From an uncultured Chthonomonas sp. (GTDB taxonomy: Bacteria; Armatimonadota; Chthonomonadetes; Chthonomonadales; CAJBBX01): a stretch of 64,000 bases of DNA. The position numbers and the translations under genes are program-made. Positions 1-64,000 of the stretch are shown here, one piece after another. Every line of letters begins with the position of its first letter. The stretch's first letter is position 1. The notes beneath the pieces are model-generated. The model was not told the origin of the DNA. It saw only the letters and a list, made by a program, of their open reading frames with translations, and searched no databases. The stretch lies in contig CAISJD010000201.1 in assembly GCA_903885605.1 (NCBI GenBank), positions 1 to 64,000 of the forward strand, in the 5' to 3' direction.

Positions 1-571
1 ACGAGACCCACTTCCGCGTGAAGGCGAAGGTGGGCGTGGCGTTGCCCTGCGTGCGCGCCTGCCCGAAGGTCTCGCCCAGGGCGGTCCAGCACTTGTCATA
101 GGTGAAGTTGTTCGTAGTGTCGAAGACCAGCGCGTCGATGCCCGCGGCGGCCAGCAGGCCCGCGTGCTTGCGGATGACCCACCGGTCATCGGAGACGTAG
201 TAGCCGAAGAGCGGCTCGCCCCAGTGGTGGAAGTGCCCCATGGGCCCCCAGGCCGGGTCGGCGCTGTTGAACCGGGCCTCTGGGTTGGCCTTGAGGATCC
301 GCGTGATGTCCCAGGGGCCCGTGCGGCTGTGCTGGCCCATCCAGAGGAAGTAGAAGAGCGCGGCCGTGCGGTCCTTGCGCGGCGGGCCTACCTGCTCGAA
401 GGTCGGCAGTGAGCGGCCCAGCGCATCGGTAGCCACCCAGGTGTCGGCATAGACATCGCGGACGGGGGGTGTACTGGGGCGAGCGAAGGCCGCGGATGGC
501 GCAAACAGGGCCGCCACGACCACGACGCACCTACCGACGATGGCCCTCGTATGGCCTCGTTGCGATGTCAT
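1..571 (-). CDS. Secreted GH99/GH71-like glycoside hydrolase (3' part off the window)
   Basis: The reading frame starts at ATG 571 and runs off the left edge without a stop; about 190 codons are visible. The first ~30 residues form a signal peptide (basic start, hydrophobic VVVVAALFA, small residues before PSAAFA), so export is expected. The mature part has YFLWMGQH, HHWGEPLFGYY and AGIDALVFD, a pattern I associate with GH99/GH71-like (beta/alpha)8 proteins acting on glycans; the family assignment is from memory and the catalytic residues are not visible. The start overlaps the stop of the upstream GH89-like gene in an ATGA, so the two are probably translationally coupled and act on the same material. 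Substrate cannot be named. Confidence 0.6.
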   Translation of the reverse strand, partial: MTSQRGHTRAIVGRCVVVVAALFAPSAAFARPSTPPVRDVYADTWVATDALGRSLPTFEQVGPPRKDRTAALFYFLWMGQHSRTGPWDITRILKANPEARFNSADPAWGPMGHFHHWGEPLFGYYVSDDRWVIRKHAGLLAAAGIDALVFDTTNNFTYDKCWTALGETFGQARTQGNATPTFAFTRKWVS

Positions 572-2868
572 CTCAGCTCCTTGAGCCACCGAAGGGCGGC
601 CTCTGTCAGTTGTCGAGTGGTCTGCGTCGTCCGCTCGCCAGTTGGTACGGCGATGTCCTGCTCAAGCCATCGCTTCTCGATCTCGGCGCAGCGCGAGGAG
701 ATGTCGGCCCAGTCAATGCTGCGGGCTCCGCTCCGGACACGCGATTGGAGCTCGCCCAGGTAGACGTCCATCCGAGGCCGATAGTACCAGTGCATCTGCT
801 CGTAGACCTCGTTGGCGGAGTAGAGGTCGTTGACGCAGTGCTTCTTCATGAGCATGGCGGCATGGGGGTTGGCGCCCGGCGTCGCCATGACGGAGGCGAT
901 CTGGGTCTGCAGGGAGAATTCCGGCCGCGTCGATAGGAGGTCCTCGATCCGCCGCAGGCACTCGGACGCCGACGCCGCAGACGCGGAGGCGCGGCCCGCG
1001 TCGCCCTGCCGCAACGCGCGGTATGCGTCGAGGGTCTTCCAGTTGGAGGCATACGCCAGCGCCGTCCTGGTCCAATCGACGAGGTCGGTGACGTAGAAGC
1101 GCTCCTTCCACGCCGCGGCCTTGGACGAGGCCGCGAGATCGAGGGCCACCATCAGCTCCTTCAGTTCGCGAGGCGCCGGCTCCGGACCGGCCGCTACGTC
1201 ACGTGCGCCGACGATGGGCCACCATTGCGGGCCGTAGCCGCATCCCAGCTTCTTGTAGATGGGCGTTGCGCCGCCGCCCGAGTAGACCGCCTTGACCAGT
1301 GCAGCCAGCGCGGGCGTCATCACGGCGGCGTTGGCGCTACCGTACCGGCGCTCAGCGTAGTCTGCCAGGAACCGGTCCAGCTTCAGGCCGTCGGGGTCCC
1401 ACGCGGCACGGGTAGTCAGCTCGAAGTAGAGCAGGTTGTGGCCGTTGCTCTCAGGCACGTGGTAGATGCCCCGGCAACGGTCCGCCTTCGGGTCCTTCGA
1501 TACGGATTGGAGCTTGGCGAGGATGCCCGGCATGTCGCCGTGCAGGTGATCATCGCCCTGGAAGGAGTGGAGGATGCCGAAGGCCCAGTCGGTTCCTTCG
1601 AAGTAGTTCGTGCGCTCGTAGAACGGGTTCACGTCGGCTGCCGTGTCATAGACGCGCATCATGGGCTTGGGCAGGGCGCCGAAGTAGCGGGCTATGCGGC
1701 CCGCAGTCCACACCTGCGGCACGGCGCCCATATCCCAGGAGTCGCTCTGCCACACTGCCCTCGGGTCCATCTCCTTGTAGAGAGCGCACATCTGCTGCGC
1801 GGCCTTGAGCTTGAGCGCGAACGACTGCTCGGGGTCCGCCGCGCCGGTGGACTCCACGAAGGGCGTATCCTGGTAGATATGGTCTGTTCCGTACGTCCGC
1901 AGCAGCTCCCCGTAGAACCGGCGCATCCACTGCGTGCAGGCGGGATCGTCGGGATAGAGCACCGTCGCGTCATACCCGAGGCTGCCCACGTAGCGATACT
2001 CGGGATGCGTCTGCCGGAACTGGTGGGGCAGGTTGCCGTAGGCCAGATAGTAGATCCACCGAATGCCTCGCTGCCTGCCGAAGGCCAGTTGCGCCTTCAG
2101 CCGCTCCGTCACGCGCTCGGCGGGCAGGTCCAGGGCGCCGGGCCAACCGGAGAAGGTGAACGCATCCGGCCGGCTATCATCGATACCGAATACCTGCTTG
2201 GCAGGCACGCCGGACGTGGCCACGGTGGGGAAGAGGCCTACGTGGCTCAGGTTGATCTTCCGCTTGGCCATCCAGTCCAGGATTCTCGTGCGCTCCTCGG
2301 TCGTTCGGAAGTGGTGATGGAACTTGGCCAGTCCCCACCCGTCCGCCAAGCCGAAGTGGCGCAGCGGCCATCTCGGAAGGCTGGCTACGTGGATGCCGCG
2401 CACGGGCGGCTCGGCGCGGCGCGGCACCCGATCGCCGTCCCAGAAGAAGCCCACGCCGCAGAAACGCTCAAGGTACTCATAGACGCCATACAGGAGGCCG
2501 GTGTCGCTTGTGGCGGAAATCCGTACACCTCCGGCTCCGTGCGACTCGATGACGAAGCCGTCCCGAAGCCGATCAGCATCGCTCGCGCCGGGCAAGCGCC
2601 GGAGCGGCTCTGACCCCGGTCCCACCGAGAGGATCAGTCGGATCCGGCGATCACCCGCAGGCGGCGGCGTGGCGGCGACGGCCACAGGCGACCCGGTCAT
2701 CCGGCCGATGGTCCGGGCCAGTTCAGCGGCGGCATGCGCACCAAGCCACGTCCGTGGACGCGGCTCGATGACGACCACTCCGGCAGGTCCGCCGGCCGCC
2801 GCGTCGACAACCGACACCAAGCAGAGCGCGGCAACGCCCAGGGCCATCACAGTCACTGTCAGGTTCAT
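568..2868 (-). CDS. Secreted GH89-like (alpha-N-acetylglucosaminidase-type) hydrolase
   Basis: This 766-residue protein has a signal peptide at about 1-24. An N-terminal alpha/beta domain (about 30-150) ends in GLLYGVYEYLERFCGVGFFW, typical of the domain preceding the catalytic barrel in GH20, GH67 and GH89 enzymes. The TIM-barrel region (about 160-500) includes WMAKRKINLSHVGL, YYLAYGNLPHQF, YHVPESNGHNLLYFELTTRA and an RRYG ending, which resemble the NAGLU/GH89 layout, followed by a helical C-terminal domain. GH89 enzymes remove terminal alpha-linked N-acetylglucosamine; the exact substrate here is unknown and I could not assign the two catalytic glutamates with certainty. A DUF4838-type protein is the alternative. 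The start has GGGAGG five bases upstream. It is transcribed into the partial hydrolase gene at 571. Confidence 0.6.
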   Translation of the reverse strand: MNLTVTVMALGVAALCLVSVVDAAAGGPAGVVVIEPRPRTWLGAHAAAELARTIGRMTGSPVAVAATPPPAGDRRIRLILSVGPGSEPLRRLPGASDADRLRDGFVIESHGAGGVRISATSDTGLLYGVYEYLERFCGVGFFWDGDRVPRRAEPPVRGIHVASLPRWPLRHFGLADGWGLAKFHHHFRTTEERTRILDWMAKRKINLSHVGLFPTVATSGVPAKQVFGIDDSRPDAFTFSGWPGALDLPAERVTERLKAQLAFGRQRGIRWIYYLAYGNLPHQFRQTHPEYRYVGSLGYDATVLYPDDPACTQWMRRFYGELLRTYGTDHIYQDTPFVESTGAADPEQSFALKLKAAQQMCALYKEMDPRAVWQSDSWDMGAVPQVWTAGRIARYFGALPKPMMRVYDTAADVNPFYERTNYFEGTDWAFGILHSFQGDDHLHGDMPGILAKLQSVSKDPKADRCRGIYHVPESNGHNLLYFELTTRAAWDPDGLKLDRFLADYAERRYGSANAAVMTPALAALVKAVYSGGGATPIYKKLGCGYGPQWWPIVGARDVAAGPEPAPRELKELMVALDLAASSKAAAWKERFYVTDLVDWTRTALAYASNWKTLDAYRALRQGDAGRASASAASASECLRRIEDLLSTRPEFSLQTQIASVMATPGANPHAAMLMKKHCVNDLYSANEVYEQMHWYYRPRMDVYLGELQSRVRSGARSIDWADISSRCAEIEKRWLEQDIAVPTGERTTQTTRQLTEAALRWLKELR

Positions 2869-3008
2869 TGCGGCCTCCCGATGCAGGTAACAGGATCATG
2901 GCACAAGCCGCGCACCTCTGGATGGCGCACGCGCCTATCGGGAGCGTATACTCCAGATGGGTGCGGCCGAGCGCACAGCCCACCGGTACGCATGGAGGAG
3001 ACGTTGAT

Positions 3009-3671
3009 ATGCTTGGCCCATCATACGACGGTGAGGTGCTGACGGGAACCAACCTGAACGCAGGGCTTCACGTCGTCAAACGCTTTGCCCAGGACTGCCC
3101 GGCATTGGTGGTCAACGCACGGGGCAAGCGCGAGTGCGGCATTCAAAGCGACGACTGGCTGGACTGGGTGACTGACGAACTCGCCCGCTGGCGCGCCTGG
3201 AGGCCTATGAGCAAGGGTATAGGCACGGGCAAACTGCGCAGCAAGGTGAGCGACCTGCAGGCCCAAGTGAACGCGATCATCCATCAGTGCGGCCAAGCTG
3301 AACCCACGCTGGAGACGGTGACCTGGCGAGACCTTTCGGGGCTCTTTGCCGAGGCGTTCGCCATCAAGTCCACGGCCTCGCACAGCCCCGTGTTCGCTTC
3401 GAAGCTCTGCCACCTGATCTTTCCGGCGGCGTTTCCCGTGGTGGACGGCGAACTGGTGGGCGGGGCGCCGAGCTACCCGGTCTACTGGCACGGCTGCAAG
3501 GGGCTCTGGCTGGAGTGCCAACAGCAGGATGCCCTGAGGCGCGTCGTGGCAGGCAAGGTTGGGATCGAAACATCGGTAGACTTCCCGTGGGCCGCCAAGA
3601 TCACGGAGTGGTGCCTCATCGGTGAGCGAGCCCGTCTCGGCAAGGCGAAGGACGACCGCGGTGAACCTTGA
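3009..3671 (+). CDS. Hypothetical protein, 220 residues
   Basis: I do not recognise this protein. The frame is open from 2868, but ATG 3009 is preferred because GGAGG lies just upstream and a possible -10 (TATACT, 2947-2952) precedes it. The product looks cytoplasmic, with no signal or membrane segment. A segment at about 135-155 (SKLCHLIFPAAFPVVDGE) resembles the K-x-LH-x-x-x-P-x-x-FP-x-x-D pattern in several uncharacterised bacterial families, but no catalytic site can be named. Base composition is about 62-63% G+C in sampled lines against about 70% in the next gene, which hints at transfer. Its stop lies within the next gene's N-terminus, so the two are probably co-transcribed despite different roles. 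Confidence 0.55.
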   Translation: MLGPSYDGEVLTGTNLNAGLHVVKRFAQDCPALVVNARGKRECGIQSDDWLDWVTDELARWRAWRPMSKGIGTGKLRSKVSDLQAQVNAIIHQCGQAEPTLETVTWRDLSGLFAEAFAIKSTASHSPVFASKLCHLIFPAAFPVVDGELVGGAPSYPVYWHGCKGLWLECQQQDALRRVVAGKVGIETSVDFPWAAKITEWCLIGERARLGKAKDDRGEP

Positions 3672-4905
3672 ACCCACCAGGAGGAGCTTCATGATCGGTG
3701 TTGCGGCGGCGATGGGCGTGGGCGGCGGGGCGGAGGCGGAGCCTGCGGCGCCCATGACGAACCACCCGAACTGGATCGACGGCAAGCCGGCGCCCTGGCC
3801 GGACATGAAGCGGCTCGAACCGCAGGTCGCCACACTCTACCGGCCTACCACCGAGTGGACCTACTCGCACCATCCGCACCTGGGGTGGTTCGCCGGGCGG
3901 TACCACGCCATCTGGTCCAACGGCCGCATCGACGAGGACGCACCGGGCCAGCGGGTGCTCTGGGCCACGTCGCGGGACGGCCTCTCCTGGACCGAGGCCG
4001 CCGTCCTCGCCGAGCCCACCGTGCGCGACGGCAAGGAGCGCATCCTCACCGCTGCGGGCTTCCTGGCGCGCGGCCGCACGCTCACAGCCTACTTCGCCGA
4101 GTACGGCGAGCCCGACTGCGCCGACACGCGCCTCTTCGCCGTCACCTCCCGCGACGGCAAGGTCTGGTCGAAGCCCGCGGACCTGGGCGTCCCGGTCTGC
4201 CCCAACCACGGCCCCCACGCCACACGGTCCGGCAGGCTCATCATTGCGGGCAACATCGCCTTCCCGTACACCGACGACCGCACGGGCCTGAATGGCTGGC
4301 ACATGGCCGGCGTCTACGGCGAGCCCGGCGCGTTCACCAAGGACGATCCGCACGCCTTCTGGGGCATCTCGAAGCAGCGGGGCTGGCCCACGGCGCTCTG
4401 CGAGGGCTCCTTCCTGCAGACCGCCGACGGCACGCTCCGCATGCTCCTTCGCAGCACCGGCCCCGGGTTCCGGCACCGCCTCTGGTACGCCGAGAGCCGC
4501 GACGACGGCGCCCACTGGAGCGACCCGGTAGAGGCCGACTTCAGCGACTGCAACACCAAGTTCCACCTGGGCAAGTTGCCCGACGGCCGCTTCACCTACG
4601 TGGGTAGCCCGCTGGCCGGCAGCCGCTGCCCGCTCGTGGTCTCCACCTCGCGCGACGGCCTCTCGTTCGACCGGCACTTCGACATCGGCCGCACGCCCTA
4701 CGCCATGTCCCGTCCGGGACGCTGGAAGGGCGGTGAGTATGGCTACCCGCACAGCCTCGTGCGCGACGGACGCCTATGGGTCATCGTCTCGCGACAGAAG
4801 GAGGGCGTAGAAGTGCTGGGCGTGCCGCTGGAGGAGCTGACCCGGCACACTCCTACCGCACCGGCGAGACAAGCCCAACGCCCAGGATCGAGCGTCGCGG
4901 CGTGA
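3661..4905 (+). CDS. Tat-exported sialidase/neuraminidase-like BNR-repeat protein
   Basis: The protein has repeated Asp-box-like strand turns (SRDGLSWTEA, SRDGKVWSKP, SRDDGAHWSD, SRDGLSFDRH), the hallmark of six-bladed sialidase-fold proteins. Substrates of this fold range from sialic acids to other glycans, so only a glycan-acting role is inferred. The N-terminus TRRSFMIGVAAAMG is a twin-arginine signal. The start is ambiguous: GTG 3661 or ATG 3622 gives a full Tat signal. ATG 3691 has a perfect-looking AGGAGG six bases upstream, but that AGGAGG is itself the codon pair for the twin arginines. I chose GTG 3661, which overlaps the upstream stop by 11 bases. The gene is convergent with the sugar ABC operon. 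Confidence 0.7.
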   Translation: MNLEPTRRSFMIGVAAAMGVGGGAEAEPAAPMTNHPNWIDGKPAPWPDMKRLEPQVATLYRPTTEWTYSHHPHLGWFAGRYHAIWSNGRIDEDAPGQRVLWATSRDGLSWTEAAVLAEPTVRDGKERILTAAGFLARGRTLTAYFAEYGEPDCADTRLFAVTSRDGKVWSKPADLGVPVCPNHGPHATRSGRLIIAGNIAFPYTDDRTGLNGWHMAGVYGEPGAFTKDDPHAFWGISKQRGWPTALCEGSFLQTADGTLRMLLRSTGPGFRHRLWYAESRDDGAHWSDPVEADFSDCNTKFHLGKLPDGRFTYVGSPLAGSRCPLVVSTSRDGLSFDRHFDIGRTPYAMSRPGRWKGGEYGYPHSLVRDGRLWVIVSRQKEGVEVLGVPLEELTRHTPTAPARQAQRPGSSVAA

Positions 4906-4972
4906 CATGACTTGATGGCATACCCTTGTGACGCTCCTGCAAGGATGGCGTCCGGGCTGTCGGCCGGGTCCG

Positions 4973-4992
4973 AGGCGGCTTGTGGGCCGCCT
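4973..4992. terminator. Short hairpin between convergent genes
   Basis: AGGCGGC (4973-4979) pairs perfectly with GCCGCCT (4986-4992) around a six-base loop. It lies between the BNR gene and the sugar permease operon, which converge here, and it touches the permease stop codon. There is no T tract on either side, so termination is inferred from position and symmetry only. Confidence 0.35.
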
Positions 4993-5953
4993 AGCCCTTC
5001 AGGGCGCCTACCGTGATGCCGCGGGTCAGCTTCTCCTGCAGGATGATGTAGACCAGGATCGTGGGCGCCATGGAGATGACCAGGGCCGCGAAGAGCAACC
5101 CGAAATCGCTCTTGTACTGCGCCTGCATCGAGATGCTTGCCAGGCCCAGCGGCAGCGTCTTCAGCTTGTCGCTGCTCAGGAAGACCAGGCCGAAGAGGTA
5201 CTCGTTCCAGAGGCCGAGGAAGTTGAAGATAGCGATGGTGACGATGCCCGGCTTGCCCAGCGGCATCATCACCGAGAAGAAGATGCGGTACTCGCCCGCG
5301 CCGTCGATCATGGCCGCCTCGCGCAGCTCTCCCGGCAGCGTGCGGAAGAACGACGTGAGGGTGAAGACCGTGAACGCCAGGCTGAAGGCGATGTAGATGA
5401 GGATGAGCCCCGCGTGGGAGTCGTGCAGCGAGATGGTCAGGTTCCCCAGACCCAGCGCCCGGGCCGGCGGGCCCAGCAGGCGGGTCAGGCCCTCGCCCAT
5501 GTCCGAGAACTGGAAGAAGAGCGGGATCAGCACCAGCTGCATGGGGATCAGCAGGCCGCAGAGGAAGAGCGAGTAGGCCACGTTGCGGCCGCGGAACTCG
5601 AACCGCGCCAGCACGTAGGCCGCCATGCTGCCCAGCAGGACCACACCCACGAGGCTCACGCTCACCACGATGAGGCTGTTGACGAAATACTGCCCGAAGT
5701 GGCTGCCCGTCCACGCTTTGCGGTAGTTCCGCACCAGCGGCTCGGCGTTGGCGCGGCTGGGGGAGGTCACCACCTTGGGCAGGCCGAAGGGGCTCTTGTA
5801 GATCTGCTGCGTGGTCTTCGCGCTGGTGTAGAAGACCCAGCACATGGGGAAGACCACGGCCACCAGGTAGGCCGTCAGGAAGAGCCAACGGGCGCCGGAG
5901 GCCACCCGTGCCGACAGGCTCGCGCCGGAGCCCGGGCCGCCGTGACGGGCCAT
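4991..5953 (-). CDS. Sugar ABC transporter permease, MalG type
   Basis: This is an inner-membrane permease of the carbohydrate uptake (CUT1) class, about 320 residues with six hydrophobic segments, the first at about 20-40 (FLTAYLVAVVFPMCWVFY). The cytoplasmic loop EAAMIDGAGEYRIFFSVMMP matches the EAA motif (EAA-x3-G-x9-I-x-LP) that docks the ATPase. The start at 5953 shares one base with the stop of the partner permease (TGATG), indicating coupled translation. An upstream in-frame extension to 6205 lies inside the partner gene and was discarded. No ATP-binding subunit is encoded in the operon, as is common for importers that share an MsmK/UgpC-type ATPase encoded elsewhere. Confidence 0.9.
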   Translation of the reverse strand: MARHGGPGSGASLSARVASGARWLFLTAYLVAVVFPMCWVFYTSAKTTQQIYKSPFGLPKVVTSPSRANAEPLVRNYRKAWTGSHFGQYFVNSLIVVSVSLVGVVLLGSMAAYVLARFEFRGRNVAYSLFLCGLLIPMQLVLIPLFFQFSDMGEGLTRLLGPPARALGLGNLTISLHDSHAGLILIYIAFSLAFTVFTLTSFFRTLPGELREAAMIDGAGEYRIFFSVMMPLGKPGIVTIAIFNFLGLWNEYLFGLVFLSSDKLKTLPLGLASISMQAQYKSDFGLLFAALVISMAPTILVYIILQEKLTRGITVGALKG

Positions 5954-6831
5954 CAGTATTCCAGCCTTTCGCGGCGCATGAGCCTCAGGCTCGCCGCCGT
6001 GGCCGCCAGGACCAGCAGGAAGAGCATGACGGAGATCGCGGTGCCGTAGCCGACGTTGTACTCCTGGAACACCTTGGAGTACATGAGCGTGGACATGGTG
6101 TGCGTGGAGCCGCTGGGACGCCCGTTCTCCATGACGTAGATCGCGTCGAAGAACTTCAGCCCGCCCACCACCAGGAAGACGATGCCCGTGGTCAGAACGT
6201 CCCACATGAGCGGCAGCGTGATGGTCCTGAACTGCACCGCCGAGGAGGCGCCGTCGAGCTTGGCCGCCTCATAGTAGGTCTCGGGGATGTTCTCCATGGC
6301 GGCCAGGAAGAGCACCATGAAGAAGCCGGTGGCCGACCAGATGCTCATGGGCACGATGGCCCAGAGCAGGCGGCCGCTCTCGGTGAAGGGGATGGGTTGC
6401 TTGTGGCCCATGAGCTTGAGCAGCCCGTTCAGCAGGCCCACGTCCGACGTGCTGTAGATGAGCACCCAGAGCAGCGCCACGGCCACCCCGCTGATGACGT
6501 TGGGGAAGAAGAAGGCCACCCGGTAGAGCCGCCCGCCGCGTATCCGCTGGTGGATGCTGTAGGCGAAGAAGAGGGCCAGCGACAGGATGCCCACGCCCGG
6601 CACGAAGGTGAGGAAGAGGTTGTGGCCGATGGCCGGCAGGAACTCGGAGCCCGACGCCACGATGGCCCGGAAGTTGGCCAGTCCCACCCAGGTGGCTGGC
6701 CCAAGCCCGTCCCACCGCGTGAGGCTGTAGCGGAACGCGTTGACGGCGGGCAGCAGCACAAAGACCGCGTAGAGCAGCAGCGGCGGGCCGAGGAAGGTGG
6801 CGATGAAGACGTTCTGGCCGCGGTTCTTCAT
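5953..6831 (-). CDS. Sugar ABC transporter permease, MalF/UgpA type
   Basis: This is the first permease of the CUT1 importer, 292 residues, starting at MKNRGQNVF with a membrane segment at about 10-32. The loop YEAAKLDGASSAVQFRTITL carries the EAA motif. ATG 6831 overlaps the stop of the solute-binding protein gene by four bases (ATGA), which settles the start against a longer frame open to 6936. It should pair with the MalG-type subunit just downstream to form the channel. The sugar imported is not evident; the operon's arabinofuranosidase and esterase suggest a plant- or glycan-derived oligosaccharide. Confidence 0.9.
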   Translation of the reverse strand: MKNRGQNVFIATFLGPPLLLYAVFVLLPAVNAFRYSLTRWDGLGPATWVGLANFRAIVASGSEFLPAIGHNLFLTFVPGVGILSLALFFAYSIHQRIRGGRLYRVAFFFPNVISGVAVALLWVLIYSTSDVGLLNGLLKLMGHKQPIPFTESGRLLWAIVPMSIWSATGFFMVLFLAAMENIPETYYEAAKLDGASSAVQFRTITLPLMWDVLTTGIVFLVVGGLKFFDAIYVMENGRPSGSTHTMSTLMYSKVFQEYNVGYGTAISVMLFLLVLAATAASLRLMRRERLEY

Positions 6832-8165
6832 TGGAGCGCCGGTACCCCCATCGGAGCGGGCTTGTAGACGTCGGGGTTGCGCCGGGCCGCCTCGGCTCCC
6901 GCCTCCAGGCGCTTGGCGAAGGCCGCCGGCGTGCATCGGCCTGCGAGCAGGTCGGCCTGGGCGTCCTGCAGCACGGAGCTGTTGAACTCCAGGTAGAGGC
7001 TGCCGATGCGGTCCTGGAAGATGCGAGAGCTACCGCGCAGCACATCCACGGCGCTCTGGAGCGCGGGCGAGATGGTCAGCCCGTCGGTCGACCCGGCCAC
7101 CGGCGAGAGCGTGTCCAGCCGCTGCACGTAGGAGTGCGAGCTCTCCATGCTGAGCAGGTACTTCAGGAAGTCGGACGCCTCGCGCGGGCGTTTGGCGTCG
7201 GCGAAGACGTAGAAGTTCTCAGCGCCGCCGCCGTAGAGGGCCCTGGGGTCGCCCTTGCCGCCCTCCACCATGGGCACCGGGAAGCAGGCCATCTCGAAGC
7301 CGTCGGGGATGGCCTCCTTCATTTCGTTCTTCAGCCAGAGGCCGCAGAAGACCATGGCGGCGCGGCCGTTGGCCCACTCCATCTGGCTCTCGGTGTGGGT
7401 CATGGCCATGGCTCCGGGCTGGAAGTGGCGGACGGCCAGCTCCTGCATCATGCGCGAGGCGCGGATGAAGTCGGGGTCGAGGAACGCGCCGGGCCGCAGG
7501 TCCTGCATGGCGTACCAGCGCTCGAAGGGGACCAGCCGCTGGTAGATGGAGAGGAGCGTGGACCAGGCGTAGCCGGGGTACTTGCCCTGGAAGGCGAGAG
7601 GGGCCACGCCGTCGGCCTTCATCTTGTCGCAGAGCGCGGTGAACTGCGACCAGGTGGCGGGGACGCTCCAGCCGTACTTGCGGAACTGCCGCTTGTCGTA
7701 CCAGCAGACCCAGGCTCCCAGCGCCGAGGGCACGGCATAGGTCTTGCCCTTGTACCGGAAGTCGCCCAGCACGCCGGGCACCAGCGTCTGGCGCCAGGTC
7801 TTGCTCGGGTTGCCGTAGGAGGGGCTGTCCAGCGCCTCATCCAGCGGGTAGAGCTTGCCGGCGACGATGAGCTTCCAGACCGGCAGGCTGGCGCTGGCCA
7901 CGTCCGGCGGGTCGCGGCGAAGGACGCGGGGCTTGAGCTTCTCGTCGACGCGCGGATCGCCCCAGAGGTCGACGAGCACTCCCGGGTGCGAACGCTCGTA
8001 GCGGCGCGCCACGGACTTGTGCCACTCGATGCCGAAGCCGCCCTCGAAGACCGCCGCCTCCACGGTGACGCCGGCGCGCGGGTCGTCGGGCCGCAGCGTA
8101 CAGCCCGCAAGGAGCAGGGCCGCGGCGGCGGCAAGCCCGAGAGGGACGCCTCGGCACAGCCTCAT
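6828..8165 (-). CDS. Sugar-binding lipoprotein of ABC importer (family 1)
   Basis: This 445-residue extracellular solute-binding protein has a lipoprotein signal with lipobox LAGC, Cys 22 being the lipidated residue. The body has the family-1 layout, including WHKSVARRYERSHPGVLV near the start, GKTYAVPSALGAWVCWYDK, NGRAAMVFCGLWL and a PREASDFLKYLLS segment near the C-terminus. It would capture a sugar outside the inner membrane and deliver it to the two permeases whose genes follow. Start and upstream stop overlap as ATGA (8162-8165). Two uncommon features are KSVARRYER in place of the usual acidic run, and several internal cysteines. Confidence 0.88.
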   Translation of the reverse strand: MRLCRGVPLGLAAAAALLLAGCTLRPDDPRAGVTVEAAVFEGGFGIEWHKSVARRYERSHPGVLVDLWGDPRVDEKLKPRVLRRDPPDVASASLPVWKLIVAGKLYPLDEALDSPSYGNPSKTWRQTLVPGVLGDFRYKGKTYAVPSALGAWVCWYDKRQFRKYGWSVPATWSQFTALCDKMKADGVAPLAFQGKYPGYAWSTLLSIYQRLVPFERWYAMQDLRPGAFLDPDFIRASRMMQELAVRHFQPGAMAMTHTESQMEWANGRAAMVFCGLWLKNEMKEAIPDGFEMACFPVPMVEGGKGDPRALYGGGAENFYVFADAKRPREASDFLKYLLSMESSHSYVQRLDTLSPVAGSTDGLTISPALQSAVDVLRGSSRIFQDRIGSLYLEFNSSVLQDAQADLLAGRCTPAAFAKRLEAGAEAARRNPDVYKPAPMGVPALQ

Positions 8166-10189
8166 CGCCCGGCCTTCGCGGGCGGCGGGCGGGACCAGCG
8201 GTCGGTGCGGAAGGGCGGCGCGGGGAGCCCTGCGGCGTTGGCCAGGTTGCAGCCGGGGTTCTCGGCCCAGCCGTAGCGGACAGCCACGGGCTCGGGAACC
8301 TGCGCGCAGCGGAGGGTGACGGAGTCGCCGGATGCCTCGGCCGGGGCCCAGTGGAACTTGCGGTCGGCGCCCGCCACGGCGAAGCCCTTGATCGGACCTC
8401 CGCCCTGCGCCGCCAGCCCGCCCAGGGCATCGGAGAAGCGGAGGGTCACGGCTCCGTCACGCACCGCCATGGAGTGGTACGATGGACCGGCGGCGGCCAC
8501 CTTGCGGTCGCCGTAGACCTTGCGGGAGGCCACCAGCGCCAGCCGCAGGCCCACGTCCTGCTTGTTCTTCGGGTGGATGTCGGCGGCTTCGCCCACGTCG
8601 ATGGCCACTGCCATGCCCGTGGCGGGCAGGCGCAGGGCGGCGGTCTGGGCTTCGCGCAGCTCGGCCCAGTCGCTCTCGCCCGGCTCCTTCACCAGCGGCT
8701 GGAAGTTGGCCAGCTGCACGAAGAGGAACGGGAAGCCGCCCTGGCCCCAGGCCTCGCGCCAGCCTCGGATGAGCAGCGGGAAGAGCTTGCGGTACTGCGC
8801 CGGGCGGCCCACGTTGGACTCGCCCTGGTACCAGATGACGCCCCGGATGGCGTGGGTCGTCAGCGGCGCCACCATGCCGTGGTAGAGCCCGCCGGTGCTC
8901 CAGGCGGTCCAGGCGTCGGTGGGCGGCGGCGGCATGGGCGGGACGCTTGCGGCGTCGCGGCTATGCTCGATGCGAAATCGCCACGGCCCCGCCAGCGGAA
9001 CGGCCGAGGCCTTGTCGCCCGCCGGGGCCAGCCAGAGGTCGTCCGGGCGGCCCGTGAAGCCTCCGGCGGCGATCATGTTGAAGACGCGCACGGCGATGAC
9101 GGCCGAGCCCGCCTGCACCAGCGACGCAGGTACCCGGTACTCGCGCACGATGGAGGCGTCGGGATAGGGCCCGCCCGACGCGCCGACCTCCTGGCCGTTG
9201 AAGTAGGTCACGTCCCTGTCGGCGATGGGACCCAGGTGGAGGACCAGCTCCTTGCCCGCCCAGGCCGCGGGGATGTCCACGGGACGCCGGTACCAGACGG
9301 CGCCGTCGATATCCATGCGCGGGGTGTTGGCCTCCCAGGCGCCTGGGAGCGGCATGGTCTGCCATTCGCCCGGCGGGGTGGCGCCCGCCAGGCCGGCGGC
9401 GAAGCCCCGGTTGCCGGGGTCCTTCATCATGACGCCGATGTACCAGTCGTTCATCGTCTTCTCGTAGGCAGCCTGGCCCAGCGGGGCGTCGGGACCGGCC
9501 GGCGGCGTCTTGGCCAGCAGGTCGCGGTAGTCCTTGTCGCCCTTGAGCCACTCGGGCAGCACCCACGACTCGGCAGGGGTGCCGCCGACATCGGCCTGGA
9601 TGAGGCCCACGGGAACGCCCAGTCGGCGGCGCAGCTCGCGGCCGAAGAAGTAGGCAACCGCTGAGAAGTTGCCCACGGTCGACGGCGTGCAGGCCGCCCA
9701 GGAACCGCCGCAGTCGGGCTGGGGCCCGGGCGCGGCGGTGCGGGGCACGGCGAAGAGGCGCATCTGCGGATCACCGGCCGCCTGCGTCTCGGCGGCGCCG
9801 TTGCGCGACTGGCTGACGGGCCAGACCATGTTCGACTGGCCGGACGCCACCCAGACCTCGCCCACCATGACGTCGCGGACCGTCAGCGCCTCGTCACCGG
9901 AGGTAACGCGCATCTCGTGCGGGCCTCCGGCGGCCAGGGGCTTCAGCCGCAGGCGCCAGATGCCGTCGGCCCCGGTGGTGGCGGAGGCGCTCTGGCCCGC
10001 CAGGCGGACGGTGACCCGTGCGCCGGGCGCGGCCCAGCCCCAGACGGGCGCGGCCATGCCCCGCTGCAGCATGGCGTGGTCGCCCAGCAACGCGGGGAGT
10101 TTGAGGGAGCCGGCGGGCGGCGCCGCCAGGCCCGAGGCGGGCGTCAGCGCCATGGCCAGCGCCGCCGCGACCCATGCCATGCGTGCCAC
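8162..10189 (-). CDS. Secreted sialate O-acetylesterase-like SGNH esterase
   Basis: The protein removes O-acetyl groups from sugars, by analogy with 9-O-acetyl sialic acid esterases of the SASA family. The nucleophile block SGQSNM (Ser about 119) and the later D-x-x-H element DVGEAADIHPKN are visible, as is IWYQGESN. A signal peptide covers about 1-23. Between the N-terminal domain and the second half there is an inserted galactose-binding-like jelly-roll domain (about 290-410; GAVWYRRPVDIP, ELVLHLGPIADRDVTYFNG). GTG 10189 is taken as start because GAGG lies six bases upstream; ATG 10180 is the alternative. The true substrate may be acetylated xylan or pectin rather than sialate, given the arabinofuranosidase gene in the operon. 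Confidence 0.82.
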   Translation of the reverse strand: MARMAWVAAALAMALTPASGLAAPPAGSLKLPALLGDHAMLQRGMAAPVWGWAAPGARVTVRLAGQSASATTGADGIWRLRLKPLAAGGPHEMRVTSGDEALTVRDVMVGEVWVASGQSNMVWPVSQSRNGAAETQAAGDPQMRLFAVPRTAAPGPQPDCGGSWAACTPSTVGNFSAVAYFFGRELRRRLGVPVGLIQADVGGTPAESWVLPEWLKGDKDYRDLLAKTPPAGPDAPLGQAAYEKTMNDWYIGVMMKDPGNRGFAAGLAGATPPGEWQTMPLPGAWEANTPRMDIDGAVWYRRPVDIPAAWAGKELVLHLGPIADRDVTYFNGQEVGASGGPYPDASIVREYRVPASLVQAGSAVIAVRVFNMIAAGGFTGRPDDLWLAPAGDKASAVPLAGPWRFRIEHSRDAASVPPMPPPPTDAWTAWSTGGLYHGMVAPLTTHAIRGVIWYQGESNVGRPAQYRKLFPLLIRGWREAWGQGGFPFLFVQLANFQPLVKEPGESDWAELREAQTAALRLPATGMAVAIDVGEAADIHPKNKQDVGLRLALVASRKVYGDRKVAAAGPSYHSMAVRDGAVTLRFSDALGGLAAQGGGPIKGFAVAGADRKFHWAPAEASGDSVTLRCAQVPEPVAVRYGWAENPGCNLANAAGLPAPPFRTDRWSRPPPAKAGR

Positions 10190-10196
10190 GTTCGCC

Positions 10197-12206
10197 TCAC
10201 GCCCCTGCCATGCGGAAGTCGATGCTTCTGGGCGGCGGACACTCGGTCCGCACGCGGGAGCGCACCTCATCGTCCACCTCCACGCCCATCTCGGCGGCCA
10301 TGCGCCTCTCGTGGTAGGCGAACCAAAGGTCTGTCAGCGTCACCTCGCCCTCGCGGATCGTGGCGAAGGAGTGCGCGAAGATGCGCTCAACGCCCTCGGT
10401 CTGCCCCGTGGCCAGCGCGGCGCGGGCCCAGTGGAGGAGCATCCGCTCGTGGGAGCGCACCTCCTCGGGCAGGCCTCGGACGAACTGCATCACCTCGGTA
10501 TGGAGCCCCGCGTCGGCCAGCGCCTGGGCCAGCTCGATGGCCAGCGGCGCGATCTGCGGACCCGCCTCCCACGCCCGGCGGAGGAGGCTCAGGGCCTCGG
10601 CGGCGTCGCCGCTCCGGTGTGCGGCCACGGAGAGGTTCCGGAGGGCCCAGCCGTTGGGGGCGCACTCCAGCGACCTGCGCCATGCCGCGCACGCGCCCTC
10701 GGTGTCGCGCTGCTCCATGCGGAGGTTGCCCAGGTGCCACCAGGCCAGCCAGTCGCCGCCCGGCTCGCCGACGAGGCTCCGCTCCAGCGCGGCGGCCCAC
10801 TCGGGCTGGGTCATGAGCGAACCCGGACCCGCCTCCGGCGCCCGACCGGGCAGGGAGCCCGCCTGGAGCAGGGCGAGCCACGGCGATTCGTCGGGGCCGA
10901 TGGCCTCGCTCGGGAAGACCAGCGCCTCGGGGACGCGGTCCGGCTCGCCGGCCTTCGCCTTGCGCAGGCGCTCCAGGGCGCCCCAGCCCGAGCCGGGACG
11001 GAGAATCTCTGCGGGCGCCATATCGGCCACAAGCGCCATCCGGGCGTCCATCTCGGCCATGCGGCTCTCCGCCACGACGCCCTCGATGCGTGCGCCCACC
11101 TCGCCCCAGGCGGCGGGCCAGTCAGCGCCATGCACCAGCGCCGGGTCGGCCTCCACGTAGCCGAACGCCTCGGTCCAGCTCCACTCCGTGCGGCCCGGCA
11201 TGGGAACCGTCTCCATCTGGGTCCGCGCCAGCCCGGCCTGGATTTCAATGTAGGCGTGGCCCGGCGCCGCCAGGAACTCCTGCCACTGCCGCCCGCCGGA
11301 TCCCATGCCCCAGCAAAAGAGCTTGCGGCCTCGGAGCCGCTGGGTGGAGGCCTCGAAGAAGCCCGTGCCGTCCCCGCCAAGCGCGGCGACCCAGTGGCGG
11401 CGATCATCGGGGATGCGGGAGAAGAAGTCGGCGGCGTGGGGGCAGCGGGTGCTGTAGGTCATGTCGCGGCCACCGGCCTCGGGCAGGTCCACCACCTGGA
11501 TGCTGGTCCAGTAGGGGTTGCAGAGGGCGCTCTCGGCGGGCACCACCACGCGCACGTCCTCGCGCTCGTCCACGGCGATGTTGGTCCACCAGTACATGGC
11601 GATCTCATGCTCGTGGGGGTTAACGACCCGCACATGGGCGAAGAGGACCGGCGAGCCATCGGGCAGGCTGAAGTCGATCTGCCACGCGTAGCCCTTCACG
11701 CGGTCCCACTCGTAGATGCGGAGGCCGAGCTCGCCGCCGGGGCCATCCACACGGGCGCAGAAGACCGGCGAGCAGGTGAGCCAGTGGTGCCCGACCTGCC
11801 CGGAGTTCCACTCGATGCCGCCGCTGAGCCAGGCGTTGCGCAGGGCCAGGTTGGCGGGCTGGAAGACCGGGTTGCAGTGGAGCAGCTCGCGGTCCAGGGG
11901 CTTGTGGACCAGCGACATGAGCCGCCCGCCGGCGCCGGGCAGGAAGACGGCCCGCAGGATGTCGTTCTCCAGGACCAGCGAATCGAGGTCCCGCACCTCG
12001 CGCGAGCGGTCGTACTCGTCCTGCATCCGGTACGGCAGCACGCGGTGCGCGGTTCGCCAGCCCATATGGAGGCGATCCTCCTGGGGCACGTCGTCGGCAA
12101 GGCCGATGGCGCTATCGTCCTCCGGCCCGCGGAACATCGGTAGCGGGTTCTCCGGCCCCATATTGGCGGCAGGGATCGTATAGGGCGCTTCGTATAGCCT
12201 GGTCAT
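10197..12206 (-). CDS. DUF5107 domain and tetratricopeptide protein
   Basis: The first ~330 residues match the DUF5107 pattern, with LENDILRAVFLPGAGGRLMS, GGIEWNSGQVGHHWLTCSP, HEHEIAMYWWTNIAV and CWGMGSGGRQWQEFL. This beta-sandwich resembles aldose-epimerase/galactose-mutarotase-like carbohydrate-binding folds. The C-terminal half is helical with TPR units (about 470-640; LAWWHLGNLRMEQRDTEGA). No signal peptide is seen, so a cytoplasmic role is expected. DUF5107 proteins often sit in glycan operons, but their activity is not known to me. ATG 12206 is preferred over 12218 because GAGG lies seven bases upstream. The stop is seven bases before the esterase start, consistent with one operon. Confidence 0.8.
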   Translation of the reverse strand: MTRLYEAPYTIPAANMGPENPLPMFRGPEDDSAIGLADDVPQEDRLHMGWRTAHRVLPYRMQDEYDRSREVRDLDSLVLENDILRAVFLPGAGGRLMSLVHKPLDRELLHCNPVFQPANLALRNAWLSGGIEWNSGQVGHHWLTCSPVFCARVDGPGGELGLRIYEWDRVKGYAWQIDFSLPDGSPVLFAHVRVVNPHEHEIAMYWWTNIAVDEREDVRVVVPAESALCNPYWTSIQVVDLPEAGGRDMTYSTRCPHAADFFSRIPDDRRHWVAALGGDGTGFFEASTQRLRGRKLFCWGMGSGGRQWQEFLAAPGHAYIEIQAGLARTQMETVPMPGRTEWSWTEAFGYVEADPALVHGADWPAAWGEVGARIEGVVAESRMAEMDARMALVADMAPAEILRPGSGWGALERLRKAKAGEPDRVPEALVFPSEAIGPDESPWLALLQAGSLPGRAPEAGPGSLMTQPEWAAALERSLVGEPGGDWLAWWHLGNLRMEQRDTEGACAAWRRSLECAPNGWALRNLSVAAHRSGDAAEALSLLRRAWEAGPQIAPLAIELAQALADAGLHTEVMQFVRGLPEEVRSHERMLLHWARAALATGQTEGVERIFAHSFATIREGEVTLTDLWFAYHERRMAAEMGVEVDDEVRSRVRTECPPPRSIDFRMAGA

Positions 12207-12251
12207 GCCTTGCCTCAATTTCTCGGCGCGCGACGGTGCGAACGCCGGCCA

Positions 12252-14609
12252 CTACTGGGAGCTGAACTCGATGAGCGTCACGGACAGCGGCGGGAACTCA
12301 CCGGATACGATACCGCCCGCCACGGGCGCCTTGATCGGCCGGGCCGCGATCTTGCCCGGTTCCTGCATGGTATTCCGGTCCGACAGCCCGCCCAGCGCCT
12401 GCCAGGCCCGGGATCGACGGCCGCGGAGCCCGCCTGCCACCTCCACCTCGCCCCGGACGGCCTCCTTGGCGGCGTTGACGATCTTCAGCACCAGCTTCTT
12501 CCCGTCCTCGCTCCGAGTGGCGGCGATGTTCAGCGGACCGGGGTTCTCGCATGAGACCAGATTCGGCTGGAAGTGGTCGCGGTAGAGCTTCATCACCACG
12601 TAGTTGGGCGCCGGGAACCAGCCGAGGTGGTCCAGGTTGATGAAGGCGTTGTCCCAGTCCTTGGCGTCGGTGCGGCGAAGGAAGAGGGCCGGCGTGGCCA
12701 TCTGCACGACGCCGCAGGAGCGCTCCATGACGTTGAGGTAGCCGGCGGCGAAGAGGCCCGTGCGCCAGTCGGTACTTTGCGCGTTCCACTCCGTGACGGC
12801 CAGCTTCACGTTGGGGTTGGGGCTTGCGGCGATGAGCTTCTCGTAGCGCTTCCAGATCGCCTCGAAGTTGGCCGGGGCGGTGGCGTAGTTGTTCGGGTCC
12901 TCGTAGAAGTGGTAGCTGATGAAGTCGATGTGCCGTCCGCAGAGCTCCAGAAGCCGGGCGTCCTCCTTCTCATAGAAGGTGCAGGCGTAGAGCTTGAGGC
13001 CCGGCCAACGCTGCTTCATGGCCTGCGCCACCCGGTCCGCCACCTTGCCGTATCGCTCGACGCCCATGCCCCAGGTCTCGTTGTCCAGCTCCCAGTGCGT
13101 CACGTTGTAGGGCTCCACGTCGCCGTGGGATGCGCGGAGGCGGCCCATGGGAGTGTCCGGCCCGCCGTTGCAGTACTCCACCCACTCCAGGGCCTCGCGG
13201 ACGTACTCGTCCTCCTTGCTCGGGTCGGCCCAGGAGCCGAGGTTGACCACGATGAGCGGCTCGCAACCCACGGTGCGGCAGAGGCGGATGTACTCCGACA
13301 CGCCGAAGCCGTTGCTGTCCCACTCGCCCCAGACGTAGTTGCGGAAGGGCTTGCGCTCGTGCTGCGGGCCCACGGCCTTCTTCCAGCGGTAGATGGAGGC
13401 GAAGCAGCCGCCGGGCCAGCGGATGATCGGCGCCTGGAGCCCCTTCACGGCGGCGAGGAGGTCGGTGCGGCAGCCGGTCCTGACGTAGTCGCTCCGGGTC
13501 ATGGAGACCATGTCGACCCAGACCTCGCCCTGCCCCTCGTAGGCCACCACCAGCGTGGCCTGCGGGTCGGTGCGCTTGGGGCGCAGCGTGAAGCGGTACT
13601 CCTTCAGCTCCGCCGTGGGCTTGGGCAGGCGGGCACGGGCCAGTTCGGAGCCGTCGGCGGCCAGCATGGCCACCCAGCCCGGCGCCACGCCGCCCCTGGC
13701 CGCGCTCCAGACCGATCCGGGGTAGCTCTTGCCGGCCACGGCGCTGTGCCGCTTCTGGGCGATGCCCGCGGCCTCTCCCGACGGCGTCAGGCGCACCGCG
13801 AAGCCCGTGTTGGGCGACGGCACGTAGCGGACCATCTCGGCGCGCTTGGAGCCTGCGGGATAGGCCGCCCACTGGTCGGACAGCTCCATGCCCGGAGCTT
13901 CGCGGGCCAGGCTCAGGCTCAGGTCGCGGCCATTGAGGTCGGTCACCTTCAGGTCGGTGTACTCGCCGCGGGTCGCCCAGAAGCCCACGCCCACGCCGCC
14001 GGAGCCGTGCGTGGCGTCGCGGAAGTCGAGCGCCTGCTCGCCGTCGATCCAGCCCTGGATGTGATCGCCCTCGACCCGGACGCGGAGGGAGTACCAGCGG
14101 TTGGCCTCGATCTTGCCGGGCGTGTGCGGACCGATGGGGCGGCGGAGGTCGTTCTCCTCCACCTCCATCTGGTGGGCCGTGTTGCCCCAGCCGCCCAGGT
14201 TCCACCAATAGAAGTTCTTCTCGTCGCGGGCTCGCACGAGGATCAGGAAGCCCTCGCCGCCATCCAGCTTCCGGGCGCGGAGGGTGAAGTCGTAATCGGT
14301 CCACGTCGGGTCGCCGAAGACGCGCTTGACGTCGGTGGCCGGCTCGTCCAGCGTGATCGTCCCGTCCTTGACGCTGAGGCCGGCCATGGCCGGGAAGGCG
14401 CGGTCGCGCACCAGCTCTCCGTAGAGGCCGTCCTCCACGGAGTGGTAGATATGCTCAAGGAACTGCCCGTAGATGTGCGGGTTGATCTGCCCGATCACCC
14501 GCTCCGGGTCCACCACGGCCCGGGCCGACTGTGCCTGCGCCGCCGCGGCAAAGAGGAGCGAAGAAGCCGCCGCCGCCAGCAGGAAGACGATTCTAGCCGA
14601 ATCCAGCAT
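12252..14609 (-). CDS. Secreted alpha-L-arabinofuranosidase, GH51, with inserted lectin-like domain
   Basis: The enzyme releases arabinofuranosyl side chains from arabinan, arabinoxylan or arabinogalactan. Residues 1-27 form a signal peptide. The catalytic barrel carries IIRWPGGCFA at 395-404, HWELDNETWG at 505-514 with acid/base Glu511, and AVTEWN at 604-609 with nucleophile Glu607. The C-terminal beta domain (about 680-785) is the usual GH51 cap. Residues about 85-225 (WTDYDFTLRARKLDGGEGFL, QGWIDGEQALDFRD, GVGVGFWATRGEYTDLKV) form a laminin-G/3-keto-disaccharide-hydrolase-like sandwich inserted near the N-terminus. At 785 residues it is longer than the usual 500-650. It heads the operon that continues to the ABC permeases. 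Confidence 0.9.
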   Translation of the reverse strand: MLDSARIVFLLAAAASSLLFAAAAQAQSARAVVDPERVIGQINPHIYGQFLEHIYHSVEDGLYGELVRDRAFPAMAGLSVKDGTITLDEPATDVKRVFGDPTWTDYDFTLRARKLDGGEGFLILVRARDEKNFYWWNLGGWGNTAHQMEVEENDLRRPIGPHTPGKIEANRWYSLRVRVEGDHIQGWIDGEQALDFRDATHGSGGVGVGFWATRGEYTDLKVTDLNGRDLSLSLAREAPGMELSDQWAAYPAGSKRAEMVRYVPSPNTGFAVRLTPSGEAAGIAQKRHSAVAGKSYPGSVWSAARGGVAPGWVAMLAADGSELARARLPKPTAELKEYRFTLRPKRTDPQATLVVAYEGQGEVWVDMVSMTRSDYVRTGCRTDLLAAVKGLQAPIIRWPGGCFASIYRWKKAVGPQHERKPFRNYVWGEWDSNGFGVSEYIRLCRTVGCEPLIVVNLGSWADPSKEDEYVREALEWVEYCNGGPDTPMGRLRASHGDVEPYNVTHWELDNETWGMGVERYGKVADRVAQAMKQRWPGLKLYACTFYEKEDARLLELCGRHIDFISYHFYEDPNNYATAPANFEAIWKRYEKLIAASPNPNVKLAVTEWNAQSTDWRTGLFAAGYLNVMERSCGVVQMATPALFLRRTDAKDWDNAFINLDHLGWFPAPNYVVMKLYRDHFQPNLVSCENPGPLNIAATRSEDGKKLVLKIVNAAKEAVRGEVEVAGGLRGRRSRAWQALGGLSDRNTMQEPGKIAARPIKAPVAGGIVSGEFPPLSVTLIEFSSQ

Positions 14610-14740
14610 ATTGGAACCCCCGTAGAAGGCCTCCCGGCGGGCCTCGCCCCACCGGGCCGATGCGTAGACGCTAGGTTCGGCCCGACGCGCGGGAGTTCCT
14701 GCAATGGCGCGGAGGCCCGAGCCACCGGTTGCCTTTGGCT

Positions 14741-14836
14741 CACCGTCCGTGTTGGTCCGTGTGAGTCCGTGTCGGTCCGTGCGGGCCTTCCGGCAACACG
14801 GACTACCACGGGCTCACACGGACCTCCACGGACCAA
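14741..14836. repeat. TCCGTG-rich long inverted repeat
   Basis: In the upstream region of the GH51 gene the heptamer GTCCGTG recurs about every ten bases on the left (14745-14782), and its complement CACGGAC recurs on the right (14796-14836). The left block, read from GGTCCGTGTGAG, matches the reverse complement of the right block with only a few mismatches over about 30 bases, so a long cruciform or RNA hairpin is possible around a GC-rich centre near 14783-14795. Similar TCCGTG runs are a recurring intergenic element in several bacterial genomes. No gene is visible in the flank 14610-14740, and neither terminator nor protein site is proven. Confidence 0.75.
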
Positions 14837-14894
14837 GGCGCTCCTGCGCTTCGGCTGGGTATCCTATGCCATCCGCGAAAGGTCTCGCCCACCC

Positions 14895-15125
14895 ATGGAT
14901 GTGCGCCCAATCCTGCAGCAGATCCTCCAGCGCTACGGGACCTCGGTGATCGAGGATCCCGGCCGCTTTGCCGCGTTGCTGAATGACCTGCGCATGGGCG
15001 AGGGCAAGCGCGAGGCCAACCTGCTGCTGCTGGCCCTGCACCATACTATGACGAAACGACCCCACACCCGCCCTGGCCCGCCCACTTCTGCGGCAACGGT
15101 AGGGAGCGCAGGCGACCGAGGCTAG
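14895..15125 (+). CDS. Small ORF: isolated YG-x-x-DP-x-R-x-ALL domain, possibly truncated gene
   Basis: This 76-residue frame begins MDVRPILQQILQRYG and continues with EDPGRFAALLNDLRMGEG, then KREANLLLLAL. That order (YG, DP-x-R, ALL-x-DL, RE, LL-x-AL) matches a short helical domain I recall at the N-terminus of larger proteins in cyanobacteria, Chloroflexi and related lineages. Here it stands alone, and after residue ~48 the sequence becomes Pro/Thr/Gly-rich and unlike the family. It may be a stand-alone small protein or a remnant of a truncated gene. The ribosome site is weak (GAAAGG about 12 bases upstream). Its stop and the stop of the convergent DUF3592 gene share the palindrome CTAG at 15122-15125. 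Confidence 0.45.
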   Translation: MDVRPILQQILQRYGTSVIEDPGRFAALLNDLRMGEGKREANLLLLALHHTMTKRPHTRPGPPTSAATVGSAGDRG

Positions 15126-15901
15126 GTCACGGCGATGCGATCGGGCACGACGCGGTATGGGCAGAGCGCGTACGCTACACTCCGTCGCGGCCTGGCGGGA
15201 TCGTACAGCACCGTGAGGGCGTCGCCCTCGCGGACCGCCTTCCACAGGGCCTGGCTGACGGTCGCCCTGCCTCGGAGCGGCTGTCCCGGGCCTGTCGTTG
15301 CCGTGTACTCGTACTCGACGTAGTGCACATTCTCGCGCGGGCCAATGACGGTGCGCTTGCGCACGACACGGCCGGCTGTACCGACCCCGACGCGACAGAG
15401 GCGCCGCTGGATCATTGGTCGGACGAAGCCCTGCGCCGCCAAGAGGCCGGCTACGGAGGCCAGCAGCAAGGCCCCAAGCCCCGCCTCAGCGAACTGGCGG
15501 GCTACACTCCTGTCGCCGGCGAGCAGGCTGTACTGGAGAAGGGAACCCACCTCCGACACGGCCACACCCGTGGGCTCCCCCCGACGCAGAGCGGCAGGCG
15601 CCGCGCCTGCCAGGGTCTCTGAGACATCGTGGCGCTCGCCGTGAGTGGTGAAGGAGTAGGTGACGATGCCGCCGGTACCGGGCTTTGGGTTGAGGTCGAC
15701 ATCCATCACGGTGGCCTGAACCGAGGTCTGCGTCGCCATGAAGACGCCCTTCTTGACGGCTTCTACGCTCACAGCAACGGCCAGTAAGGCCAGACCCACC
15801 GCCCAGAGCCTGCGGTAGTTGGCCATCGACACGAGCGCGACCGGCCGCGCCGTGACGCGCCGGGGAGGAGGGTATGCGAGCTCCGGCTCAGGTCTGTACA
15901 C
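15122..15901 (-). CDS. DUF3592-type membrane protein
   Basis: The protein has two hydrophobic segments (about 28-50 and 140-160 in the long form), each followed by a beta-rich soluble module. The second module, with HYVEYEYTATTGPGQPLRG and GDALTVLYDPARPRRSVAY, is the characteristic DUF3592 pattern; the first (GGIVTYSFTTHGERHDVS) looks like a degenerate copy. Function is unknown. The start is uncertain: GTG 15901 gives the longest form, while GTG 15832 or ATG 15826 (MANYRRLW) would place the first membrane segment at the very N-terminus. None has a clear ribosome site. A candidate promoter lies upstream at 15971-16000. Confidence 0.7.
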   Translation of the reverse strand: MYRPEPELAYPPPRRVTARPVALVSMANYRRLWAVGLALLAVAVSVEAVKKGVFMATQTSVQATVMDVDLNPKPGTGGIVTYSFTTHGERHDVSETLAGAAPAALRRGEPTGVAVSEVGSLLQYSLLAGDRSVARQFAEAGLGALLLASVAGLLAAQGFVRPMIQRRLCRVGVGTAGRVVRKRTVIGPRENVHYVEYEYTATTGPGQPLRGRATVSQALWKAVREGDALTVLYDPARPRRSVAYALCPYRVVPDRIAVT

Positions 15902-15970
15902 AGGTATAACTCGGTTCCGCGGGACGCCCGGCCGATCGCATCAACCTGCCGGATCGAGGCCCCACGGTTC

Positions 15971-16000
15971 TGTATACCGCTCTACGCGTGGTGTCGGCAA
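15971..16000 (-). promoter_or_regulatory. Candidate sigma70-type promoter for the DUF3592 gene
   Basis: On the minus strand TTGCCG (16000-15995) and TATACA (15976-15971) are separated by 18 bases. The position fits transcription of the DUF3592 gene with a leader of about 65 bases to GTG 15901. It rests on motif likeness only. Confidence 0.35.
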
Positions 16001-16013
16001 GGGACCCCCCCTG

Positions 16014-16478
16014 CTACCCCTTCAGCGCCTCCCAGACGAACCGCTCAATGGCCGCCGCGGGCTGGGCGCCTACCGTGCGGGTCACCTCGGTGCCGCCGCA
16101 GTAGACCGACAGGGCCGGGATGGAGCTGATGCTGCACTCCGCCGCCACGGCCTGCAGCTCGTCAGTGTTCACCTTGGCCACGATCAGCTTGCCGGCGTTG
16201 GCCGCGGCTACCTTGGCGAGCTCCGGAGCAACCATGCGGCAGGGGCCGCACCAGGGGGCCCAGAAGTCGACCAGCACCGGCAGCGGCGACTCGCGCACCA
16301 GGTTCCGGAATGCCTCGTCGGAGCCGACGGCGACCGGGCCATCGGGTACCGGCAGGGCCGCCTCGCAGGTGCCGCAGGATGGCGTCTGGCCCAGCTTGGC
16401 GAAGGGCACGCGGTTGAACTGCCCGCAGGACGGGCATGGCTGGATGACGCCGGCCTCCCGGCCGATGAAGTCGCTCAT
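16014..16478 (-). CDS. trxC: Thioredoxin 2 type (TrxC) with N-terminal zinc ribbon
   Basis: This 154-residue cytoplasmic disulfide reductase carries the active site WCGPC at 76-80 and the cis-proline loop SSIPAL with Pro121. Two CxxC pairs, C15/C18 and C35/C38, form the zinc ribbon that distinguishes thioredoxin 2 from thioredoxin 1. It would be reduced by thioredoxin reductase, which is not in this window. The start at ATG 16478 is fixed by GGAGG eight bases upstream; a longer open frame to 16937 lacks support and overlaps lipA. The gene is divergent from lipA across a 165-base gap. Confidence 0.93.
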   Translation of the reverse strand: MSDFIGREAGVIQPCPSCGQFNRVPFAKLGQTPSCGTCEAALPVPDGPVAVGSDEAFRNLVRESPLPVLVDFWAPWCGPCRMVAPELAKVAAANAGKLIVAKVNTDELQAVAAECSISSIPALSVYCGGTEVTRTVGAQPAAAIERFVWEALKG

Positions 16479-16643
16479 GGTGGGTGCCTCCGTGATGCAT
16501 GGTGATATGGCTATGTCACTATACCACATCCAGTGCGTCGGTTCTGTGACAGGGCGGGCATCGGCGCCGGCAACACCGAGTAGACCGGGAGCGCGGCGGC
16601 GGCGTAGCAGGTAGACTCCAGCATCGATCCTATGTGAGGCCCC

Positions 16644-17555
16644 ATGTCCAACCGTACGCTGCCGGACTGGATCCGCAAGACCATCCCCGACCCGAGCGCC
16701 GTTCGACGCCTGGAGGGGATGATGCGCACCGCGTCGCTCAACACCGTCTGCGAGAGCGCCCGCTGCCCCAACCTGGGCGAGTGCTGGTCGCACAAGACGG
16801 CCACCTTCATGATCCTGGGCGACACCTGCACGCGCAACTGCGGCTTCTGCGCCATCAAGGTGGGCAAGCCGCCCGCCGCCGACCCAGAGGAGCCCGCCCG
16901 CGTGGCCGAGGCGGCGCGGGAGATGGGGCTGCGGCACGTGGTGGTCACTTCGGTCACCCGCGACGACATGCCCGACCAGGGCGCGGGCCAGTTCGCCGAC
17001 ACGATCGAAGCCCTACGCCAGGCGATCCCCGGCGTCATCGTGGAGGTGCTGACGCCCGACTTCCAGGGCAAGCGGTGGCTCATCAAGGTCGTGACCGACG
17101 CGCGACCGGAGATCTTCAACCACAACATCGAGACGGTGGAGCGGCTCTCGCCCGAGGTCCGGCCCCAGGCCCGCTACCACCGGAGCCTGGAGGTGCTGCA
17201 GGACGCCCGGCGGCTGGGAGAGGGCATCTACACGAAGTCCGGCATCATGCTGGGCCTGGGCGAGACGCGCGACGAGGTGCTGACCGCCCTGCACGACCTG
17301 CGGCAGGCCGGGGTCGACGCGGTGACCATCGGCCAGTACCTGCGGCCCACGGCCCACCACCTGCCCGTCCGCGAGTATGTGCGCCCCGAGGCCTTCGCCG
17401 AGTACAAGCGCCTGGGCGAGGCGATGGGCTTCCTCTTTGTGGCTTCCGGCCCCTTCGTGCGGAGTAGCCACAACGCCATCGAGTTCTCCCGCAAGGTGAT
17501 GGCCGACCGGCTCGCCGCGATGGAGGCCACCCCCTCCCCTGCGGAGGCGCCCTGA
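16644..17555 (+). CDS. lipA: Lipoyl synthase
   Basis: LipA is a radical SAM enzyme that inserts two sulfurs into protein-bound octanoyl groups to make the lipoyl cofactor of pyruvate and 2-oxoglutarate dehydrogenases and the glycine cleavage system. The auxiliary cluster ligands are C36, C41 and C47 (CESARCPNLGEC) and the radical SAM cluster ligands are C62, C66 and C69 (CTRNCGFC). A C-terminal RSSHNA supplies the conserved serine; most homologues read RSSY here, so His in place of Tyr is a mild variation. Length, 303 residues, is normal. No octanoyltransferase gene (lipB) is adjacent. Confidence 0.96.
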   Translation: MSNRTLPDWIRKTIPDPSAVRRLEGMMRTASLNTVCESARCPNLGECWSHKTATFMILGDTCTRNCGFCAIKVGKPPAADPEEPARVAEAAREMGLRHVVVTSVTRDDMPDQGAGQFADTIEALRQAIPGVIVEVLTPDFQGKRWLIKVVTDARPEIFNHNIETVERLSPEVRPQARYHRSLEVLQDARRLGEGIYTKSGIMLGLGETRDEVLTALHDLRQAGVDAVTIGQYLRPTAHHLPVREYVRPEAFAEYKRLGEAMGFLFVASGPFVRSSHNAIEFSRKVMADRLAAMEATPSPAEAP

Positions 17556-17618
17556 GGGGCGAGAGGGCGTGACTGCGCGGTGCGCCATGCCTGACCACGG
17601 CCCCGGGAGGCGCTGACG

Positions 17619-20600
17619 GTGCGCACCCTGCGGCGGAGCCTCGTGGCGGCCCTCTTCATCGTGCCCCAGCTGATGCTGGCCTTCGTCGCATGGCGCGTCG
17701 CGGGGAAGGCCGTCCGCCGCCTGGAGGCGCAGCTTCCGGCGACGCTCTCCACCGAGGCCACGCGCCTGCTGAAGCGGGAGGTCCGCATCGGCACGATCCG
17801 GATCACCTCGGGCTCCATCGTCGCCACGGATGTCTCCGTGGGAGGCCGCATGGGTTTCGGCGAGGGCGACCTAGCCCGTGCTCCGCGCGTGGAGGCTACG
17901 CTCAACACCGCCGTCCTGACGGGCAGGAAGCCCGGCGACCCGCCCGTCCTCACGCGGCTGAAGGTCTTCCGGCCGGTGGGGCGGATCACCCGCAACGCCC
18001 GCGGCAAGTGGTCGATCGCCGACCTGATCCGCCCCAGGCGCAAGGGCCCGCCGTCGCAGGCCTTCGGCATCATCGAGGTGGTGGACGGACGGGCGCACTA
18101 CTCCGACGAGGCGCTGCGTGGCCGGTCCAGCGCCTCGCCTGGACGTTTCTCGGCAACAGTGGAGCACGTGACCGGCTCCCTCGCCATGGACCCAGCGGGT
18201 GACCTGACCTGGTCCTGCACCGCCGATGAAGCCGCCGGTCGCGTGCGGGGGCTGCGCGTCACTGGAACCTACGAGCGCGAGACGCGGACGCTGGGCCTGG
18301 CCGTCGGCGTTCGGCGCGCCAGGCCCGGCGCGCTGGTCGAGCCGTGGCTACCCGGCGGCTACCGCCTGACCGATGCGACGGCCGGCGGCACCGTCTCCAT
18401 CGTCTGGCGGCTCGGGAAGGGCGGCGGGGCCACGTGGGATGTCGCAGGCGACGTGGCGGCCCCCTCGGTAACCGTGCCGCAGCTGGCCGAGCCCGTTCGC
18501 GAGGTCCGCGGCCGCGTGGCGTGGCGCCGCGGCCGGGTGGACGCCGACCTGGCAGGGAGCGCCGCCGGTAGCCCCGTGCGCTTCGCGGGGGCCCTGGTCC
18601 GCGGCGATGCGTGGCTCATCGACGGCACGCTCTCGGGACGCGGGCTACGGCCCGACCGGGTCTGGCGCGCCCTGCGCCGAGGCGATCCCCCGGCGCTACT
18701 GAGGCGGATTGACACCGCCGCAGACGGCTCCATGCGCCTGCGCGGCAGGCTGGCCGCGCCGGACGTGCAGGCTGCCGGTCGGGCCGAGGTCCGAAGCGCG
18801 TCCGGCGCCGCCGGAATGCCGGCCGGACGCGCCACCGTGCGGTACCGGGTCTGGGGCCCCTGGGGCCGCCCGTCGGCCGAGGTGCGGGCCTACGCGCCGA
18901 CAGCCACGCTCAACGGCGTGGAGGTGCGCGGGCTCCACGGTTCCGCCGACCTGGCGGACGGCCTCGCCGAGGTGCGGCTGGAGGGCCGCACGGCGGGCGG
19001 CGTCGTGTCCGTTGAGGCCCAGGGCCGTCCCTTCGCGCCGCGCCGCCCGTACCGCGCTGTGGCCCGCGTGCGGCATCTGCAGCTGGCATCGGTGCCCTGG
19101 AAACGGATGGGCGCCCCGCAGGCGGACCAAGCCGGCGGATCGCTGGACCTGGACGTGGCCGCGTGGACCAACCGCGGCGACAGGCGGCCCGATGCCCGCG
19201 TGACGGCGCGGCTCAGAGAGCCGCGCTGGGGCCGGAAGGCCGCCGACCAGGTCCAGGTCGACGCGGTGGTGCGGGGAGGCGTCCTGAGCCTGCGCCGCGC
19301 AGACCTGAGGTCGCCCGCCGGCGCCGTACGGCTCTGGGGCTCGGCCGACCTGGGCGACCGGAGCCTCGACCTGAGCGCCGAGGCCGACGGCGTCAGCCTT
19401 CCGGGCCTGCGCGACCTCATCGCCGAGACGCCGCCCCCCGATGCCGCCGCGACGGAGGAGGGCCTCCGGGGCCGCCTTACCGTGCGCGACGCCCGGATTA
19501 CCGGTAGCCTCGACGACCCGCACGTCGTCGCCACGGTGCGAGGCTTCGGCGTGGGATGGGGTCAGCAGACCGGACGGCTCACGGCGTCGGTGTCCGGCGG
19601 GCTGGATCGCATCGACATCGACGGCGTGGCCACGCGGCAGACCGCCGAGGCGGCCGTCAGCGGCGCCGTCCTGAGGCCCCTATCCGGCGAGCCGCTGGTC
19701 AAGATGATCGCCACGGTACGCGACATGGAGCTGGACGACCTGATGCCCGCAGGCTCCGATTCGGTGGAGGTGACCGGGGCCGCCGACGCCCTCCTCTCGC
19801 TGACAGGCCCGCTGAAGCGTCCCACGCTCACGGTGGAAGAGGTCACCATGGAGCGCCTGGCCGTCGCCGAGGTGGACCTGACGCAGCTGCGGGCCGGAGG
19901 CATGGTGCGCTGGACCGACCAGGGGCCGATCCTCGAAGTGACCGACGCACGGGCACAGCTCGCCGGCGGCCTCGTAGCCGCTGACGCCCATCTCGATGCC
20001 GCCGGGAACGCCGCGATGCGGCTGTCGGCGTCCGACCTCTCGCTGGCTTCGCTTGGCCGCTCATTCGAGGCGATGGTGGCCCTCACCGGGCGCGGCGACG
20101 TGACGGTCAGCGGATCGGCCCGGCTCGTGGACGGCCGCCTGCGGGAGCCGGCCGGCCGCGCCGACCTGGGCACGCGAGGCCTCACGGTGAACGGTCACGT
20201 CTTCGGCGAGGCCTCGGCCTCGCTGGCGCTGCAGCGGGGAAGGGTGGTCGCGGTGCCCGGCGCCGACGGCTCCGCGCCGGTGCAGATCGGCGAGCCGGGC
20301 CGCGAGGTGGCGCTGCAGAGCCTGATCTACGACACGTCTGCCGGCTCACTGCTGGCCGTGGGCGAGGCCCGGGGCCTGCCCGCCGAGCTGCTGCAGGGCG
20401 CGGCGCTGGAGAGCCCATGGGTGGCGGAACGGCTGGGTTCGAGCCTGCCGGCCATCTCGCCGGGCAACGCTCGCCTGGAGGGAGGGCTCAGCGGCTCGTT
20501 CAGCCTCTCCGGCGCGCTGAACGGCCTCAGCGGGCAGCTCCTCCTCGCATCGCGCGACCTGCGGCTCAACGGCAAGGCCATCGACCGCGTCGAGCTCTCC

Positions 20601-22628
20601 ACCGAATGGAGCGCCGGCTTCGTGGCTCTGCGGAAGGCCGGGCTGGAGGCGGGAGGCATGCGGTTCCGGGCTAGCGGCGCCTACACCCCGGGAGCGCGGC
20701 CCACCGGCGAGGTATCGCTGCGCGGCCTGTCGGCAGGGATCGCGCAGGGCTTCTTCCCGGAGATGGAGGGCCTGAAGGGGCTCCGAGGATCCATCGACAA
20801 CCTGCTCGTGACCTCGCGGCAGACGACGCCCGGTACGCCGGCCCGCGTTACCGCCGAGGCGCTGCTCACGGGTCTGGGCGCCCAGGGATCGGAAGCCGTC
20901 ATACCGCGCGTCGAGATCACCGGCGTCGAGCTGACGCAGACGAAGCTCAACGTGGGTGATGTGGCGATCCACCTCATCGACCCCAGGCGCAGCCCCGCCG
21001 CCGGCGCTCCCGTGGTCCATGCCACCGGGGGAGTTGCCGTGCGAGCCCAGGCGCCCTTCATCGACGGGTCTTCGCTGGTCCGCGCCGACGTGGTCCTCTC
21101 TGACCAGAGCCTGGAGACGTTGCAGGGCCTGATGCCCAACTCCGGCCTGGACATGAAAGGCTCGCTCGGCGGCTCACTGGCCTACTCGGGAGCGCTGGGC
21201 GACCTGCTGGACCTGCCCCGGGCAGTCCGACAGGGCGGCGCGCCGGACCTGACGGGCTCCATCACCCTCCGCGCCCAGAGGCTGGGCGTGGCGCTCGCCC
21301 GGACCCGCCTCGAGGATGTGGCAGCCCGTATCCAGCTCACCGGCGGCTCCCTGTGGGTGGCACCGGCAGACGGCCAGGGCGCGGCGGCGAACCTGGTTGA
21401 CGCGGCGCGCGGCCACAAGGAGCCGCTGGTGGTGGCCGGCGAGCTACCGCTGAGCCTGGGACGCAAGGTGCGGACGCCGTTGCGGATCACATCCCAGCGC
21501 CCCTCCTTCGTCGAGTCGCCATTGCCGATCCTCAAGTCGGGCCGCGCCGAGGGCTGGCTGGCCGGATCCGACCCGAACAGGCCGATCGCCTCGGCGCCGC
21601 CCGGGCTGGACATCCTGGTGGGCGGGTCGCTGTTCGATCCGCGCATCTCCGGCGACATCCGGCTACGGCGGACGACGGTACGGCTGCCCGATGCGTTGCC
21701 GGAGTTCAAAGCCAACCGGCCAGTACCCGCGATCAACCCGGTCTTCGACGTGCGCATCCATGCCGAGGAGCGCGTGGCCGTGGCGGCCTCGACGCTGGCC
21801 GCCTCCGTGCGAACCGAACCGACGCGGCCCATCCGCATCGGCGGCGACCTGGGCGCCCCGAAGGTTGCGGGGGACCTCGTGGTGGAAGGCGGCGCTCTCA
21901 CGTTCCCCACGGCCCGCTTCGCGCTGCAGCCGGGCGGCCTCGTAAGCATGCGCTACCCCAACTACACCGGTACCGCCACCGGCGACGGCTCGTTCGGGCT
22001 TACCGTGGCCGCCACCGCCACGACGCGGATTACGGCGGTTTCGGTGACCGGAAACACCACTCGGTATACTATCACGGTGGACGCGCGCGGCTCGCTGTTC
22101 GGCGATACGCCGCTGATGGTCGGCGGACCCGAGGCGGCAGCATCGGGCGACAAGGGCCTGCGACTGACATTCAGATCGGAGCCGGCGGACCTCGCGCTGA
22201 GCCAGGCCGGCCTGCAGAAGCGGGTGCTGGGCCTTGTAGGCGGCCAGGGCGCCCTGGAGGGCCTGTTTGCCGGCGGGGGAGGCGTGGGGCGCGTGCTCGG
22301 CAGGCAGTTCACCGACTTCGTCTCGTCCAGCGTCCTGCCGGACCTGCTGGAGCGCTCGGGGCTGATGTCGGCGCTGGGCTTCTATGACCTTTCGCTCGAC
22401 TACGGCAAGACCGAGGCGCTGGCGGTCCGCGTCTCGCGCAACCTGTCCGGTCCGTACGACCTGACCTACTGGCAACGGCTATCTGACGCGGCGGCCGAGT
22501 CGACGGCGGCCAGCGGCGCGTGGGAACTGAAGCTGAGCCGGAGATTCGGGCGCGATCTGCGGCTATCATGGACGACGAACGAGCAGCGAACGAACGAGTA
22601 CCTGCTGGAGGGCGTCTTCAGGTTCTAG
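17619..22628 (+). CDS. tamB: TamB-like AsmA-family envelope protein (DUF490)
   Basis: At 1669 residues this is the largest protein here. It starts at GTG with GGGAGG upstream, has one membrane anchor at about 8-30 (LVAALFIVPQLMLAFVAW), and continues as a very long beta-repeat body typical of bridge-like TamB/AsmA proteins, which span the periplasm and move phospholipids to the outer membrane or help barrel assembly. The C-terminal ~350 residues (VGGSLFDPRISGDIRLRRTT, GDLVVEGGALTFPTARFAL, ending LKLSRRFGRDLRLSW...GVFRF) match the conserved DUF490 domain. It opens the outer-membrane cluster and precedes the sigma factor and bamA in the same direction. The family is clear; the exact molecular role is inferred. 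Confidence 0.87.
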   Translation: MRTLRRSLVAALFIVPQLMLAFVAWRVAGKAVRRLEAQLPATLSTEATRLLKREVRIGTIRITSGSIVATDVSVGGRMGFGEGDLARAPRVEATLNTAVLTGRKPGDPPVLTRLKVFRPVGRITRNARGKWSIADLIRPRRKGPPSQAFGIIEVVDGRAHYSDEALRGRSSASPGRFSATVEHVTGSLAMDPAGDLTWSCTADEAAGRVRGLRVTGTYERETRTLGLAVGVRRARPGALVEPWLPGGYRLTDATAGGTVSIVWRLGKGGGATWDVAGDVAAPSVTVPQLAEPVREVRGRVAWRRGRVDADLAGSAAGSPVRFAGALVRGDAWLIDGTLSGRGLRPDRVWRALRRGDPPALLRRIDTAADGSMRLRGRLAAPDVQAAGRAEVRSASGAAGMPAGRATVRYRVWGPWGRPSAEVRAYAPTATLNGVEVRGLHGSADLADGLAEVRLEGRTAGGVVSVEAQGRPFAPRRPYRAVARVRHLQLASVPWKRMGAPQADQAGGSLDLDVAAWTNRGDRRPDARVTARLREPRWGRKAADQVQVDAVVRGGVLSLRRADLRSPAGAVRLWGSADLGDRSLDLSAEADGVSLPGLRDLIAETPPPDAAATEEGLRGRLTVRDARITGSLDDPHVVATVRGFGVGWGQQTGRLTASVSGGLDRIDIDGVATRQTAEAAVSGAVLRPLSGEPLVKMIATVRDMELDDLMPAGSDSVEVTGAADALLSLTGPLKRPTLTVEEVTMERLAVAEVDLTQLRAGGMVRWTDQGPILEVTDARAQLAGGLVAADAHLDAAGNAAMRLSASDLSLASLGRSFEAMVALTGRGDVTVSGSARLVDGRLREPAGRADLGTRGLTVNGHVFGEASASLALQRGRVVAVPGADGSAPVQIGEPGREVALQSLIYDTSAGSLLAVGEARGLPAELLQGAALESPWVAERLGSSLPAISPGNARLEGGLSGSFSLSGALNGLSGQLLLASRDLRLNGKAIDRVELSTEWSAGFVALRKAGLEAGGMRFRASGAYTPGARPTGEVSLRGLSAGIAQGFFPEMEGLKGLRGSIDNLLVTSRQTTPGTPARVTAEALLTGLGAQGSEAVIPRVEITGVELTQTKLNVGDVAIHLIDPRRSPAAGAPVVHATGGVAVRAQAPFIDGSSLVRADVVLSDQSLETLQGLMPNSGLDMKGSLGGSLAYSGALGDLLDLPRAVRQGGAPDLTGSITLRAQRLGVALARTRLEDVAARIQLTGGSLWVAPADGQGAAANLVDAARGHKEPLVVAGELPLSLGRKVRTPLRITSQRPSFVESPLPILKSGRAEGWLAGSDPNRPIASAPPGLDILVGGSLFDPRISGDIRLRRTTVRLPDALPEFKANRPVPAINPVFDVRIHAEERVAVAASTLAASVRTEPTRPIRIGGDLGAPKVAGDLVVEGGALTFPTARFALQPGGLVSMRYPNYTGTATGDGSFGLTVAATATTRITAVSVTGNTTRYTITVDARGSLFGDTPLMVGGPEAAASGDKGLRLTFRSEPADLALSQAGLQKRVLGLVGGQGALEGLFAGGGGVGRVLGRQFTDFVSSSVLPDLLERSGLMSALGFYDLSLDYGKTEALAVRVSRNLSGPYDLTYWQRLSDAAAESTAASGAWELKLSRRFGRDLRLSWTTNEQRTNEYLLEGVFRF

Positions 22629-22697
22629 AACAGGCCGAGAGCCCCGCGTGCGGCGCAGTCCATGCTGCAGCCGGTTGGGATTGGCAAGGGATGGCAC

Positions 22698-23276
22698 ATG
22701 CGCGAGGGACAGCAAGGCGAGCCGACCAGCCATGCCGCCTTCGACGCGATTGTGGCGGAGTACGACCGGAAGGTGTTCAATGTAGCGTACCGCATCCTCG
22801 GCGACTACGACGAGGCGGCGGACGTGACACAAGAGACCTTCATCAGCGCGTACAAGAGCTACCACCGCTTCCGGGGCGACTCGGCGGTCTACACCTGGCT
22901 CTACCAGATCGCGATGAACAACTGCCGGAACCGCCTGCGCTCGCGGCAACGCACGCAGGACCACTCCGGCGGTTCGCTGGACGCGGGTTGGGCAGACGAG
23001 GCGACCGGCGAGGCGACGACCCGCGAGATCGCCGACCTGACGCACGCGCCGCACAAGCTGCTCGAGCAGCAGGAGATGCGGGAGAAGCTGATGGAAGCCG
23101 TGCAGTCGCTGCCGCAGGAGTACCGCGAGGTCGTCATACTGCGGGAAGTGAGCGGCCTGTCGTACAATGAGATCGCCGATGCTGCGGGCATCTCGCTGGA
23201 TAACGTGAAGACACGGCTGTCGCGGGCGCGCGCCATGCTGCGCCGTAAGCTAGAGTGGTACTACTCCGCCGACTGA
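22698..23276 (+). CDS. ECF-family RNA polymerase sigma factor
   Basis: This 192-residue sigma factor has region 2 at about 15-85 (VFNVAYRILGDYDEAADVTQ and FRGDSAVYTWLYQIAMNNCRNRLR) and region 4 at about 128-180 (SLPQEYREVVILREVSGLSY, then IADAAGISLDNVKTRLSRAR). It should direct RNA polymerase to a small set of promoters, and its location between tamB and bamA suggests envelope-stress control of this cluster. No anti-sigma gene is adjacent, unlike many RpoE/SigW systems. ATG 22698 is preferred to ATG 22662 because AAGGG lies upstream at suitable distance; the earlier start adds 12 unrelated residues. Confidence 0.9.
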   Translation: MREGQQGEPTSHAAFDAIVAEYDRKVFNVAYRILGDYDEAADVTQETFISAYKSYHRFRGDSAVYTWLYQIAMNNCRNRLRSRQRTQDHSGGSLDAGWADEATGEATTREIADLTHAPHKLLEQQEMREKLMEAVQSLPQEYREVVILREVSGLSYNEIADAAGISLDNVKTRLSRARAMLRRKLEWYYSAD

Positions 23277-23321
23277 CCGAGGCGCACGCCTAACGGTCCG
23301 GCAGGGGAAGGAGCGAGGGCT

Positions 23322-25154
23322 TTGACACTAGATCGCCGATTGCGGACCTGGGCTACCCATGCCGCGTGCGCCGCCGCCGTGTTTGCGGCGACCATCCTAC
23401 CGGTGCTGGCACAGGGACCGACGATCTCAAAGATCGACGTGGTTGGCAATAAGAACATGAGCCGCGACGCCGTCGTGGCCGTCTCCGGGCTCAAGATCGG
23501 TGACGTGGTGAGCCAGAAGGCGCTGGACGAGGCCAAGCGGAAGCTGCTCCTCACCCAGCTCTACGGCGCCAACCGGGTGGACGACCCCGATGAGGCCGTT
23601 CGCATCCGGGCCGAACTCACCGGCGAAACCGCCACGGTCATCATCGAGGTCGAAGAGAACGACCTTGTCAAAGGCATCAACATCAGCGGCACCGGGCCGG
23701 TGCCGGCGGCCACGATCCGGTCGCTCATGCAGACCAAAGAGGGCACGATCCTCAACATGGGCGTGCTGAAGCGCGATGCCGACGCCATCCAGGCCTACTA
23801 CAGCGACCGCAAGTACCAGGCCGTCGTGGGCGACGTCTCGCTGAAGGACGGCATCCTCGAAGTGCCCGTCATCGTCGCCAAGGTCGACAAGGTCCGCGTC
23901 ACCGGCCTCAAGAAGACCATGCAGCACGTCGTGACCCGCGAGATGAAGATGAAGCCCGGCCAGTACTTCAACGCCGAGGACTTCCGGAAGGACTACTTCC
24001 GCATCATCAGCCTCGACTTCTTCCAGGACGTCTCGCCCACGATCCAGACACCCACGCCCGGCACCATCGACATCAACCTGAACGTGGAGGAGAAGCGCAC
24101 CGGCAACGTCTCCATGTTCGTGGGCTACAACAGCCGCAACAGCCTGGTGGGCGGAGCCGAGATCGCCGAGACGAACTTCCGAGGCTCCGGGCAATCGGTG
24201 GGCCTCCGGTGGGATACCGGCGGCCTGGCCAACCGCAATAGCATGGAGGTCAACTTCATGGAGCCGTGGATGGACAGCAAGCACACCTCGCTCTCCGTCT
24301 CGGGCTATGACAAGACCGTCTACCGCTTCGCCCGGGACCTCACGAGCACCACCGGCGGCGTGGTGGGCAGCAACTCGGACTACTACGAAGTGCATACGGG
24401 CGGCCAGGTGACCATGAGCCGGCCGCTGTCGGATACCTTCCGCGGCTCCGTGGGCCTCCGGTACGACAACGTCCGGGTACCCAAGCTCGACATCTCCGAG
24501 GCCGATGCGGCCGCACTGCAGAACGGCCCGGTGCTGGCCACCACGCTGCGAGCCACGCACAACACCCGGGACATCGACCAGGATCCCACATCCGGCGGCT
24601 ACGAGATTTACACTCTCGACCTCGGCAGGGCCGACCTGAAGCCGGTCATCACCACCACCGGCGTCAGCACCGGCGTCACAGGTGTCGTCAACTACCAGAA
24701 GCTGCAGTTCGACGCCCGCCGCTACCTGAGCTTCGGCGGCCCCCGCAAAAATGCCAAGCAGCGCAAGGCTACCATTGCCGTGCGCCTCGCCGGCGGCATG
24801 ATCACCGGCACATCGCCCTTCTTCGAGCAGTACTTCGTGGGCGGCGCCGAGACCCTCCGGGGCTACTACGAGGACCGATTCTGGGGCAAGAACATGCTGC
24901 TCACCTCGGTTGAGTACCGGGCTCCGCTTGCCAGCAGCCTGACCGGCGTCGTCTTCATGGACGCAGGCGACGCCTGGGGCGGGCGCTACAGCGGCGTGAC
25001 CTTCCAGGGCTTCGACCAGCATACCAAGTTCAGCCCCGCGGTCGGCATCGGCATCGGATTGCGCGTGGTGACGCCCATCGGGCCCATCCGCATCGACGAG
25101 GGCTTCGGACGCGATGGAGCCAGGACCCACTTCAGCATCGGGCATGTGTTCTAG
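23322..25154 (+). CDS. bamA: BamA/Omp85-family outer-membrane assembly factor
   Basis: The protein inserts beta-barrels into the outer membrane. It begins at a TTG codon with AAGGAG eight bases upstream and has a signal peptide at about 1-30 (ending PVLAQ). POTRA domains follow, at about 33-110, 110-185 and 186-265 (typical start ISKIDVVGNKNMSRDAV), then a 16-stranded barrel of about 340 residues with the Omp85 signature TLRGYYEDRFWG. At 610 residues with about three POTRA domains it is shorter than the five-POTRA proteobacterial BamA. The C-terminus HFSIGHVF ends in phenylalanine, as expected for barrel recognition. It is followed by ompH, its usual neighbour. Confidence 0.93.
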   Translation: MTLDRRLRTWATHAACAAAVFAATILPVLAQGPTISKIDVVGNKNMSRDAVVAVSGLKIGDVVSQKALDEAKRKLLLTQLYGANRVDDPDEAVRIRAELTGETATVIIEVEENDLVKGINISGTGPVPAATIRSLMQTKEGTILNMGVLKRDADAIQAYYSDRKYQAVVGDVSLKDGILEVPVIVAKVDKVRVTGLKKTMQHVVTREMKMKPGQYFNAEDFRKDYFRIISLDFFQDVSPTIQTPTPGTIDINLNVEEKRTGNVSMFVGYNSRNSLVGGAEIAETNFRGSGQSVGLRWDTGGLANRNSMEVNFMEPWMDSKHTSLSVSGYDKTVYRFARDLTSTTGGVVGSNSDYYEVHTGGQVTMSRPLSDTFRGSVGLRYDNVRVPKLDISEADAAALQNGPVLATTLRATHNTRDIDQDPTSGGYEIYTLDLGRADLKPVITTTGVSTGVTGVVNYQKLQFDARRYLSFGGPRKNAKQRKATIAVRLAGGMITGTSPFFEQYFVGGAETLRGYYEDRFWGKNMLLTSVEYRAPLASSLTGVVFMDAGDAWGGRYSGVTFQGFDQHTKFSPAVGIGIGLRVVTPIGPIRIDEGFGRDGARTHFSIGHVF

Positions 25155-25183
25155 AGCCCGCACTGCGATCAGGAGCATAATGA

Positions 25184-25840
25184 ATGGATAGGTCTATTGT
25201 TTGGTGGCGCGCGCTGGTCCTCACTGCCGTCGCCACGTGCCTGGTCCTGGCGCTGAGCGCATCGGGGCAGGGCGGCAAGGCGGGCGCCACGTTCGCCACC
25301 CTGGACATCCGCAAGGTGACCTCGGACAGCAAGACCTGGCAGGCCGCCCAGACCGACTTCGCAGCCAAGCGCGGCCGGTATGACGCCCGCATCACCCGCC
25401 GTCGCTCCATGCCCTTCATGGCCGACGTCGAGCAGGAGGAGATGGATAAGCTGACCGAGAAGGACCCGGCTCAGGCCACCGCGGCTGAGAAGGCCCGCAT
25501 CGAAGAGCTGACCAAGAAGGGCCAGGCGCAGGTGCAGGACTTCCAGACCCGGCAGATGAAGCCGGAGAAGGACCTCTCAGACGCCGATAAGACCAAGCTG
25601 CAGCAGGACGCCGCCGCTGCCAGCCAGGCAGAGCAGAAGGCCGCAGCCCTGGGCGACAAGCTCGCCAACGAGCTTCGCGAAGCCGACTCGCAGGCCACCT
25701 CGGACTTCACCAAGAAGATTCGCACCGCGACGCAGAAAGTGGCCGAGGCCAAAGGCATCAGCATCGTCTTCGATATGCAGGTGACCTGGTATGCCGGCAC
25801 CGATATCACCACGGCAGTCGTCAACGAACTCAACAAGTAG
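25184..25840 (+). CDS. OmpH/Skp-family periplasmic chaperone
   Basis: This 218-residue exported protein has a signal peptide at about 1-28, a beta-strand start (FATLDIRKVTSDSKTWQAAQ), a long charged coiled coil (about 60-185) and a closing strand GISIVFDMQVTWYAGTDITT, the OmpH/Skp architecture. Skp trimers hold unfolded outer-membrane proteins on the way to BamA. It is 30 bases downstream of bamA and co-directional. It is somewhat longer than E. coli Skp (~160 residues), mainly in the coiled coil. Its 3' end overlaps the next reading frame by 50 bases. Confidence 0.88.
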   Translation: MDRSIVWWRALVLTAVATCLVLALSASGQGGKAGATFATLDIRKVTSDSKTWQAAQTDFAAKRGRYDARITRRRSMPFMADVEQEEMDKLTEKDPAQATAAEKARIEELTKKGQAQVQDFQTRQMKPEKDLSDADKTKLQQDAAAASQAEQKAAALGDKLANELREADSQATSDFTKKIRTATQKVAEAKGISIVFDMQVTWYAGTDITTAVVNELNK

Positions 25841-26876
25841 GCGAGCCGCCAGGGCGGCCGTGGCCTTTGCCGCGGCCGCCCTCGCCTTCTCGGGTTGCTC
25901 TCGGCGGCCGCCTGCAGGCGTGGCACTGCAGCCCGTCAGCGTCCGCATGGACGCCGTTTGGCCGCGCCACCCCATCCTCGCCGGGCGCCCGCCGGCCTCG
26001 TTGCCGGCCCCGGTCGCAGCGCCCGATGCCTCCTCGTCCCCGGCCCGCAGCAGCATCGCTCCGCTGAGCCTCGACGAGACCGAGAGCGGAGCGTCGGCCG
26101 ACAGCGCACCCGCCTCCGCCGATGCCGTCCGCCGACGGGACGACTTCGAGGCGCAGCTCTTACGCCGCACAGCCCGCAGGCTGACCGGCGACGAGCGTGC
26201 CCACCAGGCCGACCTGGCCGCCGAAATCGCCGGGGCCACAGCCGCCATCCGCAAGCAGCGCTCGGCGGTGCTTGCGGCAATCGACAGCCGCTGGCGCGGC
26301 CGCCTGACCAACGTGAAACTCCTGGTCTTGAGCCGGACCCAGCAGCTCACGGGCCTCGCCGGCGGCCCGCCGGAGGAGGTCCGCGCCCGCCTTCGCGAGG
26401 CACAGCAGCTGCAAGCGGCCATGGAAGACGCATGGCGCCGCGAGCGCACCCAGGCGGCCAGCCGCTTCGCTCAGGGCATCGCCGACGCGCGGGAGGCCGC
26501 CCAGACCGCCGAGGACCAGCGCCGATCTCTCATCGTGGCGAAGCTCACGGCCGAGGATCAGCGCCGCCTGGCCCGCTTCGGCCGCGACGGTCGGTCTGCC
26601 CGGCCAGGCGGACGCACCGCCTCGGCTGCTCCCGCCGGCTGGCCGGCGCCGCTTGCCGGCCTGGCCGCGACTGCGGCCCGGGAGCGGCCTGCGCCGATGC
26701 CGACGACGACGACGCCGGCGGCGCAGGACGCCCTGATCCGCTTCGCGAGGAGCGACGCCGACCGCTGGGTTCGGCGCATCGCGAGGGAGAACCGGTGGCG
26801 CCTGCAGCGTGCCGGGCCCGGCGTGCGAGACGCCACCGTAGAGGCCCTGGAGAAGCTGCGCACCGTCTGGAGGTAG
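25791..26876 (+). CDS. Predicted lipoprotein with helical, Ala/Arg-rich body
   Basis: I do not recognise a family. From ATG 25791 the N-terminus is basic (RRAARAA), then hydrophobic AVAFAAAALAF ending at SGC with Cys 35, a lipobox-like site, so lipoprotein export is likely. The start lies within ompH, giving a 50-base overlap; a GTG at 25860 removes the overlap but also loses the basic region a signal needs. The mature part is Ala/Arg/Glu-rich and predicted helical (about 110-270), with a Pro/Ala-rich linker and a conserved-looking C-terminal helix (RWVRRIARENRWRLQRAGPG). Its place in the cluster suggests an envelope role. Codon usage matches its neighbours. Confidence 0.65.
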   Translation: MPAPISPRQSSTNSTSRRAARAAVAFAAAALAFSGCSRRPPAGVALQPVSVRMDAVWPRHPILAGRPPASLPAPVAAPDASSSPARSSIAPLSLDETESGASADSAPASADAVRRRDDFEAQLLRRTARRLTGDERAHQADLAAEIAGATAAIRKQRSAVLAAIDSRWRGRLTNVKLLVLSRTQQLTGLAGGPPEEVRARLREAQQLQAAMEDAWRRERTQAASRFAQGIADAREAAQTAEDQRRSLIVAKLTAEDQRRLARFGRDGRSARPGGRTASAAPAGWPAPLAGLAATAARERPAPMPTTTTPAAQDALIRFARSDADRWVRRIARENRWRLQRAGPGVRDATVEALEKLRTVWR

Positions 26877-26957
26877 AATGGCGGGGGTCCGAGCCCTTCC
26901 TGCGCCGGCAGGTCGCGGTACACGGGCTACTGGACCAAGGGAGGCAATCCGCCAGCC

Positions 26958-28079
26958 ATGCTCAATGACGGCGCCCAGACGGGGCTAGCCACCTCGGCCG
27001 CGAAGGATGGCCTCTCGCTCGAGTCTCTCGCCCAGTACGTCGAGGGTCGGGTCACAGGCGATGCGTCGGCCATCGTGCGAGGGATCGCCAGCATTGATGA
27101 CGCTGAGCCGGGCGATATCGTCTTCGCCGAGAACGCGCGCTACCTGGCGCAGGCGGCGGCTACCCGCGCGGCGGCGATCGTCACCTACGCCGACGCCGAG
27201 GAGACCTCGACGCCTCAAATCCGCGTGGCGAACCCGCGGCTCGCGTTTACACAGGTCCTTGAGCTCTTCACCCCCAGGCTGAACGCGCCCGTGGGCGTCC
27301 ACCCCTCGGCGGTGCTTGGCGAGGGCGTGAGCCTGGGCGAAGGCGTCTCCATCGGGGCGGGGGTTGTGCTGGGCGACCGCGTGAGCCTGGGCGCAAACAG
27401 CGTGGCGCTGGCCGGGGCCGTGATCGGCGACGACGCCGTCGTGGGGCGGGACTGCGTCATCCACGCCAACGTCACTGTCCAGTATGGGTGCCGCCTGGGA
27501 GACCGGGTCATCATCCACAGCGGGAGCGTGGTGGGGAGCGACGGGTTCGGGTACCTGCCCATCGGTGAGCGGGTACACAAAGTGCCGCAGATCGGCATCG
27601 TGGTGATCGAGGACGACGTCGAGATCGGCTGCTGCACCACGGTCGATCGGGCCAAGACCGGCGCCACAGTGATCGGCGCGCGCACCAAGATAGACAACCT
27701 GGTGCAGATCGCCCACAACTGCAAGATCGGGCCGGACTGCATCATTGTGGCCCAGGTGGGCATCGCCGGCAGCACGGTGCTGGGCCGCGGCGTCCGGATG
27801 GCCGGCCAGTCCGGCGCTCGCGACCACGTGCAGCTGGGCGACGGCGCTACCGTGCTCGGGCGCGGCGGCGTGACGAACAACGTGGCGGCCGGCGAGATCG
27901 TCGGCGGCTATCCGGCGCGCCCCTACCGGCTTCGGTCAAGGTGCGACGCCGCCATCCTGAAGCTGCCGGAAACGCAGCAGCGCATCCGGCGCCTGGAGAG
28001 TGAGCTGGAGGCCATGAGCCGGCGCACGGCGGAGCTTGAAGCGCTGGTGCAGGGCCTCAGCCAGCGGCGGACCGAGTAG
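26958..28079 (+). CDS. lpxD: UDP-3-O-acylglucosamine N-acyltransferase
   Basis: LpxD adds the second, N-linked hydroxyacyl chain in lipid A synthesis. The uridine-binding N-terminal domain (about 18-105) precedes a left-handed beta-helix of hexapeptide repeats (about 110-320; LGEGVSLGEGVSIGAGVVLG). The catalytic histidine is H253 in NLVQIAHNCKIG. A C-terminal helix (about 335-370) is the acyl-carrier-protein binding segment. At 373 residues it is slightly longer than usual (~340) because of about 15 extra N-terminal residues; GGGAGG lies 14 bases before ATG 26958, rather far. It opens the lpxD-lpxC-fabZ-lpxA-lpxB run. Confidence 0.95.
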   Translation: MLNDGAQTGLATSAAKDGLSLESLAQYVEGRVTGDASAIVRGIASIDDAEPGDIVFAENARYLAQAAATRAAAIVTYADAEETSTPQIRVANPRLAFTQVLELFTPRLNAPVGVHPSAVLGEGVSLGEGVSIGAGVVLGDRVSLGANSVALAGAVIGDDAVVGRDCVIHANVTVQYGCRLGDRVIIHSGSVVGSDGFGYLPIGERVHKVPQIGIVVIEDDVEIGCCTTVDRAKTGATVIGARTKIDNLVQIAHNCKIGPDCIIVAQVGIAGSTVLGRGVRMAGQSGARDHVQLGDGATVLGRGGVTNNVAAGEIVGGYPARPYRLRSRCDAAILKLPETQQRIRRLESELEAMSRRTAELEALVQGLSQRRTE

Positions 28080-28143
28080 ATCCGCACCTCAGGCGCTGCC
28101 GAGAGGGCACGGGCGAAGCGCCCGTGAGAACGGGGAATCAGCC

Positions 28144-28956
28144 GTGTTGACGCAGAAGACGATCGCGGCGCAGGCCTGCGCGGAGGGCGTGGGCATCCAC
28201 TCCGGCAGCCGGTCGCACGTCCGGCTCTGCCCGGCCGAGGCCGGGGCCGGCATTCGGTTCCGCGTGGCGGGCGTAGAGATACCCGCGGCCCTGGACCACG
28301 TCGTCGACACGCGCCGATGCACCAGCCTCGGGGCCGACGGCGCGCGCCTGGACACGCCCGAGCACCTGCTGGCCGCCCTCTATTGCCTGCGGGTGGACAA
28401 CCTGGTCGTCGAGGTCGACGCGCCGGAGTTGCCCATCCTCGACGGTAGCGCGTTGCCCTGGGTGGAGCTGATACGCCGGGCGGGCATTGCAGACACGGGC
28501 GTGGCCGCGCCGGTCCGACGGCTCCTGCGTGAGGTGAGGCTGGAGCAGGGCGGCTCGGTATATGAGGCCCGGCCGGCCGACAGTCTCAGCGTCCGATGCG
28601 AAGTGCGCTACGACCACCCCCTGCTGGGCGTCCAGAGCGGCTCCTGGCGGGAGGAGGCATTCGCGGATGCGCTGGCCCCGGCCCGCACGTACGGCTTCAT
28701 AGAGGAAGTCGAGGCGTTGCTCGCCCGGGGCCTGGCTCTCGGCGGCTCGCTGGACAACGCCCTCATCATCTACCAGGACCACTATTCATCGGAACTCAGG
28801 ATGCCGCAGGAGCCGTTGTGCCACAAGGCGCTGGACCTGGTCGGCGACCTCTCCCTCGTCGGCGGGAGGCCCGCGGCCACGATCACGGCCGTCCGGCCCG
28901 GCCATGCCGGCAACGTCGCGTTTGGCCGCCTGCTCGCGCAGGCGCTGGAGCCCTGA
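28144..28956 (+). CDS. lpxC: UDP-3-O-acyl-N-acetylglucosamine deacetylase
   Basis: LpxC is the zinc enzyme that commits sugar nucleotides to lipid A. Taking GTG 28144 as start gives 270 residues. Visible elements are GVGIHSG at 15-21, TPEHLLAAL with Glu73 and zinc ligand His74, CHKALDLVGD with His227 and Asp231 as the other zinc ligands, and HAGN with His254 as the general acid. The family is usually ~300 residues; this one is short, mainly at the C-terminus and in the loops between the two domains. An upstream in-frame extension to 28036 lies within lpxD and has no homology. All catalytic residues are present, so an active enzyme is expected. Confidence 0.95.
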   Translation: MLTQKTIAAQACAEGVGIHSGSRSHVRLCPAEAGAGIRFRVAGVEIPAALDHVVDTRRCTSLGADGARLDTPEHLLAALYCLRVDNLVVEVDAPELPILDGSALPWVELIRRAGIADTGVAAPVRRLLREVRLEQGGSVYEARPADSLSVRCEVRYDHPLLGVQSGSWREEAFADALAPARTYGFIEEVEALLARGLALGGSLDNALIIYQDHYSSELRMPQEPLCHKALDLVGDLSLVGGRPAATITAVRPGHAGNVAFGRLLAQALEP

Positions 28957-29000
28957 CACGGGGCCGCCGGAGCGGACGGCCCATTCCCATGGAGGAAACC

Positions 29001-29459
29001 ATGCTTGATATTGAAGCCATACGAGCCGCACTACCGCACCGCTACCCCATGCTCCTCGTGGACCGCATCCTCGAGCTTGAGACCGGCAAGCGGGCCGTGG
29101 GGCTGAAGAACGTCAGCATCAACGAGGACTTCTTCAACGGCCACTTCCCCGGCTGCGCGGTGATGCCGGGCGTGCTGATCCTTGAAGCCATGGCTCAGGT
29201 GGGCGGGGTCCTGATGCTCTCGCAACCCGAACTGAACCACAAGCTACCCGTCATCGGCGCGGTGGAGAACGTCCGTTTCCGCAAGCCCGTGGTGCCCGGC
29301 GACACCCTCATCACCGAGGTGGAGGTGCTCCGCTTCCGCAAGACGTTCGGCCGCGTGCAGCTCACCGGCAGGGTCAACGGCGAGGAGGTCGCGTCAGCCG
29401 TCATGACGTTCGGCCTGGTCGATCGAACCGCCCTGATCTCGACCGCCGCGGAGGCGTAG
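29001..29459 (+). CDS. fabZ: 3-hydroxyacyl-[ACP] dehydratase
   Basis: FabZ dehydrates 3-hydroxyacyl-ACP in fatty acid elongation and so competes with LpxA and LpxD for hydroxyacyl-ACP, which explains its frequent place in lpx operons. The hot-dog fold is 152 residues with PHRYPMLLVDRI, the catalytic FNGHFPG (His48) and PGVLILEAMAQ (Glu62). ATG 29001 is chosen because GGAGG at 28991-28995 sits five bases upstream; a long upstream open frame overlaps lpxC and is spurious. lpxC and fabZ are separate here, not fused as in Bacteroidetes. Confidence 0.96.
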   Translation: MLDIEAIRAALPHRYPMLLVDRILELETGKRAVGLKNVSINEDFFNGHFPGCAVMPGVLILEAMAQVGGVLMLSQPELNHKLPVIGAVENVRFRKPVVPGDTLITEVEVLRFRKTFGRVQLTGRVNGEEVASAVMTFGLVDRTALISTAAEA

Positions 29460-29463
29460 TTTC

Positions 29464-30261
29464 ATGGCGCAGAGCATTCACTCGACGGCCGTCGTCCACC
29501 CGGGAGCCTACCTGGCGGACAACGTGACCGTCGGCCCCTACTGCGTAATCGACCACGAAGTCCAGATCGGCGAAGGCACGACGCTGGAGAGCCATGTAAC
29601 GGTCATGCCGTGCACGCATATCGGCAAGCACTGCAGCATCTGGCCCGGCGCCGTGCTGGGCGGGGCTCCGCAGGACCACAAGGACAAGGGGCATCGCAGC
29701 TTCCTCGTGCTTGGGGACCACAACATCGTGCGGGAGTGCGTCACGCTCCACCGCGCCGTGGGCGACGGCAACTACACGCGCATCGGCAACGACAACATGT
29801 TCATGGCCTATGCGCACGTGGGCCACAACTGCGAGATCGGCAACGGCAACACCCTCTCCAGCTATGTGGGCCTCTCCGGCCATGTGCTGGTGGAGGACAA
29901 CACCGTCTTCGGCGGCATGACGGGCGTGCACCAGTTCTGCCGCATCGGCAAGCTGGCCATGCTGGGCGGGCTGAGCAAGGTGAACCAGGACGTCCCTCCG
30001 TTCATGCTCTCCGACGGCGTGCCGGCCCGCGTCATCGACCTGAACAAGATCGGCATGCGTCGCGCCGGCGTCCCGCCGGATGTTCGCACCACCCTCCGGA
30101 TGGCCTATAAGCTCATCTACCGCTCGGACCTGAACCTCTCCCAGGCCATCGCCCGGATCGAGGAGGAGCTGGAGAAGAGCGAGGAGCTGGACCATCTGAT
30201 CGCCTTCATGCGCGGCACGCAGGCCGGGTTTGCAGGCAGGGGCGGCCAGCGCCGCTCCTGA
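29464..30261 (+). CDS. lpxA: UDP-N-acetylglucosamine O-acyltransferase
   Basis: LpxA catalyses the first step of lipid A synthesis, moving a 3-hydroxyacyl chain from ACP to UDP-GlcNAc. The 265-residue protein starts directly with hexapeptide repeats (HSTAVVHPGAYLADNVTVGP), has the catalytic histidine H121 in AHVGHNCEIG, the substrate loop GGAPQDHKDKG at 66-76, and the C-terminal helical ACP-binding part. It begins four bases after the fabZ stop and ends five bases before lpxB. Length and motifs are canonical, so function is secure. Confidence 0.96.
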   Translation: MAQSIHSTAVVHPGAYLADNVTVGPYCVIDHEVQIGEGTTLESHVTVMPCTHIGKHCSIWPGAVLGGAPQDHKDKGHRSFLVLGDHNIVRECVTLHRAVGDGNYTRIGNDNMFMAYAHVGHNCEIGNGNTLSSYVGLSGHVLVEDNTVFGGMTGVHQFCRIGKLAMLGGLSKVNQDVPPFMLSDGVPARVIDLNKIGMRRAGVPPDVRTTLRMAYKLIYRSDLNLSQAIARIEEELEKSEELDHLIAFMRGTQAGFAGRGGQRRS

Positions 30262-30266
30262 GCAAC

Positions 30267-31625
30267 ATGCGCGTCGAAACCGCAGGGGCGCCCACCGGAA
30301 GCGTGGTCCTCGTCGCCGGAGAGCCGTCCGGCGACGCGGTGGCCGCGGAGCTTGTGCGCGCCTTGCGGCGTCGTCGGCCGGAGTTGACCTTCTGGGGCAT
30401 CGGCGGGCCGAAGATGGCCGAGGCCGGTGTGGAGCTCTTGTTCAACTGCAAGGAGTGGGCGTCTATCGGCGTGGTGGATGCCCTCCGCCTGGTCCCGCGG
30501 CTCGCGTGGCAGGTGATGCCGGCGCTGGTGGGCGAGATCCGCCGCTGTCGCCCCGCCGTGGTGGTGCCGATCGACTTCGGCGCCTTCAACATGGGCCTTG
30601 CCCGCAGGCTGGCAGGCTGGGGACCGCCCGTCGCCTACTACTTCCCGCCCGGCTCCTGGCGCAAGTCGGGGACCGTCCCACCGGAGATCGGCCGGCTCTG
30701 CAAGGCGATCATCACCCCCTTCCCGTGGTCCGAGGGGCGCCTTCGGGCCGCGGGTGCAAACGCGCACTTCGTCGGGCACCCGCTCGTCGATCTGGCCCGC
30801 CCCTCGCAGAGCCGCGCGCAGTTCTCTCGAGAGCATGGAATAGAGGCCGACCACCCGGTGGTGGGCCTGCTGCCCGGTAGCCGCGGCTTCGAAATCCGCT
30901 ACAACCTGCCCGCCATGCTGGCCGCGGCGTGGCTCATCTGCGACGAGATGCCCCAGGTGCGCTTCGTGATCGGGCTGGCGCCGACCGCCGACCCCTCCCG
31001 TGCCGAGGCCATGATCCGCCTCGCCAACGCCGAACATGGCGGGCCCAAGGCGCCCCGGTCCCCTGCCGAGAGGTCAGGACCCAAGGCTGTGCGGGCGCCG
31101 CGGGCGGCCCTGGCTGCGGCCGCGGGGGGATCGTTGCCCAACGATGTCATCACCGATGCACGGTCGCTGGGCGAGCCCCGGTTCCGGGTCGCCGTTCCCA
31201 GCCCGGACGCGCTTCCGGTCGTCATCACGCAGGGGAAGACCTACGATGTGATAGCCTCGTCGGACGTGCTGCTGGCCTGCTCCGGCACCGCGACGTTGGA
31301 GGCCGCCATCATGGGGACGCCCATGGCAGTCCTCTACAAGCTCTCGCCCATCATGGAGGTGGAGGGCCGGCTACGCGGGCTGCACAAGCGCCTGAAGCAC
31401 ATCGCCATGCCCAACGTGGCGGCCGACAGGACCATCGTGCAGGAGTACCTGCAGGGCGCCGCCACTCCCGAGGCCATGGCCCAGGAGATGCTGCGATTGC
31501 TCAAGAGCGGCGAGGCGCGCTCCCAGATGCGCGCCGAGCTGGCTCAGGTGCGCGACATGATGGGCGCGCCGGGCGCCTCGGACAGGGCAGCGGGTATCGT
31601 ATTGGAGTGCGCCGAGCCGGCCTGA
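30267..31625 (+). CDS. lpxB: Lipid-A-disaccharide synthase
   Basis: LpxB (GT19) joins UDP-diacylglucosamine and lipid X to give the lipid A disaccharide. Motifs include AGEPSGD at 17-23, FWGIGGPKM at 42-50, the membrane-facing GPPVAYYFPPGSW, GLLPGSR at 200-206, and CSGTATLEAAIMGTPMAVLYK at about 338-357. At 452 residues it exceeds the usual ~380; the excess is a Pro/Ala/Arg-rich insertion at about 254-305 between two Rossmann elements. Weak variations (FNCKEWASIGVVD in place of the usual MG-x-x-EV) suggest a divergent clade. It lies in the lpx run five bases after lpxA. Confidence 0.88.
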   Translation: MRVETAGAPTGSVVLVAGEPSGDAVAAELVRALRRRRPELTFWGIGGPKMAEAGVELLFNCKEWASIGVVDALRLVPRLAWQVMPALVGEIRRCRPAVVVPIDFGAFNMGLARRLAGWGPPVAYYFPPGSWRKSGTVPPEIGRLCKAIITPFPWSEGRLRAAGANAHFVGHPLVDLARPSQSRAQFSREHGIEADHPVVGLLPGSRGFEIRYNLPAMLAAAWLICDEMPQVRFVIGLAPTADPSRAEAMIRLANAEHGGPKAPRSPAERSGPKAVRAPRAALAAAAGGSLPNDVITDARSLGEPRFRVAVPSPDALPVVITQGKTYDVIASSDVLLACSGTATLEAAIMGTPMAVLYKLSPIMEVEGRLRGLHKRLKHIAMPNVAADRTIVQEYLQGAATPEAMAQEMLRLLKSGEARSQMRAELAQVRDMMGAPGASDRAAGIVLECAEPA

Positions 31626-31650
31626 CCGGCGGCGACGTGAACGGAGCAGC

Positions 31651-33456
31651 ATGGGCGAAGAACAGACCGGCGCCGCGCCGCAGGCTAATGACGAACGTGA
31701 GATCCAGGCAAGGCTACTGGCATACCTGACGCCCCACCGGCGGGTGATGTCGATCGGGCTCCTCTGCGCCGCTGCGGTCGCGGGCCTCACCGCGCTCATA
31801 GCCTATGCGGCCAAGCCCACCATCAATGCCATGGCCGGCGACAACGTGGGTCGGCTGAACTTCATCTGCATCATCGTGGTCGGCGTCTTCCTGCTGAAGG
31901 CCGTGTTCACCTACGGGCAGACCTTCTACCTCTCCATGGTCTCCCAACGGGTGACCACCCAGTTGCGGGACGACATCTTCGGCCACCTGCACAGCCTCTC
32001 GCTCTCGTTCTTCAACCAGCGGCGCACGGGCGCGATCATGTCCGCGCTAACGAACGACATCCCGGTGCTGCAGAATGCCACCATGAGCATACGGGATGTG
32101 GTCGCCGCGCCGCTGAACGTCGTCTTCGCGCTCGGGCTGCTCTTCTACCAGAGCTGGCGGCTGACATTGGCGGCGCTCATCGTCGTTCCGCTCATGGGCT
32201 TCGTCATCTCGCGGATCGGCAAGCGCATACGCCGCATCTCGGACCTGGTGCAGCTGAAGCTGGCCGACGTGACGACCATAGCCGAGGAGACCATTTCGGG
32301 CATTCGCATCATCAAGTCCTTTGCTACAGAGACCCACGAGATCAACCGCTTCGCGGAGGAGAATGCGCGGACCTATGAGGCGGTGCTGCGCGGCGTTCGC
32401 CAGAGCGCTCGCCTACGGCCCGTCATCGAGTTCCTGGGCGCCTTCGGCATCGCGCTGGTGCTCTTCCTGGGCGGCAACGAGGTGGTTCAGAACGCCCGAC
32501 TGGTGAGCCTGGGCAAGCCGCCACTGACCCGGCTCGACCTGGGCGGCATGCTGATGTTCGTCCTGGCGCTGCAGCAGCTCGCCCGCGCCGTCAGCGATAT
32601 CGGCAGCATCAACAACACCCGGCAGCAGGCCTTCGCCGCGGCGGGGCGCATCTTCACGGAGATACTGGACCAGGAGACCGCCGTGAAGGAGGCGCCGAAC
32701 GCCGAAGCCATGCCCCGCATCAACGGCCATATTGAGTTCAACAAGGTCGGCTTCGCATACAACGACGACGCTCCGGTGCTGGCCGACATCACCTTCACCG
32801 TGCAGCCCGGCGAAGTGGTGGCGCTGGTGGGCCACAGCGGCGCCGGCAAGAGCACGGTCGTCGACCTGATCCCACGCTTCTACGATGTCACGCAGGGCTC
32901 CATCAGCGTCGACGGCCGCGACATCCGCTCCGTGCAGTTGGAGAGCCTACGCAAGCAGATCGGGATTGTGCCGCAGGAGACGTGGCTCTTCGCCGGAACC
33001 CTGCGCGACAACATCGCCTACGGCCGCCGCGACGCCACGGACGCCGACGTGCGCGCAGCGGCCAGGGCAGCCAACGCCAACTTCATCGATACGATGCCGG
33101 ACGGCTTCGACACCGTGGTGGGCGAGCGCGGCGTGCGGCTCTCCGGCGGCGAGCGCCAGCGCATCGCCATCGCCCGGGCCATCCTCATGGATCCGCGCAT
33201 CCTCATCCTGGACGAGGCCACCTCTTCGCTGGATGCCTCGTCCGAGTCGCTGGTCCAGGCCGCGCTGGAAGACCTGATGAAGAACCGCACGACGCTCGTT
33301 ATCGCGCATCGGCTCTCTACCATCCTGGGCGCCGACCGGATCGTGGTGCTCGACCGCGGGCGCATCGTCGAGACCGGAACCCATACCGAGCTGCTGGCCC
33401 AGGGCGGCATCTACTCGCAGCTCTACGAGAAGCAGTTCCGGGCCGAGACCGCATGA
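31651..33456 (+). CDS. msbA: MsbA-type lipid exporter ABC transporter
   Basis: This half-transporter has six membrane helices (about 30-310) fused to an ATPase. Walker A is GHSGAGKST at 394-402, the signature LSGGERQR at 498-505, Walker B ILILDE at 517-522, and the switch IAHRLST follows. The homodimer would flip lipid A-core across the inner membrane; the genomic context, directly after lpxB, favours MsbA over a drug exporter of the same family. The stop overlaps the start of the next gene as ATGA, so the acyltransferase below is co-translated with it. Confidence 0.9.
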   Translation: MGEEQTGAAPQANDEREIQARLLAYLTPHRRVMSIGLLCAAAVAGLTALIAYAAKPTINAMAGDNVGRLNFICIIVVGVFLLKAVFTYGQTFYLSMVSQRVTTQLRDDIFGHLHSLSLSFFNQRRTGAIMSALTNDIPVLQNATMSIRDVVAAPLNVVFALGLLFYQSWRLTLAALIVVPLMGFVISRIGKRIRRISDLVQLKLADVTTIAEETISGIRIIKSFATETHEINRFAEENARTYEAVLRGVRQSARLRPVIEFLGAFGIALVLFLGGNEVVQNARLVSLGKPPLTRLDLGGMLMFVLALQQLARAVSDIGSINNTRQQAFAAAGRIFTEILDQETAVKEAPNAEAMPRINGHIEFNKVGFAYNDDAPVLADITFTVQPGEVVALVGHSGAGKSTVVDLIPRFYDVTQGSISVDGRDIRSVQLESLRKQIGIVPQETWLFAGTLRDNIAYGRRDATDADVRAAARAANANFIDTMPDGFDTVVGERGVRLSGGERQRIAIARAILMDPRILILDEATSSLDASSESLVQAALEDLMKNRTTLVIAHRLSTILGADRIVVLDRGRIVETGTHTELLAQGGIYSQLYEKQFRAETA

Positions 33457-34190
33457 GCGACGAGGCCGCCCCCCGACGAGCCGACGGCGGCATCGACCGG
33501 GGCCGCAAGCAGGCACTCCGCGCCGAGCTCCTGAGCCTGCTCCTCTACTCCGTGGCGCGGCTCATCGGCCTCACGGCCCGGGTCCGCTTCGAGGGCTTCG
33601 AGCGGATCGCGGAGCAGCAGGCCAAAGGCAAGGGCCTCATCCTCGTGACGTGGCACGGGCGCACACTGATCGCGGCCAACATCTTCCGCAACCTGGGCTA
33701 CTGGGCCCTCATCTCCCTCTCCCGCGACGGCGACATGCAGAACCGCATCTTCCAGCGGTTCGGGTACCGCACGGTGCGGGGCTCGACCAGCCGAGGCGGC
33801 GTACGCGCCACGCTGCAGCTGGCCCGGAACATCCGAGAGGGCGGAGTGCTGGCCTTCACCCCGGACGGCCCCAAAGGCCCCACACACAAGGTGCAGCCCG
33901 GCACCATCTTCCTGGCGCAGCGCAGCGGATGCCCCATCCTGCCGGTGGGGATCGCCGCGAGGCCCCGGACGCTGGTGAAGAGCTGGGACCGCTACATGGT
34001 GCCCGGCCTCTTCGCCCGGGCCACATTCGTGGTAGGCGAGCCGATCTCCGTGCCCGAGGACGCCGACGACGAGGCCAAGGCCGCCATTGCCGAGGAGCTT
34101 GAGCGTGCCATGAACCGCATGGAGAAGCGCGCCGAGGAGATGCTGGGCTTCACCTACCCGGCCGAGTTCCGCCTTACAGCAGGCCGGTAG
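33453..34190 (+). CDS. Lysophospholipid acyltransferase-family protein (DUF374)
   Basis: This 245-residue protein has one hydrophobic N-terminal segment and the DUF374 acyltransferase core. The usual H-x4-D box appears as LVTWHGRTLIAAN, followed by SRDGDMQNRIFQRFGY, RGSTSRGG and FTPDGPKGPTHKVQPG, which match DUF374 proteins found in lipid A operons. It may add a secondary acyl chain to lipid A in place of LpxL/LpxM, but acceptor and donor are unproven. The canonical LPLAT acidic residue is replaced in this family by the WHGR arrangement. Start ATG 33453 overlaps the msbA stop by four bases. Confidence 0.85.
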   Translation: MSDEAAPRRADGGIDRGRKQALRAELLSLLLYSVARLIGLTARVRFEGFERIAEQQAKGKGLILVTWHGRTLIAANIFRNLGYWALISLSRDGDMQNRIFQRFGYRTVRGSTSRGGVRATLQLARNIREGGVLAFTPDGPKGPTHKVQPGTIFLAQRSGCPILPVGIAARPRTLVKSWDRYMVPGLFARATFVVGEPISVPEDADDEAKAAIAEELERAMNRMEKRAEEMLGFTYPAEFRLTAGR

Positions 34191-34199
34191 CGCGACGAC

Positions 34200-35102
34200 G
34201 TGTCTGCCGCGCACTGGCTAGCCCTCCGGTCGGAGACCGGCCTGGGCATGGGAGCGGCCCGAAGGCTCATAGCCCGGTTCGGCTCGCTGGACGCCGCCTA
34301 CACCGCCCCCGAGGCCGATGTGATGGCCCTGCGCCGGGTCCGGCCCGAGGCGGTCCTGCGCTGGCGCCGGGTGGACCTGGCCGAGATGCGAGCCCGGCTC
34401 TGCTCGCTGGCGATCGCGGGGATCGCCTTCATTACTCCCGAGGAGGCCACCTACCCCGCCGCCCTGCTCGACCTGGCCCAGGCCCCTCCGGGCCTCTACA
34501 TGCGCGGCCAGATCACCGAGGCCGACCGGCGCCGCGTCACCATCGTAGGCACCCGCGAGCCGTCCGCGGCTGGGTTCGCCGTGGCGCGGCGGCTCAGTAT
34601 GGAGCTGGCGGCGGCGGGCGCCACCGTCGTGAGTGGACTGGCGGTGGGCATCGACACCGCCGCCCACGCGGGCGCCCTGATCGCACCGGGCGGGCGCACA
34701 CTGGCCGTCCTGGGTTGCGGGCTGGAGCGCATCCATCCCCGCGGCAACCGCTCGCTGGCGGCCGAAGCCGCCACGCGCGGGGCACTGCTGACCGAGTATG
34801 CTCCGGAGCAGGAGGTCGACGCCGGACGACTACTGGCACGGGACCGCCTTCTGGCGGCGCTGGGCGGAGCCGTGGTGGTGATCGAGGCGCGGGCCCGCGG
34901 CGGGAGCCTCGTCACGGCGGCCCACGCCGCGCGGCTGGGCAGGCCCGTCTTCGCCATGCCGGGCACGCCCGGCTGCGACGCGCTGCTTGCCGAGGGCGCC
35001 CGCCCGATGGGCCAGGGGCAGGAGGATCTGGCGGCCATAGCGAGCGCCATCGCGCAGGGTTCCGTGGAGCCTCTCGCTGCCACGCAGCTGACGCTCTTCT
35101 GA
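34200..35102 (+). CDS. dprA: DNA-processing protein DprA (Smf)
   Basis: DprA loads RecA on incoming single-stranded DNA during natural transformation. The 300-residue protein has a helical N-terminal domain (about 1-70) and the DprA Rossmann fold with VGTREPSAAG, SGLAVGIDTAAHAGAL, LAVLGCGLERIHPRGN and GSLVTAAHAARLGRPVFAMPG, all typical. The C-terminal winged-helix domain found in many DprA proteins is absent; the protein ends about 45 residues after the fold. It starts at GTG 34200, nine bases after the acyltransferase stop, with no visible ribosome site. Other competence genes are not in view. Confidence 0.93.
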   Translation: MSAAHWLALRSETGLGMGAARRLIARFGSLDAAYTAPEADVMALRRVRPEAVLRWRRVDLAEMRARLCSLAIAGIAFITPEEATYPAALLDLAQAPPGLYMRGQITEADRRRVTIVGTREPSAAGFAVARRLSMELAAAGATVVSGLAVGIDTAAHAGALIAPGGRTLAVLGCGLERIHPRGNRSLAAEAATRGALLTEYAPEQEVDAGRLLARDRLLAALGGAVVVIEARARGGSLVTAAHAARLGRPVFAMPGTPGCDALLAEGARPMGQGQEDLAAIASAIAQGSVEPLAATQLTLF

Positions 35103-35116
35103 GGGTTCGGCAAATA

Positions 35117-35150
35117 GACGGGAGGCGCCCCGAATGGAGCGCCTCCCGTC
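35117..35150. terminator. Bidirectional terminator between dprA and the cytochrome operon
   Basis: GACGGGAGGCGC (35117-35128) and GCGCCTCCCGTC (35139-35150) form a perfect 12-bp stem with a ten-base loop. It lies in the 79-base gap between two convergent genes and is followed by TTGT on the plus side and by TATTT on the minus side, so it can serve both operons. T tracts are short. Confidence 0.8.
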
Positions 35151-35181
35151 TTGTACAGCTACCGGTCCCGGCGGTCGGCTC

Positions 35182-36630
35182 TTAGAGCTCGCCGGCCTCC
35201 GAGGTGCGGCCCTTCTTCGCGTCGAACTGCAGGACGGCCTTGATCTGCGCGGGGCTGAGCTTGACGCCGCTCATCTTGGTCGCGCCGATGTTGTCCAGGT
35301 TCAGATTGGCCTGGGTCAGCAGGTAGCGGGTGTAGACCGAGTTATGGACGCCGAAGCTACCGTCGCGCAGGACGAAGTAGTAGTTGTGCCGTGCGCGCTT
35401 GACTTCGATGGGCACCAAGGCCTGGCTCGGGGCGGTCTTGCCCACGGGCACCAGCGACGTGTAGTCCCAGAGGTCCGGGTCGCCGAACTTGGTGCGCGAC
35501 CAGTTCTGCAGCCGGGTCCGAAGGGTGACCAGCTGGGCCTCGATGGCACCCCGGATGGCGTACCGGGCGGCTGCATCGCCGGGCGTATGGCACGGGGCGC
35601 AGCTGACATCGAAGGCTGTCGTCATGGTGTGCTTGCTGTTGGGCATATGGCAGTGGGCGCACTGGCCGGCGGCCGAGGCGTGGGCCGTCTGGCGCACGAC
35701 CGGGGCGTTGGGCAGCTCGGAGCCGGTCATACCCATGAGCATGTTGTACTGGTTGCTGTCATGGTATGTGGGTCGAGCCGTGCTGCTGGTCAGTACGGCA
35801 TCGGTGTTGTTTCCGCCGCGCCCGTTGTGGCAGTTAGCGCAGGAGTGGTTGTAGGTCGTGTAGGCCTTGACCAGGGCGCCCGGGGCCACCTGCGTGGTGT
35901 CCGCGTTGGTCTCGGCGTAGCGGAGGTGGGCCTGCTTGCCGTTGGACCACATCATGTGGGTGGTGACCTTCATGGGATCGTGGCAGTTGGCGCATGAGGC
36001 CGTCTCTTCGCAGGCCTCGGTGGCCTCCTTGTACTCAGTCATCTTCTCGGTGGAGAGCGCGAGGATGGCCGTGTCGATCTCATCCGCGGTGGCGCCGGCC
36101 GTCAGCTTCGCGTCGATCTGGTCGGCGCGCAGGGCGGCGCTGTGGCACCGGAGGCAGGTCTTGCTGGCGCCTGCCACGGCGTCTTCGACGATATGCGCGT
36201 GGGGCGAGTTCTTGAAGTCCGACGCCATCGGCCCGTGGCACTGCCCGCAGACGGCGGCGTTGGAAAGCCTGGGATGGGTCAGGATGTTCTCTTCGCTCGG
36301 CGCGGCCTGATGGTTGCTGCTGGGCCCGTGGCACTGCTCGCAGCCCACGCCGATCTGGGAGTGCTTCGTGCCCTCAAAGCCGGCGAAGTCCACCTTGGGC
36401 GCACCGTTCACACCTGCCTCATGGCAGTTCTTGCAGTTCGCCGAGCCGATGTACGAAGCGCCCTTCTGGCCTGCGGGAAGCAGCGCCAGGAACTCCGCCG
36501 AGACGCCGGGATCGGGGTCCGGCGGCGGCGTGATGGGGCCTCCCCCACCGCCACAGCCTGCCAGTACGAGCATGGCCCCGGTAAGCGCCACACCAGTCGC
36601 CATGCTAGCGATAAGCCAAGACCTATGCAT
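35182..36630 (-). CDS. Octahaem c-type cytochrome lipoprotein
   Basis: Eight CxxCH haem-attachment motifs are present in order: CKNCH, CEQCH, CGQCH, CLRCH, CANCH, CANCH, CAHCH, CAPCH. The N-terminus is a lipoprotein signal ending LAGC followed by a glycine run and a Pro/Asp linker, so the protein is probably tethered to the outer membrane. Many extra histidines can serve as distal ligands. It carries electrons; the partner is probably the porin and decahaem cytochrome encoded just upstream in the same direction. It could be the surface-exposed (MtrC-like in role, not sequence) or the periplasmic partner. An octahaem reductase of the hydroxylamine/tetrathionate type cannot be ruled out. Confidence 0.88.
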   Translation of the reverse strand: MHRSWLIASMATGVALTGAMLVLAGCGGGGGPITPPPDPDPGVSAEFLALLPAGQKGASYIGSANCKNCHEAGVNGAPKVDFAGFEGTKHSQIGVGCEQCHGPSSNHQAAPSEENILTHPRLSNAAVCGQCHGPMASDFKNSPHAHIVEDAVAGASKTCLRCHSAALRADQIDAKLTAGATADEIDTAILALSTEKMTEYKEATEACEETASCANCHDPMKVTTHMMWSNGKQAHLRYAETNADTTQVAPGALVKAYTTYNHSCANCHNGRGGNNTDAVLTSSTARPTYHDSNQYNMLMGMTGSELPNAPVVRQTAHASAAGQCAHCHMPNSKHTMTTAFDVSCAPCHTPGDAAARYAIRGAIEAQLVTLRTRLQNWSRTKFGDPDLWDYTSLVPVGKTAPSQALVPIEVKRARHNYYFVLRDGSFGVHNSVYTRYLLTQANLNLDNIGATKMSGVKLSPAQIKAVLQFDAKKGRTSEAGEL

Positions 36631-36705
36631 CGGTCCTGCCCTCCTTCAGGGGCTTAGATGGTTTGAGGCGCGGGTTGCGCGGCCCCGTTGTGTTGCCGTG
36701 TTGCC

Positions 36706-38376
36706 TTAGAATGTTGTGGAACCGGAAAGACGGACGATCGTTGCGCGGTAGTCGAGCGTATCGGCAACCTTGTCCTTGTAGGTCAGCGGAGCGACGAGCA
36801 GGCCGAGTTCGCTGCAGTCGTTGAACCGGCGGCGGAGCGTCAGGGTCAGCTCACGCCCGTGGATGTTCGCCTCAGGAAGCAGGAGCGGGTTGTCGTTGGA
36901 GACGAACCAGTCGGTGTAGGTGGCGCTGACCCACATGTGCGGGTCAACCGTCCAGGAGAGCCCGGCCACGGCGGTCTGGCTGTCCGGGCCGAACATAGCC
37001 GACGTGGGCCAGTCCGCGATCTCGGTGCGGAGCTTGAGGCTCTCGAAGGCGTATTCGCCGAAGGCGACCACCTTGGGCCCGAGCTGGAGGGTGCCGCCGG
37101 CCTGCAGGGCCGATGCGGCGGAACGGGCGTAACGCTCTGCGTTCTCCTGCACCTTGTACGAGCCCGCCAGGTAGCCGGTGGCGTTGGCAGGGCCGGTCTC
37201 CATGCGGGCGGAGACGTTGGACCGTCGATGCCAGTAGAGCGACCGGGTGTCCTCCTGTGCGGCGGTCGGCGCACCGCCCAGCCACTGGGAGCCGGCCTTG
37301 AGCGTGATCATGGTCTGGCGGCTCAGGCGGCCCCGGAGGCGTCCGTCCAGGGTCACCCAGCGGGGCACGTCCACGTAGTCGCGGGTCTCGTTCAGCCGCA
37401 TGATCTCTCGGCTGCGGAGGCCTACCTCGGCGTTCCAGTTGGTCCAGCGCTTTTGCAGCCTGGCTGCGGCGCCCTGGTTGCGTGTGACGGCCATGGTGGC
37501 GGGCGCCGTGTTCCCGATGGTCTCGCTGGTGGCGTCCAGGCTGAGGTCGCCGAAGCGCCCCAGGGCGGCGTCGGCCATGAGCCCGGCGGTCTCGACGGTG
37601 GCCTGGGGGAGGGCCGCCTGGCGAATGAGCGTACGAGAGTAGCTGCCTCCCGCGTCGACCGACGGCGTCGCCTGAATGATGTACGAGAGAGTGGCCTGCT
37701 CCACGGTGGCGGAGGGCAGCACCATGGTGCGGTCGGTGAACGCGGTGCTGGAGTAGCCACCGGAGACGAAGCCGCGGCCCGCCTTGCCGTACGCCTGGAC
37801 GTCGAGGTAGCGGGAGCGCTGGTACTGGGCGGCGCGGGGCACGCCGAACGTCTGCGTCTGCGCCTCCATGGTGTAGGACGAGGCGATGACGAACGACGGG
37901 CTGATCCGCTGTGCCAGGCTCCAGCCTGAAGCCTTCCGCTCACTCTCGCCCTGCGGCTCGGGAGTGTCGGGCAGATACCGGCTACGTGAGTAGAAGGCGT
38001 CGGCGCGAAGGCGGCCGAACATCTCGTCCGCGTTGGCGCGGTAGTAGTAGTCATCGGCGCCGACGCCGCGCAGGGTGATGCTGCCCTGTCCGCTGCCCCA
38101 GCCCGTGCGCGAGCGCAGGCTCAGCTCCTCGATGAAGAGAAGCCGCGGCGGAGTGGCGTAGCGGCGGAGGGTGTTCTGGTTGCCCGAAAGGCCCAGATCG
38201 CCGTAGCCAAGGGTCAGGACGCCCGCCACGGGCAGGAGCGGCTTGGCCTTGGCCTCTTCGGTCTTCTGCTCTTCCTCCGCGGGGGCCTTATCCTGCGCCC
38301 ACGCGGCCCCGCATGGCGCCACGACAGCGGCGGCGGCGGCCATCACGAGCAGTTCACGTACCCACGTTCTCCTCAT
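36706..38376 (-). CDS. Outer-membrane beta-barrel protein, MtrB-like by context
   Basis: The 556-residue product has a signal peptide at about 1-27 (ending AAWAQ), a short charged linker (EEEQKTEEAKAK), then alternating polar/hydrophobic strands through to the C-terminal GSTTF with terminal Phe, an outer-membrane barrel signature. Size allows roughly 20 or more strands. Flanked by two multihaem cytochrome genes in one operon, it is the best candidate for the barrel that sheaths a cytochrome through the outer membrane, as MtrB does for MtrA. MtrB itself is larger (~700 residues) and has an N-terminal CxxC that I do not see here, so the assignment rests on context. ATG 38376 has GGGAGG ten bases upstream. 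Confidence 0.75.
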   Translation of the reverse strand: MRRTWVRELLVMAAAAAVVAPCGAAWAQDKAPAEEEQKTEEAKAKPLLPVAGVLTLGYGDLGLSGNQNTLRRYATPPRLLFIEELSLRSRTGWGSGQGSITLRGVGADDYYYRANADEMFGRLRADAFYSRSRYLPDTPEPQGESERKASGWSLAQRISPSFVIASSYTMEAQTQTFGVPRAAQYQRSRYLDVQAYGKAGRGFVSGGYSSTAFTDRTMVLPSATVEQATLSYIIQATPSVDAGGSYSRTLIRQAALPQATVETAGLMADAALGRFGDLSLDATSETIGNTAPATMAVTRNQGAAARLQKRWTNWNAEVGLRSREIMRLNETRDYVDVPRWVTLDGRLRGRLSRQTMITLKAGSQWLGGAPTAAQEDTRSLYWHRRSNVSARMETGPANATGYLAGSYKVQENAERYARSAASALQAGGTLQLGPKVVAFGEYAFESLKLRTEIADWPTSAMFGPDSQTAVAGLSWTVDPHMWVSATYTDWFVSNDNPLLLPEANIHGRELTLTLRRRFNDCSELGLLVAPLTYKDKVADTLDYRATIVRLSGSTTF

Positions 38377-38408
38377 GTTGTTTGGACCTCCCTTCGCGCC
38401 GTAGCGGC

Positions 38409-39461
38409 CTAGCGTACAAGCAAGTTGGGGTCGCTGTTCGACCCGTGAAGCGCGGCATGGCATCCCGAAGCCCAGCAGGTCTGGCCCGGGTAGTGCGTGG
38501 CGTTCTTGTCCGTGTGGCACTGGTTGCAGAGCCCACGTGAGAAGGCGCCCAGCATCTTCGGGTTGGTGGCTCCGTGGGGCTTGTGGCATTCGATGCAACC
38601 GTCGCCGGAAGCTCCGGTGACCGGATCGTGCTGGTACACGAAGGGACCGGCCACTTCGCGATGGCATGTGGCGCAGACCTGCGTCGGGTTCTTCAACCCG
38701 ACCCGCATGGAGCCCTTTCGAAGGCTGGTCCGGGTCGGATGCGGCTCATGGCAATCGCTGCAGGTCATGCGGCCTTCGGGCACGGGATGGTGGTACGGCT
38801 GGCGGAACTGCGCGACGTCGGCCTTGTGGCAGGAGGCGCAAAGGTCGGCCTCATGGTCCTTGAGAAGGTGCTGCGTCTCCTTCACAGCCACCGCGGTGGG
38901 CTTGCGGATGCTCTGGGCGTCGCGCGTGGCCCGGGCGGCGGGATCGGCCTGCTTGGCATCCTTGTGGATGAAGTGGCAGGAGATGCAGGAAATGTCGCCG
39001 CGAGCATGGGACGACTTCTTCCAGTGTGCCTCGGACATCGTCCGGGAGTGGCAACGGAGGCAACTGGCGTTCACGTCGGCCGCGGAACTCTTGGAGGGCG
39101 CGAAGATGTACTTCTGAATCTCGCCCTCCTCCTGGTGCTCAAGGTGGTTCTTGCCGGGTCCGTGGCAGGACTCGCAGCCACGGTGGTCGCCGGGTAGCTT
39201 GGGGTCGCGAACGTACTGGGCATGGGGAGAGGCTTCGTAGCTCTCCATGTACGCGGGATGGCATCCGCCGCACGTCTTCTCGCCCAGATAGTCCTCAGCC
39301 GCGGCGCCCGCGTGCAGCGCCACAGGGAATGGCGCCTTCTTGGGGCCGGTCGGCTTGGAGGATGACGCCTGACCAACTAGGGACACGCCGGCCAGTGCGG
39401 CCATGGACAACGCCATCGCTACTGAGGGCCAGGCCCGCAGCCAGTGCTTGATGTGCATCAT
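38409..39461 (-). CDS. Decahaem c-type cytochrome, DmsE/MtrA family
   Basis: The protein has a signal peptide at about 1-32 and then nine CxxCH motifs (CGGCH, CESCH, CLRCH, CISCH, CASCH, CSDCH, CATCH, CIECH, CNQCH) plus a tenth, wider CWASGCH near the C-terminus. Ten haems in ~350 residues with the ending CWASGCH-x-x-x-HGSN is what I recall for DmsE/MtrA-type periplasmic decahaem cytochromes, which form the wire inside MtrB-type barrels. It is the first gene of the three-gene minus-strand operon, with a good ribosome site (GGAGG and AAGGAG) and a candidate promoter at 39544-39573. Electron donor and final acceptor are unknown. Confidence 0.9.
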   Translation of the reverse strand: MMHIKHWLRAWPSVAMALSMAALAGVSLVGQASSSKPTGPKKAPFPVALHAGAAAEDYLGEKTCGGCHPAYMESYEASPHAQYVRDPKLPGDHRGCESCHGPGKNHLEHQEEGEIQKYIFAPSKSSAADVNASCLRCHSRTMSEAHWKKSSHARGDISCISCHFIHKDAKQADPAARATRDAQSIRKPTAVAVKETQHLLKDHEADLCASCHKADVAQFRQPYHHPVPEGRMTCSDCHEPHPTRTSLRKGSMRVGLKNPTQVCATCHREVAGPFVYQHDPVTGASGDGCIECHKPHGATNPKMLGAFSRGLCNQCHTDKNATHYPGQTCWASGCHAALHGSNSDPNLLVR

Positions 39462-39543
39462 CTCCTTGCCTCCGGGTGAGCTCCATGCGGCGGTCCGTCT
39501 AATCGTGAGTCACGTAACGCAAGTGCGGCCGCATGTGCGAAGC

Positions 39544-39573
39544 ATCATACCAATACCTAGCCTGACTATGCAA
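39544..39573 (-). promoter_or_regulatory. Candidate promoter of the cytochrome-porin operon
   Basis: On the minus strand TTGCAT (39573-39568) and TATGAT (39549-39544) are separated by 18 bases, giving a predicted start of transcription near 39537 and a leader of about 75 bases before ATG 39461. The local sequence is A/T-richer than its surroundings. No other feature was seen in the 198-base gap 39462-39659. Confidence 0.5.
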
Positions 39574-39659
39574 GGGGTCGGGCGGCCCCGAGTGCCGTGT
39601 TTCGCCCAAAGCCGGCGCCGCCGCGCTATTAGGCTCGACACAAGCTGGACAGGAGTTCG

Positions 39660-41573
39660 CTAGGGCCAGAACTCGTAGGTCTGGACGTTCAGGACCATGC
39701 CGAGAAGCGTCCAGCTACAACCGACCGCGAACTCGCCCAGCATAAGCCCGAAGAAGAAGAGCGTGGCGGCCCGGTAGCCCGCAAGGCCGCGCCACTTCAG
39801 GACGGCGCCCTTGGAGAGGCAGCCGATGAGGATGGGTAGCCATAGGTTCGCCATGCCCCAGCTGTTGGCGGCGGCATAGGCCAGCGGATGGAGCGGCAAG
39901 CCGGGGAGGCACTGGCGCAGGGCGCCCAGCGTTGCCGCGACCGCGCAACCGGCCAGCATGGCCATGCGGTCGCCGGGCATGGGAGGCGCCGGGCTGTTGA
40001 GCCATGTTGAGAGGTTCACGCTGAAGGCCTCCCGCGCGTAGCCGACGCCCCACATGTTAACTGAGGCTGTGGCGGCTCCTACGCGGTAGAAGCCATGCAG
40101 GAAGACCGCCCAGCAGATCGGCACGGCCACCAGCCCCGCCAGTGCCACGGCGAAGGCCATGGCTCGGCGGTCGGCCTCGGCATGGCCGGCCACCTTCAGG
40201 GCCTCCAGCGCGTGCGGCATGGGGTGTCCCCGATAGGCGCGGCTCGTCCAGTGGAGCAGGGCGAACATGCCCAGCGTCGGCTTGTCGAACGCCTCGGCGC
40301 CCAGGTTCCGCACGAGGGCGTTGACCGGGCCCATCTGGTGCATGTCGTGGACAGGGAAGCCGAACTCGGCGCGGATCCGAGTGATGAGCACCGAGAGCGC
40401 ACCGAAAAGCGTCAGGAAGAGGGCCGCCACCCAGGGCTTCATGCCCGCCGCCACAAGGAAGCCGAAGAGGAGGCAGACGGAGACGACCAGGCCCGCGGCC
40501 GCGGCACGGGTCGACCGAGCCTCGGCTCCGCCGCCCGCCGCCGAGCGCCACACCGCCGCCAGTTGCGCCCGGAGCCGCCACGCCGCAGCAGCGAAGACCC
40601 ACATATAGGCGCCGAACGCCTGCGAGTCGGCGTAGGGGGCGCGGCTTTCCGGCGGCAGCCCCATGTTCGCCACGACGAGCAGCTCGGCCCGGTACAGGAG
40701 ATAGAAGAGGCTCAGCGAGGCGCTCAGGTCCAGCGGCATCAGGAAGCCCAGCGTGACGGCGAAGAAGTAGAACGCCACCGTGATCGTGGCCACGGGTTGC
40801 ATGGGGCCTGAGGGGATCAGCAGGATGTACTGCCGCTTGATGGGGATCGCGGGGATCGCGGGATAGAGCGTGTTGAGGCCGTTCAGCAGCGTGACGCCGG
40901 CGGCCACGGCGAAGCCGATCCAGAAGACGCGGCTGGAGTAGAGCGCCCGGGGATGCTGGGCCATGGCCAGCGGTAGCGCGACGATGGGAAAGGTGAGCCG
41001 CTCGTTCTCGGCCCAGGCCCGCCGGAGCAGCGCCGAGGCGCAGAGCATGGCGAGCATCGCCGCCCAAAGGACCAGCGTCCAGACGAGCACGGGGAGGGCC
41101 CACGCACGCATCACCTCGGGCTTCCAGAAGCTGGAGTTGCCGCGGAAGAAGCCGCTGACGGCCTCCTTCGGCCCCACAAGCAGCCACGGCGGCATGGCGC
41201 CGTCGAAGAGGGTGGACCAGCGGTTGGCCTTGTCGGCGAAGTAGGCCGGATAGCCCAGCTCGGTGACCAGGATCGACTGCAGGTCGCAAGAGAGCATCGC
41301 CGAACCCACCGAGACCATGGCGTAGACAGCCAGCGTCTCCAGCCCGGTGAGGGCCGCCTGCGGACGGCGCGCGCGAAGCCAGAGGTTGCCCAGGCTCACC
41401 AGCAGCAGCAGGTAGACGGCGTGGCAGAAGGGCGCGGCCAGCGTCACGAAGGAGTAGCGGACGATCTCGCCCCAGAAGACCCAGTGCGCGGACAGCCAGA
41501 TGAGCGCCACGCCCAGGATCAGGGCGCGGGCGCGGATGGGACGTGAGGCTGCTGCGTTTGGGTGCTCTGCCAA
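39660..41573 (-). CDS. Polytopic membrane protein, DUF6785/DUF6784 family
   Basis: The 637-residue protein has at least 12 hydrophobic helices from residue ~18 to ~630 and short loops such as ENERLTFPIVALPLAM, an arrangement I associate with DUF6785-type proteins of Planctomycetes and Armatimonadota and, more loosely, with OPT-family transporters. Transport is likely but the substrate is unknown. Translation appears to start at TTG 41573 (MAEHPN); GGAGG lies nine bases upstream, inside a GCGCCC/GGGCGC hairpin at 41579-41596 that could partly hide it. The gene lies downstream of the MFS gene in the same direction. Confidence 0.75.
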   Translation of the reverse strand: MAEHPNAAASRPIRARALILGVALIWLSAHWVFWGEIVRYSFVTLAAPFCHAVYLLLLVSLGNLWLRARRPQAALTGLETLAVYAMVSVGSAMLSCDLQSILVTELGYPAYFADKANRWSTLFDGAMPPWLLVGPKEAVSGFFRGNSSFWKPEVMRAWALPVLVWTLVLWAAMLAMLCASALLRRAWAENERLTFPIVALPLAMAQHPRALYSSRVFWIGFAVAAGVTLLNGLNTLYPAIPAIPIKRQYILLIPSGPMQPVATITVAFYFFAVTLGFLMPLDLSASLSLFYLLYRAELLVVANMGLPPESRAPYADSQAFGAYMWVFAAAAWRLRAQLAAVWRSAAGGGAEARSTRAAAAGLVVSVCLLFGFLVAAGMKPWVAALFLTLFGALSVLITRIRAEFGFPVHDMHQMGPVNALVRNLGAEAFDKPTLGMFALLHWTSRAYRGHPMPHALEALKVAGHAEADRRAMAFAVALAGLVAVPICWAVFLHGFYRVGAATASVNMWGVGYAREAFSVNLSTWLNSPAPPMPGDRMAMLAGCAVAATLGALRQCLPGLPLHPLAYAAANSWGMANLWLPILIGCLSKGAVLKWRGLAGYRAATLFFFGLMLGEFAVGCSWTLLGMVLNVQTYEFWP

Positions 41574-41663
41574 GGCGTGCGCCCTCCGCCGGGCGCGAAA
41601 CAGGCTACCAGGCGGCCGGCCTCGCCCATATTCGCCGCCCGCGCCCCCGGCTCCTGCCTGAGG

Positions 41664-42914
41664 CTATGCGGCGGGGGTGGCCTGCGGGCCTTCCGTTGAC
41701 CGGAGGCGGCGTACCACCCAGATGCCCACTGTCAGCAGCACGGCGTTCAGCACGAAGGGTAGGGCCCGGTTGCTCTGCGACAGCATCCCCGCCACCCAGC
41801 CGAACGGCGTGGTGCAGGCGATCACCGTGAGGTGCGCCATGGCCACGATGCGGGCGCGCTCCCGGGCGTCCACGTTCACCACCGCGAGACGCTCCACCTG
41901 CGTGGCCACCACCGAGTAGCACCCGGCCTCCAACACCGTGCTGAGCAGCAGCCAGCCGTAGCCCCTCTCCGGGACGTTGATGAGCACGATCTGGCTCACC
42001 GCGTAGCCTGCGAAGGCCAGCATCATGGGGCGCCCGAAGCAGACGCCCCGCAGCCTCGGCACCACGAGGAAGAGGAAGCCCAGCATGATGAGCGACCGCG
42101 CGAACGGATAGAGCGCGATGTGCCCGGCGGGGATGTGGATGCGCTCGGTGACGATGATCGACCAGAACGTCCCCTGCACCACCGTGACGATGCTCACCAC
42201 CACCATGAGCGCGATGGTGAGGAGCGTATGGGGCGCCGAGCGGATCTGCCGCAGGACGCCCCGGTACTCGCCGAGGAGCGACACCACCGAGCGCCCCCGC
42301 GTCTCCGCCATCCGGACGGCGCCCTGCCGCGTCTCGGAGACCATGCCGTTGAGGACGATGAACTTGGTGGTCATCATCACGCAGGCCAGCACGTACATGC
42401 CCCGCACCGAGGGCACCAGCGTGAAGTGCGTGATCAGCACGCCCGCCACCGGCGCGAAGAAGACCGACATCTGCCCGGCGATGAAGGAGAGGGCGTAGAT
42501 GTGCATCAGGTCTTCGGGATCGCTGTCCTCCACCAGCAGGCAGTTCCAGGAGATGTCGGGCACCTTGCGGAGGCTGTTCACCAGCCCGGCGGCGATGAAC
42601 CATCGGATATCCTGCGCACATGCCCAGAGCAGGCAGGGGATCGACCAGGCGAGGATGTCGAACACCAGCGTGGCGCGCTTGCGACCCATCTTGTCGATGA
42701 TGACGCCGGCCAGCAGCGCCATCACCACCTGCCCTGCCATGGCCACGCTGGTGACCATGCCCACCTGGCTGTCGCGCAGGCCCAGCGCCAGCATGTAGAC
42801 CGAGGCGTAGGGCGCGAAGAGGTTGAACGGGATGCCCCAGAGCGGCTCCGTGATGATCGCTCCGCGGGCATTCCCCCGAAGCCCGCGCAGGGTGCCGACG
42901 AGGGTTTCAGACAA
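41664..42914 (-). CDS. Major facilitator superfamily transporter
   Basis: This 416-residue inner-membrane protein has about 12 hydrophobic segments. The loop between helices 2 and 3, IIDKMGRKRATLVFD, carries the MFS motif A (G-x3-D-x2-G-R-x2). It is not close to NarK/NasA nitrate or nitrite carriers by motif, although it overlaps the upstream nitrite/sulfite reductase gene by eight bases (42907-42914) and so may be translated with it. A role in carrying a product or substrate of that enzyme is possible but unproven. Confidence 0.88.
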   Translation of the reverse strand: MSETLVGTLRGLRGNARGAIITEPLWGIPFNLFAPYASVYMLALGLRDSQVGMVTSVAMAGQVVMALLAGVIIDKMGRKRATLVFDILAWSIPCLLWACAQDIRWFIAAGLVNSLRKVPDISWNCLLVEDSDPEDLMHIYALSFIAGQMSVFFAPVAGVLITHFTLVPSVRGMYVLACVMMTTKFIVLNGMVSETRQGAVRMAETRGRSVVSLLGEYRGVLRQIRSAPHTLLTIALMVVVSIVTVVQGTFWSIIVTERIHIPAGHIALYPFARSLIMLGFLFLVVPRLRGVCFGRPMMLAFAGYAVSQIVLINVPERGYGWLLLSTVLEAGCYSVVATQVERLAVVNVDARERARIVAMAHLTVIACTTPFGWVAGMLSQSNRALPFVLNAVLLTVGIWVVRRLRSTEGPQATPAA

Positions 42915-44583
42915 GGCCGGAGGGCTTCCGCGGTTGTATCTGAAGCCGGCGTTCCGGCATCCGGATTTGCAGCAGGCGCTCAGCCCTGGCCGGGGCGGCG
43001 GACGGCTCGTTCAGGAAGGCGGCCAGTTCGGCGTCAGTATGGCGATCCACGAACGAAGCGAAGGCCTCGCCCTGACCGCAGCGTTCCGAGAAAGCGGTCA
43101 GCAGACGCTCGAGGGCCAGATGCACGGTCCCGGCGGGCGCCTTGCGGAGGATGGGCCGGGCGAAGCGCGCGTCGGCGCCCACGCGGCCGCCCAGGCTGAT
43201 GTCGTAGGCCTCGAGCCGCTCGTCGCCCACTCGCACCACGCAGCCCTGCAGCCCGATGTCGGCGATAGCGTGGCGCCCACAGCCGTTCGGGCAGCCGTTC
43301 ACGTTGATCCGCAGCGGCTCGGAGCCGGGCGACGTGGCCTCCAGATGCTCCACGATGGCCGACAGCCGCTGCTTCGTCTCGGTCAGGGCCAGGTTGCAGA
43401 ACTCGGAGCCGGTACAGGCCACTGCCTCGCGTCGGATGGCCGAGGCGTCCCACCGCAGTCCCGCCTGGCCCAGGGCGACCAGGGCCTCGTTGAGGCGATC
43501 CGTCGGGATGTGCGGCACGATGAGGTTCTGCTGGTTGGTGGCGCGTAGTTCGCCCGCGCCGAAGCGATCAGCCACGTCGGCAGCGGCGTCCATCTGATCG
43601 GCGCTCAGGCGGCCCGTGAGCACGGCGAGGCCCACCCAGTAGAGGCCGGGCTGCTTCTGCTGATGGATGCCCAGGTGGTCGTCGCCGCCGGCCGCCGGCC
43701 CCATGTCGGGCAGCGCGGGCGCGGGACGGAAGCCGAGCCGGTCGCTCAGCTCGTCGAGGAAGCGCGCGGGCCCCCAGTCCTCCATGAGGAACTTCAGCCG
43801 CGCGTGGTTGCGCCGTTCGCGGTAGCCCTGGTCGCGAAATATCTGCGCCACCGCCACGCAGGCGGCCGTCACCCGGTGCGGCGGCAGCAGGATGTCGAGC
43901 CACTGCGAGAGGCGGGGCTGGGCGCTGAGGCCGCCACCGACGCGCAGGTGGTATGCCACGCCGTCGGGCGCCTCGGACTGCAGCGGATGCCCCTGCGGCA
44001 GGCGCACCGCGCAGGCGCCCACGTCATTGATCTCCGGCAGGTGGCAGTGCAGCGGACAGCCGGCCACGCTCATCTTGTACTTGCGCGGCAGGTTCGAGAA
44101 GTCGCGGTTGCCGAGGAAGGCCTGCTCCAGCTCGGCCACAAGGCCGGAGGCGTCGCACAACTCGTGCGGGTCCAGGCCGGCCACGGGACAACCGAGGATG
44201 TTGCGGTTGATGTCGCCGCAAGCGCCCACAGTGGAGATGCCGACCGCGTCGAGCCGGGCGACGGCCTCGGGGATGTCGGCGATGGTGAGCCAGTGGAACT
44301 GGATGTTCTGCCGCGTGGTGAGATCGGCGATGCCCCGGCCGAAGTCGCGGGAGATGCCCGCCATGGCGGGCCACCGGGTCGCCGTGACGCCGCCTCCGGG
44401 GAGCCGCACGCGCATCATGAAGTGGCCGTCGCGCGGCTGGTGCTCGTAGACGCCGTACCAGCGCATGCGCAACATATCGTCGGGCGTGATGGCGTCGTAG
44501 CCGAGACGGCTGTAGCGGAGGAGGTCCGGCCAAACGTCCAGCGGGTCCTTGTCCAGCTTGATCTGCTCCACCGAGTTCGCCAT
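42907..44583 (-). CDS. Sirohaem nitrite/sulfite reductase, ferredoxin-dependent type
   Basis: The enzyme performs a six-electron reduction, either nitrite to ammonia or sulfite to sulfide, in the cytoplasm. The two-fold repeated ferrodoxin-like halves are visible, and the coupled [4Fe-4S]-sirohaem site is formed by C390, C396, C431 and C435 (CTGSEFC, NGCPNGCG). The N-terminal half has RQNIQFHWLTIADIP and GDINRNILGCP, typical of NirA-type proteins. At 558 residues it fits the ferredoxin-dependent nitrite reductase/NirA size. I lean towards nitrite because of the N-terminal features, but NirA and Sir cannot be separated safely by eye. No nitrate reductase or cys genes are nearby. Confidence 0.87.
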   Translation of the reverse strand: MANSVEQIKLDKDPLDVWPDLLRYSRLGYDAITPDDMLRMRWYGVYEHQPRDGHFMMRVRLPGGGVTATRWPAMAGISRDFGRGIADLTTRQNIQFHWLTIADIPEAVARLDAVGISTVGACGDINRNILGCPVAGLDPHELCDASGLVAELEQAFLGNRDFSNLPRKYKMSVAGCPLHCHLPEINDVGACAVRLPQGHPLQSEAPDGVAYHLRVGGGLSAQPRLSQWLDILLPPHRVTAACVAVAQIFRDQGYRERRNHARLKFLMEDWGPARFLDELSDRLGFRPAPALPDMGPAAGGDDHLGIHQQKQPGLYWVGLAVLTGRLSADQMDAAADVADRFGAGELRATNQQNLIVPHIPTDRLNEALVALGQAGLRWDASAIRREAVACTGSEFCNLALTETKQRLSAIVEHLEATSPGSEPLRINVNGCPNGCGRHAIADIGLQGCVVRVGDERLEAYDISLGGRVGADARFARPILRKAPAGTVHLALERLLTAFSERCGQGEAFASFVDRHTDAELAAFLNEPSAAPARAERLLQIRMPERRLQIQPRKPSGLV

Positions 44584-44749
44584 CGTGCCTCCTGCCTTGC
44601 CGCGGGCATAAAGCCGCCGGGGAAAGCCTACCCGAACCGGCGACGGAGGGGATAGGCGGGAGGGCCATGCCTCTCACGGTAGAATGGCATGTGGCGCCGC
44701 ACATCTGACCGGCACACCGCGGCGGTGTCTGACAGGAGCCCCTGAGACC

Positions 44750-45085
44750 GTGATAGAGTTGCTTCACAGTCTGGCCACGGACGACCAGATGACATCGATG
44801 CTCTCGGCCCTGACGAGCTATGTCAAGGTCGCCGTGGATGTCCGCCGTGGTGTGGTCGCAGGAGGCGGCGTGATGCACGCCGACTGCGAAGCGGTGCTTC
44901 TTGATAATGGCAGCGCACAGGACGATGTCTGGGGCGCAGACTGGTACCCGGAAGACGGAGTAGTGGTGTGCGAATCACTGATAAACATAAGGCCGCGTCA
45001 GGGCAACCGCTCGGTGGAGATAACGGATTCCTCGCTCCGCGCCAAGGTCACGGCGATTGTGACCCTGGTCATGGCGGCGCCATGA
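44750..45085 (+). CDS. DUF5674-family protein
   Basis: The 111-residue protein from GTG 44750 contains YVKVAVDVRRG, GGGVMHADCEAVLL, GSAQDDVWGADWYP and SLINIRPRQGNRS, a pattern that matches the small DUF5674 family as I recall it. The conserved His, Asp and Trp residues suggest an enzyme-like pocket but the function is unknown. AGGAG lies 12 bases upstream of GTG, a little far. The stop overlaps the next gene in an ATGA, so the two are a translationally coupled pair. It is divergent from the nitrite/sulfite reductase gene. Confidence 0.75.
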   Translation: MIELLHSLATDDQMTSMLSALTSYVKVAVDVRRGVVAGGGVMHADCEAVLLDNGSAQDDVWGADWYPEDGVVVCESLINIRPRQGNRSVEITDSSLRAKVTAIVTLVMAAP

Positions 45086-45429
45086 TCCCGCTCGACGAGG
45101 TACGCGAACGCTACATGCGTGACCCCGTTCCCGTGCGCCTCGGCGGCATCGCGGCCAATCTCGCTCGCATCCGCTCCTGCTCGGCCAGAGGGATCGGCGT
45201 CGCCGCAGTCGCCGACATGCTCCGTGAGAGCGTCTGCATGTTGGAGTGGACCGCCATCGAAGCCGGGGAGGAGCTGGCAGGCGAGCTCGTTGAGCTCCAG
45301 ATACAGCTGGCGCTCTGGTCGCTACGCTGGCCCGCGACGGCAACGAACCCCGTGCAACGTGTGGAGGTGAGCTCCCTGGCTGGACAGTGGTCCGATAGGC
45401 TGCTGGCCATGTCGGGCCTGCTCGCGTAG
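45082..45429 (+). CDS. Small helical protein paired with DUF5674
   Basis: This 115-residue protein starts MIPLDEVRERYMRDPVPVRL and continues with GGIAANLARIRSCSARG and the helical segment EELAGELVELQIQLALWSLR. It is all-helical in appearance, without signal or membrane parts. I recall similar short proteins next to DUF5674 in cyanobacteria and Planctomycetes, which points to a conserved two-gene module; this is memory, not a search. Start ATG 45082 overlaps the upstream stop by four bases and rules out the longer frame from 44968. Function unknown; a toxin-antitoxin-like pair is only one possibility. Confidence 0.7.
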   Translation: MIPLDEVRERYMRDPVPVRLGGIAANLARIRSCSARGIGVAAVADMLRESVCMLEWTAIEAGEELAGELVELQIQLALWSLRWPATATNPVQRVEVSSLAGQWSDRLLAMSGLLA

Positions 45430-45444
45430 CCCAGGGGGCCCCTC

Positions 45445-46743
45445 CTACCTTGCGACCGGCGCCGGGAGGCCCTTCACCAGGTCGGCGAACCAGGCCTCGC
45501 ATCGCTTTGAGTAGGCCCCGTGGTCGCCGCCGTGACCTGTTGTGGGCATGACGACGACCTCTTTGGGCCCCTTCAGCGCGTTGGTCATGGCGAAGACGCC
45601 GGGCGCCGGGCAGGTCACGTCCACGAGGCCCAGCCCCACCACGATGGGACACTTCACGCGCGGGGCGAAGTTCACCACGTCGTAGTAGCGCGAGGCCGCG
45701 CGCACCTTGGCCGCATCCTTGCCTTCGGTGGCCCAATACCACATCGGCCAACCCGCCGCACGTCCGGCATCGGGCCCGTTCAGGTCGCAGCCTGCGGGCA
45801 CGTCGGCCGCGCCGGCGGTGATCTTCGGATGCAGGGCGGCGGTGACGATGGTCTGGAGCCCTCCCTGGCTTCCGCCGGTCACGACGAGCACCTTGCCGTC
45901 CCAGTCGGGACGCTGCGTCAGGTACTCGGCCGCCCGGTAGCACGATAGGTACATACGGAGGAAGTAACTGCTCTCGCGGTCATCGTTGCCGATGGCCGGG
46001 TAGCCTGCCAGCGGACCGCGCGACTGCTCATCGTAGAACGCCTGCGGCTGGTCGATGGGCAGGTCGTGGGCCTGGATATCCAGCACCAGCCAGCCGGACT
46101 CGGCCCGCCACTGGATCCAGTCGCGCTGGAGCGGGTAGACGCCGGCCCACTGCACGATGAGCAGCGCGGGGAAATTGCCGGGGCGCTTGGGCCGGGCGAG
46201 CTGACCGTAGATGTGCGAACCCCGGATGTTGTCCATGCGGAGCTTGTAGTACTCGATGCCCGACCGCCCGATGTCGACCGGCTCCAGCACCGGGTTGGCC
46301 GGCACCCTGGCGAGGTCGGCCAGCTTGGCCTTCCAGAAGGCGTCGAAGTCGGCCGGGCGCGGCAGCGATGGCGCGATGCGGCTCGGACTGAAGGCCGCTC
46401 CGGCGAGGGCGCTGATCTCCCTGGCGGGGAGCTTCGCCTTCAACTCCACGAGCAGCGTGCCGGGCTCGTCGAGCTTGGCTTCCAGCGCGGCCTTGCCGGC
46501 CGTCAGCGTCAGGGCGCCCTCGCGCAGCACCTTCAGTCCGTTCTGCTTCAGCACGTAGCGGACATCGGCGACGCCCTCGGCTCCGGGGCCGCGGAGCTCG
46601 ATCTCCCACCGCGCGGTCTCACCGGCGGCGTAGACGGCTTGCGGCTTCGAGGCCGTCGCCACGATCTCCTGCGCCGCGATAGGCCGCAGCGATGTCACCG
46701 CGACGGCGGCGAGGGCGAGGCGTAGTGGGGTTCGCAGGTTCAT
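45445..46743 (-). CDS. Secreted acetyl-xylan-esterase-like alpha/beta hydrolase (AXE1/CE7 type)
   Basis: The enzyme should remove acetyl groups from xylan or other acetylated sugars. A signal peptide covers about 1-24, followed by a beta-sandwich domain (about 25-110) and the alpha/beta hydrolase fold. The nucleophile elbow is GGSQGG with Ser292, the acid is Asp375 in GLVDVTCPAPG, and the base is His404 or His408 in TTGHGGDHG. ATG 46743 has GGGAG six bases upstream, so the longer frame to 46872 was rejected. At 432 residues it is longer than CE7 enzymes (~320) because of the N-terminal domain. It is divergent from the sulfatase-like gene. Confidence 0.85.
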   Translation of the reverse strand: MNLRTPLRLALAAVAVTSLRPIAAQEIVATASKPQAVYAAGETARWEIELRGPGAEGVADVRYVLKQNGLKVLREGALTLTAGKAALEAKLDEPGTLLVELKAKLPAREISALAGAAFSPSRIAPSLPRPADFDAFWKAKLADLARVPANPVLEPVDIGRSGIEYYKLRMDNIRGSHIYGQLARPKRPGNFPALLIVQWAGVYPLQRDWIQWRAESGWLVLDIQAHDLPIDQPQAFYDEQSRGPLAGYPAIGNDDRESSYFLRMYLSCYRAAEYLTQRPDWDGKVLVVTGGSQGGLQTIVTAALHPKITAGAADVPAGCDLNGPDAGRAAGWPMWYWATEGKDAAKVRAASRYYDVVNFAPRVKCPIVVGLGLVDVTCPAPGVFAMTNALKGPKEVVVMPTTGHGGDHGAYSKRCEAWFADLVKGLPAPVAR

Positions 46744-46872
46744 GGTCGGCTCCCGAAGCGTGATGGCTGTCGCCGGCCGCGGCCCGCGAACACCCACAGG
46801 TTCGACGCGCCGGGCCGACGCTCCTGCCGGGCGGAAACGATCGGCGCGGACGAAGCCACCGGCCCAAGCCAA

Positions 46873-46909
46873 ATGGCCCCGGAATCAGGTAACCCATAGC
46901 CCCGAAATC
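46873..46909. repeat. 14-bp direct repeat upstream of the sulfatase-like gene
   Basis: ATGGCCCCGGAATC (46873-46886) and ATAGCCCCGAAATC (46896-46909) agree at 12 of 14 positions and start 23 bases apart, close to two helical turns. They lie in the 194-base divergent region between the esterase and the sulfatase-like gene, 29 bases before ATG 46938. A regulator binding site is possible; no promoter of good quality was seen in this gap. Confidence 0.45.
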
Positions 46910-46937
46910 GGCGCGATGCGCCAAGGAGCTACCTGCC

Positions 46938-48344
46938 ATGAACGTCATCCTCTTCAGCCTGGATACGCTGCGGGCCGACAGGCTCTCCTGCTACGGCCAC
47001 TCGCGCCCCACCAGCCCCAACCTGGACGCGGTGGCGGCCCAGGGCGCCGTGCTTACCGAGTACTTCAGCCCGCACATCCCCACCTACCCGGGCCATACCT
47101 CGATGATGACGGGGCGGGATATCTATACCACCCGCGTCACCGGGCAGTCGGGCACGCCGGAGCTTTGCGCGGACGTGCCGATGCTGGCCGAGCTACTCAA
47201 GCGGCAGGGCTACTTCACCGCCGCCGCCGACAACCTGGGACGCTGGTTCCAGCGCGGTTTCGATGTCTACGAAGGCTACAGCTGGGACACCAGCGCCGCC
47301 ACGTCGTGGCGCAAGGCGGAGGCCGTGCTGAAGCCCGCGCTCAGCGTCATCGACCAGGCCGCCGCGCAGGACAAGCCCTTCTTCGTCTACCTCCACTTCT
47401 GGGACCCGCACACGCCCTACCTGCCGCCGGCTCCCTTCGACCGCATGTTCTACGGCGGCGATGAGAAGGACCCGGCCAACCGGAGCATGGATCCCGTCTG
47501 GCAGTTCGAGAACTTCAAGTGGTACTTCAACGAGTGGATGCCCGGCGTCACGGACATCGAGTTCCCCAAGGCCCAGTACGACGCCGAGATCGCCTACCTC
47601 GACGCCTGCCTGGCGCACGTCTTCGCCCGCCTGGCCGAGAAGGGCATGGTCGAGGACACGCTGCTCGCCATCACCACCGACCACGGCGAGGAACTGGACG
47701 AGCACGGCTGCTGGTTCGACCACCACGGCCTCTACGAGCCCAACACGCGCATCCCGCTCGTCCTGCGCCTGCCGGGGCGCATCCCCGCCGGCGCGCGAGC
47801 TCCCGGCTTCGGCCGCTCCATCGACCTGACGCCCACCATCCTGGACTTCGCCGGGCTGCTGGACCCGGCCCTCCGCTTCGAGGGCTCCTCCATGCGGCCC
47901 ATGCTCGAGGCGCCCCGCGCGGGCGTCTTCCAGACCTCGGTCTCGCGCGGCACCTGCGACGTGGTCCATATGACCGAGAACACCTGGATGAAGAAGCGCG
48001 CCCTGCGGACCCACGAGTGGAAGCTCATCGTCGGCCTGGAGCCAGACATCCACGGCTTCCCCGCCGAGGAGCTCTACCACCTGACCGGCGACCCGGCCGA
48101 GCAGGTGAACATGGCCCGCGAACTGCCCGAGGTGACCCGCAGGCTCCGCGGCTGGATGGAGGACCACGTCCAGCACCGCGTCGCCGAGACCGGCCTGCCC
48201 GACCCGCTGCCCCTGCAGCCCATCCCGCTCAAGCGCGTGGGCAAGATGGAGCAGTCGGTGCCCAAGGACGAGCCCGCGCCGCCGCCCGCTGACGAGAAGC
48301 TGCGGGACGGCGACTTCGTGGGGTACGAAAGAGATAACGAGTAG
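46938..48344 (+). CDS. Sulfatase-fold hydrolase lacking the formylglycine Cys/Ser
   Basis: The protein has the alkaline-phosphatase-like sulfatase fold: metal site SLDTLRADRLSCYGH at the N-terminus, TTDHGEELDEHG (DH metal ligands) near residue 240, and the C-terminal sulfatase subdomain with LYHLTGDPAEQVNMA. The catalytic signature, normally C/S-x-P-x-R, reads T49-Y-P-G-H, so the residue that is oxidised to formylglycine is a threonine and the arginine is a histidine. This points to a Thr nucleophile as in nucleotide pyrophosphatase/phosphodiesterase relatives, hence perhaps a phosphodiesterase rather than a sulfatase. No signal peptide is visible, so it acts in the cytoplasm. AAGGAG lies upstream of ATG 46938. 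Confidence 0.85.
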   Translation: MNVILFSLDTLRADRLSCYGHSRPTSPNLDAVAAQGAVLTEYFSPHIPTYPGHTSMMTGRDIYTTRVTGQSGTPELCADVPMLAELLKRQGYFTAAADNLGRWFQRGFDVYEGYSWDTSAATSWRKAEAVLKPALSVIDQAAAQDKPFFVYLHFWDPHTPYLPPAPFDRMFYGGDEKDPANRSMDPVWQFENFKWYFNEWMPGVTDIEFPKAQYDAEIAYLDACLAHVFARLAEKGMVEDTLLAITTDHGEELDEHGCWFDHHGLYEPNTRIPLVLRLPGRIPAGARAPGFGRSIDLTPTILDFAGLLDPALRFEGSSMRPMLEAPRAGVFQTSVSRGTCDVVHMTENTWMKKRALRTHEWKLIVGLEPDIHGFPAEELYHLTGDPAEQVNMARELPEVTRRLRGWMEDHVQHRVAETGLPDPLPLQPIPLKRVGKMEQSVPKDEPAPPPADEKLRDGDFVGYERDNE

Positions 48345-48389
48345 CGGCACTACGTCGCCGCCGAACGCCGAGAGCAAAGGAGCCGAACC

Positions 48390-49613
48390 ATGGAAACGAA
48401 CAAGCCGACCGCCACGCCCGACGCTGCGACCCTGATGCAGTGGGACCGGGAGTACGTGATGGGCACCTACGCCCGTCAGCCGGTCCAGTTCGTCCGCGGG
48501 CGCGGCGCCAGGCTCTGGGACAGCGACGGCAAGGAGTACCTGGACCTGCTGGCCGGCATCGCCGTCTGCGGCGTGGGTCACAGCCACCCGAAGGTGGCGG
48601 CCGCCATTGCCGAGCAGGCGTCCACGCTGCTGCACGTGAGCAACCTCTTCCACACGCCCCTGCAGCCTCAGTTGGCCAAGCGGCTCTGCGAGCTGTCGGG
48701 CATGGAGAAGGCCTTCTTCGCCGAGTCCGGCGCCGAGGCCAACGAATGTGCGCTGAAGATCGCCCGCAAGCACGCCAAGCTGCGGGGCGAGGAAGAGCGC
48801 GTCGAGTTCGTCACCTTCAACGGCTCGTTCCACGGCCGGACGCTGGGCACCATCACAGCCACCGCGCAGGAGAAGTACCAGGCCCCCTTCCGGCCGTTGG
48901 TGCCCGGCTTCCGCTACGTGGACGTGGGCGACGAGGCGGCCATCGACGCGGCGGTATCCGATAAGACGTGCGCGGTGATGATCGAGCCGATCCAGGGCGA
49001 GAGCGGCATCAAGGAGGTCCCGCACGGCTACCTGCGCCTCCTCCGCAAGCTCTGCGACGAGCGGGGCGCGCTCCTCATCTTCGACGAGGTGCAGTGCGGC
49101 ATGGGGCGCACGGGGAGCTTCATGGCCTACCAGCGGACAGGCGTCATGCCCGACGTCACCACGCTGGCCAAGAGCATCGCCGCGGGCATCCCCATGGGCG
49201 CCTGCCTGGCCCGCGGCTCGGCCGCCACAACGCTCGTCCCCGGCGACCACGCCTCCACCTTCGGCGGCCAGCTCATCGCCTGCGCGGCTGCCCTGGCGGT
49301 GCTGGACGTAATGGAAGAGGAAGGCCTGATGGCCAATGCCGCACGGGTGGGCGCCTACCTGCTTGCCGGACTGAGGGCCATCGGCGACGACCTGCCCGGC
49401 ACGGTGAAGGAGGTCCGGGGCGCGGGCCTCATGGTGGGTCTGGAGCTGGCCCAACCGGTGGCGCGGGCCCTGCACAAGGGGCTCATGGATCGGGGCATCG
49501 TAACGAACGCCATCGGCGAGACGGTCATCCGCTTCGTGCCGCCGCTGGTCATCACCGAACAGGACGTTGACGAGGCGCTCGCCGCCGTCCGGGCCATCCT
49601 GCCCGCACTGTAG
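48390..49613 (+). CDS. argD: Acetylornithine/succinyldiaminopimelate-type aminotransferase
   Basis: This is a class III PLP-dependent aminotransferase of 407 residues. The co-factor lysine is K261 in TTLAKSIAAG, the pyridine-binding aspartate is D232 in FDEVQCGMGRTG, and other motifs are GIAVCGVGHSHP, SGAEANECALK and FNGSFHGRTLG. The sequence is closest in pattern to ArgD, which makes N-acetylornithine in arginine synthesis and can also serve lysine synthesis. A 10-20 residue N-terminal extension is present. No other arg gene is close, so the exact amino acceptor is inferred. AAGGAG lies eight bases before ATG 48390. Confidence 0.87.
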   Translation: METNKPTATPDAATLMQWDREYVMGTYARQPVQFVRGRGARLWDSDGKEYLDLLAGIAVCGVGHSHPKVAAAIAEQASTLLHVSNLFHTPLQPQLAKRLCELSGMEKAFFAESGAEANECALKIARKHAKLRGEEERVEFVTFNGSFHGRTLGTITATAQEKYQAPFRPLVPGFRYVDVGDEAAIDAAVSDKTCAVMIEPIQGESGIKEVPHGYLRLLRKLCDERGALLIFDEVQCGMGRTGSFMAYQRTGVMPDVTTLAKSIAAGIPMGACLARGSAATTLVPGDHASTFGGQLIACAAALAVLDVMEEEGLMANAARVGAYLLAGLRAIGDDLPGTVKEVRGAGLMVGLELAQPVARALHKGLMDRGIVTNAIGETVIRFVPPLVITEQDVDEALAAVRAILPAL

Positions 49614-49671
49614 GGCATGAACGGGACCGTGCCCGACCGCATGGGTCACGCACGGCTCCGGGGAGCGGCGC

Positions 49672-50220
49672 CTATGCCGTAGCCGCTGCGCGCCGCTCCT
49701 CGACCTCGGCTGCGAACTTCGTTGCCGCGGCATCGTCGGGGAAGGCGCTGCGTGGGACGATGTGCGCCAATGTCGCGCCCACGTACATCAGCACGTACGC
49801 GGCGGTCGTCTCCACCCGCTCGACGGCCGACCACTTCGTGTGGCTGCTGCCCGCGGTGTACTCCGTGTCGAGACCTTCCGGCGTGAGCCGCAGCGTTCGC
49901 ACACCCACCATGGTCGGGTTCGGGGCCTCCCGGAGCAGCTTGCGGACCCGGCCGGCGGTGACCCAGAGCCAGTACCTGTCGGCAAAGAGCAGGGCCAGGG
50001 CGATAGCTACCCCGTAGCCGATCAGCACTACCGTCGACCTCTCGGTGACGACGTAGACCCCGGCGCCGACCATCGCCAGACCGGCGACGATCTGCACCGT
50101 GAACGTCCGGCGCTGCCGCCGCACAAAGGGCGACTGCTCCATCCGATGCATGCTGAACCAGAACAGGTCGTTGTCAGTGAGCTCGTAGGTGATCTCGGCG
50201 GTGTCGGTTGCATCAGTCAT
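49672..50220 (-). CDS. YcxB-like membrane protein
   Basis: The 182-residue protein has a short N-terminal segment with EITYELTDNDLFWFSMHRM, two hydrophobic helices (about 40-80; IVAGLAMVGAGVYVV and VLIGYGVAIALALLF) and a PH-like soluble tail with TLRLTPEGLDTEY, SHTKWSAVERVE and HIVPRSAFPD, the usual YcxB arrangement. Function is unknown. It lies 27 bases downstream of the PBP2 stop in the same direction, so it may be co-transcribed with the peptidoglycan synthases. Confidence 0.75.
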   Translation of the reverse strand: MTDATDTAEITYELTDNDLFWFSMHRMEQSPFVRRQRRTFTVQIVAGLAMVGAGVYVVTERSTVVLIGYGVAIALALLFADRYWLWVTAGRVRKLLREAPNPTMVGVRTLRLTPEGLDTEYTAGSSHTKWSAVERVETTAAYVLMYVGATLAHIVPRSAFPDDAAATKFAAEVEERRAAATA

Positions 50221-50247
50221 GGACGGCTCCTGAGTGAAACGGCGGCG

Positions 50248-52089
50248 TCAGTCTCCGGCGTCCACCCGGGCGGGCGCCGTTGGCTTGATCTTCAGGTAGG
50301 CGGCGATCATGGCTCGTGCGATGGGACCGGCCACCGCGCCGCCGTGCCCGCCTTCGTCCACCGTCACGCAGACGGCGATCTTCGGGTTCTCCAACGGCGC
50401 GAAGGCGATGAACCAGGCGTTGTTGATCATCTTTCCGCGCCTGCGCTTCTGGGCGGTGCCGGTCTTGGCGGCCATCTCGATACCGGGAAGCGAACACCGA
50501 TAGGCCGTGCCTCCCGGAGAAGCCGCGGCGTGCATACCGGCGACCACGCGATCCAGCGTCGCCTGCGAGACGCCCACCTTGCCGTTCACCGTGACAGGCT
50601 GCTTGCGGGTTGTCACCTGGCCGTTGGCCTCGTAGGTGGTGATCGACTCGGCCAGACGGGGGCGGTAGAGCGTGCCGCCGTTGGCCAGCGCGGCGGTCAT
50701 CGAGGCCATCTGGATCGGCGTCACTGCGAGGAATGACTGGCCGATGGCGTAGTCCACCGTGTCTCCGCCCACCCACGGGCCGCGCCTCGGGCTCTTCTCC
50801 TTCCAAGCGATGGTCGGCACCAGTCCGGCCTGCTCCACGCGGGGCAGGTCGACGCCCGTGCGGCTACCCAGGCCGTACTTCACGGCGTACCGGGCGATGG
50901 GTTCCGGCCCCATGCGCTGGCCCATCCGGTAGAAGTAGACATCGCACGACTCGGCCATGGCCGCCGTCAGGTCCACGGAGCCGTGGCCCGCGTGCTTGTG
51001 GCACCGCTTGGCCCATCGCCCGAGGTAGATGACGCCCGAGCAGAAGACGCGCTCGTAGGGGTTCATCAGCCCGGTCTCCAGCCCGGCGGAGGAGGTGATG
51101 GGCTTGAAGGTTGAGCCCGGAGCCGACGCCCCGGCCACGGCACGGTTGATGAGCGGGTTGCGCTCGTCCTCCTGCAGCCCGTTCCACGTCTTGGTGGAGA
51201 TGCCCAGCACGAAATCGTTGGGATCATAGCCGGGCACCGAGGCCAGGGCGATCACGGAGCCGTCATTGGGGTCGAGAGCCACCGCCGCGCCGGGCTTCCC
51301 CTTCTGGGCCCATGCGGCCAGTCCTTCGTACGCCGCACGCTGCACGTCGCGGTCCACGGTAAGGCGAACCGTGGCGCCGGGGACCGGAGCATGGCTTGAG
51401 AGCACCCGGTGGGCACGGCCCGTGGCGTCCACCTCCACCACGGTAGCCCCATCGACGCCGCGAAGCGCGCCGTCAAGGCTGCTGCCCTCCACGCCCAATT
51501 TCCCGCAGATATCCCCTCGCTGGTAGCCCAGCGCGGCCTTGTCCCTCTCGTCGCGGTCGTCGACCTGGCCCAGATGGCCCAACAGGTGGCCGAAGAGCTT
51601 GCCGTCGGGATAGTGCCGCACGGGCTCCGGGCCGATGGTGACGCCGGGCAGCTCGTTCAGCCGCTCCTCGATCGCGGTGGCCCGATCCATGGTCACATCG
51701 CGGCCCACGGCGACGGGGTCCAGGTCGTTGCGCTTGCGGTCGGCGATGGTGTTGAGCAGCTCCTCGTCCGTGATGCCCAGCAGACGCGCCAGCAGCGAGA
51801 ATTCCGATGCGCTCTTGGCGAGCACCGCGGGCACCACGTGGACGATGACACGGGTGCGGTTGGTGGCCACGATGGCGCCGGTGCGGTCCTCGATCACGCC
51901 TCGCGGAGGCTGTCGCCGGATGGTGCGGCTCCGGTTCCTCTCCGAGCGGGCTCGAAGCTCCGGCCCCAGGACGATCTGCAGGTACCAGAGCCGGGCCGTC
52001 AGGCAAAGCACCGCCGTCAGCACCACGTACGCGGCGAAGCGCACGCGCCGGGTGTCCATGGGCGGGCCGGGCTCCTGGATGAGGGACAC
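50248..52089 (-). CDS. mrdA: Penicillin-binding protein 2 (elongation transpeptidase)
   Basis: This class B penicillin-binding protein cross-links side-wall peptidoglycan with the Rod complex. A single membrane helix (about 18-38) anchors it, followed by the dimerisation/pedestal domain and the transpeptidase domain. The active-site motifs are STFK at 326-329 with Ser326, SCD at 381-383, and KTG at 542-544. SCD in the second motif (in place of SxN) is normal for the PBP2 subgroup and separates it from FtsI. The start is GTG 52089, or ATG 52059 (MDTRRVR) with AGGAG 11 bases upstream. It follows the PBP1A gene by 28 bases. rodA and mreB are not visible. Confidence 0.92.
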   Translation of the reverse strand: MSLIQEPGPPMDTRRVRFAAYVVLTAVLCLTARLWYLQIVLGPELRARSERNRSRTIRRQPPRGVIEDRTGAIVATNRTRVIVHVVPAVLAKSASEFSLLARLLGITDEELLNTIADRKRNDLDPVAVGRDVTMDRATAIEERLNELPGVTIGPEPVRHYPDGKLFGHLLGHLGQVDDRDERDKAALGYQRGDICGKLGVEGSSLDGALRGVDGATVVEVDATGRAHRVLSSHAPVPGATVRLTVDRDVQRAAYEGLAAWAQKGKPGAAVALDPNDGSVIALASVPGYDPNDFVLGISTKTWNGLQEDERNPLINRAVAGASAPGSTFKPITSSAGLETGLMNPYERVFCSGVIYLGRWAKRCHKHAGHGSVDLTAAMAESCDVYFYRMGQRMGPEPIARYAVKYGLGSRTGVDLPRVEQAGLVPTIAWKEKSPRRGPWVGGDTVDYAIGQSFLAVTPIQMASMTAALANGGTLYRPRLAESITTYEANGQVTTRKQPVTVNGKVGVSQATLDRVVAGMHAAASPGGTAYRCSLPGIEMAAKTGTAQKRRRGKMINNAWFIAFAPLENPKIAVCVTVDEGGHGGAVAGPIARAMIAAYLKIKPTAPARVDAGD

Positions 52090-52117
52090 GGCGGCCTGTT
52101 ACTCGGCGCCCGAACGG

Positions 52118-54466
52118 CTAGCCATCGGGCTCGCCGGCGTGGGTGGTGCAGTTGCGGGGCACGGCCGAGGCGCGCGTGCGCCGCTCCACGGTGATGGGGC
52201 AGTAGCGCGTGGCCCGCAGACCCGTGTCCGCGCAGGCGCGGTAGGTGACCTCGCGAGGCGGCTCCGGCGCTCGGGGCTCGGAGCTGATCCGGCCCGTGGG
52301 CTGGACGGCCGGCATCGGCTCCATGACCGGGGTCGGCGCCGGAGGCTGCGATGGGGGCGTTGCCGGCTCGGCGGTCATGGTATCGTCCGCCAGCGGGTCG
52401 TCGGCGCCGGGCGGGGGCACGGCGTCCCCCTCCAGCGGCGCGGCCGCATCGGGCTCGACGGCCTCAGGAGCGGCGTGCCGCTTGCGCAGTGGCGGCTCAG
52501 CCTTGACGGCGCCCGGCTCCTCGCCGCGGTCGATGGCCTCGTTGATCTGCCGCTGCAGGGGCGAGGCGAGGAGCATGAACCTCCGCCAGACCGGCACGCA
52601 AAGGCGCGCGCCGGAGGCGCGAGGCATCTCCTTGTAGGTGAAACCCTTCTTCGTGCGATGCTCGCTGGCGACCCAGACGACGGTGCTCAGCTCCTTGGTA
52701 TAGCCGTCGAACCAGGCGTCGCGGTTGCCGCTGGTGGTGCCGGTCTTGCCACGCGCCTCGGGTACCGCGCCGGCCAGGCGGCCGGTGCCGCTGGTGACGA
52801 CCCCGCGAAGCCCCTCGTCGATCTGCTGAACGGCCTCAGGCCGGAGGTTCGTATCCTCCAGGACGGGCTCCTCATCTTCAATGATGTCGCCGTTCCGGTC
52901 CAGCACCCGGACGATGCCCCGGGGAACAGCGCGCTTGCCCAGGTTGGCGAAGACGCTGTAGGCTGAGCACATCTCCAGCGGCCGCACAGCAGAGGCTCCC
53001 AATGCCAGCGGCATGTAGGGGTCCAGCGGCGACGTGATGCCCAGCAAGCGTGCGTACTCAATCGCCTTCTGCGGCGTAAGGTCCGCCAGCACCTTCACGG
53101 CTACGGTGTTCACCGAGCGGCGGATGGCCGTGCCGACCGTCATGTTGCTGTAGGAGTAGCGGCGGGTGTAGTTTCGCGGGATCCACTTGTCGCGACCCTT
53201 CCACGCAAAGTTGGGGTCGTCGCGGTAGGTGCTGCGGAGGGTGCAGATGCCCTCGTTGAAGGCGGCCACGTAGATGATCGGCTTGAAGCTGGAGCCCGGC
53301 TGCCGCCTTCCCTGCGTCACGTTGTTGGTCTGGTTTTCACTGAAGTCCGCGCCTCCGACCATGGCCTTGACGAAGCCGGTGCGGTTGTCGAGGCTAACCA
53401 GGCAGCCCTGGTTGGCCAGGGAGCGGTTATGCGAGAGCGTCTCGTCCAGTGCGGCCTCGGCCTCGGCCTGCATGCGGGAATCCAGCGTGGTGGTAACCTG
53501 CAGGCCGCTGTAGGTCCGGTCCTGGCCGTACTTGCGCAGGAGGGCCGCCACGACCCAGTTCACGAAGTGGGGCGCGCCGTTGACGGTGTTGCCCTTGCGG
53601 GAGGCCCTGCGCAGGCGCAACGGCTGCAGCTTGGCATCTGCACACTCGGCGATGGATATTTTGCCCTCCGATACCATGTGGTCCAGCACGGTGTCGCGGC
53701 GTCGCTTGCCGGCATCACGGTCGGAGCCATAACGCGAGGGCCACTGCGGCGCACCGGCCAGGAAGGCGGCCTCCGACAGCGTGAGCTTGGCGGCGTTCTT
53801 GCCGAAGTAGGCCTTCGCGGCTGCCTCGGCTCCGTAGGCCCCGTTTCCGTAGTAGACGAGGTTCAGGTAGAGCTCGAGGATCTCGGGCTTGGTGTAGGTC
53901 TCCTCGATGCGCTTGGCCAGGATCGCCTCGCGGATCTTGCGCATGAAGCGCTTCTCCCGCGTGAGGCCCAGCTCGGCCACGTTTCGGGCGAGCTGCTGCG
54001 TGATGGTACTGGCGCCCTCGCCACGCAATGTCCGGCCGGCGAAGTTGCGAAAGATGGCGCGGGCGATGCCGTAGTAGTCCACACCGCTGTGCTCGTAGAA
54101 GCGGCGGTCCTCGATGGCGATGGTGCCGTCCTGGAGATCCTGCGAGATGGCCTTGAGCCGAACCGGCATACGGTTCGCCGCGGCGAGCACCGCCAGCACC
54201 CGAGGCTTGCCCTGCTCGTCCGGGTCGGCGTAGTAGAGCTTGGTGGCGCCGGCCACATCCAGGTTGCTGATCTCGGAAACCGAGGGCAGCGACCGGGACT
54301 CGCGGACGTAGACGATGATCCCCGCGACGATGCCGATGGCGACCGGCGCGAGCACAAGCAGCAACAGGAACCCGAAAAAGGTCTTGACGCGGCGACGGGA
54401 GGCCGCATGGCGGGCGGCCAAGGCCGAGGCTGCGCCCGAACGCCGACTTCTGGACTTCGTGGGCAT
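52118..54466 (-). CDS. mrcA: Penicillin-binding protein 1A (bifunctional glycosyltransferase/transpeptidase)
   Basis: This class A enzyme polymerises and cross-links peptidoglycan. It has a basic cytoplasmic tail, a membrane helix (about 30-53), a GT51 domain with EDRRFYEH at 119-126 (catalytic Glu119), STITQQLARN and KRIEETYTKPEILELYLN, then a transpeptidase domain with SSFK at 392-395, SVN at 451-453 and KTG at 574-576. The C-terminal ~150 residues are Pro/Ala/Glu-rich and disordered, ending in a small Cys-containing patch. All catalytic residues are intact. The predicted promoter at 54472-54501 puts the transcription start at the ATG itself, so the mRNA is probably leaderless. Confidence 0.94.
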   Translation of the reverse strand: MPTKSRSRRSGAASALAARHAASRRRVKTFFGFLLLLVLAPVAIGIVAGIIVYVRESRSLPSVSEISNLDVAGATKLYYADPDEQGKPRVLAVLAAANRMPVRLKAISQDLQDGTIAIEDRRFYEHSGVDYYGIARAIFRNFAGRTLRGEGASTITQQLARNVAELGLTREKRFMRKIREAILAKRIEETYTKPEILELYLNLVYYGNGAYGAEAAAKAYFGKNAAKLTLSEAAFLAGAPQWPSRYGSDRDAGKRRRDTVLDHMVSEGKISIAECADAKLQPLRLRRASRKGNTVNGAPHFVNWVVAALLRKYGQDRTYSGLQVTTTLDSRMQAEAEAALDETLSHNRSLANQGCLVSLDNRTGFVKAMVGGADFSENQTNNVTQGRRQPGSSFKPIIYVAAFNEGICTLRSTYRDDPNFAWKGRDKWIPRNYTRRYSYSNMTVGTAIRRSVNTVAVKVLADLTPQKAIEYARLLGITSPLDPYMPLALGASAVRPLEMCSAYSVFANLGKRAVPRGIVRVLDRNGDIIEDEEPVLEDTNLRPEAVQQIDEGLRGVVTSGTGRLAGAVPEARGKTGTTSGNRDAWFDGYTKELSTVVWVASEHRTKKGFTYKEMPRASGARLCVPVWRRFMLLASPLQRQINEAIDRGEEPGAVKAEPPLRKRHAAPEAVEPDAAAPLEGDAVPPPGADDPLADDTMTAEPATPPSQPPAPTPVMEPMPAVQPTGRISSEPRAPEPPREVTYRACADTGLRATRYCPITVERRTRASAVPRNCTTHAGEPDG

Positions 54467-54471
54467 GGCCG

Positions 54472-54501
54472 ATTATGGGCTTCCCTTCCGGTGGGTGTCA
54501 A
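54472..54501 (-). promoter_or_regulatory. Strong sigma70-type promoter of the PBP1A-PBP2 operon
   Basis: Reading the minus strand, TTGACA (54501-54496) matches the -35 consensus exactly and CATAAT (54477-54472) matches the -10 at five of six positions, with an 18-base spacer. The first base of the PBP1A ATG is at 54466, six bases after the -10, where transcription should begin. No ribosome site lies in the small space between, which fits a leaderless transcript. Confidence 0.62.
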
Positions 54502-54611
54502 TGGCGAAGCGCCTCTGCATAGACGCGCTACGGCCGCCGAGCGTTCTTTGGCGCCGGCCTGCCGCTTCCCTCAAGGGTAGACTGGCGCAAAGGAGAGGAA
54601 ACCGGAAAGCC

Positions 54612-54860
54612 ATGAGGATCGATATCCTGGGGCCGGGATGCGATCGTTGCGACGCCCTGCACGAGCGCGTGACGGCCGCCGTGGCGGAGCTGGGACTGAG
54701 CGCCGAGGTGGGCCGCGTACAGGGCCTCCGCGAACTGGCCGAGCGGGGCGTCGCCTCCATCCCCGCCCTGGCCATCGACGGCGACATCAAGGTGATGGGC
54801 GCGCTCCTGACCGTGGCGCAGCTCAAGCGCATCCTGTCCGGCGCTGCGGGAAACTCGTGA
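54612..54860 (+). CDS. Small thioredoxin-like redox protein with CDRC active site
   Basis: This 82-residue protein has a thioredoxin fold reduced to its core, like the MTH895/TM0996-type redox-active disulfide proteins. The active site is C10-D-R-C13 right after the first strand (MRIDILGPGCDRC), and a cis-proline lies in ASIPALAID. It has no signal, so it is cytoplasmic or works at the membrane face. It is the first gene of a three-gene thiol module; the stop overlaps the next gene as GTGA. A longer frame from 54315 overlaps the divergent PBP1A gene and is not credible. AGGAGAGG lies upstream. Confidence 0.85.
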   Translation: MRIDILGPGCDRCDALHERVTAAVAELGLSAEVGRVQGLRELAERGVASIPALAIDGDIKVMGALLTVAQLKRILSGAAGNS

Positions 54861-55255
54861 CCACGCGCACCTATCGCCTCGTGGCCGGCGTCGCGGTGGC
54901 CGTTGCCCTGGCGATGACGCTGGCCGCTCGAAGCCTCCGACCGACCGTTCATCGTTCGGCGCCGCAGGCCCCGGCCGGGCTACCCCGGCTGGTGGAGATC
55001 GGTGCCGACTCCTGCGCTCCCTGCAAGGCCATGGTAGGCGTGCTGGCGCGGCTCCGGCGCGACTACGCCGGGAGGCTGGCCGTGGAACACATTGATTCGT
55101 GGGACCGCCCCGAAGAGGCCCGGCGACTGGGAGTGAAGACAAGTCCCACGATCCTCTTCTATGACGCCGGCGGCCGCGAACTCCGGCGCATGGAGGGCTA
55201 CGTGCCCGCCGACCGCATCGTGCAGGTCTTCCGCAAGCTGGGCGTGGAGCTGTAG
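54857..55255 (+). CDS. Membrane-anchored thioredoxin-like protein
   Basis: The 132-residue protein starts at GTG in a GTGA overlap with the preceding stop. It has an N-terminal membrane helix (about 5-25) that leads outward, then a thioredoxin domain with the active site C53-A-P-C56 and the cis-proline loop KTSPTILFYD. It faces the periplasm and could pass electrons from the CcdA-like protein to c-type apocytochromes or other disulfides. The CAPC site differs from the CxxC of CcmG and TlpA proteins, but the layout is similar. Confidence 0.85.
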   Translation: MTTRTYRLVAGVAVAVALAMTLAARSLRPTVHRSAPQAPAGLPRLVEIGADSCAPCKAMVGVLARLRRDYAGRLAVEHIDSWDRPEEARRLGVKTSPTILFYDAGGRELRRMEGYVPADRIVQVFRKLGVEL

Positions 55256-55257
55256 CG

Positions 55258-55941
55258 GTGGAGGCGCTTTTCGACCTCCTGAGCCACCTGGGCCGAGGCG
55301 CCCTGCCCGCCGCGCTGGCGGCTGCCGTGGCCTGGGGCGCGCTGAGCATCGTCCTCAGCCCGTGCAGCCTGGCGGGGCTACCGCTGCTCATGTCGGCGCT
55401 CGCCGGTGGAGGACCGCATGGCCCGCGTCGTGCGCTGCTCACCTCCGGCGCTTACGCCCTGGGCCTCCTGGTCTCCGTGGCCTGCCTGGGCGTAGCCGCG
55501 AGCTGGGCGGGCCGGCTGGAGGGGCCATGGAGCCGCTGGGCGGGCGGCATCGTGTTGCTGGGCGCCGGCCTCGTGCTGCTGGACGTGATCCCGGTGCGCC
55601 TGGCCACCGGACGCGCTCCGGGCCGGCTGCGCGGACCTGCGGGCGCACTGGCGCTGGGCCTTCTCTACGGCGTGGCGCTGGCTCCCTGTTCTGCGGCCTT
55701 CCTGGCGCCGGTCCTCGCCGCGGCCGCCGAGGCGGCTCCCGGCAGGCCCTGGGCGGGCGCGGCTTTAGTGGCCGCCTTCGGGCTCGGGTACGGCGGGGCT
55801 GTCGTGGTGATCGGCAGTTCGTTCGAGAGGGCCGAACGCCTGCTGGGATGGGCCCAGCAGGCGCGGCGCGGAACGATCGTGCGGCGCTCCCTGGGGGCGC
55901 TGGTGGTCGTAGCCGGGCTGGCGGCGATCTACTCGGCGTAG
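55258..55941 (+). CDS. CcdA/DsbD-like transmembrane thiol transporter
   Basis: The 227-residue protein has six hydrophobic helices (about 15-35, 60-80, 95-112, 130-155, 165-185, 205-225). The two key cysteines, C36 in LSPCSLAGLP and C143 in LAPCSAAFLA, sit at the start of helices 1 and 4, the CcdA hallmark. It moves reducing equivalents from cytoplasmic thioredoxin to the periplasmic partner encoded two bases upstream. It starts at GTG 55258. In a genome with multihaem cytochromes this relay could support cytochrome c maturation, although no Ccm or ResB/C gene is present in this window. Confidence 0.87.
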   Translation: MEALFDLLSHLGRGALPAALAAAVAWGALSIVLSPCSLAGLPLLMSALAGGGPHGPRRALLTSGAYALGLLVSVACLGVAASWAGRLEGPWSRWAGGIVLLGAGLVLLDVIPVRLATGRAPGRLRGPAGALALGLLYGVALAPCSAAFLAPVLAAAAEAAPGRPWAGAALVAAFGLGYGGAVVVIGSSFERAERLLGWAQQARRGTIVRRSLGALVVVAGLAAIYSA

Positions 55942-55954
55942 CCGCAGGGCGAGG

Positions 55955-56500
55955 CTACTGCCCCTTCTGTGTAACGATGCCGATGGTCGTCTTGCCGTCC
56001 TCCAGGGAGGCGGTGACGGTCATCTGCTGCCCGTCCTTGCTCTTACCCATGACCATGGCCCCCTCGGGCATGTTCATGCTGGTGGCGTCCGTCAACTGCC
56101 CTTTGTACCAATCGACGACCTTCTGCGGCGGGTCGGCCGTGACGAGGGCCATGCCATGCGTGGCGCCGCCCGACGTCTCCACCTTGGCCTGGCTTCCCTC
56201 ATCCTTCAGCGTGGCGCCCGGGTACTGCGGCACGCCGAGGCCCGACATATCGACGTTCTTGCCGCCCTCGGCCTTCACCGCTTTGCCCGACGCGTCGGTA
56301 CCCTCAAAGGTGGTCTTGCCGTCCGCCGAGGTGGTGCGGGAGATCGAGCCGTCCTTGCCGGCCACCTCCACCTTTCCGCCGTCCTCGGTTGTGGTCACGG
56401 TGCCCTCGGGCGTCTTGATCTCGACGGCCTTCTCGGGCTTGCTGCAGCCGGCCAGCGCCGCAGCCAACACAAACGAAAGACACAATGCTGCTCTGGACAT
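55955..56500 (-). CDS. Predicted lipoprotein with Thr/Gly/Asp-rich repeats
   Basis: I do not recognise a named family. ATG 56500 (MSRAALCLS) has GGAGG six bases upstream; a longer form from 56548 lacks this. The signal ends in the lipobox LAGC with Cys at residue 19. The mature part has Thr/Asp/Gly-rich beta-strand repeats (IKTPEGTVTTTEDGGKVEVA, then DGSISRTTSADGKTTFEG), followed by a folded domain with GLGVPQYPGATLKDEGSQ and DPPQKVVDWYKGQL, the latter resembling small domains found in many secreted proteins. It should sit in the envelope; no partner is obvious. It converges on the CcdA-like gene, ends 14 bases apart. Confidence 0.72.
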   Translation of the reverse strand: MSRAALCLSFVLAAALAGCSKPEKAVEIKTPEGTVTTTEDGGKVEVAGKDGSISRTTSADGKTTFEGTDASGKAVKAEGGKNVDMSGLGVPQYPGATLKDEGSQAKVETSGGATHGMALVTADPPQKVVDWYKGQLTDATSMNMPEGAMVMGKSKDGQQMTVTASLEDGKTTIGIVTQKGQ

Positions 56501-56605
56501 GAATCGCCTCCGTGTAAGGACTTGCGCCATGTGCCGGATGGCATTCAACGGCCGGGCGTACCCGGCGCAGGCCGTCTCGATGCGGCGCTCGAGGAGGGTA
56601 GCGAA

Positions 56606-57844
56606 CTACCCTCCCTCGGCGACCTCCATGGCCACGCGGGCCCACTCGAACAGGCGCCGCGGCTCGTAGCGCACGGTGCTGATGTCCTTGAGGATGTACT
56701 CCAACGGGCATCCGTTCCGCTTGCAGACCTCGCGCGTGGTCACCAGGTCCTCGCGGACAGCGTCCAGCGCGTAGTTATCCCACGCAAGGAAGGCGGGGTT
56801 GGGCTTGCGGCTGAAGACGAAGTCGCCGGCGATGTTGGCGGCGCCCTTCTCCTGGTTGGCCCACGGGCTCATGGAGACCTTGCGGACATGCGGGATCATA
56901 CGGACCTCGCGCATCTTGCCGTCCAGCGGGTCGCAGCAGCCGTAGTAGGTGAGCCCGAAGCGGCTGAAGAGCTTGCCGGCATAGTCGACCTCGTACTCCT
57001 TGAACATCTTCGGCGAGACGGTGGAGAACATCTGCGCGAGGCCCATGCCCCAGAGGTCGGCGCAGCGCGGCTTGGCCGGGTCGTAGCCGGGGGCCGGCAG
57101 GTCGTCGGTCCAGGCGCCGGTGCAGTGGATGAGGCTCTGCGGTCCGCAGAGGAGGCCCTGCTCCTCCAGTTGGTCCAGCATCACGCTGTAGCCGTCGGTC
57201 ATGCGGCCCACCAGGCGGTGCATGTACTCCGGCGCGTCGGCCAGCTTGTAGCAGGCGCCTTGCACGCCCATCCAGGTGCTGATGGGGTCCCAGAGCGAGA
57301 GGTTCAGGTCGGCGCCTTCAGCGCGGACGTCGATGATCCCGTCGAACAGCTCGTGGGCCACGGCCAGGCGGCGGTCGGTCTCCTCCGCCACATGCCAGAC
57401 CTTCGGCATCTGGATCTTCTCGAGGTCCTCTTCGGTCTCAAACTGGTTGGTGAACATGTGGCCCACCACCGAGTTGGTGGGATCGCCGACGGCGATGTCC
57501 TCCTGCACGCGGATGCCGAAGCCGGTGTTGGCGATGGCCTTGGGAACCCGGATGAAGGGCTCCACGACCATGTCCACCGGGAAGTTGCGCCACTGGAAGA
57601 GCGTGCTCCGAAGGGACCACTCATAGCCGCGGCACTCGGGATCGGTACACTGGAGCGTGAGGGCGTCATCGATGTTGATCTCGTTCCAGCAGACCTGGTC
57701 GATCATCACCATGGGCCGCTCGGGCTTGAGGCCGTTCAGTTTGCGCCAGAGGCGGCGCTTCTCCTCCTGCACGGGCAGAGCCGCGATCTCGGCCACCTGC
57801 CGGGCCAGATCCCTGATGATGGCGGTATCCTGCAGTCCGGGCAT
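56606..57844 (-). CDS. Uroporphyrinogen decarboxylase-fold protein (methyltransferase-like)
   Basis: The 412-residue protein follows the URO-D/MtaA/CmuA pattern, with GLKPERPMVMIDQV at the start of the barrel, SVVGHMFTNQFETEEDLEKI, GLLCGPQSLIHCTGAW, and the C-terminal GCCDPLDGKMREVRMIPHVR, a Cys-containing metal-site-like segment. Members of this group often transfer methyl groups to or from corrinoids rather than decarboxylating uroporphyrinogen. No corrinoid protein gene is adjacent, so the substrate is unknown. The start is ATG 57844. It is divergent from the sdh operon. Confidence 0.75.
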   Translation of the reverse strand: MPGLQDTAIIRDLARQVAEIAALPVQEEKRRLWRKLNGLKPERPMVMIDQVCWNEINIDDALTLQCTDPECRGYEWSLRSTLFQWRNFPVDMVVEPFIRVPKAIANTGFGIRVQEDIAVGDPTNSVVGHMFTNQFETEEDLEKIQMPKVWHVAEETDRRLAVAHELFDGIIDVRAEGADLNLSLWDPISTWMGVQGACYKLADAPEYMHRLVGRMTDGYSVMLDQLEEQGLLCGPQSLIHCTGAWTDDLPAPGYDPAKPRCADLWGMGLAQMFSTVSPKMFKEYEVDYAGKLFSRFGLTYYGCCDPLDGKMREVRMIPHVRKVSMSPWANQEKGAANIAGDFVFSRKPNPAFLAWDNYALDAVREDLVTTREVCKRNGCPLEYILKDISTVRYEPRRLFEWARVAMEVAEGG

Positions 57845-57990
57845 GTCGCACCCCCTCCGACGTGGTATTCGTTACGCGCCTTCGGCAAGCTGCCGGGCGC
57901 CCGATCGCGTGTAGTGTACCAACGAACCCCGCCACAGCGGCGCGGGTAGGTCGGCCTCGGGGGCCTCCGGCGGGAATCTCGAGGGTCCTT

Positions 57991-58020
57991 GGACCCGTAT
58001 GGCCCGCTATGGCCCGTTGG
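57991..58020. repeat. Three tandem 10-bp repeats upstream of the sdh promoter
   Basis: GGACCCGTAT, GGCCCGCTAT and GGCCCGTTGG follow one another directly, each one helical turn long. The last unit overlaps the predicted -35. Such phased arrays are typical of sites for an activator or repressor that binds on one face of the DNA. They fall in the 248-base divergent gap between the URO-D-like gene and sdhC. Confidence 0.5.
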
Positions 58021-58043
58021 CATGATGGTTCGGGTGCTATAGT
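58017..58043 (+). promoter_or_regulatory. Candidate promoter of sdhCAB
   Basis: TTGGCA (58017-58022) and TATAGT (58038-58043) are separated by 15 bases, shorter than the usual 16-18, so activator help may be needed. The predicted start of transcription is near 58050 and the leader is about 43 bases, including a small CGGGC/GCCCG hairpin at 58054-58069. Confidence 0.4.
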
Positions 58044-58092
58044 CTGGCAAGCACGGGCACGGAAGCCCGGCGGGTCGGGAATGGAGGGAGAC

Positions 58093-58749
58093 ATGCTGGC
58101 GGTGCTGACGTCGTACCGCACGTTGCTGGGCAAGAAGGGCGCCATGGCCGTCACAGGCGCCGCGTTGTTCTTCTTCCTGATAGGCCACCTGCTGGGCAAT
58201 ATCCAGATCTTCTTCGGTCCCCAGCACCTGAACGGCTATGCGGCCTTCCTGAAGAGCACGGGCGAGATCCTCTGGCTGCTGCGCGCCGGGGTGCTGGCCT
58301 GCTTCCTGCTGCATATCTACTCCAGCCTCCTGGTCACTGTGGCCAACCAGCAGGCGCGGCCGCAGGGCTACGCCACAAAGCGCTCCCTGGAGACCAGTCT
58401 GGCAGCGCGGACCATGATCTATACCGGCTCCATGGTCCTTCTCTACGTGATCTATCACCTCATGATGTTCACGTTCCTGCGGACCGGACCGGGCTACAGC
58501 CCGCACGATGTCTACCGCAACGTGGTCCTCTCGTTCCAGCAGCCTGCCATCTCCGCCGTCTACATCGCGGCCATGCTGCTGCTCGGGGCGCACCTCTTCC
58601 ACGGCGCATGGAGCATGATGCACACCCTGGGCCTCAGCGGGCCCGGCTACAAGCCGTGGCGGCGCATGGTGGGTCCGGCTGTAGCCGCGGCCATCGTGGC
58701 GGGCTATATATCGATCCCGGTAGCCGTGCTTGCGGGATGGGTTCGATGA
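58093..58749 (+). CDS. sdhC: Succinate dehydrogenase cytochrome b subunit (type B)
   Basis: This 218-residue membrane subunit has five helices and carries haem b and the quinone site of complex II. The type-B pattern is visible: [20 protein letters not shown] with a haem-ligand His in helix 1, [17 protein letters not shown] and [16 protein letters not shown]. Single-subunit anchors of this kind replace the SdhC/SdhD pair and occur in Bacteroidetes, Chlamydiae and similar lineages. ATG 58093 has GGAGG five bases upstream. sdhA follows 25 bases later. Confidence 0.92.
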
Positions 58750-58774
58750 CGGCGGCTACGCGGAGGATGACGCC

Positions 58775-60691
<1,917 letters not shown>

Positions 60692-60710
60692 CGGCCACGG
60701 AGCGGACCCT

Positions 60711-61478
60711 ATGAAACTGACACTTCGCATCTGGCGGCAGGACGGCCCGCGGGACAAGGGCAAGTTCGTGGCCTATCCCGTGGACGACGTGGCCGAGGAT
60801 ATGTCGTTCCTCGAGATGCTCGATGTGCTCAACGAGCGCCTGACCCTGAAGGGTGAGCGGCCGGTGGCCTTCGACAGCGACTGCCGCGAGGGCATCTGCG
60901 GCGCGTGCGGCTTCATGGTCAGCGGAGTGGCCCACGGCCCGCAGAAGCTCACCACGGCGTGCCAGCTGTTCATGCGCCACTTCAAGGACGGCGAGACGGT
61001 GGTGGTGGAGCCCTTCCGGGCGCGGGCGCTGCCCGTGCTCAAGGACCTGGTCATCGACCGTTCGGCGCTGGACGCCATCGTGCAGGCCGGCGGCTTCATC
61101 TCGGCCCGCACGGGCAGCGCGCCCGAAGCCAACGCCATGCTCATCGCCAAGCCGGTGGCGGATCGGGCCATGGATGCCGCGGCCTGCATCGGCTGCGGGG
61201 CCTGCATCGCCGCCTGCCCGAACGCCTCGGCCATGCTCTTCACGGCGGCCAAGGTCTCCCATCTAGGCCTGCTGCCCCAGGGCCAGCCCGAGCGGCGCCA
61301 GCGCGCCCTCCGCATGGTGGCGAAGATGAACGAGCTGGGCTTCGGCGGCTGCTCCAACCACGGCGAGTGCGAGGCCGCCTGCCCCAAGGGCGTCAGCATC
61401 GACTTCATCGCGCGCCTCAACCGCGACTACCTCGGCGGCAGCCTCCTCGAGAAGCCCGAGCCGCTCAGCAACGTCTAG
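60711..61478 (+). CDS. sdhB: Succinate dehydrogenase iron-sulfur subunit
   Basis: The 255-residue protein passes electrons from FAD to the quinone site. The [2Fe-2S] ligands are in CREGICGACGF, the [4Fe-4S] ligands in CIGCGACIAACP, and the third cluster in the C-terminal CSNHGECEAACPKG. All cluster ligands expected of a type-B enzyme are present. It is 19 bases downstream of sdhA and ends the operon, followed by a hairpin at 61517-61549. Confidence 0.96.
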   Translation: MKLTLRIWRQDGPRDKGKFVAYPVDDVAEDMSFLEMLDVLNERLTLKGERPVAFDSDCREGICGACGFMVSGVAHGPQKLTTACQLFMRHFKDGETVVVEPFRARALPVLKDLVIDRSALDAIVQAGGFISARTGSAPEANAMLIAKPVADRAMDAAACIGCGACIAACPNASAMLFTAAKVSHLGLLPQGQPERRQRALRMVAKMNELGFGGCSNHGECEAACPKGVSIDFIARLNRDYLGGSLLEKPEPLSNV

Positions 61479-61516
61479 TCGCCGGCCCGTTTCAACCACG
61501 TGGTCACGGCGGGACG

Positions 61517-61549
61517 TTCCCCCTCCGCGGCTGCGCCGTGGAGGGGGAA
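61517..61549. terminator. Terminator hairpin between sdhB and the convergent SDR gene
   Basis: TTCCCCCTCCGCGGC (61517-61531) pairs with GCCGTGGAGGGGGAA (61535-61549) over 15 positions with one G-T wobble, around a three-base loop. The stem is very stable and lies between two converging genes. There is no T run, so the call rests on position and stem strength. Confidence 0.65.
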
Positions 61550-61570
61550 GCAGGTCGGCGCCCCTGCAGG

Positions 61571-62365
61571 CTACCGCATCTCCTGGCCGCCGGTGACGTT
61601 GAGGGCCTGGCCGGTCATGTAGGACGAGTCGTCGGAGCAGAGGAAGACGACCACGTTGCTCACGTCCTCGTAAGTGCAGCCGCGGCCCAGGGGGACCTGG
61701 CTCTCGTACTTCTTCCGCACCTCGTCCGGGGTGAGGCCCTGCGTCTTGGCGTACTGCTCATAGAGGCTCTGCTGCCAGAGCGTGCCGTCCAGCAGGTTGC
61801 CGGGGCAGATCGCGTTGACCCGGACGCCGTGCGGGGCCAGGTCCAGCGCCAGCGACTGGGTGAGGCCGATGCCGCCGAACTTGCTGGCAGCGTAGGCGCT
61901 GTTGCGGAACGAGCCCTTCTTGCCCGACTTGCTGTTGATCTGGACGATGGTGCCCTTGCCGTTGGGCGCCATCACCCGGGCCGCGGCCTGGGCGCAGACG
62001 AAGTAGCCGTTCAGGTTGACGTCGATCACCTTCTTCCAGGCGCCGGCGTCGAACTCCAGCACGTCCTTGGCGATCAGGATGCCCGCGTTGGCCACGAGGA
62101 TATCCAGCCCGCCGAAGGCGTCTACCGTGGCCTTCACCATGGCCTCGGCGCCCACCGGATCGGTGACGTCCACCGTGACGCCGATGGCGCCGCAACTGGT
62201 CTCCGCCGCGATGGCCGCTGCCGTCTCGGCGGCCTTGGGGCCGTTCATGTCCGCGATGGTGACGCCCTTGCAGCCCTCGGCCGCAAGCCGCCGGGCGATC
62301 CCCTCGCCCAATCCCTGCGCGGCGCCAGTGACGATGGCGACGCGCCCCTCAAGACGCTTGCTCAA
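61571..62365 (-). CDS. SDR oxidoreductase, sorbitol-6-phosphate dehydrogenase-like
   Basis: The 264-residue short-chain dehydrogenase has the NAD-binding GAAQGLGEGIA, NAGI, the catalytic Ser and the YAASK of the YxxxK motif, and the ending YMTGQALNVTGGQEM. The stretches QINSKSGKKGS and SKFGGIGLTQSLALDLA are strongly like SrlD/GutD, which oxidises sorbitol 6-phosphate to fructose 6-phosphate. The next gene upstream encodes a SorE-like dehydrogenase, so a hexitol or ketose pathway is likely. Cofactor preference for NAD is likely from the acidic residue in TIADMN. The substrate is inferred. Confidence 0.82.
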   Translation of the reverse strand: MSKRLEGRVAIVTGAAQGLGEGIARRLAAEGCKGVTIADMNGPKAAETAAAIAAETSCGAIGVTVDVTDPVGAEAMVKATVDAFGGLDILVANAGILIAKDVLEFDAGAWKKVIDVNLNGYFVCAQAAARVMAPNGKGTIVQINSKSGKKGSFRNSAYAASKFGGIGLTQSLALDLAPHGVRVNAICPGNLLDGTLWQQSLYEQYAKTQGLTPDEVRKKYESQVPLGRGCTYEDVSNVVVFLCSDDSSYMTGQALNVTGGQEMR

Positions 62366-62384
62366 TGCCTCTCCTCCTTCGATC

Positions 62385-64000
62385 CTACTCAGCCGCTACC
62401 GTGAGCGTGAAGAGCTCTTCCTCCGCCGCCTTGGTCCAGAACTTGCCGTCCTGCATCTTGGCGTAGACGGTGGGGTACGCCTCCTTCAGCTCGGCCAGCG
62501 ACATGAGCGGCATCTCCTCGATGAGCGGGAAGACCAGCGTCTTGCCGGGGAAGCGCCCGTTCTTGACGCCCAGCAGGCCCTCCTGCGCGGTCTTCATGCC
62601 GCCGATGGCCGCCAGCGAGGCGTTGGTGTTCAGCTCCTTCGCCTCGACCATGGCCAGCGTCTGGCGCATATCGGCGATGGACGAGCCGCTGCTGCCGATG
62701 AAGCGCACGCCGCGGTTGCGGATGGCGTCGGCATCAAGCTGAGCCATGGTGCCGCGTGCCACGCCGGCGAAGACGTTGCACCAGGCGTTGTCGCCCAGGA
62801 AGTCGATGGAGTGCTCGATGAGCGCGGGCACGGGCACCAGCGAGATGATGTCATCGAAGCCCTTGCCGCCGGTCAGCCGCTTCAGCTCGAGGTTGAACTC
62901 CTCGGGGCTCATGCCCTTGGGATTGATGGTGACCAGGCGCACGCCGCGCTTCTTGGCCTCGCCGGAGAGCCGATCCACGAGGGTGGCCAGGCGTCCGTCG
63001 TCGATGTCCGTGCCGACGATGAGCGAGGGCGGGTTGGCGTGCATGACGGCGCGCTGCACGTGCATCTGGCCCATGGGGCCGGCTGCCCCGATGAACCAGG
63101 CCATGCCGCCCGCCAGCAGGTCGGCACCGCGTGGCTCGGCGTAGGCCGCGGCGGCCTCGAGGGCCGACGTGCCCATGTAGTGGTGCCAGTTGTAGTGGAT
63201 GCGGCCGATGTCGATGGTGAGCTTGCGGGCCACGGCGTGCGGGCCCACGAAGTTCAGCATGCCGTGGTTGGCCAGCGTGGAGGCGGCGCCTTCGATGGCC
63301 TCGGGCTCGGGCGCGCCCAGAACGAGGATGTCGTCGAAGCCCGCGTCGCCGGTCTCGGCGGCCTTGAGCGCGGCCCAGTCCTCCACCGAGGCGACGGACT
63401 TGCAGGGAGCGCCGTCTGCGAGCGGCAGGGCCGCCGCGTAGTCGCCCACCACCAACGCGGAGCCCGCTGGGCCCTCGGGAGCGGCGCCGTCCCAGACCTC
63501 GCCGCCCGCGCCCGGTCCGGCCAGCACGAGCAGGCGCCCGCCGGCCTTGATCCCGGCGCGGTGGCCCTGGTTGTAGGCGCCCACGACGCAGGCCCACGGC
63601 TCCACCAGGGCGGTCTCGGCGTAGCAGGTCTCATCGCTGATGGGCAGGAGGTAGCAGCCCTCGTCGCCGTCGATCATGGCCTGCGGGATGATGCTGTACT
63701 GGCTCAGGCCGCCGCTGATGGCGTAGCCGTAGGCCATGGAGACGCCCTTGTAGAAGACGTCGGCCTGGACGATGAAGCGCTGCCCCACGCTGAACTTCTC
63801 GGCGAGGTCGGCGCCCACCTGCACGACGGTGATGGCGACTTCGTGGCCCAGAGTGGCCGGGTCGACGCTCAGGTCTCGGCCCACCATGCGCGGGTGGCCC
63901 GCGCCCAGGGCGATGACCTTGGTATCGGAGAAGCAGAGGCCGTTGGCGTCCTGCCGCACGAGCAGCTCGTAGGGACCGGGCTGCGGCACGTCGACTTCCT
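62385..64000 (-). CDS. Zinc-type alcohol dehydrogenase, L-sorbose-1-phosphate reductase-like (5' end off the window)
   Basis: The frame continues through the right edge; the visible GTG at 63989 lies inside EVDVPQPGPYE, a sequence that normally follows ~15 residues of N-terminus, so the true start is beyond 64000. The MDR fold is clear, with the zinc ligand Cys in NGLCFSDTKVIALGAGHPRM, GHEVA, and a Rossmann domain. This and the insertion around the middle resemble SorE, which interconverts L-sorbose 1-phosphate and sorbitol 6-phosphate. With the SDR 19 bases downstream the pair would link sorbose or sorbitol to fructose 6-phosphate. Other MDR reactions are possible. Confidence 0.75.
   Translation of the reverse strand, partial: EVDVPQPGPYELLVRQDANGLCFSDTKVIALGAGHPRMVGRDLSVDPATLGHEVAITVVQVGADLAEKFSVGQRFIVQADVFYKGVSMAYGYAISGGLSQYSIIPQAMIDGDEGCYLLPISDETCYAETALVEPWACVVGAYNQGHRAGIKAGGRLLVLAGPGAGGEVWDGAAPEGPAGSALVVGDYAAALPLADGAPCKSVASVEDWAALKAAETGDAGFDDILVLGAPEPEAIEGAASTLANHGMLNFVGPHAVARKLTIDIGRIHYNWHHYMGTSALEAAAAYAEPRGADLLAGGMAWFIGAAGPMGQMHVQRAVMHANPPSLIVGTDIDDGRLATLVDRLSGEAKKRGVRLVTINPKGMSPEEFNLELKRLTGGKGFDDIISLVPVPALIEHSIDFLGDNAWCNVFAGVARGTMAQLDADAIRNRGVRFIGSSGSSIADMRQTLAMVEAKELNTNASLAAIGGMKTAQEGLLGVKNGRFPGKTLVFPLIEEMPLMSLAELKEAYPTVYAKMQDGKFWTKAAEEELFTLTVAAE

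Follow-up and report, generated by a model that had tools for sequence, protein, structure and literature searches.

An Mtr-like outer-membrane electron conduit with an OcwA-type surface cytochrome predicted in Armatimonadota

A three-gene multihaem locus

Three adjacent genes of an uncultured Chthonomonas sp. raise the question of whether they encode a route for electrons across the outer membrane of a bacterium outside Proteobacteria, and whether such a conduit would be of a separate type. The genes reside in a 64,000-nucleotide stretch of DNA (the window), which is part of a 108.8-kb contig in a 5.6-Mb Armatimonadota genome. In this phylum, MtoA and MtoAB-like genes were reported in one MAG from Katase hot spring, and its members were proposed as iron oxidisers or reducers (PMC9671151). 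Outer-membrane cytochrome matches are known from a Fimbriimonadales MAG (PMC13055281), and freshwater Verrucomicrobia carry a novel porin-multihaem system (PMC5615132). A survey requiring mtrC located mtrCAB in three phyla and did not mention Armatimonadota (PMC8805035). In the literature searched, which consisted mostly of open-access papers, we saw no account of an OcwA-type partner, of the trio in its fixed order or of how widely it occurs. These features are what appears to be new here, and the MtoA/MtoAB-like pair in one Armatimonadota MAG was already known.

The first-pass annotation described a minus-strand operon with 18 haem motifs, and this layout is confirmed by the reading frames and by counts of ten and eight motifs in the outer two genes (Table 1). 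The intergenic gaps are 32 nt (decahaem/barrel) and 75 nt (barrel/octahaem), and each gene is preceded by a GGAGG-like ribosome site. For the barrel gene, the site AAGGGAGG lies immediately upstream of the start ATG at 38376. A longer barrel ORF reaching to 38667 was set aside because it overlaps the decahaem gene and the ATG at 38376 has its own ribosome site. Just past the octahaem gene is a stable predicted hairpin (-36.1 kcal/mol, z = -6.9), and the T-rich stretch that follows it is short and weak.

The decahaem protein carries nine CXXCH motifs and one CX4CH motif (CWASGCH), and the octahaem protein combines a lipobox, LAGC followed directly by GGGGG, with eight CXXCH motifs. Among the window's 219 six-frame ORFs (minimum length 100 aa), only one other CXXCH motif is present, so the occurrence of 17 in two genes is not due to chance. 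The barrel protein has a Sec-like signal, lacks CXXC and ends, as originally described, in Phe. All three proteins are 87-97% identical among congeners, one of which, JAPLCQ01, is a MAG from the water column of Lake Pavin.

Table 1. Positions of the trio, its associated elements and the upstream genes (window coordinates)
Feature	Position	Strand	Description
Hairpin	35116..35151	minus	Intrinsic-terminator-like, 16-bp stem; end of transcription unit
Octahaem lipoprotein gene	35182..36630	minus	482 aa, 8 haem motifs; predicted OcwA/OmhA-type surface cytochrome
Lipobox LAGC (Cys26), then Gly-rich tether GGGGGP	36553..36564	minus	Conserved in relatives
Beta-barrel gene	36706..38376	minus	556 aa, Phe last; predicted 26-strand MtrB-like sheath
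Decahaem cytochrome gene	38409..39461	minus	350 aa, 10 haem motifs, MtrA/DmsE/GSU2203-like; predicted periplasmic
DUF6785/DUF6784 membrane protein	39660-41573	minus	Directly upstream of trio
MFS transporter	41664-42914	minus	Upstream of trio
NirA-like sulfite/nitrite reductase	42907-44583	minus	3.4 kb upstream of trio

The decahaem cytochrome and the barrel

The decahaem protein is assigned by its sequence as an MtrA/DmsE homologue, in line with its initial description. It matches the DmsE family TIGR03508 with E = 2.4e-55 and 187.8 bits, slightly below the curated cut-off of 192.2, and the GSU2203 family with E = 9e-54, far below the curated cut-off of that family. Its sole strong relative of solved structure is MtrA (6r2q_A, for which the molecule name in the PDB record is wrong), with E = 1.5e-26 for the single sequence and 7.4e-49 as a profile. 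Among 20 decahaem relatives, every one of which matches the MtrA/DmsE family, none of the ten haem motifs varies, and 11 further His residues are kept in at least 17 of the 20.

The window barrel matches no Pfam or NCBIfam family and nothing usable in the PDB by sequence. It does not match the MtrB/PioB family (PF11854), which is matched by two of its 22 relatives (best 4e-5), and three relatives touch the GSU2204 family (1e-6). Because sequence searches gave nothing usable, the assignment as a barrel rests on structure and gene order. An AlphaFold2 model made from a five-sequence input has a mean pLDDT of 76, with most strands at about 90 or more, and contains 26 strands, as does the MtrB barrel (PMC7198977). 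When the whole PDB was searched with Foldseek, MtrB (6r2q_B) was the top match (E = 1e-10, TM 0.70 by query length), although an RMSD of 6.6 A makes this a match at the level of the fold. The runner-up was BtuB (E 1.5e-8, TMq 0.48). A relationship to MtrB is therefore indicated by the predicted fold and not by the family profile, and the large barrel on which the conduit proposal depends is present in the model. The barrel was also said to be smaller than MtrB and without its CxxC. Indeed, its precursor has 556 aa compared to 649 residues (6r2q_B), and CXXC is found in none of the 22 family members. The shorter barrel is not a narrower one, since its model has the same number of strands as MtrB.

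The octahaem lipoprotein

Profile comparisons identify the octahaem protein as a putative OcwA/OmhA-type cytochrome of the NrfA/MccA superfamily. Against the PDB, its profile places OcwA (6i5b, 3.2e-16) and OmhA (6qvm, 4.6e-16) on top, and the weak matches to MccA (1.2e-7), octahaem nitrite reductases and NrfA are far behind. Its eight haems align with OcwA haems 2-9, as judged from profile alignments and a reading of motif order, and a C-terminal GVHN motif is common to this protein and the OcwA/OmhA type. Helices are predicted near the C terminus at residues 350-382, 408-423 and 431-447. The AlphaFold2 model is poor outside these helices and its fold matches are weak, and we used only the helices.

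The third gene had been described as encoding a lipoprotein unlike MtrC, which holds: the lipobox is present, and none of 16 octahaem relatives matches the MtrC/OmcA family TIGR03507. Weak matches to PF22113 (MtrC domain II/IV) occur in five of the 16. The lipobox and the Gly-rich tether are conserved among the relatives, and the tether resembles the Gly-rich start of mature MtrC and OmcA.

Distribution and gene order

To define its distribution, 237 Armatimonadota genomes of at least 85% completeness were searched with the three protein profiles, yielding matches in 81 (decahaem), 64 (barrel) and 55 (octahaem) genomes. The octahaem gene is never found alone, as all 55 genomes also have the barrel and decahaem genes. 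The order decahaem, barrel, octahaem on one strand is seen for 53 of the 56 octahaem copies, with the remaining three located at contig ends, and the order in the window is thus shared with related genomes. This fixed trio spans approximately 30 genera. A simple p-value for the linkage (8e-45) is too strong since it ignores shared ancestry, and barrel identities of approximately 30% across many families show that the trio has been retained for a long time. The distribution also answers an objection foreseen at the outset, namely that the octahaem protein might be from a reductase family whose members are never found with a barrel. This comes close to being true, as the superfamily is one of reductases, yet the branch found here is always paired with a barrel.

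Analogous loci of the Limisphaerales type (Verrucomicrobiota, n = 5) are ordered nonahaem, heptahaem DmsE-like, barrel. Their barrels have YRF at the C terminus and match no family. One Limisphaerales relative matches OcwA (1.6e-17) and also possesses the additional first haem of that protein, and the linked cytochromes of Limisphaerales and of one Armatimonadota family (f4) have nine haems. A clade of the surface cytochrome comprising all Armatimonadota was rejected (p-AU 0.017), as the nonahaem cytochromes of family f4 fall with those of Limisphaerales. A tree of 35 rows splits conduit-linked from unlinked cytochromes at 100/100. This tree was derived from a 45-row tree, whose root is weak, by removal of distant or long-branch rows, and OcwA itself is absent from the cytochrome trees. 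The split agrees with, but does not prove, a single origin of barrel linkage. We tentatively raise the possibility that Armatimonadota and Limisphaerales share one conduit lineage, characterised by a lasting union of an Mtr-type wire-in-barrel and an OcwA-type, potentially catalytic surface cytochrome.

Several unusual arrangements were observed during the survey. In five genomes from three other Armatimonadota families (one genome is a single contig), a GSU2203/DmsE-like decahaem domain and a GSU2204-like barrel are fused in one-chain ORFs of 973-1032 aa (L171:2324-5329(+), L172:1793-4891(+), L173:2254-5175(+), L174:2346-5273(+) and L175:2351-5278(-)). Each has an extra CXXCH motif inside the barrel part, and the last has a run of undetermined residues in its decahaem part. 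In family f6, an additional octahaem gene is located between the barrel and the OcwA-type gene (L064:10826-11941(+), L065:8786-9898(+), L068:7921-9033(+) and L179:8650-9780(+)). Two proteins encoded near conduit genes, of 637 aa with 28 CXXCH motifs (L078:8928-10841(-)) and 717 aa with 32 (L080:8636-10789(+)), have approximately one haem per 22 residues and might be long wires.

Host genome and neighbouring genes

Lpx-type genes, assigned by reading ORFs rather than by family search, appear to be present at 29464-34190 on the same contig and would suit a diderm organism. The genes for the DUF6785, MFS and NirA-like proteins were rejected as components of the system, since they adjoin the conduit only within the same genus.

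No match to NapC/NirT, NrfD, the cytochrome b of bc1 or a haem-copper oxidase was obtained in the window's genome, which is rated 100% complete, and the searches gave detections in control genomes. These absences are in line with an anaerobic life that depends on an electron sink outside the cell. Other cytochromes of this genome include an HAO-like octahaem protein (PF13447, E = 6e-28; L051:6788-8197(+), contig C25) and a small tetrahaem protein that is a possible periplasmic carrier. In addition, a 950-aa protein with three CXXCH motifs has a middle domain of the hydrazine-synthase-alpha type (PF18582, E = 8e-22; L054:4454-7306(+), contig C71). Raw CXXCH counts across the genome are hardly above the reversed control and were used solely for locating clusters.

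Proposed function and alternative explanations

Our best reading is that the locus encodes a conduit of the Mtr type that carries an OcwA-type surface cytochrome and exports electrons in an apparent anaerobe. The decahaem protein would be held in the 26-strand barrel and form an insulated haem wire there, like MtrA within MtrB, an arrangement suggested by homology and the predicted fold. From its lipoprotein signal, the octahaem protein is predicted to be displayed on the outer face, and electrons would leave the cell by passing from the decahaem protein to this surface cytochrome. We consider it likely that the trio encodes an outer-membrane electron conduit with a surface cytochrome, because the MtrA homology, the MtrB-like barrel model, the conserved lipoprotein signal and the fixed gene order all favour it. 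Further support comes from the kinship of the octahaem protein to surface EET cytochromes, the analogous Limisphaerales sets, the split in the cytochrome tree and the failure to find a haem-copper oxidase, cytochrome b of bc1 or NrfD. The original proposal of a porin-cytochrome conduit outside Proteobacteria is thereby supported. Counted against it are the poor quality of the octahaem model outside its C-terminal helices, the weak fold matches of that model and the failure to find a NapC/NirT donor in the genome. That the barrel instead transports something else, with the periplasmic cytochromes as chance neighbours, would agree with the lack of a significant sequence match between the window barrel and any porin-cytochrome family. 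This explanation is highly improbable given the MtrB fold match with its 26 strands and a gene order that is fixed over so many genera.

That electrons flow specifically outward to minerals, humics or shuttles is favoured by a modest balance of the evidence. The superfamily includes nitrite, hydroxylamine and sulfite enzymes, and a soluble substrate is therefore possible. The barrel and wire might feed a surface enzyme that reduces extracellular nitrite, hydroxylamine or a sulfur oxyanion instead of minerals, comparable to DmsEFAB for DMSO. Thermincola uses OcwA as its terminal reductase at the cell surface, and this protein has a slow, weak activity on nitrite and hydroxylamine as well as open haems 2 and 5 (PMC6703420, PMC7096707). 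By sequence, these two haems are the counterparts of haems 1 and 4 in the octahaem protein, and the weak matches of its profile to MccA, octahaem nitrite reductases and NrfA point the same way. However, the nearest solved relatives, OcwA and the Carboxydothermus surface cytochrome OmhA, both act in EET at the cell surface (PMC6703420, PMC7829351), and the enzymes score much lower. Eight further His residues of the octahaem protein are invariant or nearly so, a number sufficient for all-bis-His ligation, although OcwA demonstrates that His number is not decisive for haem ligation (PMC6703420). Likewise, outside this genus the NirA-like gene does not adjoin the trio, and it lends no help to a surface enzyme, which we regard as unlikely.

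Conduits of the PioAB/MtoAB type are able to run inward, which also counts against outward flow, and Mtr-type complexes are in principle reversible. An inward conduit would oxidise extracellular Fe(II) or another donor and deliver electrons to the periplasm. In keeping with this, one Armatimonadota MAG has an MtoA that was positioned close to PioA/MtoA and taken as evidence of Fe(II) oxidation (PMC9671151). However, MtoAB and PioAB have no surface cytochrome (PMC7096707), whereas one is obligate here, and neither the haem-copper oxidase nor the bc1 complex that would use incoming electrons was found in the genome. Inward flow is accordingly judged quite improbable, and outward export remains our preferred reading.

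If correct, this reading would place a mostly uncultured, carbohydrate-degrading phylum among the bacteria that respire outside the cell, with the gene set present in about a quarter of its surveyed genomes (55 of 237). Surveys of mtrCAB that demand an MtrC homologue (PMC8805035) would overlook such an octahaem-type conduit. The findings also suggest that the wire-in-barrel core is conserved and the surface cytochrome on it can be exchanged as a module, and that diderm conduits, too, make use of OcwA-type cytochromes. Should the lineage shared with Limisphaerales be real, the Mtr route of diderms and the OcwA route of Gram-positive bacteria, which have been described as independent, would be joined, and the conduit could reduce minerals as well as extracellular nitrogen or sulfur oxyanions.

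Comparison with known systems

MtrCAB of Shewanella (PDB 6R2Q) likewise combines, in a single gene cluster, a decahaem cytochrome homologous to the one described here, a 26-strand barrel and an outer lipoprotein cytochrome. In the Armatimonadota system, however, the shorter barrel has no CXXC and no detectable sequence similarity to MtrB, and the surface cytochrome has eight haems and belongs to a superfamily other than that of MtrC/OmcA. MtoAB and PioAB share the decahaem protein and the 26-strand barrel but lack the outer cytochrome, whose gene always follows the barrel gene here. For GSU2203/GSU2204 of Geobacter, the decahaem protein scores equally with GSU2203 and DmsE, and three barrel relatives touch GSU2204, but the scores are far under the curated cut-offs and the window barrel has no CXXCH.

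Geobacter Pcc (OmbB-OmaB-OmcB) and PCC3 resemble the trio in their general plan of a porin with inner and outer cytochromes. They differ in having an octahaem inner and a 12-haem outer cytochrome, or very haem-rich partners (PMC7096707, PMC5566968), and the trio has no match to the Pcc/PCC3 families. DmsEFAB includes a linked surface molybdoenzyme, whereas none is present among the trio neighbours (DUF6785, MFS, NirA-like and DprA). The porin-MHC clusters of Verrucomicrobia (PMC5615132) contain a porin, a periplasmic multihaem protein and sometimes an extracellular one, and, going by their description, they are possibly the same as the Limisphaerales form found here. Their periplasmic partner has fewer haems, their gene order is different and their barrel is larger (approximately 740 aa).

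OcwA of Thermincola and OmhA of Carboxydothermus, both from iron-reducing Gram-positive bacteria, resemble the octahaem protein in their haems and their C-terminal helical region, but they are monoderm proteins without a tie to a barrel, and OcwA has one extra N-terminal haem for a total of nine. The suggestion of a separate conduit type consequently holds for the third subunit, which is of the OcwA/OmhA type, and less so for the decahaem protein and barrel, which are distant Mtr relatives. Overall, the conduit shares the working principle of Mtr and falls outside MtrCAB by its third subunit and its barrel sequence.
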